49,750 nt of DNA, taken from assembly GCA_003490145.1 (NCBI GenBank), contig QULQ01000020.1:1-49750 (forward strand), read 5' to 3'. Position 1 is the first letter of the stretch, and each line of letters begins with the position of its first letter. A program made the translations under genes and the position numbers. Below the pieces are notes generated by a model. That model saw nothing but the letters and a program-made list of their open reading frames with translations, ran no database searches and was not told the DNA's origin. This stretch comes from Lachnospiraceae bacterium OM04-12BH. GTDB taxonomy: Bacteria > Bacillota > Clostridia > Lachnospirales > Lachnospiraceae. Below, piece after piece: positions 1 through 49,750 of the stretch.

Positions 1-139
1 TTCTCATTTAGAATTTTCAGGGTTGCATTACTGTTTATTTGTCAAGGTACGTGCAAAGCAGGATTTTGTATGAAGCATTTCCCAAAAACCTGCATCGCAG
101 GTCTGCTTCGCATTCGTTGCTGTGTCTCTCAGACGCAAC
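1..139 (-). other. Predicted leader of an rRNA operon lying beyond the left edge
   Basis: No ORF is credible here. The stretch lies directly downstream of two tandem near-consensus promoters and reads leftward out of the window. It contains a small hairpin (ACCTGC/GCAGGT around 89-104). Near the edge it has a CCTTGACAAATAAACAGTA-type segment, a sequence style I associate with rRNA leaders and spacers in Lachnospiraceae. The 16S gene itself is not in the window, so rRNA identity is inferred from promoter strength and the leader only. A tRNA array or another highly expressed gene is the alternative. Confidence 0.45.
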
Positions 140-145
140 TCTGAT

Positions 146-174
146 ATAATATCATGTGTTTCTGTCTGTGTCAA
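146..174 (-). promoter_or_regulatory. Strong sigma-A promoter P2, reading leftward
   Basis: On the minus strand a perfect TTGACA (169-174) is followed after exactly 17 bp by TATTAT (146-151). The predicted start is near 139. It is the downstream member of a tandem pair. Confidence 0.75.
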
Positions 175-273
175 CACCTTTTTTGAGATTTTTTATTTTT
201 GTTTTTCTTCTCGGAAAAACCTCCCTTCCGTCACGCCGGATCTCTTACCAGCTCTTTCAGACGGTGGAATTTG

Positions 274-303
274 ATTATAACACTGCACTGGACTTAATGT
301 CAA
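274..303 (-). promoter_or_regulatory. Strong sigma-A promoter P1, reading leftward
   Basis: On the minus strand a perfect TTGACA (298-303) and a perfect TATAAT (274-279) are separated by 18 bp. It lies about 125 bp upstream of the second strong promoter. Tandem P1/P2 promoters are typical of rRNA operons. The remaining sequence between 304 and 479 holds no ORF I can support. Confidence 0.75.
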
Positions 304-426
304 TCCCCAATTTTCTGCAGTCTTGATAGCGTTCTAATAGCGGTTTTAATAGTGTCCGACAAGAAAAGTGAACACCAGCAGTATTTAATATGAATTCTTC
401 TCCCTTGAATGCAAAGAGCTGATGCT

Positions 427-448
427 TCTGCGAATAAATAATCGCAGA
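427..448. repeat. Perfect 7-bp inverted repeat downstream of the amidohydrolase gene
   Basis: TCTGCGA and TCGCAGA flank an 8-nt AT-only loop. Neither strand has a T-tract after it, so it is not a typical intrinsic terminator. It could be an mRNA 3' stem-loop or a protein site. Nothing stronger can be said. Confidence 0.35.
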
Positions 449-479
449 GGTCACCAGCTCTACCAGCGTTTTAAATTAC

Positions 480-1316
480 TCAAAGGCAAACTTCATTCTC
501 TATTTTTTCTGAAAGTGCTGTGCCAGTCACTTTCTTATCTGTTAAATGCACATCGATAACCTGGACACATTCTTCTGATTCCCCATATGGAAGGACTGTG
601 ATCAAAGATCCGTCACTATCGTAGGCTATTGAATTACCGATCGCTTTCCACCCCGACCAAGAACCCTTTGACACCTGTCCGACATTGCTTACACCAATAA
701 CGGGTATCCCAAACATTTTGGAAATCTTTCCATATGGAATATGCCATTCCTTACCATACGGTTCTGTTTCAATATTATAATCCGATTTTACAGCCCATGC
801 ACATGGGGACAAGATCATATCTGCACACATCCTGCCAAGAGTAATAGCAATAGAAAGACTGTTTAATGAATTATCAGCGCAGATATCAATCCCAATCTTG
901 CCGAGGGGAGTTTCTGTAACGCCAATCCTGTCTCCAATCGCATAGACATCCTCCACTCCGGTCAATACATTTATCTTACGGTGCTTATAAAGGATCTCTC
1001 CCCCATCTGAAATAAGAAGTGCTGTATTGTAAATTTTTTCCTGTTCTCTTTCTGTAAGTCCTGCAACAAGAAATACCTTATTCTCAGTAGCAATTTTTTG
1101 ATAAGCATCACTGACTTTTCCCGGAACTGGTTCAGCAAGTGAACTTGCTTCAGGGTTTCCCCACCCAAGATCCATGCATTCAGGAAGAACGCAGATCTGT
1201 GCACCTTTTGCTTTTGCGCTTTTTACAAGCTCCGATGCATGCTGAATGTTTTTATCTGGTTCCGAAAACAGAACATTCATCTGGATCATACCGATTTTTA
1301 CAATATTATTTGCCAT
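480..1316 (-). CDS. Carbon-nitrogen hydrolase (nitrilase superfamily amidohydrolase)
   Basis: A 278-residue cytosolic hydrolase of the nitrilase superfamily, which cleaves non-peptide C-N bonds (amides, carbamoyl groups). The Glu-Lys-Cys triad is readable: Glu46 in LPECMD, Lys114 in KHRKIN and Cys146 in GIDICADN. Length is normal for the family, and the whole fold from the N-terminal beta strand to the C-terminal region is present. The substrate cannot be told from sequence. It sits 33 bp downstream of cstA on the same strand, so both are probably transcribed from the T-box promoter. The AGGAG upstream is about 15 nt from the ATG, which is long; no better start is visible. Pairing with a CstA-type transporter suggests it processes an imported small amide or peptide-derived compound, but that is inference. 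Confidence 0.85.
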   Translation of the reverse strand: MANNIVKIGMIQMNVLFSEPDKNIQHASELVKSAKAKGAQICVLPECMDLGWGNPEASSLAEPVPGKVSDAYQKIATENKVFLVAGLTEREQEKIYNTALLISDGGEILYKHRKINVLTGVEDVYAIGDRIGVTETPLGKIGIDICADNSLNSLSIAITLGRMCADMILSPCAWAVKSDYNIETEPYGKEWHIPYGKISKMFGIPVIGVSNVGQVSKGSWSGWKAIGNSIAYDSDGSLITVLPYGESEECVQVIDVHLTDKKVTGTALSEKIENEVCL

Positions 1317-1349
1317 ATAAAACTAATATAGCTCCTTCCCATCTTCTTA

Positions 1350-3038
1350 TCAGTTCTCTGCTTTCTTCTTAACAAGCTCTTTTCCTGAATGTACCACAAT
1401 CGTAACACCAAGTATCATCAGCAGGATCGCTATGATCAGCTGCAGACCCTCTACCAGGAATACTGCACTTCCTGCACTGTATGCCTTTACAAGACCTATT
1501 GTACGTTCAACCAACGCAGTAAAGGTTACACAGAGCATGATGATCAGTGGAGGGAACAGAGTTCTGTTCTTTCTTCCGGTTACCTTCAGGAATACGCAGA
1601 GTGTGATCAGTACCAATGCACTCAGTAACTGGTTTGCGCTTCCAAACAGTGGCCAGATGTTGGCATATCCGATCTTGGTCAGGATAAACCCACAGGCAAG
1701 TGTCAATACTGTTGCAAAATACTTATTGCAAAAAACCTTTCTCCAGCCTTCCGCATGCTCCATATCATCTACACTGAACAGTTCCTGGAATGACATACGT
1801 CCGATTCTTGCTACAGAATCAAGGCTTGTCAGTGCCAGTGCGGATACGCACATTGTCATAAAGCACTGCGCAGCATATACAGGAATACCAAACATTTCAA
1901 AAAATCCAGCCACACCTGATGAAAAAATCTGGAACGGTGTTCCACTTGCTGCAGTACCATCGGCAGCTGCAGCTGCGCCTGCTACACAGAGAGCAAGAAT
2001 TGCCAGCAGACTTTCCAGTATCATAGCACCATAGCCAACCTTCAGCATATCCTTTTCATTGGAAATAGTCTTAGAAGAGGTTCCCGAAGAAACCAGACTA
2101 TGGAATCCGGAAACTGCACCACAGGCAACAGTTACAAACAGGATCGGGAACAGATCTCCCAGTGTATCATTATGAAATCCGGTAAATGCTGGCAGATTCA
2201 TTTTAGGATGTGCAACCAGCAGACCGATAACTGCTCCAAGGATCATTCCTGCAAACATAAAGGTTGTCATATAATCCCTTGGCTGCATCAAAAGCCACAT
2301 CGGAAGCACTGCTGCCAGAAAGATATAGGCAAATGTAAGATAACTCCATGTGTCCTTGGTTGCTGTGATTGGGCATGCCATACCAATTGCAAAAGCTGCC
2401 ACTGTACATATAAGTCCGACTACAACCTGCTTCCAGCCTGTCAGCTTGAACTTCTTCTGGATCAGGCCAAATACAACTGCAAATACAATAAACAGCAGAG
2501 AAATGCTTCCGGCCGCTCCATTGGTCTTCGCAGCGTCAGAAAGCTGTGATACACCATCCACTACGGTATAGGCATTAAAGGTACCTGCTACCATGTCAGC
2601 AAATGCAGCAATAACAATCAGGGTGAATAACCAGCAGAACAGAAGGAACAGCTTACGTCCGGTTTTTCCGATATACTGTTCAATCAGAAGTCCCATGGAT
2701 TTTCCTTCGTTCTTGACGCTTGCATACAGCGCACCAAAGTCGGTGACTGCACCAAAGAAAATACCGCCAAGGACGATCCAGAGAAATACAGGAACCCATC
2801 CAAATACGGCTGCCTGAATAGCACCTGTGACAGGACCAGCTCCTGCAATGGATGAAAACTGATGGGCAAATACTGTCCAGCCATTTGTGGGTACATAATC
2901 CTGTCCGTCTTCCTTTGTTACGGCAGGAGTTTTTGCATTGGGATCGATCCCCCATGTCTTTGCAAGCCATCTTCCGTAGAAAAGATAACCTGCAGCCAGG
3001 CATACACCTGCAACCAGTACAATAACCAGTGTGTTCAT
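1350..3038 (-). CDS. cstA: CstA-family carbon starvation transporter (peptide/pyruvate type)
   Basis: A 562-residue polytopic inner-membrane protein with many hydrophobic spans over its whole length. The family signature is clear near residues 55-75 (FAHQFSSIAGAGPVTGA), followed by the conserved FGAVTDFGALYAS segment. CstA proteins import peptides, and some import pyruvate. This is the short Gram-positive form, compared with about 700 residues in E. coli. The ATG has AGGAG 8 nt upstream. The gene is the first of a two-gene leftward operon with an amidohydrolase and sits about 130 bp downstream of a T-box terminator. Its expression is therefore predicted to rise when one tRNA is uncharged, which makes amino-acid or peptide uptake the more attractive role. 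The exact substrate is not visible. Confidence 0.92.
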   Translation of the reverse strand: MNTLVIVLVAGVCLAAGYLFYGRWLAKTWGIDPNAKTPAVTKEDGQDYVPTNGWTVFAHQFSSIAGAGPVTGAIQAAVFGWVPVFLWIVLGGIFFGAVTDFGALYASVKNEGKSMGLLIEQYIGKTGRKLFLLFCWLFTLIVIAAFADMVAGTFNAYTVVDGVSQLSDAAKTNGAAGSISLLFIVFAVVFGLIQKKFKLTGWKQVVVGLICTVAAFAIGMACPITATKDTWSYLTFAYIFLAAVLPMWLLMQPRDYMTTFMFAGMILGAVIGLLVAHPKMNLPAFTGFHNDTLGDLFPILFVTVACGAVSGFHSLVSSGTSSKTISNEKDMLKVGYGAMILESLLAILALCVAGAAAAADGTAASGTPFQIFSSGVAGFFEMFGIPVYAAQCFMTMCVSALALTSLDSVARIGRMSFQELFSVDDMEHAEGWRKVFCNKYFATVLTLACGFILTKIGYANIWPLFGSANQLLSALVLITLCVFLKVTGRKNRTLFPPLIIMLCVTFTALVERTIGLVKAYSAGSAVFLVEGLQLIIAILLMILGVTIVVHSGKELVKKKAEN

Positions 3039-3164
3039 AATACTATCTCCTCTTTGATTGAATATAAATATTTATGTTCAACACCCGCATTTGGTCATAA
3101 ACCAAAGCCCGGTGTCTGACATCAAAAACACGTTGATCTTCAGGAAGTCTTTACCGTTTCTTAA

Positions 3165-3453
3165 CAACAAAAAAACTCCGTCTCCCGATTCACTCAGAAG
3201 ACGAAGTATTGTTCTCCGCGGTACCACTTCAATTGCCAATAAAATTGACCTCTCTTATCATATCCGCACTGCTGCTGAATACGTATCCCTGTAACGGTGG
3301 ATCTCCGTTTCGGATTACTGCATGCTTCACCCGAACTGCTCTCAGGGGATAATGCTCTTCCTTCACACACCGTCTCGCACCAACCGCCGGCTCTCTGTCC
3401 ATGCTTCCCGGAAAGCATCCTGTCCTGCTCTCTGCATTTCATTTCTAAAACTA
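3165..3453 (-). promoter_or_regulatory. T-box riboswitch (tRNA-sensing leader) upstream of cstA
   Basis: The minus strand carries the invariant T-box core AGTGGTACCGCG (3217-3228). It is followed by a GC-rich hairpin with arms at about 3175-3185 and 3196-3206 and a run of seven T (about 3170-3176), the intrinsic terminator. About 150 nt upstream are stem I hallmarks: AGAGAGCCGG and GGTTGGTGCGAGAC near 3366-3396. A 3'-side stem segment containing CCCCTGAGAG follows. The specifier codon is uncertain. ATT (Ile, 3351-3353) is the best-placed triplet followed by A, but this is a weak reading. The leader should terminate when the matching tRNA is charged and read through into cstA when it is not. 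Confidence 0.88.
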
Positions 3454-3459
3454 TGGACT

Positions 3460-3487
3460 ATTTTAGTCCCTTTTTCTGAAATGTCAA
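3460..3487 (-). promoter_or_regulatory. Promoter of the T-box-cstA-amidohydrolase transcript
   Basis: A perfect TTGACA (3482-3487) and TAAAAT (3460-3465) are separated by 16 bp on the minus strand. The predicted start is about 3453, immediately before the T-box stem I. Confidence 0.6.
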
Positions 3488-3528
3488 CTGTTTTTTGTTA
3501 ACTTTTCAGATTGATCTTTTTTATCCTA

Positions 3529-3921
3529 TTATACAGATAAGAATGTCAGGCCAAGCTCCTTTACGACCCGCACCAGAAAAGCCGTGATCAGTCCTGCCTC
3601 CACCACTCCGAGTACCATCCCAAGCAGCTTGTCAAGCCAACGGATCACCGGCAGACCCGAGATCAGCTTCAGTGAGGTAAACAGTACGCTCATAAGCCGG
3701 TATACCAGGCAGACTGCAAACAGGGCGCATATGAACTGCACCACCTGACCAATCCTCTGGTCAAAATAACTGTTCAGCGCTCCCATGATCAGGATCACAC
3801 AAAAACCCGCCGCCACCATGGCGATCAGTGAGATCAGTTCCTTTACCATTCCCTTTTTGGCTCCTGCAGCAATCCGCCAGATAAAGATCAGGGCAACTAT
3901 CACCAGTGAAAAATAATACAT
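3529..3921 (-). CDS. CvpA-family membrane protein
   Basis: A 130-residue integral membrane protein with about four hydrophobic segments. The start MYYFSLVIVALIFIWRIAAG and the following GAKKGMVKELISL match the CvpA/colicin V production family, whose members carry a short polar R/K-G loop after the first span. Bacterial CvpA proteins are linked to envelope homeostasis and biofilm; the molecular activity is not settled. It is 18 bp downstream of the DUF5711-like gene, so the two are very probably co-transcribed. AAGGAG lies close to the ATG. The final part (LGLTFLSV) ends just before the promoter of the T-box transcript. Confidence 0.75.
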   Translation of the reverse strand: MYYFSLVIVALIFIWRIAAGAKKGMVKELISLIAMVAAGFCVILIMGALNSYFDQRIGQVVQFICALFAVCLVYRLMSVLFTSLKLISGLPVIRWLDKLLGMVLGVVEAGLITAFLVRVVKELGLTFLSV

Positions 3922-3939
3922 CCTCTCCTTCGTCCTTTT

Positions 3940-5151
3940 CTATTTTAATTCCATCGTATCTACCGAGCCGCTGGTCACTGCCGTATACTTGTAAGCAGAA
4001 GAGGTAGGTATCAGCAGGCTTACCGGTTTTTCAAAAGTACCGGTAAACCGGTCCACTCCACTGATATTACAGATACGGCAGTCCATATCATTATAAATGA
4101 TGATCTGGTCTTTGGAAAATACAATATCTGAATAGTCCATATCGATCAGCAGGGAATGGATCTTGTCACCACCTGTATTATAAACATCCAGCCGGTAGGC
4201 AGCTTCTCCGCTCTGATCTCTGTATACCAGTCCTACATAGCTTTCATTGTAATAAATTCCCTGTACCTCTTCATCCAGCAATGCTACAGCCGTAGTATTC
4301 GGCTTTTCACTTCCGGAAAAGAATACAATTCTATCATCTGAAACAGCAAATGCATTGCTATTGCTCATGAACTGTACATAAGGCACTACCGTATCAACAT
4401 AATCAAAACCGCTCACATAATTATCACTTTCATTTTTTCCCACTTCACCAAAATTAAAGAAAGCAACTGTTGATTTCATTTCACCGCTGTCAACATGGAG
4501 ATAGGAGATGGCAAGGAGTTTCCCATTTGGTGAAAGAGAGATACTTAGAGGATATCCGCTCTTATCCATAGTAGCCTTGATATCTACAATAGAAGTATCC
4601 GTATTTTCATTTCCATTATAAAGAAGGATCCTTGTCACGTCAGAATCATCCAGAACCGCTGCCACTACTCCATTCTCCGACACACAGATCTTCCGGATCG
4701 GCAGATTAGTGTTCACAGTTCCAAGCTGCTTGTCCCCACTTACCACATAAATTGTTCTGCCATTATAATCACCGATCGCCGCAACATTTCCACAGATTGT
4801 GGTCATGGGATTCTGCATTTCAAAGGTCTGGTTCCAGAGCACATTTCCTTTTTCATCCAGCGAACTGACACCGTCCTTACTGTATAACAGCACCCGTGTC
4901 CCAAGTGCCCTTACGCTGGCTCCCTGGACAATCGTCACCGGCGTAGAACCTGTGATCACGCTTTCTGTGAAGACTTTATTCTTCCACTGAAATATAAAAA
5001 AGAACAGCACAGCTGCAACCAAAATAACTCCAAGCGCTGCCCTGTAAAATATAGCCAGCTTATGTCCCCTGATCTTTTCTCTGTAACCAGTGGTCTTTTC
5101 GGTCTGTTGACGTTTTTCTCTTTCTTTTAAATAGTCCCGAATGTTTGACAT
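3940..5151 (-). CDS. Membrane-anchored beta-propeller-like protein (DUF5711-like)
   Basis: The open frame extends upstream to 5310, but that part overlaps the preceding gene. The ATG at 5151 (MSNIRDYLKERE) has GGAG 7 nt upstream and is preferred, giving 403 residues. A charged cytoplasmic N-terminus of about 30 residues is followed by one membrane span (RAALGVILVAAVLFFFIFQW). The roughly 340-residue extracytoplasmic part has repeated beta-strand patterns such as VLLYSKDGVSSLDEKGNVLW and ISLSPNGKLLAISY, which read like PQQ/WD40-type propeller blades. This resembles the DUF5711 proteins of Lachnospiraceae, which often sit beside CvpA genes; no function is known to me. The tight spacing with its neighbours suggests a three-gene envelope operon. 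Confidence 0.65.
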   Translation of the reverse strand: MSNIRDYLKEREKRQQTEKTTGYREKIRGHKLAIFYRAALGVILVAAVLFFFIFQWKNKVFTESVITGSTPVTIVQGASVRALGTRVLLYSKDGVSSLDEKGNVLWNQTFEMQNPMTTICGNVAAIGDYNGRTIYVVSGDKQLGTVNTNLPIRKICVSENGVVAAVLDDSDVTRILLYNGNENTDTSIVDIKATMDKSGYPLSISLSPNGKLLAISYLHVDSGEMKSTVAFFNFGEVGKNESDNYVSGFDYVDTVVPYVQFMSNSNAFAVSDDRIVFFSGSEKPNTTAVALLDEEVQGIYYNESYVGLVYRDQSGEAAYRLDVYNTGGDKIHSLLIDMDYSDIVFSKDQIIIYNDMDCRICNISGVDRFTGTFEKPVSLLIPTSSAYKYTAVTSGSVDTMELK

Positions 5152-5171
5152 ATTTTTCTCCAGATATCCTG

Positions 5172-5807
5172 TTAACCGGCTCCCTGCAATGCCTTTGCCG
5201 CCATAAGCGCAAATTCCCGCATGGCAGCATAATCCCCAATCGCAAGAGAGGCTGTTGCCGTCAGCAGAATGAGAACTGCCAGAAGAAAAATCGAAATAAA
5301 GCCAGTCCACTTCCCCTGTCTCCTGCTGCTTTCGCCTTTCACCCCCAGGTGTTTATCCTCTTTAATGCCTGATCTGTGGTTCCCCGGCATTCTCTGTTTT
5401 CTTTTATTGCAGAATATCATATAATCCTGCATGGCTTCATTGTTCTCATAAAAGATAAAAAATCCCGCTTTACCGGAAGAATCCTGAGAAGCCGGATTTT
5501 CAAACAGTGTCTGACCGGCATACAGGTTCACGTAGCCGATCAGCTCATATTCTGAAAAGAACATTTCCTGGATCTGCTCCTGGCTCATCCCCTGCTGAAG
5601 CTCTGCCGCAATATGGGAAACACCATAAATCAGATAGATATGGCTTTCTTCTTTCTGCAATGCATATCCATACAGTGCAGCTCTGACAGGAAGCAGAGAT
5701 TCCTCTTTTCTGCAGTTTTCCAAAAAAGAACAGGCATAATCTTCTATATAGATCCGATCCTTTCCGGAAGCATTTCCGATCTGCCTTACTATCCAAGGTA
5801 AGCGCAT
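5172..5807 (-). CDS. Uncharacterised protein with C-terminal membrane anchor
   Basis: I do not recognise this 211-residue protein. The ATG at 5807 (MRLPWIVRQIG) has GGAGGG just upstream and is preferred to the upstream in-frame ATG at 5840, which has no clear ribosome binding site. The N-terminal 150 residues are mixed alpha/beta with no metal or nucleotide motif I can name. A basic linker (KRKQRMPGNHRSG) follows, then one hydrophobic segment (GFISIFLLAVLILLTATASLA). The C-terminal tail is short and outside or in the membrane. It lies 20 bp upstream of the DUF5711-like gene. Function is unknown; its context is envelope-associated. Confidence 0.6.
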   Translation of the reverse strand: MRLPWIVRQIGNASGKDRIYIEDYACSFLENCRKEESLLPVRAALYGYALQKEESHIYLIYGVSHIAAELQQGMSQEQIQEMFFSEYELIGYVNLYAGQTLFENPASQDSSGKAGFFIFYENNEAMQDYMIFCNKRKQRMPGNHRSGIKEDKHLGVKGESSRRQGKWTGFISIFLLAVLILLTATASLAIGDYAAMREFALMAAKALQGAG

Positions 5808-5901
5808 AGTCCCTCCATGATATCTATTTTTCTTCATCATATCGGAAAATCTATGCGCTTTCTGTCATAGCCTGTCCGGCTTTTTCTTTATTGTTCGACT
5901 T

Positions 5902-6942
5902 TCAGGCAAAACGATAAATAGTTACTGTATCATATGCCCTGTCCGGTCCAAATACTGCAGACGGAAATCCCGGTTCATTGGCAGTGTCCGGATAATACTG
6001 GGTTTCAAGCGCAAGTCCGCTTCTTTCTGCATACACTGCCCCATTCTTTCCTGTCGTTCTGCTAATACAGTTTCCTGCATAGAACTGCACACCGGGCAGA
6101 TCAGTCAGTACTGTCATGACCCTGCCAGAGGTTTCCTCTGTCACTCTTGCGGCCTCCCGTAAGGTGCCATAGTCACCATCTATTACAAAATTATGGTCAA
6201 AGCCCTTGCATAGCTTTAACTGTTCACAGTCTTCATTAATGTCCCTTCCGATCTCCTTCTCTGTCGTAAAATCAAAGGGTGTCCCTTTTACAGAAGCAAT
6301 CTCTCCTGTAGGGATCGCACCCGGCAGTACCGGTGTATAATTTGCTGCATGAAGTAACAGCCTATGTCCTTCAATTCTACCCGCATCATGTCCTGCAAGG
6401 TTAAAGTAAGAATGATTTGTCATATTCAGGATCGTATTTCTGTCACTTTCCCCGTGATAATGGATCTGAAGTTCATTTTCTTCGGTTACAGTATAGGTAA
6501 CTGAAACCCTCTTGTTTCCTGGAAATCCCATGGAACCGTCTGCATCCTCCAGTGTAAATTTCACACCATTTCCTTCAATCTGTGCATCCCATATCCTCTT
6601 GTGATAACCAAGCTCTGCATCACTGTGAAGATTATTTTCCCCATCATTCCTTACAAGCTCATATTTCTTTCCCTCCAGCACAAAGCTGGCATTCGCAATT
6701 CTGTTGGCATTTGGTCCGATGGTCGCACCAAAACAGCTTCCGTTTTCAAAATAAGGCTCAAGTGTATCATAACCAAGAACCACATCTGCAGTCTGTCCAT
6801 TCTTATCCGGAACCAAAAGGTCTACGAGAATCGCACCATAATTAATGACACCTGCCTCCATGCCCTTTCCATTGCTGATAAAAAATCTTGTGATCTCCCG
6901 GCCGTCTTTCATTTTGCCAAATGCTTTTGTTCTTACTGCCAT
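5902..6942 (-). CDS. galM: Aldose 1-epimerase (mutarotase)
   Basis: A 346-residue cytosolic enzyme that interconverts alpha- and beta-anomers of galactose, glucose and related sugars, feeding the Leloir pathway. Family residues are visible: the substrate-binding GPNANRIANA segment near residues 77-85, the catalytic His177 in NMTNHSYFNLAGH and the catalytic Glu near residue 312 in LALETQYYPDTAN. The length is standard. The ATG is preceded by GGAGAGGAG. The gene follows recR on the same strand with about 20 bp between them, a loose housekeeping arrangement. No other galactose gene is in the window. Confidence 0.93.
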   Translation of the reverse strand: MAVRTKAFGKMKDGREITRFFISNGKGMEAGVINYGAILVDLLVPDKNGQTADVVLGYDTLEPYFENGSCFGATIGPNANRIANASFVLEGKKYELVRNDGENNLHSDAELGYHKRIWDAQIEGNGVKFTLEDADGSMGFPGNKRVSVTYTVTEENELQIHYHGESDRNTILNMTNHSYFNLAGHDAGRIEGHRLLLHAANYTPVLPGAIPTGEIASVKGTPFDFTTEKEIGRDINEDCEQLKLCKGFDHNFVIDGDYGTLREAARVTEETSGRVMTVLTDLPGVQFYAGNCISRTTGKNGAVYAERSGLALETQYYPDTANEPGFPSAVFGPDRAYDTVTIYRFA

Positions 6943-6963
6943 TTTCTGATAACTCCTCTCCTG

Positions 6964-7560
6964 TTATAGTTCTGTTCTTCCCTCCAGTGCCCGCAGCAGG
7001 GTAACTTCATCAATATATTCAAGGTCACCCCCTACCGGCACACCGCTGGCAATCCTTGTCACTTTAATTCCTGTAGGCTTAATGAGCTTCCCGATATACA
7101 TGGCTGTAGTCTCGCCCTCCAGACTTGAGTTGGTGGCAATGATCACTTCCTGCACATCTCCTTTCAGTCTCTCAATCAGTTCCTTCAGTTTGATATCTGA
7201 CGGTCCGATCCCGAGCATGGGAGATATTGCCCCATGGAGCACATGATATACCCCTTCATATTTACCTGTTTTCTCATAGGCAGCAAGATCCCTGGTATTT
7301 TCTACCACCATGATCGTGCTGTGATCTCTTTTTTCATTTCTGCAGATTGGGCAGAGCTCATCATCCGTCAGAGTATAACATTCCTTGCAATAGCGGACAT
7401 GCTCCTTGGCATCCAGGATCGTCTTTGACAGTCTGGCCACCTTGTCCTTTGGCATATTGATCAGATGAAATGCCAGACGCTGTGCAGACTTGTTTCCGAT
7501 TCCCGGAAGAGCTGCCAGCTCATCGATTAATTTGTTAATATATCCGCTATAAAGATCCAT
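6964..7560 (-). CDS. recR: Recombination mediator RecR
   Basis: A 198-residue RecF-pathway protein that helps load RecA on gapped DNA together with RecO and RecF. The N-terminal helix-hairpin-helix ([17 protein letters not shown]) is followed by the Cys4 zinc finger (Cys58, Cys61, Cys70, Cys73) and the Toprim domain ([13 protein letters not shown]...). Length is as expected. Its ATG overlaps the stop codon of ybaB by one base (TAATG), so translation is probably coupled. The dnaX-ybaB-recR order is conserved in many bacteria. Confidence 0.97.
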
Positions 7561-7913
7561 TAGAACGGAAGTCCTCCTCCGAGGCTGAGTCCTCCTGTCA
7601 TCTTGTTCATCAGCTCTGCATTTGCTTCATCTGCCATACGGAGTGCTTCATTCGTTGCTGCCATAACAAGATCCTCCAGCATCTCAATATCATCCGGATC
7701 CACTACTTCTTCAGACAGCTTGACCTTTGTGATCTCTTTCTTCCCGGTCACTGTCACTTCAACAGCTCCGCCACCGGCCTTGGCTGTAAATTCCTTTGTC
7801 TCCATTGCTTTCTGGTTTTCTTCCATCTGACGCTGCATTCTCTGCGCCTGCTTCATCAGATTGTTCATATTTCCGGGCATTCCACCACCGGGAAATCCTC
7901 CACGTTTTGCCAT
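7560..7913 (-). CDS. YbaB/EbfC-family nucleoid-associated protein
   Basis: A 117-residue DNA-binding protein of the YbaB/EbfC family, which forms dimers that bind and bridge DNA. The N-terminus is Gly/Met rich ([23 protein letters not shown]). An alpha helix follows, then the conserved [21 protein letters not shown] strand region and a C-terminal helix. It sits between dnaX (36 bp upstream) and recR (1-bp overlap), the classical context for this family. Confidence 0.95.
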
Positions 7914-7949
7914 AATTTATTTTCCTTTCTCAACATAAAACTTTTCTTT

Positions 7950-9557
7950 TTAAAATTCTTCTTCCAGAGGATCCTCCTCCGGTTCTTCCTCTTCTTCAAT
8001 CTCGATCTGAATATTATCAGAGATCAGTCTGGTCAGATTCGGGAATACAGCCTCCGGATTTCTGCCAGCCTGTGCATTTTTAATAACAACCTCCATAGCC
8101 TTACCTGCATAACCGGAAAGGTGCTTCTCCAGCTCTTCCTTGTGACCTTCCTGCCTGAAATAATCAAACGGAAGTCCGTCACCGAGAACAACCATAAGCT
8201 TCCCATCCTCCGAGAGGCTGGGATATGCCCCTTTCAGGTAGGTTTTCATAGGATTTGGCAGTTCTGAAATAGCCACAGACCATTTACCTGCCACCATCCT
8301 GATATCCTCCGGGACTGCTTCTGGAAGGGGTGCCTGCGGCTCTGGCTGAGCCGTACTCTGCTGTGGGCTGCTGCCGCCTTTCGCCGGGATCGTCTGTACA
8401 ATACCCTTTTCCAGCTTTTCCTCCAGATCCCGGATCCTCTCTGACAAAGATGATGTATCCACTTCCATCTGGGGTCTGCACAGCTTGATCAGTGCAATCT
8501 CGATCAGTACACGCTTCTGTGCTGCATACCGGATCTGTCCTGAAAGATCGGAAAGCACACGGATATACCGCATGATCCTGTCATAGTCAGTAAGCTCTGC
8601 TTCCTCTTTCAGATGGTTCAGATTATCTGTTGACATATCTATGATATCTTCGATCCCATCTGCTGTTTTAAGAAGCAGCAGGTTTCTCAGATACCAGGTA
8701 AAATCGGTTACAAACTGGGTCAGTTCCCTTCCCTGTACCACCATCTCCTCCAGGATGGCAAGTGTCTTGCTTACATCCTCCTCAAGGACAGCACGGAGCA
8801 GCCTGCTGAACACCTCCGTGTCCACAGCTCCAAGGACATCCAGCACCTTATCATACGTCAGTTCCTGTCCGAAATGAAAGGCAATACACTGGTCAAGAAG
8901 GCTTAGGGCATCCCGCATGGAGCCGTCCGCTGTCTTGGCGATATAGCGGATCGCCTTGTCCTCTATGGGAACCTTCTCAATCCCTGTCAGTTCCCGTATC
9001 CTGTCTGCGATCGTATCGATCGTGATCCTTCTGAAATCATACCGCTGGCACCTTGAAAGGATCGTGATCGGTATCTTATGTACCTCTGTCGTAGCCAGAA
9101 TAAAAATAACATAAGACGGTGGTTCCTCCAGTGTTTTCAGAAGAGCATTAAACGCTCCTATGGAAAGCATATGAACCTCGTCTATGATATAAACCTTATA
9201 TTTTCCTGCCGCTGGAGAATAGGCAACCTCTTCCACGATCTCCCTGATATTGTCCACACCATTATTGGATGCAGCATCAATCTCGATCACATTCATGGAT
9301 GCTCCTGCGGCAATGGCCTTACAGGTCTCACATTCTCCGCATGGACTTCCATCCACCGGGTGCTCACAGTTCACCGCCTTGGCAAAGATCTTGGCAATAG
9401 TGGTCTTACCTGTTCCTCTTGTTCCGCAGAACAGGTAGGCATGACCGATCCTGTCAGCCCTGATCTGGTTTTTCAGGGTCGTTACTATATGCTCCTGTCC
9501 CTTTACATCTTCAAATACTGTGGGACGAAATTTTCTGTAAAGAGCTGTATATGACAT
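7950..9557 (-). CDS. dnaX: DNA polymerase III subunit gamma/tau
   Basis: A 535-residue clamp-loader ATPase. The Walker A is GTRGTGKT (residues 45-52). The zinc module has Cys64, Cys73, Cys76 and Cys79. The DEVH box is at 126-129 and the SRC arginine-finger motif at 168-170. The AAA+ lid and collar domains are followed by a proline-rich linker and a C-terminal tau-like region that ends in an acidic tail (IEIEEEEEPEEDPLEEEF). I saw no obvious A-rich slippery heptamer that would make a short gamma form. The gene is 32 bp downstream of pfk and precedes ybaB-recR. No SRP RNA lies upstream, unlike in some Firmicutes. Confidence 0.97.
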   Translation of the reverse strand: MSYTALYRKFRPTVFEDVKGQEHIVTTLKNQIRADRIGHAYLFCGTRGTGKTTIAKIFAKAVNCEHPVDGSPCGECETCKAIAAGASMNVIEIDAASNNGVDNIREIVEEVAYSPAAGKYKVYIIDEVHMLSIGAFNALLKTLEEPPSYVIFILATTEVHKIPITILSRCQRYDFRRITIDTIADRIRELTGIEKVPIEDKAIRYIAKTADGSMRDALSLLDQCIAFHFGQELTYDKVLDVLGAVDTEVFSRLLRAVLEEDVSKTLAILEEMVVQGRELTQFVTDFTWYLRNLLLLKTADGIEDIIDMSTDNLNHLKEEAELTDYDRIMRYIRVLSDLSGQIRYAAQKRVLIEIALIKLCRPQMEVDTSSLSERIRDLEEKLEKGIVQTIPAKGGSSPQQSTAQPEPQAPLPEAVPEDIRMVAGKWSVAISELPNPMKTYLKGAYPSLSEDGKLMVVLGDGLPFDYFRQEGHKEELEKHLSGYAGKAMEVVIKNAQAGRNPEAVFPNLTRLISDNIQIEIEEEEEPEEDPLEEEF

Positions 9558-9589
9558 TCTGATATTTCCTTCCGGAAGCGTTCCTTCTC

Positions 9590-10663
9590 TTAATCTCCGA
9601 AGCTGATACCAAGAAGCTTGGCCTCCTTGACAATATCAGAATCCGGAGAAACCATTTTCAGCTTTCCTGCCACATCAGCAAGCGGAACCTTCACAATTTC
9701 TCTGTTCTTATATCCAACCATAAATCCGTACTCACCCTTCAGGATCAGTTCTCCTGCTTCTGCACCGAGACGGCTCGCAAATACTCTGTCATAAGGGCAG
9801 GGACTTCCGCCTCTCTGGGTATGTCCTGGTACTGTCACACGTACCTCTCCACCTGTCCTCTTCTGGATCTCATCTGCCAGCTCATAGGAAACGGAAGGAT
9901 ATTTATAACTCTTCATTTTTTCTTTGTATTCTTTTTTGGACAGCTTCGCATCCTCCTTGGAAATGGCTCCCTCAGCCACTGCCAGAATCGTAAAACGGCT
10001 GCCATCCTGGTTTCTCTTTTCGATTGCTTCTATAACCCTGTTAATATCATAGGGAATCTCCGGGATCAGTATAATATCTGCGCCGCCCGCCATACCGGCA
10101 TTCAATGTCAGGAACCCTACCTTGTGTCCCATAACCTCCACAATAAAGGTCCGCCCATGGGAAGATGCTGTTGTATGGATACAGTCAATAGCTTCTGTGG
10201 CAATATTGACAGCACTCTGGAAGCCAAAGGTCATATCTGTTCCCCAGAGGTCATTGTCGATCGTCTTCGGAAGTGTGATCACATTGAGTCCCTCTTCCCT
10301 AAGAAGGTTTGCTGTCTTATGGGTGCCGTTTCCTCCAAGGATAACCAGACAGTCAAGACGCAGCTTATAGTAATTCTGCTTCATGGCTTCTACCTTGTCG
10401 ACGCCGTTCTCATCAGGCTCCCTGATGGTCTTGAACGGAACTCTTGAGCTGCCGAGAATCGTTCCTCCCTTAGTAAGGATACCGGAAAAATCATGTCCGG
10501 CAAGCATACGGAAGTTCCCATAGATCAGTCCCTTATAGCCATCCAGGAAGCCATAAATTTCCACATCTTCATTACTGTTTACGAGGCACTTTACCACACC
10601 CCTCATTGCTGCGTTCAGTGCCTGACAGTCACCGCCGCTCGTTAACATACCGATTCTCTTCAT
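9590..10663 (-). CDS. 6-phosphofructokinase, group III type
   Basis: A 357-residue cytosolic phosphofructokinase making fructose 1,6-bisphosphate. The nucleotide loop is MLTSGGDCQALNA at the N-terminus. The phosphoryl-donor determinants read GGNGT (residues 110-114), where ATP enzymes have GGDG and PPi enzymes GGDD, and PKTIDND (132-138), where ATP enzymes have a Gly and PPi enzymes a Lys. Gly plus Lys is the mixed group III pattern, in which characterised members use ATP or, less often, PPi. The active-site MGHKVGFLTL and PGHTQRGG motifs are intact. It has its own probable promoter and precedes dnaX by 32 bp. Confidence 0.93.
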   Translation of the reverse strand: MKRIGMLTSGGDCQALNAAMRGVVKCLVNSNEDVEIYGFLDGYKGLIYGNFRMLAGHDFSGILTKGGTILGSSRVPFKTIREPDENGVDKVEAMKQNYYKLRLDCLVILGGNGTHKTANLLREEGLNVITLPKTIDNDLWGTDMTFGFQSAVNIATEAIDCIHTTASSHGRTFIVEVMGHKVGFLTLNAGMAGGADIILIPEIPYDINRVIEAIEKRNQDGSRFTILAVAEGAISKEDAKLSKKEYKEKMKSYKYPSVSYELADEIQKRTGGEVRVTVPGHTQRGGSPCPYDRVFASRLGAEAGELILKGEYGFMVGYKNREIVKVPLADVAGKLKMVSPDSDIVKEAKLLGISFGD

Positions 10664-10701
10664 TTGAAAGCCCTTCCTTTCTTTTGGAAAAATACCTTTT
10701 A

Positions 10702-10730
10702 AGTATACCCCATTTACAGCATATCTACAA
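10702..10730 (-). promoter_or_regulatory. Probable promoter of the pfk-dnaX-ybaB-recR block
   Basis: TTGTAG (10725-10730) and TATACT (10702-10707) are separated by 17 bp on the minus strand. The -35 element overlaps the stop codon of the upstream glycosyltransferase. No clear terminator separates the two transcripts, so some readthrough is possible. Confidence 0.45.
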
Positions 10731-11747
10731 CCGCTTTCTCAGATTCCTGTAGGTCCACAGCAGCCTGTAATACAGCATAAACAACAGGGTGGATCTGCTC
10801 TGCAGACGGATCAGCTTTCTTTCCTCTGCATGAACTCTCTCCCCATAATATTTATTTTCCATAAACCCGGGAAACGTCTCTTTCATCTCCCTGTAAAGTG
10901 CTTTCACAAATCCATATTCCTTTTTCTTCACACCAGCCATATAGGAAAACAGGGTATTTACATAAAACAGGGTGGTAAAGCTGCTTTCGATCTCCGGATA
11001 ATACTGCTCCAGATAGTCAAATTCCCTGGCCTCCCTGACCATCACTCTTGCTGCTTCCATGCGGTCCTCGCACCGGCTTTTTGTAATCGTATGCACCGTA
11101 GAGCTGTCATGCTGATAATAGTAATACATGGGCTCCTGGATATATTCAAAATGCTTCGCTCTCAGCATCCAGGAATTACTGATGGCGTTATCCTCATAAA
11201 AAATATGCTCGGGAAAACGGTTGGGATAATCCAGGATGATATGCCTCCTGTAAATCTTCACCACAAGACTGCCGCTGTCCAGAATCAGGGATCGGTATTT
11301 TTCCTCATTCAGGATCCCCGCCTGTGAAGGCTTGTTATTGTGTACGATCTGGCCGATCTGCATGCTGTGCTCTCCGGTCAGATGATAATCACACCCAACC
11401 ATATCCGCACCGGTTTCTTCTGCCTTCTTCAGCAGCTTCTCATAATAATCATCACAGACCCAGTCATCGCTGTCGATAAATCCGATCCATTCGCCCTGCG
11501 CTTTCGCAAGCCCCAGGTTCTTGGCTCCGCCCTGTCTTCGGTTCTCCGGTGAGGCGATCACCTTCACCTTCTCTGGATATTTTCTTTCGTAGCTTCTAAG
11601 GATCTCCAATGATCTGTCCGTCGAACAGTCATCTACTGCTATGATCTCATAGTCCTCTATGGTCTGGTTCACCAGACTGTTCATACAGAAGGAAAGCTTA
11701 TCGCCCTCTGCCATATTATATACCGGTACAATCACACTGAGTAACAT
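10725..11747 (-). CDS. Family 2 glycosyltransferase (GT-A fold)
   Basis: A 340-residue GT2 enzyme. The N-terminal nucleotide-sugar domain opens with LSVIVPVYNM, then AVDDCSTDRS and the metal-binding DSDDW (residues 92-96). The C-terminal 140 residues are helical and basic (ending YRNLRKRL), the usual membrane-peripheral tail of capsule or teichoic-acid glycosyltransferases. There is no transmembrane span. Donor and acceptor are not predictable. It lies about 55 bp downstream of the PseC-like aminotransferase on the same strand. The ATG has AAGAGG close upstream. Confidence 0.88.
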   Translation of the reverse strand: MLLSVIVPVYNMAEGDKLSFCMNSLVNQTIEDYEIIAVDDCSTDRSLEILRSYERKYPEKVKVIASPENRRQGGAKNLGLAKAQGEWIGFIDSDDWVCDDYYEKLLKKAEETGADMVGCDYHLTGEHSMQIGQIVHNNKPSQAGILNEEKYRSLILDSGSLVVKIYRRHIILDYPNRFPEHIFYEDNAISNSWMLRAKHFEYIQEPMYYYYQHDSSTVHTITKSRCEDRMEAARVMVREAREFDYLEQYYPEIESSFTTLFYVNTLFSYMAGVKKKEYGFVKALYREMKETFPGFMENKYYGERVHAEERKLIRLQSRSTLLFMLYYRLLWTYRNLRKRL

Positions 11748-11801
11748 ATCCTCTTGTCTCCGCCCTTATACTGTCTGCCTTTTCGTGTCTCTTACAGCTT
11801 C

Positions 11802-12995
11802 TTAAGCCTTAAAATACTCTGCAATTCTGGTAACTGCCCGGATCACATCCTCTACATCCTGATCAGTCATGGCATAATAAAGAGGAAGGCTGATCTCTTC
11901 TGCATAGAGCTTCTCCGCTTTTGGGCAAAGTCCCCTTTTGTAGCCAAGCTTTTCATAGTAAGGGAAATAATAGGTAGGAATATAATGCACATTACAACAG
12001 ATATTTTCTGCTGCCAGGGCCTCAAAAAACTGCTTTCTGTCAATCGTCAGCTTCTCTGGGCGGATCCGCAGGATATACAGATGCCTTGTGGTATCAGATT
12101 CCGGAATCTCCTGCTGTACAAAAAGCTGCGGCAGCCTGGAAAAAGCCTCATTATAAGCCTTCACAATTGCCTTTCTTCGCTCCATGAATCTCGGAAGCTT
12201 ATTGAGCTGGCTGATAATCAGCGCCGCCTGCATATCCGTCATACGGTAGTTCATCCCAAGTGCGATCTGTTCGTAATACCAGGGGCCATCCGGCTCATGC
12301 TCCATGAGCTTCGGATCTCTGGTAATACCATGGGCACGATATAATAAAAGCTTCTCATAATATTCTTTACTGTTGGTAAGGACTGCACCGCCTTCGCCTC
12401 CTGTTACGGTCTTTACCGGATGAAAGCTCATGGTCGTCATGTCAGCAATGGATCCGTTCATCCTGCCCTTATAGCTGGTGCCGATCACATGGGCGCCATC
12501 CTCGATAAGTACCAGATTATGTTTTCTGCAGTGGGTAAGCAATCTGTCCAATTCCACAGACTGACCCGTAAAGTCAACTGCTACTACGGCCTTTGTTCTC
12601 TCTGTTGTCAGCTTCTCCACATGTGCCGGATCTATGTTATAGGTATTTTCATTGATATCTGCAAAGACAGGCTTTGCCCCACAGTACAGTGCACAGTTTG
12701 CAGAGGCGGCAAAGGTAATCGGTGTAGTGATCACTTCATCTCCCGGCATAACTCCGGCTGCCAGACAGGCAATATGAAGTGCCGCTGTCCCATTGCTGCA
12801 TACAACTGCATATTTTGCTCCCGTTACTTCACACAGCTTTTCTTCCAGTTCCCCGATCTTGGGACCACAGGTCAGATAATCACTTTTCAGCACATCTACA
12901 ACTGCCTGGATATCATCCTCATCAATAAACTGGTGTCCATAAAATATTTTTGTACTGCGGACAGGTTCCCCTCCGCAGATTGCCGGTTTCTCCAT
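11802..12995 (-). CDS. PseC-like DegT/DnrJ/EryC1 sugar-nucleotide aminotransferase
   Basis: A PLP-dependent enzyme of the DegT/DnrJ/EryC1 family, which puts an amino group on a 4-keto (or 3-keto) UDP/dTDP-sugar. Two ATGs are possible. The second (12995, MEKPAICGG) lies 8 nt after AGGAGG, while the first (13001) is only 2 nt away, so 397 residues is preferred. The PLP lysine is in SFHPVKTVTGGEGG (Lys195), with the cofactor-binding SNGTAALH and IEDGAHVIG motifs. Overall it reads most like PseC (pseudaminic acid step 2). No pseB, pseH or other pse gene is in the window. It starts 20 bp after the histidine kinase gene, in a possible Pho transcript. Confidence 0.85.
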   Translation of the reverse strand: MEKPAICGGEPVRSTKIFYGHQFIDEDDIQAVVDVLKSDYLTCGPKIGELEEKLCEVTGAKYAVVCSNGTAALHIACLAAGVMPGDEVITTPITFAASANCALYCGAKPVFADINENTYNIDPAHVEKLTTERTKAVVAVDFTGQSVELDRLLTHCRKHNLVLIEDGAHVIGTSYKGRMNGSIADMTTMSFHPVKTVTGGEGGAVLTNSKEYYEKLLLYRAHGITRDPKLMEHEPDGPWYYEQIALGMNYRMTDMQAALIISQLNKLPRFMERRKAIVKAYNEAFSRLPQLFVQQEIPESDTTRHLYILRIRPEKLTIDRKQFFEALAAENICCNVHYIPTYYFPYYEKLGYKRGLCPKAEKLYAEEISLPLYYAMTDQDVEDVIRAVTRIAEYFKA

Positions 12996-13015
12996 ATTCA
13001 TTGCCTCCTGTTATT

Positions 13016-14383
13016 CTATGACGTCTGCCGGAACCTGGCCTCCCTGATCGCAGGAAATGTTACCGTGATCTCTGTCCCTTCTCCCGGCTCACTCTTTAGT
13101 GCAATTTCCGCATTTAATTTTAACAGAATATGCTTGACGATTGCAAGTCCAAGACCCGTTCCCCCTGTGGATTTGCTTCTACTTTTATCCACCCGGTAAA
13201 AACGCTCGAAGATCCGTTCCTGATGTTCCCTCGGAATACCAATACCGGTATCCTTCACCGTCAGTACTGCCAGATCCAGGCGGTCTTCCACGATCACACT
13301 GACGCTTCCCTTTTCCTTATTGTACCTGATTGCATTATCACACAGGTTGTAAAGCACCTCATCCACCATCTGATGATTAGCTGATATCACTACATTCACG
13401 CCACTCACCGTAAGGGTAACACCATGCTTCTCTGCATTCAGCTGCAGCATATCAACACAGTTTTTTGCACATTCATAAAGATTGACAGGTTCCATAGTCT
13501 CCTGATTTTCTGAATCATCCAGCTCTGACAGACGTATCACGTCATTGATCAGTACCAGGAGTCTTCCTGCATTTTTGTGGATCTCACCACAAAACCGACG
13601 CACCTCCCCCTCTTCTGCGACCATGCCGTTTTCCACAAGCTCTGCATAACCGGAGATCGCTGTCAGTGGTGTCTTCAGTTCATGGGAAACATTGGCTGTA
13701 AATTCCTGCCTGAGCCTTGCATTTTCCAGCACGTCATCCTGCTGTCTCTGAATAGCCTCAATGAAGGGCTTCATTTCTTCATAAGAAGAAACCTCTCCTG
13801 TCTCCCCGCCGCTCTCTGCGATCTGCCGTATAGGACGGATGATCCCTTCTGCCAAATAATACGAAACTATCCCACATACAACCAACAGCGCTGCTACGAT
13901 CAGTAGAAGATACGGCACTGCATATTCCATTACCTTGTAAATACTGTCAGCTTCCCTGGCAACCCGCAGGACAGTCCCATCCTTCAGAAGCATGGCATAA
14001 TAGTAGGTATTTTCATCCAGTGTGGCAGATCTTCGGATCTCAAAGCCACCTCCATCTGTAAGAGCTTCCTGTACTTCCGGCCTGCTCTTATGATTCGAAA
14101 GACCGTCCGCACGCACCTGGGAATCGTACAGCACATCTCCTTCATGGTCTATCACAGTAATACGGATATCCTGTGCACCATTTTCTCCTGTCAGAGGTGC
14201 AAGTGACTTCTCAATATCCTCAGTGCCCTCCAGCAGTCCTGCTGCCATCTGTGCATAGTGTCTGCTATCCTCCAGCACCTGCTTTTTCAGCAGATTATAA
14301 TAAACAGCTACCGTAAGCAAAAGGGTAACCACAATTGCCAGAGTAGCTGTTGCAAATAGTCTGTTATATATTTTTCTCTTCAT
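13016..14383 (-). CDS. PhoR-like sensor histidine kinase
   Basis: A 455-residue membrane kinase. Span 1 is at about residues 13-32. An extracytoplasmic sensor of about 120 residues follows, then span 2 at about 156-177, a short linker and the dimerisation helix with phospho-acceptor His234 in NVSHELKTPLTAISGY. The ATPase domain has the N box (LYNLCDNAIRYN), the G1 box (VKDTGIGIPREH) and the G2 box (GGTGLGLAIVK). The G2 region carries the KSTGGTGLGL form seen in PhoR kinases. It is 12 bp downstream of its response regulator within the pst/pho block, so phosphate sensing is the natural inference. Confidence 0.9.
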   Translation of the reverse strand: MKRKIYNRLFATATLAIVVTLLLTVAVYYNLLKKQVLEDSRHYAQMAAGLLEGTEDIEKSLAPLTGENGAQDIRITVIDHEGDVLYDSQVRADGLSNHKSRPEVQEALTDGGGFEIRRSATLDENTYYYAMLLKDGTVLRVAREADSIYKVMEYAVPYLLLIVAALLVVCGIVSYYLAEGIIRPIRQIAESGGETGEVSSYEEMKPFIEAIQRQQDDVLENARLRQEFTANVSHELKTPLTAISGYAELVENGMVAEEGEVRRFCGEIHKNAGRLLVLINDVIRLSELDDSENQETMEPVNLYECAKNCVDMLQLNAEKHGVTLTVSGVNVVISANHQMVDEVLYNLCDNAIRYNKEKGSVSVIVEDRLDLAVLTVKDTGIGIPREHQERIFERFYRVDKSRSKSTGGTGLGLAIVKHILLKLNAEIALKSEPGEGTEITVTFPAIREARFRQTS

Positions 14384-14395
14384 AGGTATATTCCT

Positions 14396-15070
14396 TTATG
14401 CACTGAAAATATAGCCGACGTTCCGCACTGTCTTGATCAGACTTCCGGTCTCTCCAAGCTTCTGCCTCAGTGTTTTGATATGCATATCAAGGGTTCTTGA
14501 TTCTCCCTCAAAATTAGTACCCCATACCTTTTCCAGGATCTCCTCACGGGATGTCACAATACCCGCATTCGTCATAAGGAGTTTCAAAAGCTCATATTCC
14601 TTAAAGGTAAGCTCGCAGTCTGCCCCTGCCGCTGTAACCTTGTGCTTTTCATCGTCCATACGGACTGTTCCTATTTCAAGCACTCTGCTGTTCTGCTCTC
14701 TGCTTGTCCTTCTCAGAAGAGCCTTCACCCTTGAGATCAACTCCATAATACCAAAAGGCTTTGTCAGGTAATCATCCGCACCGATATCCAGTCCCTTTAC
14801 CTTGTCGATTTCTGTCGTTCTGGCTGTTACCAAGATAATGGGAAGCTCTCTTCCCCTTTTATCCTGACGCAGTTCCCTGACAATATCAAGACCATCTGCA
14901 TCCGGAAGCATCAGATCAAGGAGCAGCAGATCCGGCTGCCTTTCTTCAAATGCCTTTCGGAATTCTCCTGCAGTTTCAAACTCCTGTACTTCATATCCGG
15001 AATTTTTCAGGGCGATCACCTCGATCTCCCTGATATTCTTATCATCCTCAACAATATATACAAATGCCAT
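14396..15070 (-). CDS. PhoB/PhoP-like OmpR-family response regulator
   Basis: A 224-residue two-component regulator. The receiver domain has the acidic pocket (EDD, residues 8-10), phospho-acceptor Asp52 in LLLLDLMLPD, and the conserved Thr and Lys (LVTART, DDYLTKPFG). The C-terminal winged helix is of OmpR/PhoB type (TFKEYELLKLLM ... TLDMHIKTLRQKLG). It lies between a Na/Pi cotransporter gene and its cognate kinase at the end of the pst operon. It most likely binds the three-repeat Pho box upstream of pstS, which would make the operon autoregulated. Confidence 0.93.
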   Translation of the reverse strand: MAFVYIVEDDKNIREIEVIALKNSGYEVQEFETAGEFRKAFEERQPDLLLLDLMLPDADGLDIVRELRQDKRGRELPIILVTARTTEIDKVKGLDIGADDYLTKPFGIMELISRVKALLRRTSREQNSRVLEIGTVRMDDEKHKVTAAGADCELTFKEYELLKLLMTNAGIVTSREEILEKVWGTNFEGESRTLDMHIKTLRQKLGETGSLIKTVRNVGYIFSA

Positions 15071-15085
15071 AACAGTCCCGCCTTT

Positions 15086-16861
15086 CTATGGCAGCTGATA
15101 ACGTTCCTTCAAATGCTTTACCTCTGTCGTGAAGGCAACATTATCCTTACTGGAAATTGCCTCCTGATATTCATGTGCTTCAAAGTTTTCCTCATTGAGC
15201 TGTAACAGGGACAATGCAATATTAGAGCAGTGATCTGATACCCTTTCATAATTAGTTACAATATCTGAAAGGATAAATCCCATTTCAATCGTACATTTCC
15301 CCTTGCGGAGACGTTTCATATGTCTTTTCTTTACTTCTACACTGAGATAATCGATCACTTCTTCCATTGGCTCGATCATGGCAGCCAGCTTCAGGTCTTC
15401 CTCCTGGAACACCAGAACAGAGGTGTTGATGATATCCTTGATCGCACCGGTATAAATACCCAGTTCCTCTCTTGCTTTCCTGGAAAAATCCAGTTCCTTG
15501 GCATGCATTTCCTTCGCTGCTTCCATGATATTGATCGCATGATCCGAAATACGTTCAAAATCACCAATACTGTGAAGCAGTACGGATAAATGCTGACTGT
15601 CTTTTTCAGTCAGGTGGCGGCTTGACAGCTTGACAAGATAAGCACCGATCTCATCCTCATAATGATCTACGATATTTTCAAGCTCCACCACTCTGTCTGC
15701 GGAGGCTTTATCAAACTTGTCCAGCATCTGGATTGCCAGAAACAATGCTTCCCTGGAATAATCTGCCATATCTACCGCTACATTTTTACACTGTTCCAGA
15801 GCAAATCCGGGTGTTGACAGGAAGCGGGTATCCAAGAGCTGGATTTCTTTTCTGGATTTTTCGGCTTCCTTCTCTCTCTCCTCTTCCGTTTCTGGAATCG
15901 TCAGATAAGCCAGCTTTTCAAGGATCCAGGAAACCGGGAAAATAATAATGACTGCTGCCACATTGAATGCAGTATGAATCACAGCAATACCAAGGGCACT
16001 CGCTGCCTCTTCAAGAAACGCAAAGTGGATAAAAGCATTCAGTGCATAAAAAACAGCCATAAATGCTACTGTCTTTATGATATTGTAGTACAGATGGATC
16101 AGGGCTGCCCGCTTGGCATTCTTGCTGGCACCCGCACTGGAGATCAGTGCTGTCACACAGGTTCCTACATTCTGTCCCATGATAATGGGGATCGCCGTAG
16201 CATAACTTACTACACCCGTTGCACACAGCGCCTGCAGGATACCAATAGATGCGGATGAAGACTGGATAACTGCTGTCAGGATCAGACCTACCAGCATACC
16301 CAGTACCGGATTGGAAAACATAAGCAGAATATGTGAAAATTCCGGCTGCTCTGCCAAAGGCTCAACAGCCGTAGACATCGTGTCCATACCAAACATCAGT
16401 ACCGCAAACCCGATCAGGATCGTACCAATATTTTTCTGTCTTTCCTTCTTGCCCATGCTGATCAGACATATACCAATAATTGCCAGGATCGGCGAAAAGG
16501 AAGTAGGCTTCAGAAGCTGCAGGAAAAATCCGGATCCGTTTACATCTGTAAGGCTCAGGATCCAGGCTGTTACTGTTGTTCCTACGTTGGCACCAAGAAT
16601 AACTCCCACAGCCTGTGAGAGTTTCATAATACCGGAATTGACAAATCCGACTACCATGACAGTTGTTGCAGAAGATGACTGGATCACTGCAGTCACACCC
16701 GCGCCCAGAAGCACAGCCATCAGCTTGTTGCTCGTCAGCTTCTCAAGAATGTGCTCCAGTTTACCGCCGGATGCCTTCTTCAGTCCATCACCAAGGACCT
16801 CCATTCCATACAGAAACAGAGCCAGGCCTCCGATCATCGACAGTAACGAAAAAATATCCAT
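15086..16861 (-). CDS. Na/phosphate cotransporter with C-terminal PhoU-like domain
   Basis: The frame opens at 16906, but the ATG at 16861 (MDIFSLLSMIGG) has GGAGG 6 nt upstream and fits the family N-terminus, giving 591 residues. The membrane half carries the two inverted NptA repeats with their signature QSSS motifs at residues 61-64 and 200-203, and multiple spans to about residue 330. The cytoplasmic C-terminal half is PhoU-like helical (SIGDFERISDHAINIMEAAKE). Such proteins move phosphate with Na+. It lies about 115 bp downstream of phoU and 15 bp upstream of the response regulator. The locus therefore encodes both a high-affinity ABC and a secondary phosphate transporter. Confidence 0.9.
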   Translation of the reverse strand: MDIFSLLSMIGGLALFLYGMEVLGDGLKKASGGKLEHILEKLTSNKLMAVLLGAGVTAVIQSSSATTVMVVGFVNSGIMKLSQAVGVILGANVGTTVTAWILSLTDVNGSGFFLQLLKPTSFSPILAIIGICLISMGKKERQKNIGTILIGFAVLMFGMDTMSTAVEPLAEQPEFSHILLMFSNPVLGMLVGLILTAVIQSSSASIGILQALCATGVVSYATAIPIIMGQNVGTCVTALISSAGASKNAKRAALIHLYYNIIKTVAFMAVFYALNAFIHFAFLEEAASALGIAVIHTAFNVAAVIIIFPVSWILEKLAYLTIPETEEEREKEAEKSRKEIQLLDTRFLSTPGFALEQCKNVAVDMADYSREALFLAIQMLDKFDKASADRVVELENIVDHYEDEIGAYLVKLSSRHLTEKDSQHLSVLLHSIGDFERISDHAINIMEAAKEMHAKELDFSRKAREELGIYTGAIKDIINTSVLVFQEEDLKLAAMIEPMEEVIDYLSVEVKKRHMKRLRKGKCTIEMGFILSDIVTNYERVSDHCSNIALSLLQLNEENFEAHEYQEAISSKDNVAFTTEVKHLKERYQLP

Positions 16862-16975
16862 GTTATCCCTCCGGGTCATGCGTAAAAATCTCGCTTTGAT
16901 TCTCATTCTACACTATTTATTCCCATTTGGATATAAAAATTTTCATCCTGCCGTTTTCCGGATATCTTTTCTTTC

Positions 16976-17638
16976 TTATAAAAGCCTCATATCACTGATA
17001 TTTCCGGTCTCTTTGAAGATCTCCCATTCACAGATATTAACAGCATGATCTCCAATCTTTTCCAGATATTTGGCTATCATCAGAATGTCAACGCACTCAT
17101 CTGCATCTCTGGTTTCCTTTTTCAGGGACTCGATAACATCATTCTTAACCGCATTAAAGAGCTCGTCTACAACATCATCTTTCTGAATGACTTCCTGCGC
17201 TTCCTCTTTATTTCCGCCGGTAAAAGCATCCACCGCCATCCGAAGCATATCTCTCGTCTCCCTGATCATCGGATTTAAGTGGACAGAATACGCTGACAGC
17301 TCCTTCATATCCATCCGGATGAGCAGCTCTGCAATATCTGCCACATGATCTCCTACTCTCTCAATATCGGTAACCACCTTCAGGCTGGCTGTGACTGCCC
17401 GCAGGTCACTGACAATTGGCTGCTGCTTCGTGATCAGGAACAGACATTCTGATTCAATTTCTCTCTGCCTTCTGTTGATATCCTTATCCACTGCCACGAT
17501 TTTTTCTATGGCAGCCTTTTCCTTTTTTTCATAGGCCTCGAACAGAGTTTCATAGTTTTTCTCAACTCTGGTCGCCATATCAGCTACATTTTCCTTTAAC
17601 TGGTTTAATTCATTGATAAATGTTGTTCTGGGTGACAT
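16976..17638 (-). CDS. phoU: Phosphate transport regulator PhoU
   Basis: A 220-residue all-helical cytosolic protein with two PhoU three-helix repeats. Each has the metal-binding ExxxD-type motif (VVTDIERVGDHVADIAE and IAKYLEKIGDHAVNICEWEIF). PhoU links the Pst transporter to the PhoR kinase and represses the response when phosphate is plentiful. The ATG has AAGGAG 6 nt upstream. It follows pstB by 29 bp, the standard order. Confidence 0.95.
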   Translation of the reverse strand: MSPRTTFINELNQLKENVADMATRVEKNYETLFEAYEKKEKAAIEKIVAVDKDINRRQREIESECLFLITKQQPIVSDLRAVTASLKVVTDIERVGDHVADIAELLIRMDMKELSAYSVHLNPMIRETRDMLRMAVDAFTGGNKEEAQEVIQKDDVVDELFNAVKNDVIESLKKETRDADECVDILMIAKYLEKIGDHAVNICEWEIFKETGNISDMRLL

Positions 17639-17667
17639 GTTATTCTCCTTCTGTCTCTCCTAGTATA

Positions 17668-18432
17668 TCAGCCAAACCGTCCGGTAATATAATCCTCAGT
17701 CCTCTTATCCCTGGGTCTTGAAAAGATATTATCTGTTGTATCAAATTCGATCACTTCTCCCACCAGGAAAAATGCGGTATAGTCAGAAACCCGGGCTGCC
17801 TGCTGCATGTTATGGGTAACGACCACGACTGTATAATCCTTCTTCAGCTCTTCCATCAGCTCCTCAACCTTAAGAGTTGAGATCGGATCCAGTGCCGAGG
17901 TCGGCTCATCCATCAAAAGGATCTCTGGTTCTACTGCCAGTGCCCTTGCAATACAAAGTCTCTGCTGCTGTCCACCCGAAAGACCAAGCGCAGACTTTTT
18001 CAGACGGTCTTTTACCTCATCAAAGATAGCAGCACCTCTGAGTGATCTTTCTACGATCTCATCCAGCGCGGCTTTATTTTTGATCCCGTGGATCCTTGGT
18101 CCATAAGCAATATTGTCATAAATGCTCATAGGAAACGGATTTGGCTGCTGGAAGACCATTCCCATCTTTTTCCGGAGCAGCGTGGTATCTACCTTTGGAT
18201 CATAAATATCCTCGCCGTCCAGGTAAACCTTTCCCTCTATCCTGACACAATCTACCAGATCGTTCATCCTGTTCAGTGTTTTCAGAAAGGTGGATTTTCC
18301 ACACCCGGAAGGTCCGATGAATGCCGTAATAGCCCCTTCCCGGATCTTCATGTTGATGTCTTTCAGCGCATGATTCTTTCCATAATAGAGATTTAAGTTT
18401 TCGGTGATAATTTTATTCTGGTTTTCGTTCAT
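17668..18432 (-). CDS. pstB: Phosphate ABC transporter ATP-binding protein
   Basis: A 254-residue ABC ATPase energising high-affinity phosphate uptake. Walker A is GPSGCGKST (residues 40-48), the Q-loop is [16 protein letters not shown], the signature is LSGGQQQR, Walker B is [14 protein letters not shown] and the H-loop is [10 protein letters not shown]. The '[17 protein letters not shown]' segment is diagnostic of PstB. It sits between pstA and phoU with short gaps. Confidence 0.97.
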
Positions 18433-18462
18433 TATGATACCCTTATCTTTCTTTTTCCTGCT

Positions 18463-19335
18463 TTATTCAGCTCTGGTTACATCCAGCTTTCTGGAAAGAA
18501 CCTTAGTCAGCCAGTTGATCACAAGTACGATCACAAGAAGAACTGCTGCAATACCAAAAGCGGTAGAATATTCGGCCTTAGCCATACTTAAATACAGCTG
18601 GATCGTTAAGGTGCCTCCTGATTCCAGTATCTTTTTCAGGAAACCGATCCCTGATTTCGGAAGCAGATAACCACTACCTGCTGTAAACAGAAGCGCCGCC
18701 GATTCTCCAACGATCCTTCCGATCGCGAGGATCACACCTGTAATAATACCCGGCATGGCTGAGGGAAGGAGTACTGTGCGGATCATATACCATTTCGTTG
18801 CCCCCATTCCAAGGGCACCGCTCCGGTAGCTGTCCGGTACCGTTTTTAACGCTTCCTGCGTATTCCTTGTGATCAGCGGCAATACCATAAGCGTCAGCGT
18901 AAGAGAGCCTGTCAGAATGGAGTAGCCAAGTCCGAGTCCGGTTCCAAAAAACATCATACCAAACATACCAAAAATAATAGATGGAATACCGGAAAGTGTT
19001 TCTGTTGTAAACTCGATCGCCCTTACCAGCTTTCCGGGCTTTGCATATTCATTCAGGTAAATAGCAGATCCGATTCCCACCGGTGTTGCTATGAGAAGGG
19101 TGATCACTATAATATACAGGGTATTCACTATATTTCCCGCAATACCTACAGTTTTGTTCAAGGTACTCGTTACCGTTGTCAGAAACTGCAGATTCACACT
19201 CCGGATTCCCTTTACAAACACATAAGCAATGATTCCAGCCAAAAGGATTACAGAAAAAGCAGCAGAAAGATTGATCAGACCACTTACAAATACATCTGAT
19301 GTCCTTTTCCTTCTGTTCATGATACTGTCATGCAT
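18463..19335 (-). CDS. pstA: Phosphate ABC transporter permease PstA
   Basis: A 290-residue permease with about six membrane spans. The EAA-type loop is readable (VPDSYRSGALGMGATKWYMIRTVLLPSAMPGIITG). It pairs with PstC to form the channel. Its ATG overlaps the end of pstC by 8 bp, so translation is probably coupled. An alternative in-frame ATG five codons later (MNRRKR) is possible. Confidence 0.95.
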   Translation of the reverse strand: MHDSIMNRRKRTSDVFVSGLINLSAAFSVILLAGIIAYVFVKGIRSVNLQFLTTVTSTLNKTVGIAGNIVNTLYIIVITLLIATPVGIGSAIYLNEYAKPGKLVRAIEFTTETLSGIPSIIFGMFGMMFFGTGLGLGYSILTGSLTLTLMVLPLITRNTQEALKTVPDSYRSGALGMGATKWYMIRTVLLPSAMPGIITGVILAIGRIVGESAALLFTAGSGYLLPKSGIGFLKKILESGGTLTIQLYLSMAKAEYSTAFGIAAVLLVIVLVINWLTKVLSRKLDVTRAE

Positions 19336-20266
19336 CTTCCCTTTCCCCTTTCTTCAGGATACTGTTCAACGTAATATTGATGATCATAATAAATACAAAC
19401 AATACAAGTCCGATCGTAAAAAGCACCTGTCTGTGAAGTCCGGATGCATATCCCATTTCTGCTACGATCGCCGTTGTCAGGAATCTGACGGAGTTGAAGG
19501 GGAGTGGCATGTTCACACTGCTTCCCGAAACCAGTGTGATCGCCATGGCTTCACCGATCGCTCTTCCAACACCAAGAACGACTGCTGTGATGATACCTGA
19601 TTTTGCTGCAGGAAGGATCACTTTAAAGATTGTCTGTATATGGGATGCCCCAAGTGCCAGTGACGCTGATTTCAGGGAAGGATGCACTGCCCGGATCGCT
19701 GACTCACTGATGTTGATCACCGTAGGCAGGATCATAATGGCAAGTACGATCACAGCCGACAGCAGATTCGCTCCACCCGTAAACTGATGAGTATCTGAGC
19801 CTTTAAATATGGCAAGCTCCAGTTTGTACATAAGAGGGTTCAGGATCATCAGTCCAAGAAGTCCGTATACTACCGAAGGGATGCCGGCAAGAAGCTCTAC
19901 TGCAGGCTTCACGAGAGCTGCCAGCTTCCTCGGTGCTGTTTCTGCCAGAAATACCGCTGTCAGGATTCCAATTGGAACGCCAAGGAGCACTGCAAGTGCT
20001 GTTCCTATAATAGATGTCAGGATAACATACAGGATACCAAAAGATGGATTTTCTGCCGTTGGCTTCCATGCTGTTCCAAAAAGGATTTCCCTGATACCTA
20101 CCTGAAACAGGGCTGGTGTTCCATTTATCACCATATATACCGTAATGGAAATAACTGCCAATATGGCAAGAAATGCGCACAGGGTAAATATAACCTGTGC
20201 GATTTCCTCCACTGCGGACTTATTCTTTCGGTTTCCCTGGATGGAAAAAGTCTGCTGCTTGTTCAA
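19328..20266 (-). CDS. pstC: Phosphate ABC transporter permease PstC
   Basis: A 312-residue permease with about six spans and the EAA loop (VHPSLKSASLALGASHIQTIFKVILPAAKSGIITAVVLG). The start codon is TTG at 20266: GAGAGG lies about 8 nt upstream and no better ATG is available. It begins 15 bp after the stop codon of pstS. Length and topology are normal for PstC. Confidence 0.95.
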   Translation of the reverse strand: MNKQQTFSIQGNRKNKSAVEEIAQVIFTLCAFLAILAVISITVYMVINGTPALFQVGIREILFGTAWKPTAENPSFGILYVILTSIIGTALAVLLGVPIGILTAVFLAETAPRKLAALVKPAVELLAGIPSVVYGLLGLMILNPLMYKLELAIFKGSDTHQFTGGANLLSAVIVLAIMILPTVINISESAIRAVHPSLKSASLALGASHIQTIFKVILPAAKSGIITAVVLGVGRAIGEAMAITLVSGSSVNMPLPFNSVRFLTTAIVAEMGYASGLHRQVLFTIGLVLFVFIMIINITLNSILKKGEREDA

Positions 20267-20281
20267 GATGATTACCTCTCT

Positions 20282-21115
20282 TTAGTCTACGGTGATCAGA
20301 CCCACACCGGAAATTACCTGCTTTCCTTCATCGGATGACAGATATTTGAAAAGCTCCTGTACAGCCTCACTCTGCTCACTGATCTCGCCCTTGGTAGCCA
20401 TTACGAAGGGTCTGCTCAGGAAATAATTTCCCGCCTTGATATTTTCTGCAGTTGCTTCAACATCATCAAGCGCCAGAGCCTTTACTGTATCATCAAGTGC
20501 ATCCAGTGATACATATCCGATCGCTCCAGGAGTAGCTGCCACCTTAGCGATCACTGCGCCTGTGCTGTCCAGCTCACTTGCATAAACGCAGGCTTCTTCC
20601 AGCTCAAGAAGCTCTTCAAAAGCTCCTCTTGTACCGGATCCCGCTTCACGTCCGATCACTACAATAGGTGCATCTTCACCACCAAGTTCACTCCAGCTCT
20701 TAACCTCTCCCTTATAAACGCTGATCAGCTGATCCTTTGTCAGACCTGAAACAGTGTTTGCAGGATCTGTTACTACTGCAATACCATCAATTGCTACGAT
20801 ATTTTCTACAGCGCCGGCTTCCTTCTCTTCATCCTTTAATGCTCTGGAGGAATTACCGATATCAACGCTTCCTGCAGTTACTGCTTCAATACCTGCGGAA
20901 GATCCTGTGAACTCGGCTGTTACAGTAACGCCAGGATACTTTGCCATAAAGCTCTCTGCTACTGCATTGGCAAGCTTCTCCATAGATGTGGATCCTGCCA
21001 TGGAAATAGTTCCGGAAAGATCTGCTGTTTCTTCTGTTGCTGCGCTTCCGCAGGCCGCAAGACCAAACACCATTGCTGCTGCACATGTCAGTGCAAGAAT
21101 CTTCTTCATTTTCAT
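20282..21115 (-). CDS. pstS: Phosphate-binding lipoprotein PstS
   Basis: The ATG at 21115 (MKMKKILALT) is preferred over the frame's opening at 21160. AGGAG is 10 nt upstream and the protein then starts with a proper signal peptide, giving 277 residues. The lipobox is LAAC with acylated Cys22. The mature part has the PBP-like phosphate-binding segments: SGTISMAGSTSMEKLA, TGSSAGIEAVTAGSVDIGNSSRA and the phosphate loop VIGREAGSGTRGAFEE. It is the first gene of the pst operon, directly behind a Pho box. Proteins of this form deliver phosphate to PstCA on the outer face of the membrane. Confidence 0.95.
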   Translation of the reverse strand: MKMKKILALTCAAAMVFGLAACGSAATEETADLSGTISMAGSTSMEKLANAVAESFMAKYPGVTVTAEFTGSSAGIEAVTAGSVDIGNSSRALKDEEKEAGAVENIVAIDGIAVVTDPANTVSGLTKDQLISVYKGEVKSWSELGGEDAPIVVIGREAGSGTRGAFEELLELEEACVYASELDSTGAVIAKVAATPGAIGYVSLDALDDTVKALALDDVEATAENIKAGNYFLSRPFVMATKGEISEQSEAVQELFKYLSSDEGKQVISGVGLITVD

Positions 21116-21206
21116 TTTTTCATTTCTCCTCTTATTGTTATTCATCTGCAGACATTTCAAAAGCTCTGTGCTTTCCTTGTCTGTGCTTTGTATGTTAGCA
21201 TGAGAA

Positions 21207-21256
21207 ATTATAAGATAATATCATAGAGAGGTAAGTATTATGTAAGATTTGTGTAA
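21207..21256 (-). promoter_or_regulatory. Pho box (three 11-bp-spaced repeats) and promoter of pstS
   Basis: On the minus strand TTACAC (251-256 in the last three digits), TTACAT (240-245) and TTACCT (229-234) lie exactly 11 bp apart. This is the geometry of PhoP/PhoB boxes (TTAACA-like hexamers, 11-bp period). The last repeat takes the -35 position, and a perfect TATAAT follows after 16 bp (21207-21212). Activation by the response regulator at 14396-15070 is the natural inference. Confidence 0.75.
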
Positions 21257-21262
21257 AAGACA

Positions 21263-21289
21263 AAATGTGCGCCACAAAAGCGCACATTT
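21263..21289 (-). terminator. Intrinsic terminator of mfd
   Basis: A perfect 9-bp stem (AAATGTGCG / CGCACATTT) with a 9-nt loop lies about 38 bp after the mfd stop codon. It is followed on the minus strand by TGTCTTTT. It separates mfd from the Pho box by only a few bases. Confidence 0.7.
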
Positions 21290-21326
21290 CAAACCATTCC
21301 ATATATTTTATCCTACAGGATCTCTG

Positions 21327-24300
21327 TCACAGAAGAACCTCTTCCATGACGTTAAGAAGCTCTTCTGTTTCCTGCAGCAGGGATCTGGCATCCTTCTCTG
21401 CCACACCAGATCTCTGATAATGATACACAAAGGTTGTCAGCTTGATATTGAAGGAAAGCTTTTCTACCTTCCCAAGAAGCTCCGGGATCCGCTCCGCATG
21501 GATCCTGGCATCCGCCTTGATCAGAAGCTTTATTTCACCGTTCTTTCCTTTCAGCTCGGTAATGTACAGTCTGTGTGCCTGAGATCTGATCAGGGCGATA
21601 CGCAGCAGATTGTGTACCGGTACCGGGATCTCACCGAAACGATCCAGTAGTTCTTCCTTCATATCATCGCACTCACTCTGGCTCTCTATCCCGGCAATCC
21701 TTTTGTAAATATCCAGTTTCTGTACTTCATTAAGGATATAGGATGGAGGAATATAAGCATCTACATCCAGATCTACTGTGGTATTAAAATCCTCTGCCAC
21801 ACTATCCCCTTTAAGCGTTTTCACTGCCTCATTCAGCATCTTGCAGTACAGGTCATAACCAACCGCCTGCATATGTCCGGACTGCTTCACCCCAAGCAGG
21901 TTGCCGGCACCTCTGATCTCAAGATCCCTCATGGCAATCTTGAAACCACTTCCAAGCTCGGTAAATTCCTTGATCGCCGCAAGACGTTTTTCGGCGATCT
22001 CCTTCAGCATCTTGTCTCTTTTATACATCAGAAAGGCATAAGCCGTCCGGCTGCTCCTGCCGACTCTCCCCCTGAGCTGGTAAAGCTGGGACAGCCCCAT
22101 ATTATCCGAATCATGGATGATCATAGTATTGACATTGGGGATATCCAGTCCGGTTTCAATGATCGTTGTGGATACCAGTACGTCAATATCTCCATTGATA
22201 AAATCATACATGATCTTTTCCAGCTCCCGTTCCTGCATCTGCCCATGGGCAAAGGCTACATCAGCTTCCGGTACAAGACTCTGGATCTGTGCTGCAACAT
22301 CTGCGATGTTATTGACTCTGTTATATACATAATAAACCTGTCCGTTCCGGGAAAGCTCCCTGACGATGGCTTCCCTCACCATTTCTTCGTTATATTCCAT
22401 AACATAGGTCTGAATTGGCAGTCTGTCATTCGGAGCCTCCTCCAGGACGCTCATATCCCGGATTCCAATCAGACTCATATGGAGGGTTCTCGGAATCGGT
22501 GTCGCCGTCAGCGTCAGCACATCCACCTGTTCCTTCATCTTCTTGATCTTCTCCTTGTGCCCGACCCCAAAGCGCTGCTCCTCATCTACGATCAGAAGTC
22601 CAAGATCCTTGAATACCACATCGGAAGACAGTACTCTGTGGGTGCCGATCACGATATCCACCAGTCCCTTCCGGAGATCCTCTATTGTTTTCTTCTGCTC
22701 ACTGCCGCTCCGGAATCTGGAAAGCAGATCGACCCGCACCGGAAAGTCCTTCATACGCTGTACAAAGGTATTGTAATGCTGCTGGGCAAGGATCGTAGTC
22801 GGCACCAGATATACGACCTGTTTTCCCTCCTGAACAGCCTTAAACGCTGCACGGATGGCAATTTCCGTCTTCCCATAGCCCACATCACCGCAGATCAGAC
22901 GGTCCATGATCTTTTTGCTTTCCATGTCCTTCTTAGTGGCTTCAATGGCAGAAAGCTGATCCTCAGTTTCCTCATAAGGAAACAGCTCCTCGAATTCCCG
23001 CTGCCAGACAGTATCCTTTCCATAGGAATAGCCTTCACTCTGCTGTCTGATGGCATACAGCTCCACCAGATCCTTTGCCACCTCGTTAACTGCCGCCTTT
23101 GTCTTATTCTTTACCTTAACCCACTCTGCCGTCCCAAGCTTATTGAGCTTTGGCACCTTTGCATCTGCAGAGGCATATTTTTGGATCACATCAAGACCTG
23201 TCGCGAGAACATAAAGGATACCGCCATCCCTGTAGGAAATCTTGATATAGTCCTTGACTACCTTTTCCACCTCTACCTTTTCAATACCCTGATAAATACC
23301 AAGCCCATGATTTTCATGGACAACATAATCTCCGATGGACAGCTCGGAAAAGTCGTTGATCTTCCTTCCTTCATACTGCTTTTTCTTCTTTTTTTTCTTC
23401 TTTTCAGCACCAAAGATATCGCTCTCAGAAATGACCGCAAACTTCAGCAGTGGATATTCAAAGCCCCGGAATACTCTTCCATAGAAGGTCATGATCTCTC
23501 CTGGCTTTATCTCCCTGTCCGGATCCTCGGTATAAAATGATGTCAGTCCATCTTCTGACAGATCAGCCGCGAGTCGTTTCGCCCTTGTTCTGGAACCGGA
23601 AAGCAGCAGCACACGATAACCGTTTTTCTTATATCTCTGCAGATCTGATACCAGTGCTTCAAAGCTGTTATTATAGGAAGAGATACTCTTGGCAGAAATA
23701 TCTGCTTTCCAGTCAGGCTTCAGCAGTCCGCCCTTCAGGTCAAGTGCAGCCAGGGATGCCAGACGGAATGCGGACATCCTGGCTGTTACCTCAGCTACGG
23801 AATACAGAAAGTCTGCCTGTCCCGGAAGAATATAGCCCTTTTCCAGACGGTGGCTCATGCTCTCCCTGAATTCGAGTTCTACTGCTGACGCATGCTCCCT
23901 GATCCTCGCCGGTTCATCCAAAAAAACAATACTGTTCTCCACGTCCAGACAGTTCAGGAAAGATACCGTATCCTCATAAAAATATCTGACATATCCATCC
24001 AGATTGGCCAGGCTCTTATAGGCAAAGACCTCTTCCTTCAGCGTATTCATCTGCTCTTCCACCCGGTAGGCTTCTTCCGTTTTAAATTCCTTCCGGAGTT
24101 TTTCTGAGAACTTTTTGCTTTCCTTCTCAATCCGCTCCATGCCCTTTTTCAGCTGTTCCCCTGTAAGGATCAGCTCACAAGCCGGATAGATCGTTATGGA
24201 GGAAAGCTTCTCAATAGACCTCTGGCTCTGCACATCAAAGCTGCGGATGGATTCCACATCATCTCCCCACAGCTCGATCCGGTACGGGTTTTCCTCTGTC

Positions 24301-24848
24301 AGATCGAAAATATCAATGATTCCGCCACGAATGCTGAACTGCCCCGGTGCTTCCACCTGATAGACATTCTCATAGCCAAGCTTCACGAGCTCCTCCGCCA
24401 TCCTTTTTTCGTCCAGAGAGCCATTACAGCTTACCGTGATCACATTATCCCTGAAAACAGAAAGTGGAATCTGCGGTGCAAGGAGGCTCCCAAAGGTCGT
24501 CACCACAGTAAAGGGTCTTCCCTCCATCATCCTGCGAAAACACCTGATCCTCTCCTTGGTAAGCTGATTTCCATGGATATCTGCCTGATAAAAGATCACA
24601 TCCCTGGCTGGAAAGCAGGTCGTATTTCTGTCATAAAAGCGGTAGTCCTCCTGCAGCTCCTTCATCCTTTGGTCGCTGAAGGTCACGATCAGCCTGCACC
24701 GGACTCCTTCCGAAAGGCCATATGCCATATGAAGCTTCTGGGACTCCACACAGCCTGTCAGAGCTGCATATTTCCCCGGCTTTTTTAATAGTTTCCTTAT
24801 TTCTTCAAATTCCGAAAGCTCATATAACGGAGCTGTCAGTGCCCTCAT
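21327..24848 (-). CDS. mfd: Transcription-repair coupling factor Mfd
   Basis: A 1173-residue ATP-dependent translocase that removes stalled RNA polymerase and recruits UvrA. In order: a UvrB-like N-terminal region, the RNA polymerase interaction/CarD-like domain (FSELSIGDYVVHENHGLGIYQGIEKVEV), then RecG-like helicase motifs. Walker A is GDVGYGKT (about residues 652-659), DEEQRFGVGHKEKIK is the DEEQ box, and TATPIPRTLHMSL and QLRGRVGRS follow, with the TRCF C-terminal domain. Just before the CarD-like domain is a run of eight lysines (about 23376-23405) encoded by a long A/G tract. It is 16 bp downstream of pth and ends at a strong hairpin. Confidence 0.98.
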   Translation of the reverse strand: MRALTAPLYELSEFEEIRKLLKKPGKYAALTGCVESQKLHMAYGLSEGVRCRLIVTFSDQRMKELQEDYRFYDRNTTCFPARDVIFYQADIHGNQLTKERIRCFRRMMEGRPFTVVTTFGSLLAPQIPLSVFRDNVITVSCNGSLDEKRMAEELVKLGYENVYQVEAPGQFSIRGGIIDIFDLTEENPYRIELWGDDVESIRSFDVQSQRSIEKLSSITIYPACELILTGEQLKKGMERIEKESKKFSEKLRKEFKTEEAYRVEEQMNTLKEEVFAYKSLANLDGYVRYFYEDTVSFLNCLDVENSIVFLDEPARIREHASAVELEFRESMSHRLEKGYILPGQADFLYSVAEVTARMSAFRLASLAALDLKGGLLKPDWKADISAKSISSYNNSFEALVSDLQRYKKNGYRVLLLSGSRTRAKRLAADLSEDGLTSFYTEDPDREIKPGEIMTFYGRVFRGFEYPLLKFAVISESDIFGAEKKKKKKKKQYEGRKINDFSELSIGDYVVHENHGLGIYQGIEKVEVEKVVKDYIKISYRDGGILYVLATGLDVIQKYASADAKVPKLNKLGTAEWVKVKNKTKAAVNEVAKDLVELYAIRQQSEGYSYGKDTVWQREFEELFPYEETEDQLSAIEATKKDMESKKIMDRLICGDVGYGKTEIAIRAAFKAVQEGKQVVYLVPTTILAQQHYNTFVQRMKDFPVRVDLLSRFRSGSEQKKTIEDLRKGLVDIVIGTHRVLSSDVVFKDLGLLIVDEEQRFGVGHKEKIKKMKEQVDVLTLTATPIPRTLHMSLIGIRDMSVLEEAPNDRLPIQTYVMEYNEEMVREAIVRELSRNGQVYYVYNRVNNIADVAAQIQSLVPEADVAFAHGQMQERELEKIMYDFINGDIDVLVSTTIIETGLDIPNVNTMIIHDSDNMGLSQLYQLRGRVGRSSRTAYAFLMYKRDKMLKEIAEKRLAAIKEFTELGSGFKIAMRDLEIRGAGNLLGVKQSGHMQAVGYDLYCKMLNEAVKTLKGDSVAEDFNTTVDLDVDAYIPPSYILNEVQKLDIYKRIAGIESQSECDDMKEELLDRFGEIPVPVHNLLRIALIRSQAHRLYITELKGKNGEIKLLIKADARIHAERIPELLGKVEKLSFNIKLTTFVYHYQRSGVAEKDARSLLQETEELLNVMEEVLL

Positions 24849-24864
24849 ATGATTCCTGTTCCTT

Positions 24865-25446
24865 TCAGTCCTTCTGGTTTTTCTTCGAGTTATACAGATT
24901 CATTGCCTTATCAATATCTTCTGCAAGGATCGTTTCAATGGCTTTTACTGCTGTCTTTCTGCTCTCTGCCATGATCTTTTCCTCTTCCTTCGAAAAATGA
25001 CCAAGCACATAATCCGCCAGATCATAGCCTACAGGCTTTTCCCCGACACCCATTTTGATTCTGGCAAAGTTTTCATGTCCAAGCTGTGCAATGATATTCT
25101 TCAGTCCATTATGTCCACCTGCACTGCCCTTCTTCCGGATCCTGATCTGTCCTACATCCAGACTGATATCATCTGCAATGACGATCAGTTCTGTAGTCTC
25201 ATCGATCTTGTAGAAGCGCACTGCCTCTGCAATACTCTCCCCACTGAGGTTCATATAGGTCAGTGGCTTTAACAGAAGCACCTTTTCAGAACCGATCATG
25301 CCCTTTCCGGTCAGTCCTTTAAACTTGTTTTCCAATACCCTTATATTATATTTCTCTGCCAGCTCATCAATAACCTGCCAGCCAATATTATGCCGCGTTC
25401 CTTCGTATTTTGTCCCTGGATTCCCCAGTCCTGCGATCAGATACAT
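24865..25446 (-). CDS. pth: Peptidyl-tRNA hydrolase
   Basis: A 193-residue enzyme that recycles tRNA by cleaving peptidyl-tRNA released from stalled ribosomes. The conserved N-terminus LIAGLGNPGTKYEGTRHNIGW carries the active-site Asn9 and His19. The catalytic Asp is in IVIADDISLD, and GSAGGHNGLKNI and the lid KMGVGEKP are present. Length is typical. GAGGAAAAGG precedes the ATG. It is followed by mfd after 16 bp, a common Firmicutes arrangement. Confidence 0.97.
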   Translation of the reverse strand: MYLIAGLGNPGTKYEGTRHNIGWQVIDELAEKYNIRVLENKFKGLTGKGMIGSEKVLLLKPLTYMNLSGESIAEAVRFYKIDETTELIVIADDISLDVGQIRIRKKGSAGGHNGLKNIIAQLGHENFARIKMGVGEKPVGYDLADYVLGHFSKEEEKIMAESRKTAVKAIETILAEDIDKAMNLYNSKKNQKD

Positions 25447-25582
25447 TTTCCTTTTCCTCTTCTTTCTGAAGCCTGCGAAGCGCGCAGCAATCCGCAGGCA
25501 TCAAAGTCAGGAGTCTTTAACCCCGACCTCATATACATGATAAAACAAGGCCATATTTATCATATGCCCCTGTACCGCCTTC

Positions 25583-25612
25583 AATATAACATATCTTCTG
25601 CCCTTTTTGCAA
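25583..25612 (-). promoter_or_regulatory. Possible promoter of pth-mfd
   Basis: TTGCAA (25607-25612) and TATATT (25583-25588) are separated by 18 bp on the minus strand. The resulting leader of about 130 nt contains a 7-bp inverted repeat (GCCTGCG/CGCAGGC, 25471-25499) of unknown role. It has no T-tract. Confidence 0.35.
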
Positions 25613-25642
25613 CCGGCATCCAGCACACCGGCAAAATAGCAC

Positions 25643-25677
25643 AAAAAAGCTGCCACCGCATAAAGGCAGTGACAGCT
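25643..25677 (-). terminator. Intrinsic terminator of spoVG
   Basis: A 12-bp stem (AGCTGTCACTGC / GCGGTGGCAGCT, with G-T pairs) around a 6-nt loop is followed on the minus strand by six T. It lies about 40 bp after the spoVG stop. Confidence 0.85.
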
Positions 25678-25714
25678 TTCATTGTAACTGGTATCAGGTT
25701 TTTCAGGCCTCTGC

Positions 25715-25990
25715 CTAAGCCTCTTCGTCCGGTTCCTGCAGCGCCTGTTCATAACGATCCAGAATGATCTTCTGGATATTTTCTCTTGTTGAGGAATTAA
25801 TAGGATGTGCGATATCCCGGTACTCTCCATCTGTCGATTTCTTACTTGGCATGGCAATGAAGCAGCCCTTTTCTCCTTCTATCACTTTAATGTCATGGAT
25901 TACGAATTCATCATCGATCGTAATGGATACGATCGCTTTCATCTTACCCTCCTTCGCAACCTTTCTGATCCTTACATCTGTAATCTGCAT
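25715..25990 (-). CDS. spoVG: Septation/RNA-binding regulator SpoVG
   Basis: A 91-residue protein that matches SpoVG over its full length: [11 protein letters not shown], the central [19 protein letters not shown] and the surface [25 protein letters not shown]. SpoVG is a small nucleic-acid-binding regulator that affects sporulation-stage septation and many other genes in Gram-positives. The C-terminal helix is followed by a short acidic tail (EPDEEA). It lies about 50 bp downstream of glgD and ends at its own terminator. Confidence 0.96.
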
Positions 25991-26043
25991 AGCATTCCTC
26001 TCCCCTGTTTCGTTTATTTATTCTGCATCAATACTGCTGTGGC

Positions 26044-27165
26044 TTAGATCACATACCTGTCACTGCGTTCAATAACAACCTTGATCTTCCCCTCTTCCCC
26101 TGCATGATAGGAATTGGCTCTGATCGTGCCGTGGCTTTCTACAATACAGTTTTCAATATGCGTATTATCCCCAATGTACACATCGTTGAGAATAATAGAG
26201 TTCTTGATATAACAGTTGTTTCCGATATAAGCCTTTTTGAAGATTACGGAATTCTCTACAGTACCATTAACGATACAGCCGCTGGAAACCAGACTATTCT
26301 TCACACTGACTCCTACATTGTATTTGGCAGGCGGAAGGTCATCCACCTTGGAATAGATATCCGGATACTGTCTGAAGAAATAATCCCGGATTTCCGGCTT
26401 TAAGAAATCCATATTGGTATTGAAATAATCATCAATACTTGCAATATTGCTCCAATATTCCTGCAGCTTGTATCCATAGATCCGCTTCATGTTCTTATAA
26501 CGGATCAGAATATCCTTAACAAAATCATATCTTTCTTCTTCTACACATTTCTCCAGCATCTCGATCAGCTGTCTTCTTCTGACAACATAGATACCACAGG
26601 AGATCGTGTTGGACTTGGCAACTACCGGTTTCTCTTCAAACTCCTCGATCCGGCTTTCCTCATTCATCTTCAGGATGCCGAAACGATCTACATTCTCACT
26701 TGCCGGCATGTCCTTGCATACCACTGTAATATCTGCCTTCTTTGCAATGTGATACTCCAGCACTTTATTGTAATCCAGCTTATAGACACAGTCACCGGAA
26801 GCAATTACCACATAAGGCTCATGGCAGTTCTTCAGGAAAGAAAGATTCTGTGCAATAGCATCTGCTGTTCCTCTGTACCAGGCATTGCTTTCTGCTGTCA
26901 CAGACGGAGTCATCACATACAGCCCCCCCTGCTTTCTGCCGAAATCCCACCACTTGGAAGAGCTGAGATGCTCATTCAGGCTTCTGGCATTGTACTGAGT
27001 CAGTACAGCCACCTTCTGGATATGGGAGTTCGTCATATTGCTCAGTGCAAAATCAATGCTACGATAGCTTCCTGCCACAGGCATGGCGCAAACTGCTCTT
27101 TTGGTAGAAAGTTCCTTCATACGATAGCTGCTGCCACCTGCTAAAATAATACCGATCGCTCTCAC
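26044..27165 (-). CDS. glgD: GlgD, non-catalytic partner of ADP-glucose pyrophosphorylase
   Basis: A 373-residue homologue of glucose-1-phosphate adenylyltransferase: an N-terminal nucleotidyltransferase domain ([22 protein letters not shown]) and a C-terminal left-handed beta helix. Compared with GlgC at 27162-28439, the catalytic loop [12 protein letters not shown] is changed and shortened, as in GlgD proteins that raise the activity of GlgC in a heteromeric enzyme. The start is GTG at 27165, overlapping the glgC stop codon (GTGA), so translation is coupled. The protein ends with the hexapeptide-like repeats [19 protein letters not shown]. Confidence 0.95.
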
Positions 27166-28439
27166 TTTTCATCACCCGCCTTAATAATTAGTGTTTTACC
27201 GCTTGCAAGGCAGTTATCCGGATAATCCTCAGCAGTAGTGGTTCCGAATACACAGGTATTCTTACCAATAGTGATGCCATCCGGTATCACGCTCTTTTCA
27301 CCAACAGTTGCAATACTGTGATTATAGATATGCGGATCTGTTTCATTTTCCACTTCTTCACCGATACCCAGCTTCACATTGTTTCCGATGATGGCCTTCT
27401 CTGCAACGATGGCCTTGTTCAGTTCACAGCCATCCCCGATCACAGTTCCGTTCATAATAATGGAATCCCTTACCACCGTATCCTTACCAATGGTTACCCC
27501 ACAACCAATCACGGAATTGTAAACCTGTCCGCTGATCTCACTTCCCTCACCGATAATACTTCTCTCTACCAGACTGGTCTCTGCGAAATACTGTGGAGGA
27601 AGAATCTCACTCTTGGTATAGATCTTCCAGTACTCTTCATAAAGATTAAATTCCGGAACGATATCGATCAGTTCCATATTGGCTTCCCAATAAGAATTCA
27701 GCGTTCCTACATCCTTCCAGTAGCCATTAAATTCAAAAGCATAAAGTGGTGATCCCTTGCCGTGGCAATACGGAATGATATGCTTACCAAAATCAAGTCC
27801 CGGCTGGTCTGCATTGGCAAGAAGGGCTTCCTTCAATGTCTTCCAGTTGAATATGTAAATACCCATGGATGCCAGGTTGCTTCTCGGATTGGCAGGCTTC
27901 TCTTCAAAGTCTGTGATCTTCTTATCCTCATCTGTGATCATAATACCAAAGCGCTTCGCTTCTTCCATCGGAACCGGCATGACTGCAATGGTACACTCTG
28001 CTCCCTTTTCCTTATGGAAATCCAGCATCACTTCATAATCCATCTTATAAATATGATCTCCTGACAGGATCAGGATATAATCGGGATTAAAGCTCTCCAT
28101 GTAATCAATGTTCTGATAGATCGCATTTGCGGTACCTGTATACCACTCACTGTTTGTCACCTTCTCATAAGGCGGCAGGACACTGACTCCACCAATATTC
28201 CTGTCCAGATCCCACGGAATACCAATGCCAATATGCGTATTCAGCCGGAGGGGCTGATACTGTGTCAGCACACCCACTGTATCTACACCGGAGTTAATAC
28301 AGTTGCTGAGCGGGAAGTCAATGATACGGTACTTTCCCCCAAAAGATACCGCAGGTTTGGCCACTTTTGAAGTGAGCACACCAAGTCTGCTTCCCTGACC
28401 GCCCGCTAATAACATGGCAATCATTTCCTTTTTAATCAT
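27162..28439 (-). CDS. glgC: Glucose-1-phosphate adenylyltransferase catalytic subunit
   Basis: The ATG at 28439 ([20 protein letters not shown]) has GAGGTG upstream and gives 425 residues; the longer frame to 28511 runs into the leader. The enzyme makes ADP-glucose from glucose-1-phosphate and ATP, the committed step of glycogen synthesis. The catalytic loop GGQGSRLG, the [16 protein letters not shown] motif, the [13 protein letters not shown] metal/substrate motif and the C-terminal beta helix are all present. It forms a two-gene operon with glgD. Glycogen synthase and branching genes are not in the window. Confidence 0.96.
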
Positions 28440-28528
28440 GTTGTCACCTCTTACCAGTATTTTTTGTGAATATTTTGTTCTTAATAATCGGTAGACCGTT
28501 ACAGTTTCCAATCATCAAGTTTACGAAT

Positions 28529-28557
28529 AGTATATCATATAACCATTTGAATGTGAA
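28529..28557 (-). promoter_or_regulatory. Promoter of glgC-glgD
   Basis: TTCACA (28552-28557) and TATACT (28529-28534) are separated by 17 bp on the minus strand. The leader is about 80 nt. The 170 bp between this and the murC promoter is AT-rich with no feature I can name. Confidence 0.6.
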
Positions 28558-28705
28558 TATTTTTTACAAAAATTTTGCTCATTTTACATGCTTTTATGTA
28601 AATATCTTACAATTCTCTACTATTTAAATTTACACTTTCGAATCGTGTTTACAACATTTTGTGTTATGCAAAAGAAGCAGACCATACATTTTGTTCAAAA
28701 TGCTA

Positions 28706-28734
28706 TTGGTTTTTTTGTATAGGATGTTTATAAT
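28706..28734 (+). promoter_or_regulatory. Promoter of murC
   Basis: A perfect TATAAT (28729-28734) lies 17 bp after TTGGTT (28706-28711). The start is near 28741, and GGAGG follows at 28753-28757. It is divergent from the glgC promoter. Confidence 0.6.
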
Positions 28735-28765
28735 ATCAGTATAATTATCTTTGGAGGTTATTTCC

Positions 28766-30142
28766 ATGTATCAGATCGATTTTCACCACCCCATTCATAT
28801 ATATTTTATCGGAATCGGCGGCATCAGCATGAGCGGTCTTGCAGAGATCCTGTTAGATGAAGGCTTTACCGTATCCGGCTCTGACATGCGCCCCTCTCCC
28901 CTGACTGAGCTTCTCGAAAAAAGAGGTGCCCATATCTACTATGGCCAGCGGCGCGAAAATCTGTCAGGTGACCTGGATCTTGTTGTTTATACCAGCGCCA
29001 TCCATCCGGATAATCCGGAAATGCAGGCAGCTGCAGCGCTTTCTCTTCCTCTTCTCACAAGAGCAGAGCTCCTTGGTCAAATGATGAAGAATTATAAGCT
29101 CCCCATTGCCATCAGCGGCACCCACGGCAAAACCACAACCACTTCCATGATTTCTGAGATCCTGCTCCATGCAGAGCTCGATCCAACCCTTTCCATCGGC
29201 GGTATCCTGAAGACTATCGGCGGCAATATCAGGATCGGTCATTCTGAGTACTTTGTAACAGAGGCCTGCGAATATACCAACAGCTTCCTGAGTTTTTATC
29301 CAAAGATCGGTCTGATCCTTAATATCGAAGCAGACCATCTGGATTTCTTTAAGGATCTTGCAGATATCCGTTCTTCATTCCACCGTTTTGCCCTGCTCCT
29401 TCCTTCGGACGGTGCACTGATCATAAATGGCAGTATTTCTGATCTTTCCGAGATCACAGCGGACGTAGCCTGTCCCATTATCACCTTTGGTATGGATCCT
29501 TCCTTTACCTACAGTGCCACCGATATCACTTATGACGAAAAGGGCTATGCCTCCTTTACTTTACTGAGGGAAGGAGCTCCTGACGGACATTTTACCCTGT
29601 CTGTCCCCGGAGAACACAATATTCTGAATGCTCTTGCAGCAATTGCACTCGCAGACCTCCTTTCTGTGGATCCATCTGTTACTGCAGCGTCCCTGTCCGA
29701 TTTTCATGGTACTGACAGACGGTTTGAGTATAAGGGCCGTATCAATGGTATTACTATAATAGATGATTATGCACATCATCCCACAGAAATTACTGCGACT
29801 TTGAAAGCTGCTGCAAATTATCCCCATAAGGATCTGTACTGTGTATTCCAGCCACATACATTTTCGCGTACCAAGACATTTATGAAGGATTTTGCAAAGG
29901 CTCTGTCCCATGCCGATTATGTGATCCTTGCGGATATTTATCCGGCCAGGGAAACTGATAATCTCGGGATCAGTTCTGAAACACTTCAGAAAGAGCTTGA
30001 GGCTCTTGGCAAAACCTGTTATTATTTCCCGGATTTTTCTTCTATCGAAAAATTTATTTTGGAAAAATGTAAGCCGGGTGACCTGTTGATAACTATGGGA
30101 GCCGGAGATGTTGTTAAAATCGGAGAAAATCTTCTGAAATAA
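28766..30142 (+). CDS. murC: UDP-N-acetylmuramate--L-alanine ligase
   Basis: A 458-residue cytosolic Mur ligase adding the first amino acid of the peptidoglycan stem. The ATG at 28766 (MYQIDFHH) lies 8 nt after GGAGG and is preferred to the TTG at 28751. Visible motifs: the UDP-binding FIGIGGISMSGLAEIL, the ATP loop GTHGKTTTT (residues 118-126), the central TEACEYTNSFL and IEADHLDFF motifs, and the C-terminal IDDYAHHPTEI and FQPHTFSRT. It is monocistronic, ending at a strong hairpin. Confidence 0.97.
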   Translation: MYQIDFHHPIHIYFIGIGGISMSGLAEILLDEGFTVSGSDMRPSPLTELLEKRGAHIYYGQRRENLSGDLDLVVYTSAIHPDNPEMQAAAALSLPLLTRAELLGQMMKNYKLPIAISGTHGKTTTTSMISEILLHAELDPTLSIGGILKTIGGNIRIGHSEYFVTEACEYTNSFLSFYPKIGLILNIEADHLDFFKDLADIRSSFHRFALLLPSDGALIINGSISDLSEITADVACPIITFGMDPSFTYSATDITYDEKGYASFTLLREGAPDGHFTLSVPGEHNILNALAAIALADLLSVDPSVTAASLSDFHGTDRRFEYKGRINGITIIDDYAHHPTEITATLKAAANYPHKDLYCVFQPHTFSRTKTFMKDFAKALSHADYVILADIYPARETDNLGISSETLQKELEALGKTCYYFPDFSSIEKFILEKCKPGDLLITMGAGDVVKIGENLLK

Positions 30143-30155
30143 TTTTTTATCCACG

Positions 30156-30210
30156 ATATCCACATTCAGGAAGCTGCAAAGGCCTCTTTCGTATGTGGAT
30201 ATTTATTTTT
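30156..30210 (+). terminator. Terminator of murC with DnaA-box-like stem arms
   Basis: ATATCCACAT (30156-30165) pairs with ATGTGGATAT (30193-30202) across a 27-nt loop and is followed by TTATTTTT. Each stem arm contains the 9-mer ATATCCACA, one per strand, which resembles a DnaA box. Either or both roles are possible. Confidence 0.65.
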
Positions 30211-30267
30211 ATGGTGGGAGCAGATTTTACCTGTTTTTTACAATAGTTTTTCTTCTCCTCCGGTAAA

Positions 30268-30303
30268 CTATCCACATTATCCACATTGTCCACAAAGTCC
30301 AGA
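30268..30303 (+). promoter_or_regulatory. Contiguous tandem DnaA-box-like 9-mers upstream of dnaD
   Basis: Three 9-mers abut without spacing: CTATCCACA (30268-30276), TTATCCACA (30277-30285, a perfect DnaA box) and TTGTCCACA (30286-30294). A degenerate fourth unit, AAGTCCAGA, follows (30295-30303). Two more contiguous units, TTATCCACG (30147-30155) and ATATCCACA (30156-30164), lie just after murC. All point the same way. The array ends about 40 bp before the -35 of the dnaD promoter, so DnaA control of the primosome operon is the natural inference. Confidence 0.6.
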
Positions 30304-30341
30304 AACCCTTGTAAATACTGGGTTTTCCGGAAAAATTGAGG

Positions 30342-30370
30342 TTTGCATTTCTTTTTTCATATGCTATAAT
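30342..30370 (+). promoter_or_regulatory. Promoter of dnaD-dnaI-prs (extended -10)
   Basis: TTTGCA (30342-30347) and a perfect TATAAT (30365-30370) are separated by 17 bp, with the extended -10 TG one base upstream of the hexamer. The start is near 30377. Confidence 0.65.
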
Positions 30371-30418
30371 CATTTTGCTTTGAAATGAAAATGTAAACAG
30401 CAGAGAGCAGGGATCAAC

Positions 30419-31504
30419 GTGAGTCGTTTTACTATTTACCAGGACAACTATGCCGATACCACCATTGTGTCCAATTTATTTATTGATGAATATATGAAGG
30501 ATGCCAATGATGCGCAGATTAAGATCTATTTATATCTTCTGCGTATGATGAGTGCGCATAAGGCTACCAGTGTGTCCGATATTGCGGACAAGTTTAATCA
30601 CACTGAGAAGGATGTGATGCGGGCACTGAAGTACTGGGAAAAGAATAATCTTCTCGCACTGGAATATAACGAGGACAGAACCCTGTGCGGCATCCGTCTG
30701 CTGGATGTAACCAGCCGCAGCGAAAACGATGTTCTTCCCCTGACCAAAATCGTCAGCATGCCTGTTACTGTCTCGAAGAAGGACATAGCAGACAGAAGTA
30801 TCACAGAAGAGCCCGCTGTCCGGACAGCTGCTGAAACGGCTGATCCTTTTGCAAAGCCCTCCTACTCTCTGGATGAGCTGAAGGAATTTAAGAATAACGA
30901 GGAAACCTCCCAGATCATCTTTGTTGCCGAACAGTATATCGGCAGACCACTGACTGCCCCCGAAATGAAAACCATTCTTTTCTTTTCAGACAGACTGCAT
31001 TTCTCTGTTGATCTGATCGACTATCTGATCCAGTACTGTGTGGAAAAGGGCAAGAGGGATTTCCGTTACATAGAAAAGGTGGCCATCAGCTGGGCACAGG
31101 AGGGTATTTCTACTCCTGCACAGGCCGCCAGATATGCTGCCAAATACGACAAGAACGTATATGATATCATGAAGGCTCTTGGCAAATCCTCTATCCCGAC
31201 CAAGGCAGAAGCTGATTATGCCATGAAATGGGTCAGAGAGTATGGCTTTACTTCCGATATCATCATGGAAGCCTGTGAAAGAACTGTCCTTGCTACTGAC
31301 AGGCACCGCTTCGAATATGCTGACAGTATTTTGAAAAGCTGGCATGAAAACCACGTAAAGCACAAGGCAGATATCCGTACCATGGATGAAGCCCATTCCC
31401 GGAAGCCGGCAGCCAAAACCGCTCCCAGGAACGGACAGTTCAACCAGTTCATGCACACTGATTATGACTTTGATACTCTGGAAAAAGAGATCTTAAGTAA
31501 CTAA
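30419..31504 (+). CDS. DnaD/DnaB-type primosome protein
   Basis: A 361-residue replication-initiation protein. The start is GTG at 30419 with AGCAGGGA upstream. The N-terminal 100 residues form a winged-helix domain (MKDANDAQIKIYLYLLRMMSAHKAT). Two copies of the DnaD C-terminal (DnaB_2) module follow, recognisable by the YIEKVAISWAQEGI and YADSILKSWHENHV segments at about residues 220-235 and 298-312. Proteins of this architecture remodel DNA at the origin and help load the replicative helicase in Firmicutes. The next gene is the helicase loader, 13 bp away. Confidence 0.9.
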   Translation: MSRFTIYQDNYADTTIVSNLFIDEYMKDANDAQIKIYLYLLRMMSAHKATSVSDIADKFNHTEKDVMRALKYWEKNNLLALEYNEDRTLCGIRLLDVTSRSENDVLPLTKIVSMPVTVSKKDIADRSITEEPAVRTAAETADPFAKPSYSLDELKEFKNNEETSQIIFVAEQYIGRPLTAPEMKTILFFSDRLHFSVDLIDYLIQYCVEKGKRDFRYIEKVAISWAQEGISTPAQAARYAAKYDKNVYDIMKALGKSSIPTKAEADYAMKWVREYGFTSDIIMEACERTVLATDRHRFEYADSILKSWHENHVKHKADIRTMDEAHSRKPAAKTAPRNGQFNQFMHTDYDFDTLEKEILSN

Positions 31505-31517
31505 AAGGAGCGTACCC

Positions 31518-32489
31518 GTGGCACTTACCAATTCCCAGTATGAAACCATTATGAAGCTCTATGAAGCCAGGCAGACGAATAGCCGCCATCTTCTCGAAGA
31601 GCGGACAGCTTACGTCATGAAACACATCCCCGGCTACAATGAAGTCAGAAATGAGATCGCCTCTGTTTCTGTCAGACAGGGAAAGCAGCTTCTTCTCGGG
31701 AACAAAGATGCCATAGAGGATCTGAAAACGGAGCTTGCAAGACTGCGCAGGAAGCAGGATGCACTCCTTACAGATGCCGGTCTTCCCTCTGATTACCTTG
31801 CTCCGGTCTATGAATGTCCCGACTGTCAGGATACCGGATATATCGATGGCAGGAAATGCCATTGTTTTCTGCAGGCACAGATCGATCTCCTGTATGAACA
31901 GTCCGGGATCCGCAAAATGCTGGAGAATGAGAATTTTTCTACCCTGTCCTATGAATACTATCAGGGAGAGGATCTGACAAGATTCAAAAATACTGTCCTC
32001 ACCTGCAGAAACTTTATCAATAATTTTAATTCAGACTACCACAATCTCTTTTTTTATGGTACAGTTGGTACGGGCAAATCCTTTCTCTCAGGCTGTATTG
32101 CCAAAGAGCTGATTGAAAGTGGTCATTCTGTGATCTACTTCAGTGCTACTGGACTTTTCGATACTCTGTCCAAATATAAATTTGACTATAAAAACAGTGA
32201 TGACCTCCGAAGTTCCTATGGAGATCTGTTCGAAAGTGATCTGCTGATCATTGATGATCTTGGCACAGAATTTACCAACAACCTGATTGCCTCTGAGCTT
32301 TTTTCACTGATCAATGACAGACACCTGCGTAAAAAAGCTACTATTATATCCACTAATCTTTCACTGGAGGATTTCCGGAACCGATATTCTGACAGGATCT
32401 TTTCCAGAATCACCAGTAACTACGAAATCTGTAAGATAACCGGACCTGATATCCGGATGTATAAAAAAAGACTTCAGAACAGAAAGTGA
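31518..32489 (+). CDS. DnaI/DnaC-like helicase loader ATPase
   Basis: A 323-residue AAA+ helicase loader. The start is GTG at 31518 with AAGGAG 7 nt upstream. The N-terminal helicase-interaction region carries a zinc-binding pattern with Cys100, Cys103, Cys114 and Cys116 (ECPDCQDTGYIDGRKCHC). The ATPase has Walker A GTVGTGKS (181-188), Walker B LLIIDDLGTE and an arginine-rich C-terminus. It should deliver the DnaB-type helicase to DNA with the DnaD-type protein encoded upstream. It is followed by prs with an 8-bp gap. Confidence 0.9.
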   Translation: MALTNSQYETIMKLYEARQTNSRHLLEERTAYVMKHIPGYNEVRNEIASVSVRQGKQLLLGNKDAIEDLKTELARLRRKQDALLTDAGLPSDYLAPVYECPDCQDTGYIDGRKCHCFLQAQIDLLYEQSGIRKMLENENFSTLSYEYYQGEDLTRFKNTVLTCRNFINNFNSDYHNLFFYGTVGTGKSFLSGCIAKELIESGHSVIYFSATGLFDTLSKYKFDYKNSDDLRSSYGDLFESDLLIIDDLGTEFTNNLIASELFSLINDRHLRKKATIISTNLSLEDFRNRYSDRIFSRITSNYEICKITGPDIRMYKKRLQNRK

Positions 32490-32497
32490 GGACTCCC

Positions 32498-33685
32498 ATG
32501 TCACAACGCGAAGAAACAAGAAATCTTGAGACCATACCTGTCGGATCTCTGGGTATTATTCCCCTGGAGGGCTGCAAATCCCTCGGTCAGAAGGTAGATG
32601 ATTATCTGGTAGAATGGAGGACTGTCCGTGAAAGCGAGCATAAAAACAGCCTTGCCTTTTCAGGTTATCAGCGCGATTCCTACATTCTGAAGGCCAAGGT
32701 ACCGCGTTTTGGTTCCGGTGAAGCAAAGGGTATGATCCTGGAATCTGTCCGTGGTACAGATCTTTATATTCTCGTTGATGTTGCCAATTACAGCCTGACC
32801 TATTCTCTCTGTGGACGTGAAAACCACATGTCCCCGGATGATCACTATCAGGACCTGAAGCGTATCATTGCCGCTGTGGGTGGTAAGGCAAGACGGATCA
32901 CTGTGATCATGCCTTTCCTCTACGAAAGCCGCCAGCACAAGAGAACAGCCCGTGAATCCCTTGACTGTGCACTGGCACTGCAGGAGCTGGTTCATATGGG
33001 TGTTGATAATATCATCACCTTTGATGCACATGATCCACGTGTGCAGAATGCGATTCCTCTGCATGGTTTCGAAACAGTACAGCCTACCTATCAGTTTATC
33101 AAGGGTCTGCTCCGCAACGTGGACGATCTGCAGCTTGACTCCGACCACATGATGGTCATCAGCCCCGATGAGGGTGGTATGGGACGTGCTATTTACATGG
33201 CCAACGTACTCGGTCTTGATATGGGTATGTTCTACAAACGCCGTGATTATACAAGAATTGTTGATGGCAGAAATCCCATCGTTGCCCATGAATTTCTTGG
33301 CTCATCTGTAGAAGGCAAGGATATGATCATTATTGATGATATGATCTCATCTGGAGAAAGCGTGATCGAGGTCGCTACTGCCCTGAAAGAGCGACGTGCA
33401 AGAAAAGTGTTTATCTGCACTACATTTGGTCTGTTTACAAATGGCCTGGAACGCTTTGATAAGGCATATCAGAGCGGTATCATTGACAAAGTCCTGACCA
33501 CCAACCTGATCTACCAGACACCGGAGCTTCTCTCCAGAGAATGGTATATCAACTGTGATATGAGTAAATACATCGCTTACCTGATCGACACCCTGAACCA
33601 CGATGCATCTATCAGTGATCTTCTGGATCCTAATGAACGTATCCAAAAGGTTGTCGGCAAATACAAAAGAGGCGAAAGGATCTGA
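32498..33685 (+). CDS. prs: Ribose-phosphate pyrophosphokinase (PRPP synthetase), long clostridial form
   Basis: A 395-residue enzyme making PRPP from ribose-5-phosphate and ATP for nucleotide, His and Trp synthesis. A GTG at 32486 overlaps the dnaI stop, but the ATG at 32498 has GAGG 6 nt upstream and is preferred. The protein is about 80 residues longer than the usual form, with an N-terminal extension. Recognisable parts: MPFLYESRQHKRTARES, FDAHDPRVQNAIP, and the PRPP loop IIDDMISSGESV. The residues normally forming the RQD(K) loop read ESRQHKR. It ends the dnaD-dnaI-prs operon. Confidence 0.88.
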   Translation: MSQREETRNLETIPVGSLGIIPLEGCKSLGQKVDDYLVEWRTVRESEHKNSLAFSGYQRDSYILKAKVPRFGSGEAKGMILESVRGTDLYILVDVANYSLTYSLCGRENHMSPDDHYQDLKRIIAAVGGKARRITVIMPFLYESRQHKRTARESLDCALALQELVHMGVDNIITFDAHDPRVQNAIPLHGFETVQPTYQFIKGLLRNVDDLQLDSDHMMVISPDEGGMGRAIYMANVLGLDMGMFYKRRDYTRIVDGRNPIVAHEFLGSSVEGKDMIIIDDMISSGESVIEVATALKERRARKVFICTTFGLFTNGLERFDKAYQSGIIDKVLTTNLIYQTPELLSREWYINCDMSKYIAYLIDTLNHDASISDLLDPNERIQKVVGKYKRGERI

Positions 33686-33715
33686 TCTTCCTGATCCAAT
33701 GATCCAACCAAAAGT

Positions 33716-33756
33716 AAAAGGTGTACCAGAGCAGTTCTCCGGTACACCTTCTTTTT
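33716..33756 (+). terminator. Terminator of the dnaD-dnaI-prs operon, probably bidirectional
   Basis: A perfect stem (AAGGTGTACC / GGTACACCTT) with a 13-nt loop is followed by CTTTTTG on the plus strand. The minus strand, 14 bp beyond the stop codon of the convergent gene, shows a weaker T-rich tail (TTTTACTTTT), so it may serve both. Confidence 0.85.
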
Positions 33757-33769
33757 GTTCTGTTCAGTT

Positions 33770-36700
33770 TTACTGTTCGTAATCCTTCTTAAGTCTGTTA
33801 TTTACTTCCTTAAGGATTTCTCCGGGAACTCCCTTTTCAAAGATATCCCGTAGTCCCACCTTCTGCACAGCTTCACAGTAAGGTGTTTCAGCAGAAACAG
33901 CAGTCAGCTCCAGATATTTATCAACCGCTGCTTCCCTGTCCTCTCCTGCCAGAGCAAAGAGATCAAGACTTGTGAAAGCCGATGTACCATAACCAAGGTA
34001 GTAGCAGGGCTGCATAAAAAGATGGGGAATATCTACCCAGGAATACAGCTCCTGGATATCCTGATCATTTACAGCCATTCCATACTCTCTGGCCAGATTA
34101 CAGTACAGCTTGTTCATCTCTTCTCTTGTCATATCCGGGTTTTCATACACACAGATCTCAAATTCAGCAAGCATACAGGCATTAGCTGTCTGCTCTGCAA
34201 GCTGCACCACATCCTGCAGTCGGAACATGTCTCCAGCTTCACCCTGGATCATATCCTGATCGTAATCATAAAAGAGCATTTCCAGTCCTTGGGAATGAAT
34301 TTCACAAAGATCCATATTATTCACGACAAATAATGGATTACTCTTTTTATGAACTGCGTAGTTGTAGTGCCCAAATTCATGAATAGTCGTCACATAATCC
34401 TGACAGGTTCCATATGGTGCATCGAAAATAAAAGCATCTCCGTACCAGGGAAGTTCTATGGTATATCCAGTCTGTGCCTTGCTTTCTCCCGCATCCATAT
34501 CATAAAGATCATATGCAAGCATATGATCAAAGGCTTCTTCCATCTCCGGATCCAGCTCCCCAATGTATTTCTGCACAGCCGAAAGCCTCTCCGCTGCCGG
34601 ACTGTCATTCAGCTCCTCCAGTGCGGAATCATCCATTTCATAGTAAAGAGATTCTATTTCGATCAGCCATGGCATGACTTCTTTTTTTACCTGTTTGAAC
34701 AGGGCTTTAGCGTCTGCCGTGTCATAGTCCCGCAGATACAAGCCCCCATAGGCATACTCAGCATAGTTATCATATTCATACTCTCTGGCAAGCTGATCCC
34801 TGACAGATACCAGTTCACAGTAAATTTCCCCGATCACACTGTTTTTCTCCTCATACAGTGCTCTCTGAACCGCCTGATATTTCTCTACTGCCAGGCTGTC
34901 TTCCTCCGTTTCCAGCATGGCAAAGCTCCAGGTTTTTCCCTCATACTCTGCATCATAATCATCCAGCAGTGCTTCATTATATTCCTGCTGCAGGCTGTTT
35001 TCCTTCAGGATCAAATCTTTTTCCTGCTCTGTCATTTCTTCATAATCCTGAAGGGAGCTTATTTCACTTTCAGTAAATACCTCAGAAAAAATTTCTTTGT
35101 AAGGAGAATTACATATCTGCGCCATAACTGCATAAACTCTGTCCGTAATATCCACAGCATCCTCATACTGCTGTTCCTGCAGGCTGGCATTCTCTTCATC
35201 CCGCACATCCATGTCGTAGCGGATCTGAGACAGGGAATTACAGGTTCTCACCCGGATACAGCCATCCAGAAGACTTTCATACAGAGAAAGCGCTTTCTCT
35301 TCCTGAAGAACTACTGTTTCCTGATTTTCTTCCTGTCTGACCGCTTCTTTGGCCAGTTCCTCAAGATGATCCGCAGTTTCATATATGACATCTTTGTCAT
35401 AGGTCAGATCCCTTTCTGCAAAAGGAACCTCTGACCAGTTATTACTCTGATAGAGAGTCGTTGTCCGGTAAACATACAGTGTATACGGAGATGACTCATC
35501 CGTATAGGTTCCGATCAGTGTAAACCCTTCCTCCTCTGCATTGGAAATGCAGATCCGGCTGAACAAATATCTTCCGGAAAGTGCCTTAAAGGCATCCACA
35601 TCAATGGCAAGACTCTCATCCTCCACGTGATAATCCCTAACCGCCATCACAAGAGAGTTTTCCGTTGGGGAATACAGATATGCTCTGGCTCCCCAGGTGT
35701 CGAAATACTCCGCAGATGCCGCATTCTGCGACAGAGCCGGTGCGATCACCTTCCGGAACCTGTCCTTATAGTCCTGGGAATAAAAGCCAAGGTAGCCATC
35801 CAGGGTAGAAATTCCGTTATATTCAAGAATCGCCGGGTGGAAGCCATAAGCCGCCGACCACTCTCCATTATAACCAATGTCCTCCTTCGCTTTCGCAAAG
35901 AGCTCTTCCGAATAAAATTCTCCGTAGCTTAAGTCATTGGATTCCTTTCCTTTCAGGATCTCATATGCCTTCGCTACACAAGTATGATAAAGATCATTAT
36001 ATCTCGTTCCCGAAAATACGATCAGCAGTACTGCTGCCACTGCCAGCAGATCCGTCAGAACGCACAGCCATTTTTTCTTTTCCTGATACAATCTCACAAG
36101 AACAACAAGAAATGCAAGATACCAGACAAAGGGGTTAAAGAAGATCGTCCTGTTGAACTGCCAGCCTTTCAGAGGTGGCACTATCTTTTCGATCAGGCTG
36201 CGGAAAGGCTCCAGATAGTAAATGCCATATACCACGCTGTTAAACACCAGAAGCACCATCAGCAGATTGTAACCGTCATGGAAAATCCCTTTCATATTTC
36301 CTTTCCGGATATAAGACACATTGAGAAACAGGAAATACAGAAGACAGACCGGCATCACCAGATATGTATGTATGCTTTCCGCATGGAACATTCCCTGTCT
36401 GAATCCCTCGACCATGGTTTTCACAATTTCTCCACCTGTAAAGCTTCCCGCCTCCATGGTAGACCGGATCGTTTCCTCACTTCCAAACAGCATGGTTCCA
36501 AACAGCCGGTACTCAAACAGGATGTAGCCCGCTGAAAGTACGATAAGGGAAAGGATCATCCGAAACGGAAATTTTCGGTCCCTGATCCACAGAATAACAA
36601 AGGCTATCGCCAGATATCCCAGGATAAACAGGCCAAAATAAGAAAAATAGGATAACAGTGGATAAAGAAATAACAGCAGATACCACCCTGCCGACGGACT

Positions 36701-37186
36701 TCTGTATATTTTCCGCAGGAGATATACCACCAGAGGAACAGATGCGAAGGGTATACCAAAGGCCGGAAAAACATTCAGGATCCCATAAGCAAACCCGGCA
36801 AGAAAGATCACCGGCTTACTTTCTCCATACTGATCCTTAAACAGATCTCTGGCAAGGAGCACCATGGAAAAGGTACCGATCACGATCTTTAGCAGATATC
36901 CTGCCACATACGCATAGTAAGATGGCAGGATCATATACAACAGAGAATAAAGTGAAAACTCGGAAGGCAGTACATCCCGGCTGATCCCCCCAAGAAACGG
37001 CACTTCTACGCCATGCTTCCAAAAGGCTCCTGTATTCTTCAGCATCTGGAACTGTGCCACGAACAGATCCAGGTTATCATGCACGGAAATAATACTTCCC
37101 TTTCCGAAAATCCCAAACACAAGGGCTGCAAAAACAAGAAAGCCGATGATCAGAACAAGATACCATTTTTCTGCTATTTTTTTCAC
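33770..37186 (-). CDS. YkoS/DUF6044-like membrane protein fused to an M3-type metallopeptidase
   Basis: A 1138-residue two-part protein. Residues 1-395 hold about 11-12 membrane spans in the style of GT-C/YkoS-like (DUF6044) proteins. Residues 420-575 match the conserved extracytoplasmic part of that family (FHPAILEYNGISTLDGY ... FDTWGARAYL). From about 600 to 1138 the protein is acidic and helical, with the gluzincin site HEFGH (936-940, DNA 34367-34381) and the third zinc ligand Glu962 in CEIHSQGLEM, as in M3/oligoendopeptidase-F enzymes. The reading frame is continuous. The start is GTG, with AGGAG 9 nt upstream. Topology puts the peptidase domain outside the cell. It is 3 bp downstream of a GT2 gene. 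Substrate unknown. Confidence 0.85.
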   Translation of the reverse strand: MKKIAEKWYLVLIIGFLVFAALVFGIFGKGSIISVHDNLDLFVAQFQMLKNTGAFWKHGVEVPFLGGISRDVLPSEFSLYSLLYMILPSYYAYVAGYLLKIVIGTFSMVLLARDLFKDQYGESKPVIFLAGFAYGILNVFPAFGIPFASVPLVVYLLRKIYRSPSAGWYLLLFLYPLLSYFSYFGLFILGYLAIAFVILWIRDRKFPFRMILSLIVLSAGYILFEYRLFGTMLFGSEETIRSTMEAGSFTGGEIVKTMVEGFRQGMFHAESIHTYLVMPVCLLYFLFLNVSYIRKGNMKGIFHDGYNLLMVLLVFNSVVYGIYYLEPFRSLIEKIVPPLKGWQFNRTIFFNPFVWYLAFLVVLVRLYQEKKKWLCVLTDLLAVAAVLLIVFSGTRYNDLYHTCVAKAYEILKGKESNDLSYGEFYSEELFAKAKEDIGYNGEWSAAYGFHPAILEYNGISTLDGYLGFYSQDYKDRFRKVIAPALSQNAASAEYFDTWGARAYLYSPTENSLVMAVRDYHVEDESLAIDVDAFKALSGRYLFSRICISNAEEEGFTLIGTYTDESSPYTLYVYRTTTLYQSNNWSEVPFAERDLTYDKDVIYETADHLEELAKEAVRQEENQETVVLQEEKALSLYESLLDGCIRVRTCNSLSQIRYDMDVRDEENASLQEQQYEDAVDITDRVYAVMAQICNSPYKEIFSEVFTESEISSLQDYEEMTEQEKDLILKENSLQQEYNEALLDDYDAEYEGKTWSFAMLETEEDSLAVEKYQAVQRALYEEKNSVIGEIYCELVSVRDQLAREYEYDNYAEYAYGGLYLRDYDTADAKALFKQVKKEVMPWLIEIESLYYEMDDSALEELNDSPAAERLSAVQKYIGELDPEMEEAFDHMLAYDLYDMDAGESKAQTGYTIELPWYGDAFIFDAPYGTCQDYVTTIHEFGHYNYAVHKKSNPLFVVNNMDLCEIHSQGLEMLFYDYDQDMIQGEAGDMFRLQDVVQLAEQTANACMLAEFEICVYENPDMTREEMNKLYCNLAREYGMAVNDQDIQELYSWVDIPHLFMQPCYYLGYGTSAFTSLDLFALAGEDREAAVDKYLELTAVSAETPYCEAVQKVGLRDIFEKGVPGEILKEVNNRLKKDYEQ

Positions 37187-37189
37187 TCT

Positions 37190-38134
37190 TTACTTCTCCT
37201 CTCTCTGTCTCAGTTCTTTTTCGCAGACGAGAGTATAACGATATTCAAAGTCTCTCCGGTTCTTCTGCGCACTGTTGGATAACATCAGTCCCGCAAAGAA
37301 AGACTGGATGGCAGCCAGCATGACAAATCCACACACGATCAGCGTCGGGAACTTCAGTACCAGTCCTGTAGCAAAATATTCTGCCAGTACCGGTATAAAA
37401 AACAACACCGAAACTACTGCCAGCAGAAGTGCAAACAGACTGAAAAAGCCAAAGGGCTTATAATCCCGGTACAGCCTGAAAATGGTCCCAAGAACCCTAA
37501 ATCCATCAGCATAGGTATTCAGCTTGGATACACTGCCCTCTGGCCTGTCCCTGTAATCCACGATCACATTATCGATCTGCAGCTGATTATATACAGCATG
37601 GATCGTCATTTCTGTTTCGATTTCAAAGCCCTTTGACAGAATTGGGAAAGTCTTGACAAAGCCATAACTGAATGCGCGGAATCCGGTCATAATATCCTTG
37701 ATATCACACTGAAACAGCCGATTGATACTGGCGCGTACCAGGGAATTTCCCATATTGTGGAAGGGACGCTTGTTTTCCGAAAAATAAGTGGAAGAAAGCC
37801 TGTCTCCGACTACCATATCTGCATTGTGATGCAGTACCTTGTCTACCATTTCCGGTGCGAATTCCATGGGATAGGTATCATCCCCGTCCACCATGATATA
37901 GCAGCGGGCTTCCACTTCCCGGAACATCCTGCGGATGACATTGCCTTTTCCCTGCATATATTCATGCCGGATCACAGCCCCTGCTTCCCTTGCCAGTTCT
38001 ACCGTTCTGTCTGTGGAATTATTATCGTATACATAGATCACCGCCTCTGGCAGTGCTGCCTTTGCATCTGCTACCACCTTGGCAATCGTCTTTTCCTCAT
38101 TATAACAGGGAATCAATACTGCTATCTTATCCAT
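37190..38134 (-). CDS. GT2 polyprenyl-phosphate-type glycosyltransferase
   Basis: A 314-residue membrane-bound family 2 glycosyltransferase of the DPM1/GtrB style. It has VLIPCYNEEKTIAKVV, the metal-binding VDGDDTYP (Asp83, Asp85, Asp86), the GFRAFSYGFVK and EIETEMTIHA segments, and two C-terminal membrane spans (about residues 232-255 and 270-292). Such enzymes charge undecaprenyl phosphate with a sugar for use by a GT-C partner on the outer face. The following gene, 3 bp away, encodes a YkoS-like candidate partner. The start overlaps the end of plsC by 8 bp and has AAAGGAG. Confidence 0.88.
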   Translation of the reverse strand: MDKIAVLIPCYNEEKTIAKVVADAKAALPEAVIYVYDNNSTDRTVELAREAGAVIRHEYMQGKGNVIRRMFREVEARCYIMVDGDDTYPMEFAPEMVDKVLHHNADMVVGDRLSSTYFSENKRPFHNMGNSLVRASINRLFQCDIKDIMTGFRAFSYGFVKTFPILSKGFEIETEMTIHAVYNQLQIDNVIVDYRDRPEGSVSKLNTYADGFRVLGTIFRLYRDYKPFGFFSLFALLLAVVSVLFFIPVLAEYFATGLVLKFPTLIVCGFVMLAAIQSFFAGLMLSNSAQKNRRDFEYRYTLVCEKELRQREEK

Positions 38135-38879
38135 ATCCGTTCTCCTTTGCTTCTTCCTTCAGACGGAAATAATTTTCCATGATCAGATCTCTGCTGTATG
38201 CACCAACCCTTTTCTGGGTTTCCTTCGGCAGATCCTTAATGTAGAAGGGCTTGCCGTACTCTACGATCACCGTGGTTTTCCTGATCCACGGGATATGATC
38301 TTCAAAAATAGCAGCAGAATTATAGATTGCCATAGGCACTACAGCGCAGCCACTTTTGCTTGCCACCTTAAAGCTTCCCTCATGGAATTCCATAAAGGTA
38401 TCATTTACCCGGTTTCTGGTTCCCTCTGGGAAAATACAGATGGATATACCTGCTTTCACCTTGTCAATGGCAGTCAATATGGTCTTCAGTCCCTGCTTCA
38501 CATCCTGTCTGTCCAGGAACAGACAATGCAGATTCTTCATCCAGTTTACCAGAAGCGGCCATCTCAGCATTTCCTTCTTGGCGATATATCCTGTCAGATC
38601 TGGAACTCTTGAATATGTGATAACAATATCAAAATAGCTCCTGTGGTTTCCCACGTACAGAACCGGTTCATTTTTTGGTACATTTTCCTCACCTTTTATA
38701 ACAACCTTGGTACCAGCAAGAAACAGGATCATCTTAAATGCCCACTGCACGATGCGCAGGGAGCTGATATCCTTCGCCCTCTGATTAAATTTACCGATCA
38801 CCCACTCGATCAGCAGCAGCGGTATGCCAAGCACCAGAAAAAGTACCAGAAATACTGCAACCAAAATCAAACGTATCAT
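38127..38879 (-). CDS. PlsC-family 1-acylglycerol-3-phosphate acyltransferase
   Basis: A 250-residue membrane-anchored acyltransferase. An N-terminal hydrophobic segment (residues 3-28) is followed by the catalytic NHRSYFD box (78-84, HX4D) and the substrate motif FPEGTRNR near residue 150. It acylates lysophosphatidic acid or a related acceptor at the membrane. It lies in a tight leftward operon (28 bp from the GH9-like lipoprotein gene, 8-bp overlap with GT2). It may therefore serve a lipid-linked glycan rather than bulk phospholipid synthesis, although that is inference. Confidence 0.9.
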   Translation of the reverse strand: MIRLILVAVFLVLFLVLGIPLLLIEWVIGKFNQRAKDISSLRIVQWAFKMILFLAGTKVVIKGEENVPKNEPVLYVGNHRSYFDIVITYSRVPDLTGYIAKKEMLRWPLLVNWMKNLHCLFLDRQDVKQGLKTILTAIDKVKAGISICIFPEGTRNRVNDTFMEFHEGSFKVASKSGCAVVPMAIYNSAAIFEDHIPWIRKTTVIVEYGKPFYIKDLPKETQKRVGAYSRDLIMENYFRLKEEAKENGYG

Positions 38880-38907
38880 ATTTTATCCTCTCTTTTCTGT
38901 CATATCT

Positions 38908-40416
38908 TCAGCTTCCGGAAACAATGCCAGCCAGCATAAATATCAGCATACTGTCTTCTTTGAACTGATTGATCACACAGGGAGCTTCCTCTGTGTCATC
39001 GCTGATATAATCAATCCCCCTCTCATTTCTGCCTAGGAGATAATGGAGCTGGTTTTCTATCATCTGCTTATACTCGTAATTGGAAATCACGTGATTGACC
39101 ACTGTCAGATATGCTGCCTGCGTCAGGATCCTGCTGCTGTCACCCTCTGCTTCTGAGGAAGTCATATACAGGGATCCCCTGACTTCCTCAGAAATTTCTT
39201 CAGCCTGATCCATCAGCATCGTCATGATCTTTTCACACAGTACCATACTTACCGCCTGTTTCGTAGATATATATGTAACACAGCCTGAAAGCTGCACCAT
39301 ATCCTCTGCCAGCGTCAGATCTCCATCTGAAAGATATTCTACCAGATATTTCTGATAGGATACCTGCCCTGCCGCCCGGTAAATCTCTGCCGCAGCTGCA
39401 AACCGCCAGATTTTTTCTTCCCGGTCATCTGCTTCCTCACATAAAACTGCATGCTTAAATGCCCGGTCCGCTGCTTTCAGACAGGTCATGGCATATTCCT
39501 TGTCATAATTCTGATACAGATATCCGAACTTTGCCATTGTCATGGCAAAAGCAAATTCCGCCCCTGCACAGGCCGGTTCCACATAACTGCCCTTGTCATA
39601 AGCTGTAACACCCGCATATACTGCACCGGTCTGTTTATCCTGCATTTTAAGAAACCACCCGGTTTCATAACGGATCTCATCCAGAATATCCGGGATCTGA
39701 TTTCCACTTTCCGGTATTCCTTCCTGGTCGGTATATTCCTGTGGATACAGCTCATAGGACATCATCAGCACAGCCATAGCCCTGGAAGCACCGGTAATAT
39801 TTTTTTCACCATTTTCATTCTGATGCCATCCACCGGAAGCATCCATACTTACAGAATCATTTCCCCGGAGCACACTCTTACCGGTATGACAGGCATTATG
39901 TGCCTTATCCCCCGCATACTCACTGCCAAGGGTCATACCGCACCGGTTATAATAATACTGTTTACAGGCCTCCTGAAAAAGGGAATCATACACCGTATCC
40001 GATATGGAAAAAGAATAGGATTTCCCAAGGATCGGTGCTTCTATGTAATAGGTGCCCGGAGCAGCAAAATCAGAAAAGTCACCGTATGCCTCCTTTTCTT
40101 CTCCCTCTTCCTTTCGGATCTCCGGATACCCCTGATAAACAATCTGTTCTGTTTTCTTATCTACCACATAAAATTCCTGCGGCAGATCCTTTCCTTTAAA
40201 AATAACAGTTTTATTCTCCTCTGGCAGATAGCCGAGCCGGTCAACCAGGATCCCCGGCATGCTTACCGGCACCTCATAAGAAAGCTGTGGTTCTTGTTCC
40301 ATACTGTCAGCCTCAGGTATATTTTCCTGGCCATTCTGCCGGTTTTCCTTTATACTGCCGCATCCCGTAAGGACAATCAGGCAAAGGAAAACCCAAATTA
40401 CCGAATGCCTTCGCAA
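38908..40416 (-). CDS. GH9-like lipoprotein lacking the catalytic aspartate motif
   Basis: The ribosome binding site (GGGAGG, 40424-40429) is 7 nt before a TTG at 40416, which is the likely start and gives 502 residues. A signal peptide ends in the lipobox LTGC (Cys19). An Ig-like cellulase N-domain follows (SMPGILVDRLGYLPEENKTVIF), then an alpha/alpha barrel of glycoside hydrolase family 9 type. Active GH9 enzymes have GGWYDAGD with a catalytic Asp; here the same place reads GGWHQNEN. The C-terminal part after YLLGRNERGIDY is short and lacks the usual His/Arg and Asn-Glu segments. It is probably a surface glycan-binding pseudoenzyme. It is first in a four-gene operon. Confidence 0.75.
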   Translation of the reverse strand: MRRHSVIWVFLCLIVLTGCGSIKENRQNGQENIPEADSMEQEPQLSYEVPVSMPGILVDRLGYLPEENKTVIFKGKDLPQEFYVVDKKTEQIVYQGYPEIRKEEGEEKEAYGDFSDFAAPGTYYIEAPILGKSYSFSISDTVYDSLFQEACKQYYYNRCGMTLGSEYAGDKAHNACHTGKSVLRGNDSVSMDASGGWHQNENGEKNITGASRAMAVLMMSYELYPQEYTDQEGIPESGNQIPDILDEIRYETGWFLKMQDKQTGAVYAGVTAYDKGSYVEPACAGAEFAFAMTMAKFGYLYQNYDKEYAMTCLKAADRAFKHAVLCEEADDREEKIWRFAAAAEIYRAAGQVSYQKYLVEYLSDGDLTLAEDMVQLSGCVTYISTKQAVSMVLCEKIMTMLMDQAEEISEEVRGSLYMTSSEAEGDSSRILTQAAYLTVVNHVISNYEYKQMIENQLHYLLGRNERGIDYISDDTEEAPCVINQFKEDSMLIFMLAGIVSGS

Positions 40417-40448
40417 GATTCTTCCTCCCAAATGGTATATCTCTATTG

Positions 40449-40477
40449 ATTATACCTGTTTTTAACAGTCGGGTAAA
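40449..40477 (-). promoter_or_regulatory. Promoter of the GH9-like/plsC/GT2/YkoS-M3 operon, with palindrome in the spacer
   Basis: TTTACC (40472-40477) and a perfect TATAAT (40449-40454) are separated by 17 bp on the minus strand. The start falls near 40442, about 12 nt before the ribosome binding site. The spacer holds the palindrome CTGTT-3-AACAG (40456-40468), a candidate operator. Confidence 0.6.
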
Positions 40478-40513
40478 GATATTTTCGTTTTCCGGTTCCT
40501 AGCCGTGGGTTCC

Positions 40514-41380
40514 CTAGCTGAGTCTTGTCATGGGATTGACAGGATTACCATCCTTTGTCAGCTTGAAATATACATTGGTTCCCTCAATACTGTAGTATTT
40601 CGTCGGAGCTGCCACACTGGCGATCATATCTCCCATGGACACATAGCTGCCTTCTGAGACCAGTATTTCCTTAAGCTGTCCGTAGGTGATCTCATATCCA
40701 TTACCAAGATCCATAGTAACCGCCTGCCCGATCTGCGGATCCTCAAATACACTTGTCACTTTACCCGCTGCCGCTGCCGTGATCATGTCTCCCTCATTTG
40801 CAGCGATTACAATAGCCGGGTTATATTTGTACTGATCCAGTGTCGGGAAATACACGGTCTTGTCCATACTGTAATTGATCAGCACGTTTCCTACGACCGG
40901 CCAGACAAGAGTATCCGTATCTCCAAAGGAAAGAGTCGGCTGCATGGCCGTGGAGATTGCTGGTGCATCTGTTTCCTGAGCTTTCGTGCCTGTTCCTTCC
41001 TCTTCTGCCGCATCTTCAGGCAGCTTTTCTCCTGCTGCCACATCCTCTGCCGGTGATGCTGACATACTCTCACTTACAGACCCATCCGGATTCTCCACGT
41101 TCTGCGACCCTGTTTCCTGAAAATATGGATCATAATCAAGGTCGTCTCCCGTCACCTCCTGTTCCTGCACATGCTGGATCGCCCTGATCTCATCCCCAGT
41201 ATCATTTGCCGCTCCGTTTTCCATTTCACTTAAGTCCACAACATATCCACGGTCCTGCGTGGAAGTACTGTCCTTCATCCACAAGCCTGTGGCTGTTAAT
41301 ACCCCAAGCACCGTAACAGCACAGACTGCCATGGCGATCCGTTCCTTCAGCAGACCTTTTCTTCTTATTTTCCTTTTCAT
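40514..41380 (-). CDS. Membrane-anchored LytM/M23-fold protein without catalytic residues
   Basis: A 288-residue protein with a basic N-terminus, one membrane span (about residues 15-32), a long Glu/Ser/Ala-rich linker to about residue 150 and a C-terminal LytM/M23-like beta domain (VWPVVGNVLINYSMDKTVYFPTLDQYKYNPAIVI...). In active M23 peptidases this domain has an HxxxD and an HxH motif. Here the corresponding places read YKYNPAIVIAA and NVYFKL, with no histidine in the whole domain. A structural role like that of degenerate SpoIIQ proteins is possible. GGAGAGA precedes the ATG. Confidence 0.75.
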   Translation of the reverse strand: MKRKIRRKGLLKERIAMAVCAVTVLGVLTATGLWMKDSTSTQDRGYVVDLSEMENGAANDTGDEIRAIQHVQEQEVTGDDLDYDPYFQETGSQNVENPDGSVSESMSASPAEDVAAGEKLPEDAAEEEGTGTKAQETDAPAISTAMQPTLSFGDTDTLVWPVVGNVLINYSMDKTVYFPTLDQYKYNPAIVIAANEGDMITAAAAGKVTSVFEDPQIGQAVTMDLGNGYEITYGQLKEILVSEGSYVSMGDMIASVAAPTKYYSIEGTNVYFKLTKDGNPVNPMTRLS

Positions 41381-41477
41381 TTTCTATCTCTCCATTCCTT
41401 TTCCATCCGGTTGATGAAATTCATTGTTCTATGGATAGTTTTACCCGATACTTCCTGTTTATTCATGGAGAGATACT

Positions 41478-41516
41478 AAAAAAGACAGTATTCTGAATCG
41501 TTTTCAAAATACTGTC
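41478..41516 (-). terminator. Terminator of the hydratase gene
   Basis: GACAGTATT/AATACTGTC (9-bp stem, 41484-41492 with 41508-41516) is followed on the minus strand by six T. It lies 12 bp past the hydratase stop. Confidence 0.8.
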
Positions 41517-41528
41517 CTTTATACTGAC

Positions 41529-43820
41529 TCATTTAACGCGGTTATAATTGATCAGACAGCCATCCAGAATGATCTGCCGTTCTTCATCTGTAAGATCTCC
41601 AAGCCTCACAGTAAATGCTTTCATACTGCCGCTCTTTACCGTATAGCCTGTGATCTCCTCTGCCTTCTCCTCTACAGCACTGCGGATGCCTGGGAAGAAC
41701 AGGAAATCCTTATTGGTAAATGGCAGCTCTCCTTCAGGGATCAGGAAAGGAAGCATACCCCAGTTGATCAGGTTGGAACGATATCTCTTTGTCGCATATT
41801 CATTGGCGATATTTGCCCAGCCGCCAAGCACCTTCTGGCAGGAGGCCGCCTGCTCTCTGGCAGAACCATCACCTGGCTTTACTGCAAAGATAGTAGAGCC
41901 AAATCCGGTGTTGGTATGATTTACTTCTGCAAACTGCTCTTTGATCGTTCCCATGACTTCTTTCAGATACGGGAATGCCTGACAGGGATGTCCTCCCTGT
42001 ACTCTTTCCTTCTCTGCCTTCTGGATCTCCTTGGCAAGTCCCACATAAGCAGGATCCTTTCTGGAAAGGGTAAACTCTGCAAGTCCAAGAGGATTGGAAC
42101 GATAGGATGAGGTTTCTCCGGAAGGAATCAGCTCATCTGTGGTGGTTACCGGATCATGGATCTCGGAAACAACCTGAAGCACCAGGTTCTCCGGGAGTGC
42201 CTCCATTGCAGGCCAGTCCTTGATATTGGGTCCAAAATGGATCTCCACTGAAGGATCTGCCACGCCTTGGGAGTCGAAGACTCTGTTCTTATAAATATTG
42301 GCATCAAAATGATATTTGTATTTACCGATCGTGCCGTCAAATTCTGTCGCCGGTGTCAGAACACCTTTATTTGCCGCTGTTGCGGCAATGGAACGTGCAT
42401 CCATCAGTGCTACGGAAGCGATCTGTCCACTCTGCAGCTTGGAGCCTTCTCTGTTCGGGAAGTTTCTTGTGGAATGACGGATACTGAACGCATTGTTTGC
42501 CGGTGTATCTCCTGCGCCAAAGCAGGGACCGCAGAATGCCGTCTTCAAAACAGCTCCTGTCTCAAGCAGTGTCGCTGCACAGCCATTTTTGATCAGCTCC
42601 ATATAGACTGGCATGGAAGCCGGATATACGCTTAAGGTAAATTCATCAGATCCGATGTAGCTGCCCTTCATAATATCCGCCGCTGCACAGATATTCTCAA
42701 ATCCACCACCGGCACAGCCTGCAATGATTCCCTGATCTACCATGAACCTGCCATTTCTTACCTTATCCTTCAGGGTATACGGTACAGCACCATCCAAAGA
42801 AACGGCTGCCTTTTTCTCTACATCATTTAAAATATCCATCAGATTGGCATTCAGTTCTGCAATCGTATAGGTATTGCTCGGATGGAACGGCATGGCGATC
42901 ATGGGCTCAATGGTTCCCAGATCGATCGTGATCATACCATCATAATATGCCACATCTGCAGGATTTAATTCCTTATATTCTTCACTTCTGCCATGGATCT
43001 CGTAGAACTCCTTAATGGCATCATCCGTCTTCCAGATAGATGACAGGCATGTCGTTTCTGTCGTCATGACATCAATGCCGATCCTGAAATCTGCACTTAA
43101 GGAAGCCACACCGGGACCTACAAATTCCATGACCTTATTCTTTACATAACCACTGGCAAATACTTCACCAATGATAGCAAGTGCCACGTCCTGCGGACCC
43201 ACACCCTTCTTCGGCTCTCCGGTCAGATACACACCAACGATACCCGGCATGTTAATGTCATAGGTCTGTGACAAAAGCTGCTTTACCAGCTCCGGTCCGC
43301 CTTCTCCCATGGCCATGGTTCCGAGAGCACCATATCTTGTGTGGGAATCACTTCCCAGGATCATCCTGCCGCCGCCAGCCAGCATTTCTCTTGCGAACTG
43401 GTGGATAACTGCCTGATGAGGAGGTACATAGACACCGCCATACTTCTTGGCGCAGGTCAGTCCAAACATATGATCATCTTCATTGATCGTACCACCCACC
43501 GCGCAAAGGGAATTGTGACAGTTGGTCAGTACATAGGGAATCGGGAATTTCGCAAGGCCTGAAGCCCTCGCTGTCTGAATAATTCCCACAAACGTAATAT
43601 CATGGGATGTCAGCTTGTCAAATTTAATCTTAAGCTTGTCCATATTTCCGGAAGTATTATGCTCCTCCAGAATCCCATAAGCGATCGTACCCTTTCTAGC
43701 ACTTTCTTTTGAAATCTCTCTGCCGGTCTTTGCTTTCAGCACTACGCCTGCCTGCTCATCATCCGGAATGATCTCCACTCCATTTACAAGATAAGCACCA
43801 CTGCCCAATACCTGAACCAT
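41529..43820 (-). CDS. Aconitase-superfamily hydratase (YbhJ-like)
   Basis: A 763-residue [4Fe-4S] hydro-lyase of the aconitase superfamily. The N-terminal half has the substrate motifs [13 protein letters not shown] and [21 protein letters not shown]. The cluster cysteines are in ECAGGGF-like GCAGGGFEN and in [10 protein letters not shown]. The C-terminal swivel domain follows. It does not carry the exact hallmarks of AcnA, AcnB, LeuC or homoaconitase that I know, and reads closest to the 'putative hydratase' YbhJ group. The substrate is therefore unknown. It is transcribed alone, with its own promoter and terminator. The AGGAGG is 12 nt from the ATG, which is long. Confidence 0.85.
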
Positions 43821-43861
43821 ATGTATCTGTTGCCTCCTTTGATTGCTGTTTATCAGTAATC

Positions 43862-43890
43862 AGTATAAAATAAAATATTCTCCTTTGCAA
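43862..43890 (-). promoter_or_regulatory. Promoter of the hydratase gene
   Basis: TTGCAA (43885-43890) and TATACT (43862-43867) lie 17 bp apart on the minus strand, 42 bp upstream of the start codon. Confidence 0.55.
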
Positions 43891-43928
43891 TCTTTCCTTG
43901 CGGGCAATTCAGAGGCAGCATCCCCTTT

Positions 43929-44132
43929 TTATGCTTTTTTGTGATCGTAAGAGAAAATAGTCTGTATGGTTCCGTCTTCGTTATAATGAAGCTCTGTATA
44001 TTTCACGCAGCGTCTGTGATTGATTCCACCAGAAAGCTCGCAGTCGTGATAAAAAAGATACCATTTTCCACGGAACTCCACAATCGAATGGTGCGTTGTC
44101 CAACCGATCACAGGCTCTAAATTCAATAGCAA
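43929..44132 (-). pseudogene. C-terminal remnant of a GH43 glycoside hydrolase
   Basis: A 67-codon frame with no plausible ribosome binding site encodes the end of a GH43 catalytic domain: GWTTHHSIVEFRGKWYLFYHD and CVKYTELHYNEDGTIQTI are typical of GH43 arabinanases/xylosidases near the end of the five-bladed propeller. The first about 250 codons are missing. The sequence before it (44133-44194) is the upstream region of the divergent araC gene. This is a broken gene left by a deletion or rearrangement, and no functional protein is expected. Confidence 0.8.
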
Positions 44133-44194
44133 TTATTATGTTCTAAAAAGAGCAAAAACGAGCTACTATAGAGGCAGGAAAGGAGCCATTTATT

Positions 44195-45064
44195 ATGATA
44201 GAATCTTTAAACGGTATTTTTGAAACCATTAATTATAAGCAGAGCACCTCTATCAAGCTTTATGATAATGATGAATACGAAGACTATCCGGCGCACTGGC
44301 ACACGAACCCGGAAATCATCATGCCAACAGAAAACATCTATACCGTAGAGTGTTATAATCAGATCATCACCCTGCGGGAGGGCGATATCGTCCTGATCTG
44401 CCCAGTCTGCATCCACACACTGTATGCTCCGGAAAAGGGACGGCGTATTATCTTTCAGGCTGACATTAATCCTTTACGCTTTATGAAGGAAATCGAAACC
44501 CTGGTGACCATCATATCTCCGCTGATCGTCATCACACCGGAGGATTTCCCTTCGATTTATGACAAGGTGAAATCTCTCCTTCTGGAGATCAAGAATGAAT
44601 ATCTTAGCAGCTCCACCTCCTTCTCCGAGGTCAGCATTTACAGCAAGACGCTGGAGATCATAACCCTGATCGGAAGAAGCAGGGCAGCTGCTGGCATAGA
44701 GACCCCTTCCCCGGACGCACCCCGCAAGCAGGAGGAATATATTGAAAAATTCATCGAAATCTGCAATTATATTTCTGCCCACTGTTCTGATGAACTGAAT
44801 CTGGAAGCAGTGGCCTCCATGAGCGGCTTCAGTAAATTTTACTTTTCCAGACTGTTTAAGCAGTTTACAAACGTATCCTTCTATAAATATGTAAACCAGA
44901 AGCGCATTGAAAAAGCCGCCGAAATGCTCACCGAGCCCAATATTTCCATCACTAACGTTGCCCTGAGCTGTGGCTTTGAATCACTTTCTTCCTTCATCCG
45001 CATGTTCAAGATCGTAAAGGGCTGTACCCCTACAGAATTCCGGAATATGTACCAATATTGCTAA
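44195..45064 (+). CDS. AraC-family transcriptional regulator with cupin sensor
   Basis: A 289-residue regulator. The N-terminal cupin domain (residues 15-110, PAHWHTNPEIIMPTENIYTVEC ... GDIVLICPVCIHTL) should bind a sugar. The C-terminal 100 residues hold two helix-turn-helix motifs (LEAVASMSGFSKFYFSRLFKQFTN and ITNVALSCGFESLSSFIRMFKIVKG). AAAGGAG is 9 nt before the ATG. It is 13 bp upstream of the acetylesterase gene and lies between two GH43 fragments, so it presumably once controlled hemicellulose use. The reading frame is intact. Confidence 0.93.
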   Translation: MIESLNGIFETINYKQSTSIKLYDNDEYEDYPAHWHTNPEIIMPTENIYTVECYNQIITLREGDIVLICPVCIHTLYAPEKGRRIIFQADINPLRFMKEIETLVTIISPLIVITPEDFPSIYDKVKSLLLEIKNEYLSSSTSFSEVSIYSKTLEIITLIGRSRAAAGIETPSPDAPRKQEEYIEKFIEICNYISAHCSDELNLEAVASMSGFSKFYFSRLFKQFTNVSFYKYVNQKRIEKAAEMLTEPNISITNVALSCGFESLSSFIRMFKIVKGCTPTEFRNMYQYC

Positions 45065-45077
45065 GGAGGTTCCATAC

Positions 45078-46670
45078 ATGAACAGACATTCCATTACACT
45101 TCCCACTTTTTTTAAGAGCGGCATGATCTTCCAGCGGGACAAGGAGATCCATATTTATGGTGATGCTGCACCCCTTGCAGCTATTGCTGCTGATTTTTAC
45201 AGTGCTGACAGCTCCGCTTCCGGACGCCTTCATCCCATTCTCTCCGGGAAGGCCCACGCAGATACCAGCGGACACTTTCTGCTCACACTGCCGCCTCTTC
45301 CTGCCAGTGAGAGCCTTTCTCTCCAAATCTATGTAGAAAACACGGGGGAACCGCCCATTCTTCTGACGGATATTTCCTTTGGTGATATCTGGATTGCTGC
45401 CGGTCAGTCCAATATGGAATTTTTTCTGAAATACGACAAGGATTTTGAGGCGGTCAGCAGGCTTCCCCGCAACCCTGAAATCCATATGTTCAATATGCCC
45501 CAGCAGGCCTTCTGCGGACACAGCAGCCATAACAGAAGCGGCTATGGCTACTGGTTCCGTGATGATGACAGTGCCGTCAATACCTTTTCTGCTCCTGCCT
45601 ACAGCTTCGCCAGGGAAATCCAGAAGGCTGCAGGTATCCCCATCGGTATCATTGGCTGCAACTGGGGCGGTTCCAGCGCAAGTGCCTGGGTTCCGGAGGA
45701 AGTTCTGCAAAAGCCGCCCCTTGACACCTACCTGAAAGCCTATGAGGACGCTGTCAGAGACACATGCAGTGATGCCATAAGAGAGGTTTCCCTTGCAGGA
45801 TGGACATTTGAAGATTCCCTCCAGCATTCCATTGCCTTTGAACCTCTTCTGTATGGAATGAGCCGGGCTGAGCAGCTTATCTATATGAAGGAGCATGAAA
45901 CAGATCCTGTCATTCCCATGGGACCCTATAACTTTAACCGGCCCTGCGGACTGTATGAACAGATGCTGTCTGCCCTGATCCCCTTCTCCATCAAGGGGGT
46001 TCTCTGGTATCAGGGCGAATCAGATGCCGGGGAACTGGCTCCCATGTATGATAAGCTGCTTTCCGGACTGATCCGGGCATGGCGCAGCAACTGGCAGGAT
46101 AACTTCCCCTTCCTGCTGGTTCAGCTTGCTCCCTTTGGTGAATGGCTCTCCTGCGACAGCAAGGGCTACGCTATAGTACGTGAAAAGCAGGAACTGACAG
46201 CGAGCACTCTTCCCGATGTATTTCTTACCGGCATCATGGATCTTGGCTCCTATTATGACATTCATCCTAAGGAAAAAATGGAGGTAGGAAGAAGACTTGC
46301 CCTGCTTGCAAGGGGACATGTTTATGGCGAACCCATCCTGTGTGATTCCCCAAAGGCTGTTTCCGCCTCTCTTACTGAGGAAGGAACCATCCTGGTTTCC
46401 TTTGCCCATGCAGAGGGACTGAATCCCGGAAAGGGCAGCTCCGATTTTCTCCTGCATACAGAGGGTAAGGATCCGCAGAGTGTTCCGCCTGCCGCAGTAA
46501 AAATCAATGACACAGATGTTATTCTCACGCCTCCTGACACCCTTTCTCTCACGGATGGCCCATGCAGTGTTTCACTTGGATACCGTGACTATGCAGAAAT
46601 CCATCTTCAGAATGCTGCCGGATTGACTGCCCTTCCCTTCCAGCTTCCGGTTCAAAGGAGGTCCTTATGA
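45078..46670 (+). CDS. Sialate O-acetylesterase/acetylxylan esterase (SGNH-type, SASA)
   Basis: A 530-residue carbohydrate esterase of the SASA family. The nucleophile motif is GQSNME with Ser111, and WYQGESDAG (about residues 313-321) is the second conserved block. The Asp-His end of the triad is in YYDIHPKEKMEVGRRLA (near residue 397). The N-terminal beta domain includes the KSGMIFQRDKEIHIYG start typical of this family. No signal peptide is seen, so it works in the cytosol on imported acetylated oligosaccharides, probably xylo-oligosaccharides given the GH43 remnants on both sides. AAGGAGG precedes the ATG. Confidence 0.92.
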   Translation: MNRHSITLPTFFKSGMIFQRDKEIHIYGDAAPLAAIAADFYSADSSASGRLHPILSGKAHADTSGHFLLTLPPLPASESLSLQIYVENTGEPPILLTDISFGDIWIAAGQSNMEFFLKYDKDFEAVSRLPRNPEIHMFNMPQQAFCGHSSHNRSGYGYWFRDDDSAVNTFSAPAYSFAREIQKAAGIPIGIIGCNWGGSSASAWVPEEVLQKPPLDTYLKAYEDAVRDTCSDAIREVSLAGWTFEDSLQHSIAFEPLLYGMSRAEQLIYMKEHETDPVIPMGPYNFNRPCGLYEQMLSALIPFSIKGVLWYQGESDAGELAPMYDKLLSGLIRAWRSNWQDNFPFLLVQLAPFGEWLSCDSKGYAIVREKQELTASTLPDVFLTGIMDLGSYYDIHPKEKMEVGRRLALLARGHVYGEPILCDSPKAVSASLTEEGTILVSFAHAEGLNPGKGSSDFLLHTEGKDPQSVPPAAVKINDTDVILTPPDTLSLTDGPCSVSLGYRDYAEIHLQNAAGLTALPFQLPVQRRSL

Positions 46671-46989
46671 AAAACAGACACTGAACCCTTTTCTTCCCTC
46701 CTGGGAATACATTCCTGACGGTGCAACCGCCGGCTTCAAATATTTTGACTGCAGGAACGTCACACGGATCGATATCCGTGCCAGAGGCTACATGGATGGC
46801 TGCTTTGAAGTACGCATCTCCCCGGACGGGGAAGTGCTCGCCTCCGTTCCGGTCACAGAATATAACACATGGGAAACCTTCTCTGCTCCCTGCAGGATAC
46901 CGGATGGCATCCATGCCATTTATATCACCCACAACGGCGGGCGGGTTCCAACACTTGGAGGCTTTCTCCTCCATGGAGATATGAGCTGA
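46667..46989 (+). pseudogene. Internally deleted, frameshifted GH43 xylosidase-like gene
   Basis: AGGAGG and an ATG (46667), overlapping the acetylesterase stop (ATGA), start a frame that ends after five codons. One frame shift later the sequence reads LNPFLPSWEYIPDG, the classic N-terminus of GH43 beta-xylosidases. This is followed at once by ATAGFKYFDCRNVTRIDIRARGY ... PDGIHAIYITHNGG, a CBM6-like C-terminal module, up to the stop at 46987-46989. The whole catalytic domain is therefore deleted, and the 5' end also carries a frameshift. No active enzyme can be made. It is probably the third gene of the former araC-esterase-GH43 operon. Confidence 0.8.
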
Positions 46990-47012
46990 TCAAGTGCTGC
47001 TCCTGTCACAGA

Positions 47013-47756
47013 TCAGCCCATCGCTGCACCATCCACGGACAGAATCTCACCTGTCACATAGGCTGCCAGATCACTGGCAAGGAACAGAAATGCATTGGCT
47101 ACGTCCTCCGGCTCGCCAACCCTTCTTAAGGGAATCCGGTCAACCAGCGGCTTTATCATTTCCTCCGGAAGGCTGGCGACCATATCCGTTCTTGTCACCC
47201 CCGGTGCCACCGCATTTACCCTGATCTGGTAAGGACCAAGCTCCCTTGCCAGAGAAATGGTAAGCCCGTTCACTGCAAATTTGCTGGCCGGATAAGCAAC
47301 TCCTGACGGCTGGCCAAACTTACTGACCATAGAACTGGTATTCAGAATACAGCCGCCTCCCTGCTCCTTCATGATCTTTACCACAGGCTGTACCGCATGG
47401 AAGATCGCATTTACATTCAGGCTGATCACCTCATCAAAGTGAGCCGGGTCACAATCTATGGTAGGTACTCTGTCAGAAATACCGGCATTGTTCACCAGAA
47501 TATCAATTCTTCTGTATTTCTGATGAATCCTTTCTATCTCTGCCCTTACTGCTTCCGGATCCTTCAGATCCGGCCATGCACCTTCTACCGGCCAGTCCGG
47601 GTTTTCTTCCTTTAGCTTCTGCAGTGCTTTTTCCACGGTTTCCTTTCTTGATCCGAAAAGGATCACCTGTGCCCCGTTTTCCAGGTATTTCTTCACAACC
47701 GCATAACCAATCCCTCTGGTTCCCCCTGTTACAACTGCTGTTTTGCCCTTAAGCAT
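47013..47756 (-). CDS. Short-chain dehydrogenase/reductase (FabG/glucose-dehydrogenase type)
   Basis: A 247-residue classical SDR. The NAD(P) loop is GGTRGIG (residues 11-17), with Arg37 in GSRKE (a hint of NADP use), LVNNAG (87-92), and the catalytic Ser142, Tyr155 and Lys159 (YPASK). The C-terminus (YVTGEILSVDGAAMG) is standard. It could be a 3-oxoacyl-ACP reductase or a sugar dehydrogenase; the neighbours do not decide. GGGAGG precedes the ATG. It converges on the GH43 remnant. Confidence 0.9.
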   Translation of the reverse strand: MLKGKTAVVTGGTRGIGYAVVKKYLENGAQVILFGSRKETVEKALQKLKEENPDWPVEGAWPDLKDPEAVRAEIERIHQKYRRIDILVNNAGISDRVPTIDCDPAHFDEVISLNVNAIFHAVQPVVKIMKEQGGGCILNTSSMVSKFGQPSGVAYPASKFAVNGLTISLARELGPYQIRVNAVAPGVTRTDMVASLPEEMIKPLVDRIPLRRVGEPEDVANAFLFLASDLAAYVTGEILSVDGAAMG

Positions 47757-47782
47757 AAAAATACCTCCCTTCTTCTACTTCT

Positions 47783-47811
47783 ATCATATAAAATTTCAGC
47801 CAGAATAACAA
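47783..47811 (-). promoter_or_regulatory. Promoter of the SDR gene
   Basis: TTGTTA (47806-47811) and TATGAT (47783-47788) are separated by 17 bp on the minus strand, 27 bp upstream of the start codon. Confidence 0.5.
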
Positions 47812-47887
47812 CAAAATAGCTTCACACTTTCTTGTCGGTTATGCTGCCGGAATGTGCATATAATAGGAATAAACAGGAGGTGGTAAT

Positions 47888-47944
47888 ATGTTTGCGTGGA
47901 TCATCTATATCTGGGAAAAGCTGCGGTCACTCTGGAAATCCTGA
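47888..47944 (+). CDS. Putative 18-residue Trp-rich amphipathic peptide
   Basis: An ATG-to-TGA frame encodes MFAWIIYIWEKLRSLWKS. Its translation signals are strong for so short an ORF: AGGAGG (47875-47880) is 7 nt before the ATG, and a perfect TATAAT (47859-47864) lies about 10 bp before the AGGAGG. The -35 is poor (TTGTCG is 21 bp away). The peptide has hydrophobic and aromatic residues on one side (F2, W4, I5, I8, W9, L12, L15, W16) and E10, K11, R13, K17 on the other, so it could lie on or span a membrane. Small toxins, modulins and regulatory peptides look like this. I know no family for it. It is divergent from the SDR gene. Confidence 0.45.
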   Translation: MFAWIIYIWEKLRSLWKS

Positions 47945-48009
47945 TGGCTGTGAGGTCTGAATTTATTTCATTGACTTCATTTCTGTAACTCAGTATAATA
48001 AAAAAAGTT

Positions 48010-48095
48010 GGAGACGTATCGAAGCGGTCATAACGGGGCGCACTCGAAATGCGTTAGCCCTCCGGGGCACGAGGGTTCGAATCCCTCCGTCTCCG
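48010..48095 (+). tRNA. tRNA-Ser(CGA)
   Basis: Acceptor arms GGAGACG (48010-48016) and CGTCTCC (48088-48094) pair fully, with discriminator G. The anticodon stem GCGCA/TGCGT encloses CTCGAAA, giving anticodon CGA, which reads UCG serine codons. A long class II variable arm (AGCCCTCCGGGGC) and the T arm GAGGGTTCGAATCCCTC are present. The 3' CCA is not encoded. Confidence 0.96.
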
Positions 48096-48099
48096 CTCA

Positions 48100-48150
48100 G
48101 GGATTGTTGCCGGCAAAATATCTGCCAATGTGACAATCCCTTTATTTTTT
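48100..48150 (+). terminator. Terminator of tRNA-Ser
   Basis: GGGATTGT (48100-48107) pairs with ACAATCCC (48133-48140), with further pairing inside (TGCC/GGCA region). TTTATTTTTT follows. Confidence 0.85.
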
Positions 48151-48240
48151 AAAGCAGTTCTATACTTTCGTAATTTGTTATCCACTCTTTGATACCAGCC
48201 AAATAATGAAAATGCCATAAAGAAAATCACACCGGTACTC

Positions 48241-48269
48241 AAAAAAGAAAAGGCCGGAAAACCCGACCT
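48241..48269 (-). terminator. Terminator of the flagellin gene
   Basis: On the minus strand GGTCGGG and CCGGCC form a GC-rich stem with a TTTT loop, followed by TTTTCTTTTTT. It lies about 40 bp after the flagellin stop. It faces the tRNA terminator; nothing is seen between them. Confidence 0.85.
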
Positions 48270-48310
48270 CTTCTTCACAATTCATCTTTGCAATTTTACT
48301 CTTACAGAAA

Positions 48311-49750
48311 TTACTGTAATAAGGAAAGTACGCCCTGATTGGACTGATTAGCCTGAGCCAGCATAGCCTGACCTGCCTGGGACAGGATATTGTTGTTGGA
48401 GTACTTAACCATCTCAGTAGCCATATCGGTATCACGGATCTGGCTCTCAGCGCTGGTGGTATTCTCTACAACGTTATCCAGGTTGTTAACGGTGTGCTCC
48501 AGACGGTTCTGAACGGCACCAAGTGCGGAACGCTGAGTGGATACCTTCTGGATAGCCTGAGCTATTGTATCTATAGCCTTATCAGCATTTGTACTATCTT
48601 TTCCATCAACCAGCAGCTTACCATCTTCGTTAACCAATCCGAGACTCTTAGCACTCATGGATTCAATGCTCATTTCAATCTTATTATCAGCAGATGAATC
48701 AGCTCCTACGTGTAAACTTACATTTAACGCATCAGGTACATACGCGTTATCATAGGCTTTCAGTTTTGTAACAGTATTTCCTGTTGCAGCTTCCTTTTCA
48801 GCCTTAATCGTAACCTTTACTTCGTCACCTACATTTAATTTGGCTGTACCTAATTTTTCTGCCGTTGTATCGGTATCAGCTCCAGTAATAGAAAGTCCAG
48901 CCTGTAAATCTTTCTGAGCTGTCTGATTCCATTTCAGCTGAATTGTCATCTCGCCAGCATCTGCAGTAGTGCTTCCCAACTCTCCAGCGGTAATATTTAC
49001 ACCCATTTTTTTAAGCTGAGCTTGCGTTAAAGTAGCTTTTAATACCGTTGTATCTGCGCCACCCTCAACTTTGTATTCATCAATAAGTTTGCCATTTGCA
49101 TCTTTTTTCTGAGTAATCTTAATAGCGCCTTTTACATTAGCGTCATCGTTTAATGCATCCAGTACACTCCCACTTAAGTCGCCAATTAGAGCGCCGCCTT
49201 TATTACCCTTTACTTCAGCAGTCACTTTACCTAATACAACATCACCAGCTACCAACTCTGATCCCATAGCAGCGTTTAATCCAACATTGGCTAAAGAACT
49301 TGTAACCGTCTGATCTGCTGGAGTAGCAGATACAGTACCTCTCGCGTCACCCTGTAACAAATAAGTTTCATTAAACTTAGTCGTAGTGGATACACGATCA
49401 ATTTCTGTTACCAACTGATCAATTTCATTCTGAATATAGCTTCTATCATCTGCACTATTGGTACCATTAGCAGACTTAACTGCCAGTTCATTCATTCTCT
49501 GCAACATATCCTGAACTTCATTCAGAGCACCTTCAGCGGTCTGTACTGTGGAGATACCGTCCTGTGCATTGGAAGAAGCCTGTGTCAGACCTCTGATCTG
49601 CTTTCTCATCTTCTCACTGATGGACAGACCTGCTGCATCATCAGCTGCACGGTTGATCTTGTAACCGGATGAAAGCTTCTCGGTGGACTTAGCCTGGGTC
49701 TTTGTGGTTACGCCTAACATTCTGTTAGAGTTCATTGCTGTTAAATTGTG
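48311..49750 (-). CDS. Flagellin (5' end outside the window)
   Basis: Filament subunit of the flagellum, exported by the flagellar type III system. The frame continues to the right edge: before the first ATG at 49735 the sequence still reads HNLTA, so the true N-terminus (probably MVIQHNLTA) lies beyond 49750 and at least 479 residues are seen. The conserved D0/D1 N-terminus (LSSGYKINRAADDAAGLSISEKM ... GISTVQTAEGALNEVQDMLQRMNELAVKSANG) and the C-terminus (SQIRDTDMATEMVKYSNNNILSQAGQAMLAQANQ) flank a variable central region rich in Thr, Asp, Lys and Ala (surface domain). The gene ends in its own terminator. Confidence 0.97.
   Translation of the reverse strand, partial: HNLTAMNSNRMLGVTTKTQAKSTEKLSSGYKINRAADDAAGLSISEKMRKQIRGLTQASSNAQDGISTVQTAEGALNEVQDMLQRMNELAVKSANGTNSADDRSYIQNEIDQLVTEIDRVSTTTKFNETYLLQGDARGTVSATPADQTVTSSLANVGLNAAMGSELVAGDVVLGKVTAEVKGNKGGALIGDLSGSVLDALNDDANVKGAIKITQKKDANGKLIDEYKVEGGADTTVLKATLTQAQLKKMGVNITAGELGSTTADAGEMTIQLKWNQTAQKDLQAGLSITGADTDTTAEKLGTAKLNVGDEVKVTIKAEKEAATGNTVTKLKAYDNAYVPDALNVSLHVGADSSADNKIEMSIESMSAKSLGLVNEDGKLLVDGKDSTNADKAIDTIAQAIQKVSTQRSALGAVQNRLEHTVNNLDNVVENTTSAESQIRDTDMATEMVKYSNNNILSQAGQAMLAQANQSNQGVLSLLQ

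Follow-up and report, generated by a model that had tools for sequence, protein, structure and literature searches.

The question raised by this locus is whether a single gene of Lachnospiraceae bacterium OM04-12BH really joins a YkoS-like membrane protein to an M3-type metallopeptidase and, if it does, what such a protein would do. All coordinates refer to the window, meaning the whole stretch of 49,750 nucleotides of contig QULQ01000020.1 that was analysed.

Integrity and conservation of the fusion gene

33770..37186, minus strand: GT-C/M3 fusion gene of 1138 codons with a GTG start, at the end of its cluster
35396..35461, minus strand: junction between the DUF6044 and peptidase parts (residues 576-597), modelled with confidence
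33716..33752, minus strand: terminator-like hairpin of 16 pairs, 17 bases 3' of the fusion stop (consensus scan, giving 12 such sites in 8 kb for 5.5 expected)

A preliminary description of this DNA had reported an uninterrupted frame of 1138 codons, giving no strand; the frame is indeed open throughout and lies on the minus strand. A protein search returned 233 matches among 7997 scored candidates. Among the 120 matches listed, 106 were longer than 1000 amino acids. All of these carried both the DUF6044 annotation and the motif HE[FY]GH, and they were 36-99% identical to the window protein. The presence of both halves in 106 of the 120 homologues listed rules out an assembly artefact or a frameshift at the junction. 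The search for the same fusion in other genomes, suggested in the preliminary description, was also answered by a single scan of a genome collection, in which the best 80 of 279 relatives comprised 15 fusions and 65 loci encoding DUF6044 only.

The 106 fusions and the window protein were gathered in a main alignment of 107 sequences, and a second alignment retained the 49 of them sharing less than 80% identity and at least 1090 amino acids long. Purifying selection was apparent in both halves: dN/dS was 0.063 (GT-C) and 0.089 (M3) between the window and L001, 0.067 and 0.052 between L006 and L007, and 0.113 and 0.120 between L003 and L004. For three remoter pairs dS was saturated in the M3 half, and in one of them also in the GT-C half, so no ratio is given. 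The fusion is genuine and conserved, and both its halves are under selection to stay intact.

The DUF6044 half

36014..37186, minus strand: membrane part of DUF6044, residues 1-391, predicted GT-C fold with 11 (or 9) spans
37067..37081, minus strand: HDNLD, residues 36-40, first outside loop, candidate GT-C acidic motif
35462..36013, minus strand: predicted outside domain ending DUF6044, residues 392-575 (profile, model and topology)

The Pfam profile DUF6044 (PF19510) covers residues 3-575 with E=7.5e-172 and 573 bits for a cut-off of 27, and the match spans model positions 4-563 of 564, that is the whole family, in close agreement with the YkoS-like region first placed at residues 1-575. A control search with PF19510 found a match in B. 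subtilis, which we take to be YkoS. Since the fold search with the full-length model gave only peptidases among the matches listed, the DUF6044 part was modelled alone, and its predicted structure then retrieved the GT-C fold. In the main alignment D37 and D40 are present in 107 of 107 sequences, N38 in 106 and H36 in 105. The position of HDNLD in loop 1 fits a DxD-like acidic motif in an outside loop, here a candidate catalytic motif.

The M3 peptidase half

33773..35395, minus strand: M3-type metallopeptidase domain, residues 598-1138 (profile, structure-sequence search and model fold search)
34367..34381, minus strand: HEFGH, with zinc ligands H936 and H940 and catalytic E937 (107 of 107 aligned)
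34301..34303, minus strand: E962, third zinc ligand (107 of 107 aligned)
34022..34024, minus strand: H1055, aligned with the C-terminal-side His of 2h1j, invariant (49 of 49)
33989..34003, minus strand: residues 1062-1066, aligned with P-F-Y-Y-x-x-Y of 2h1j, Y1062 and Y1066 invariant (49 of 49)

The NCBIfam profile TIGR02289 (M3_not_pepF) covers residues 640-1133 with E=1.8e-54. Its curated cut-off of 442 bits was missed by the window protein, with 185 bits, and likewise by all five free-standing relatives tested, with 161-212 bits. Pfam Peptidase_M3 gave no match reaching E=1 for the window protein; for other fusions it gave none in L024 and P0239, a match below the cut-off in P0214 and matches above it in P0116 and G404. 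From these profiles the domain is filed as M3-like rather than under TIGR02289. Among solved structures, a sequence search retrieved only oligoendopeptidases F and Pz-peptidase below E=0.001 (2h1j, E=3.5e-37). The predicted structure also retrieved the M3 fold, and the full-length model matched peptidases, so that the M3-like fold whose absence would have spoken against the preliminary description is present.

The zinc site first read from the letters, HEFGH at 936-940 with Glu962 as third ligand, stands as described and is kept in 107 of 107 sequences, with the HExxH and a Glu about 22 residues past its second His that characterise M3 enzymes. H1055, Y1062 and Y1066 align with the His and Tyr residues of the C-terminal HxxxxPxYYxxY segment of 2h1j, which presumably act in catalysis.

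Free-standing M3-like relatives

With the M3 half alone as query, the best 120 of 306 matches were kept, 117 of them new (P0122-P0238). Setting aside three short pieces and one fusion (P0214) left 113 free-standing relatives from these best 120, of which 112 carry HExGH. Using simple hydropathy rules rather than a trained signal-peptide predictor, we found an N-terminal hydrophobic segment in 111 of the 113, a C-terminal hydrophobic helix in 93 and a lipobox-like motif in 13; once collapsed at 60% identity (28 relatives), the counts were 27, 21 and 2, respectively. Four of the M3-query matches listed contain SLH domains (PF00395). The sole contrast case, a canonical M3 gene in a carrier genome (L108), is without such an N-terminus.

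The closest free relatives listed (for example P0124, P0135 and P0203), 33-43% identical where full length, belong to this exported-looking, membrane- or SLH-tethered group. They have their own N-terminal signal-like segment, often with a C-terminal helix or SLH domains, and differ from the fusion in being without a glycosyltransferase part. Where the source was named, the tethered group came from Lachnospiraceae and other Clostridia. From their sequences, the closest free relatives thus look exported and are often membrane- or wall-tethered. M3 oligopeptidases had been regarded in the preliminary description as normally soluble enzymes; the origin of the peptidase half in an exported-looking group corrects this premise.

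Membrane topology

Spans were assigned by combining the model helices, the hydropathy of the 107 sequences and positive charge. About 11-12 spans had been claimed: hand assignment gives 11, within that range, but the number drops to 9 if two short hairpins are left uncounted. Both numbers are odd, which places the long C-terminal end on the same side as the HDNLD loop, and in GT-C enzymes this loop lies outside. Lys/Arg number about 11 over the 39 residues of the inside loops and about 7 over the 125 residues of the outside loops ahead of the end domain, and the 747-residue outside end has on average 58 Lys/Arg for 151 Asp/Glu. The peptidase is therefore predicted to face outside, as had been proposed, a topology with which its exported-looking free relatives also agree.

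Gene neighbourhood

37190..38134, minus strand: GT2 (GT-A) glycosyltransferase, 3 bases upstream of the fusion
38127..38879, minus strand: PlsC-type acyltransferase, whose gene shares 8 bases with the GT2 gene
38908..40431, minus strand: upstream neighbour, a lipoprotein (read from sequence) with CelD_N and GH9-like domains
40514..41380, minus strand: upstream neighbour, an M23 domain protein with a SpoIIQ-like match of 51 bits for a cut-off of 250

The co-encoded GT2 enzyme already pointed out is found 3 bases from the fusion; its best named match, AglJ, is below cut-off, and two C-terminal hydrophobic stretches can be read from its sequence. The immediate upstream neighbour is a GT2 gene in 14 of the 15 fusion loci, the exception being L013. 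Of the 65 DUF6044-only loci, 16 have GT2 immediately upstream and 7 immediately downstream; another 10 have it within 2 kb on the upstream side, 19 somewhere else in the locus, and 13 show none in the DNA retrieved. We infer that this gene would act as the GT2 partner of a multi-component transmembrane glycosylation system. No GtrA gene was found among the annotated genes of the window cluster; in P0117 GtrA and DUF6044 form one protein, in L050 a GtrA gene is the immediate upstream neighbour, and GtrA genes were found in all six related genomes searched.

Genes of MurF and D-Ala-D-Ala-ligase type occur in the same cluster in L003, L005, L010, L014 and L031 (called with Pfam for both genes of L003 and the Mur ligase of L010, and read from sequence otherwise), and an Acyl_transf_3 protein is encoded 3' of the fusion in L010, L014 and G404. 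The setting looks like one of cell-wall metabolism.

Distribution, gain and loss

Within the best 80 of the 279 loci, the arrangement GT2 - DUF6044 with or without M3 - PRPP synthetase is shared by 14 of the 15 fusions and by 16 DUF6044-only loci. Only its upstream side is visible at L026; intervening genes occur in L010-L012, L014, L021 and L031, and the PRPP side is inverted in L014. Neither blastp (E<=1e-8) nor tblastn (E<=1) with M3 domains detected a separate M3 gene in the DNA retrieved for the 65 DUF6044-only loci, which rules out the two halves being separate neighbouring genes there.

A rapidly built tree of DUF6044 with 90 rows, 22 of them fused and 68 alone (the eroded P0116 and P0214 being omitted), requires at least 6 changes of the fused or alone label, 3 of which are forced by well-supported branches. 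In a more careful M3 tree, whose 24 free-standing rows were hand-picked from the 113, the 27 fusion rows form one clade with support 96/89. A single origin followed by several losses fits both trees best, the trees by themselves being blind to gain versus loss. Remnants of the M3 domain were searched 3' of the stop in 17 DUF6044-only loci (the 16 in the shared neighbourhood and L023), with significance taken from 300 single-base shuffles per locus. At L018, an in-frame stretch past the stop matches, at 12 of 15 residues, the end of the M3 domain in L024, a close relative; the score of 60 was reached by none of the 300 shuffles, whose maximum was 50. L018 is a directly seen loss of the M3 domain. 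No significant remnant was detected in the other 16 loci, shuffles being as good in 6%, 8% and 11% of cases for the next three and in at least 55% for the remaining 13. L024 sits within a set of relatives that have no peptidase, and its M3 domain may be either retained or regained.

A match through both halves was found in 2 of 397 genomes of a Lachnospiraceae sample, scoring at most two candidates per genome, and a fusion frame longer than 1070 amino acids in 6 of 195 relatives of G003. The fusion is recurrent but uncommon. A second, distant fusion suspected in G162 (a 1128-aa frame) was rejected, as the locus carries separate DUF6044-type genes.

The reverse situation was met in four fusions, P0116, P0214, P0239 and the G404 protein. 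In these, 14-15 of the 15 scored M3 sites survive but only 10-16 of the 27 for GT-C, and 5-100 are left of the 156 residues that make up the later membrane part. Ordinary fusions keep 27 of 27 GT-C sites in 7 of 8 cases (25 in P0109). The scored sites were hand-picked from invariant or near-invariant columns of the 49-sequence alignment, a choice that by itself gives high scores to its rows; the contrast between halves is fair for the four eroded proteins because they are absent from it. P0214 as query gave 11 matches, with one more eroded fusion, P0239. G404, the sole eroded fusion with a readable neighbourhood, retains its GT2, PlsC and GH9 neighbours, so some transferase function may remain. 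Relatives of the same neighbourhood are without the peptidase, and four fusions with a conserved zinc site have an eroded GT-C half, so neither half is strictly dependent on the other.

Comparison with known systems

The fusion shares the DUF6044 family, a GT2 partner gene (YkoT or GtlA) and an outside acidic motif with YkoS (B. subtilis) and GtlB (Listeria), the GT-C partners in multi-component transmembrane glycosylation. Those described are stand-alone GT-C proteins, whereas here a complete metallopeptidase domain is appended. The GT-C enzymes OST/STT3, AftD, ArnT and PMT are about 8-13% identical to the DUF6044 half, and to our knowledge their outside domains are not peptidases. Pz-peptidase A and oligoendopeptidase F (3aho, 2h1j) belong to the M3 family and are 20-22% identical to the peptidase half, which differs from them in scoring below the curated family cut-offs, in its predicted outside location and in being tied to a polytopic membrane protein. 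In the open-licence PMC literature no paper on DUF6044 and none on a fusion of a GT-C protein to a peptidase was found, in line with the initial statement that no such membrane fusion was known, and titles and abstract openings among the matches listed there gave nothing relevant on tethered or exported M3 peptidases. Each half is thus of a known kind, and their combination appears undescribed in the literature searched.

Possible functions of the fusion

The protein is probably a bifunctional surface enzyme with two independent activities, in which the GT-C half also serves as export route and membrane anchor of an ectopeptidase. Judging from its family, the neighbouring GT2 would load a sugar onto polyprenyl phosphate in the cytoplasm, and a GtrA-type flippase encoded elsewhere would flip the lipid-linked sugar outwards. 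The DUF6044 half, with its computed fold and motif, would then pass the sugar to an outside acceptor. A cell-wall glycopolymer is the likeliest one by analogy with GtlB and YfhO; in the portion of the literature consulted, GtlB, 49% identical to YkoS, galactosylates lipoteichoic acid, and the target of B. subtilis YkoS-type GT-C enzymes is called unknown. Finally, the M3 half, whose domain, zinc site and topology were computed, would be held outside by the membrane part and cut short peptides, the GT-C half replacing the N-terminal signal-like segment and frequent C-terminal helix of the free relatives. An excerpt of PMC9173638 describes M3 enzymes inside the cell as degrading pheromones and connects them with the recycling of signal peptides; an outward one could do work of this type outside, for nutrition, recycling or signalling. 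Several points weigh against this explanation. The window protein misses the TIGR02289 cut-off and gives no Pfam M3 match up to E=1; its flippase step draws on GtrA genes located elsewhere in relatives, none having been found among the annotated cluster genes; the signal-like segments of the free relatives were called by simple hydropathy rules; and eroded GT-C halves were seen in four proteins only, of which G404 still has its GT2. It may also be that the fusion is maintained by a mutual importance of the two activities.

A closer cooperation is rather unlikely, in which lipid-carrier-dependent glycosylation by the GT-C half would mark a peptide on its way out of the cell, or a wall precursor bearing one, and the M3 half would process the same molecule, some lineages having since dismantled the machine. 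The related idea of the preliminary description, that the same exported peptide or protein is glycosylated and trimmed, is an unlikely one too. The single origin of the polypeptide in the M3 tree, the purifying selection on both halves and the fold relationship with the protein-glycosylating OST and PMT agree with it; the fold equally fits modifiers of lipid A or wall polysaccharide (ArnT, AftD), and no conserved gene for a peptide substrate was evident among ORFs of at least 90 aa in 11 of the best 80 loci. The peptidase-less relatives of the same neighbourhood and the fusions with an eroded GT-C half tell against the proposal, which is not supported, as the loss of either half speaks against a strict need for both reactions on one molecule.

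If the peptidase alone mattered, the GT-C half would be an anchor without transferase activity, as the four eroded fusions might suggest. This is improbable for the window protein, which retains its GT-C sites under a dN/dS of 0.063; HDNLD is nearly invariant, GT2 adjoins 14 of 15 fusion loci, and many relatives consist of DUF6044 only. It is slightly more improbable that the M3 domain is a non-catalytic module presenting a peptide-bearing acceptor to the GT-C half: some larger GT-C enzymes such as AftD bear outside carbohydrate-binding domains according to part of PMC8035078, but here the zinc ligands and E937 are kept in 107 of 107 sequences, H1055, Y1062 and Y1066 in 49 of 49, and the zinc site is retained even where the GT-C half is eroded.

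The least probable reading is that the fusion serves sporulation specifically, as the ykoST operon does under SigG control in B. subtilis, and a sporulation-only role is not favoured: an excerpt of PMC5836110 places YkoS/YkoT under SigG and SpoVT, the upstream M23 gene has its sub-threshold SpoIIQ match, and SpoIVA together with a strong SigG match was found in the fusion carriers G001 and G002, but carriers G003 and G004 have neither, and in G001 and G002 SpoIIQ matches elsewhere beat the M23 gene of the cluster. The best SigG E-values were about 1e-33 and 1e-32 in G003 and G004, compared with 6e-118 or lower in the other four genomes; the curated SigG cut-off was reached in none of the six, and none had SpoIIQ above cut-off. 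These absences are weak evidence, since these carriers, G003 and G004 among them, are MAGs.

Implications

The bifunctional surface enzyme favoured here, as a natural fusion with an outside peptidase, would provide a handle on YkoS-type GT-C enzymes, and it draws attention to a set of M3-like peptidases at the cell surface of gut and rumen Lachnospiraceae. Since either half has been removed or eroded in different lineages, whether the two activities cooperate can be tested by comparing orthologues.

Gene neighbourhood of the fusion

Several genes around the DUF6044-M3 peptidase fusion were located in the window and in the loci of relatives (L-numbers), as follows.
Window 38908-40431 (-), GH9-like lipoprotein, a conserved cluster member upstream of the fusion
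L003 3775-6184, MurF- and D-Ala-D-Ala-ligase-type genes
L010 6568-9050, MurF- and D-Ala-D-Ala-ligase-type genes
L014 6584-9053, MurF- and D-Ala-D-Ala-ligase-type genes
L010 13411-15120, Acyl_transf_3 membrane protein
L014 13428-15128, Acyl_transf_3 membrane protein
L129 13858-15591, Acyl_transf_3 membrane protein

The lipoprotein reads GGWHQ in 22 of the 23 copies compared, at the stretch that holds the DAGD motif in GH9 enzymes; on this sequence basis the protein may have a changed activity or none. The MurF- and D-Ala-D-Ala-ligase-type genes of L003, L010 and L014 lie between the GT2 gene and its upstream neighbours, a position at which the window cluster has none. The Acyl_transf_3 gene directly follows the fusion in three relatives, its place being taken in the window by a terminator-like hairpin.

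Relatives of the two halves

The DUF6044 half of the L024 fusion (9983-13270) is very close to that of relatives devoid of the peptidase, and the M3 half of this fusion sits on a long branch. The peptidase may have been either retained or regained via recombination. Free-standing, exported-looking M3-like peptidases (P0124, P0135, P0203 and others) form a large, mostly unnamed group; they start with a signal-like segment and carry a helix or SLH domains at the C-terminus.

Genes associated with DUF6044 itself were also located.
L050 9465-10004, separate GtrA gene overlapping the DUF6044 start
L034 8495-9919 and 11908-13428, large proteins on both sides of DUF6044

In the homologous protein P0117, the N-terminus of DUF6044 is fused to a GtrA flippase domain. 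In related loci, here L034, DUF6044 has additional large proteins on either side, and the downstream one weakly matches PMT (27.5 bits versus a cut-off of 22.7). This suggests that several GT-C enzymes are clustered there.
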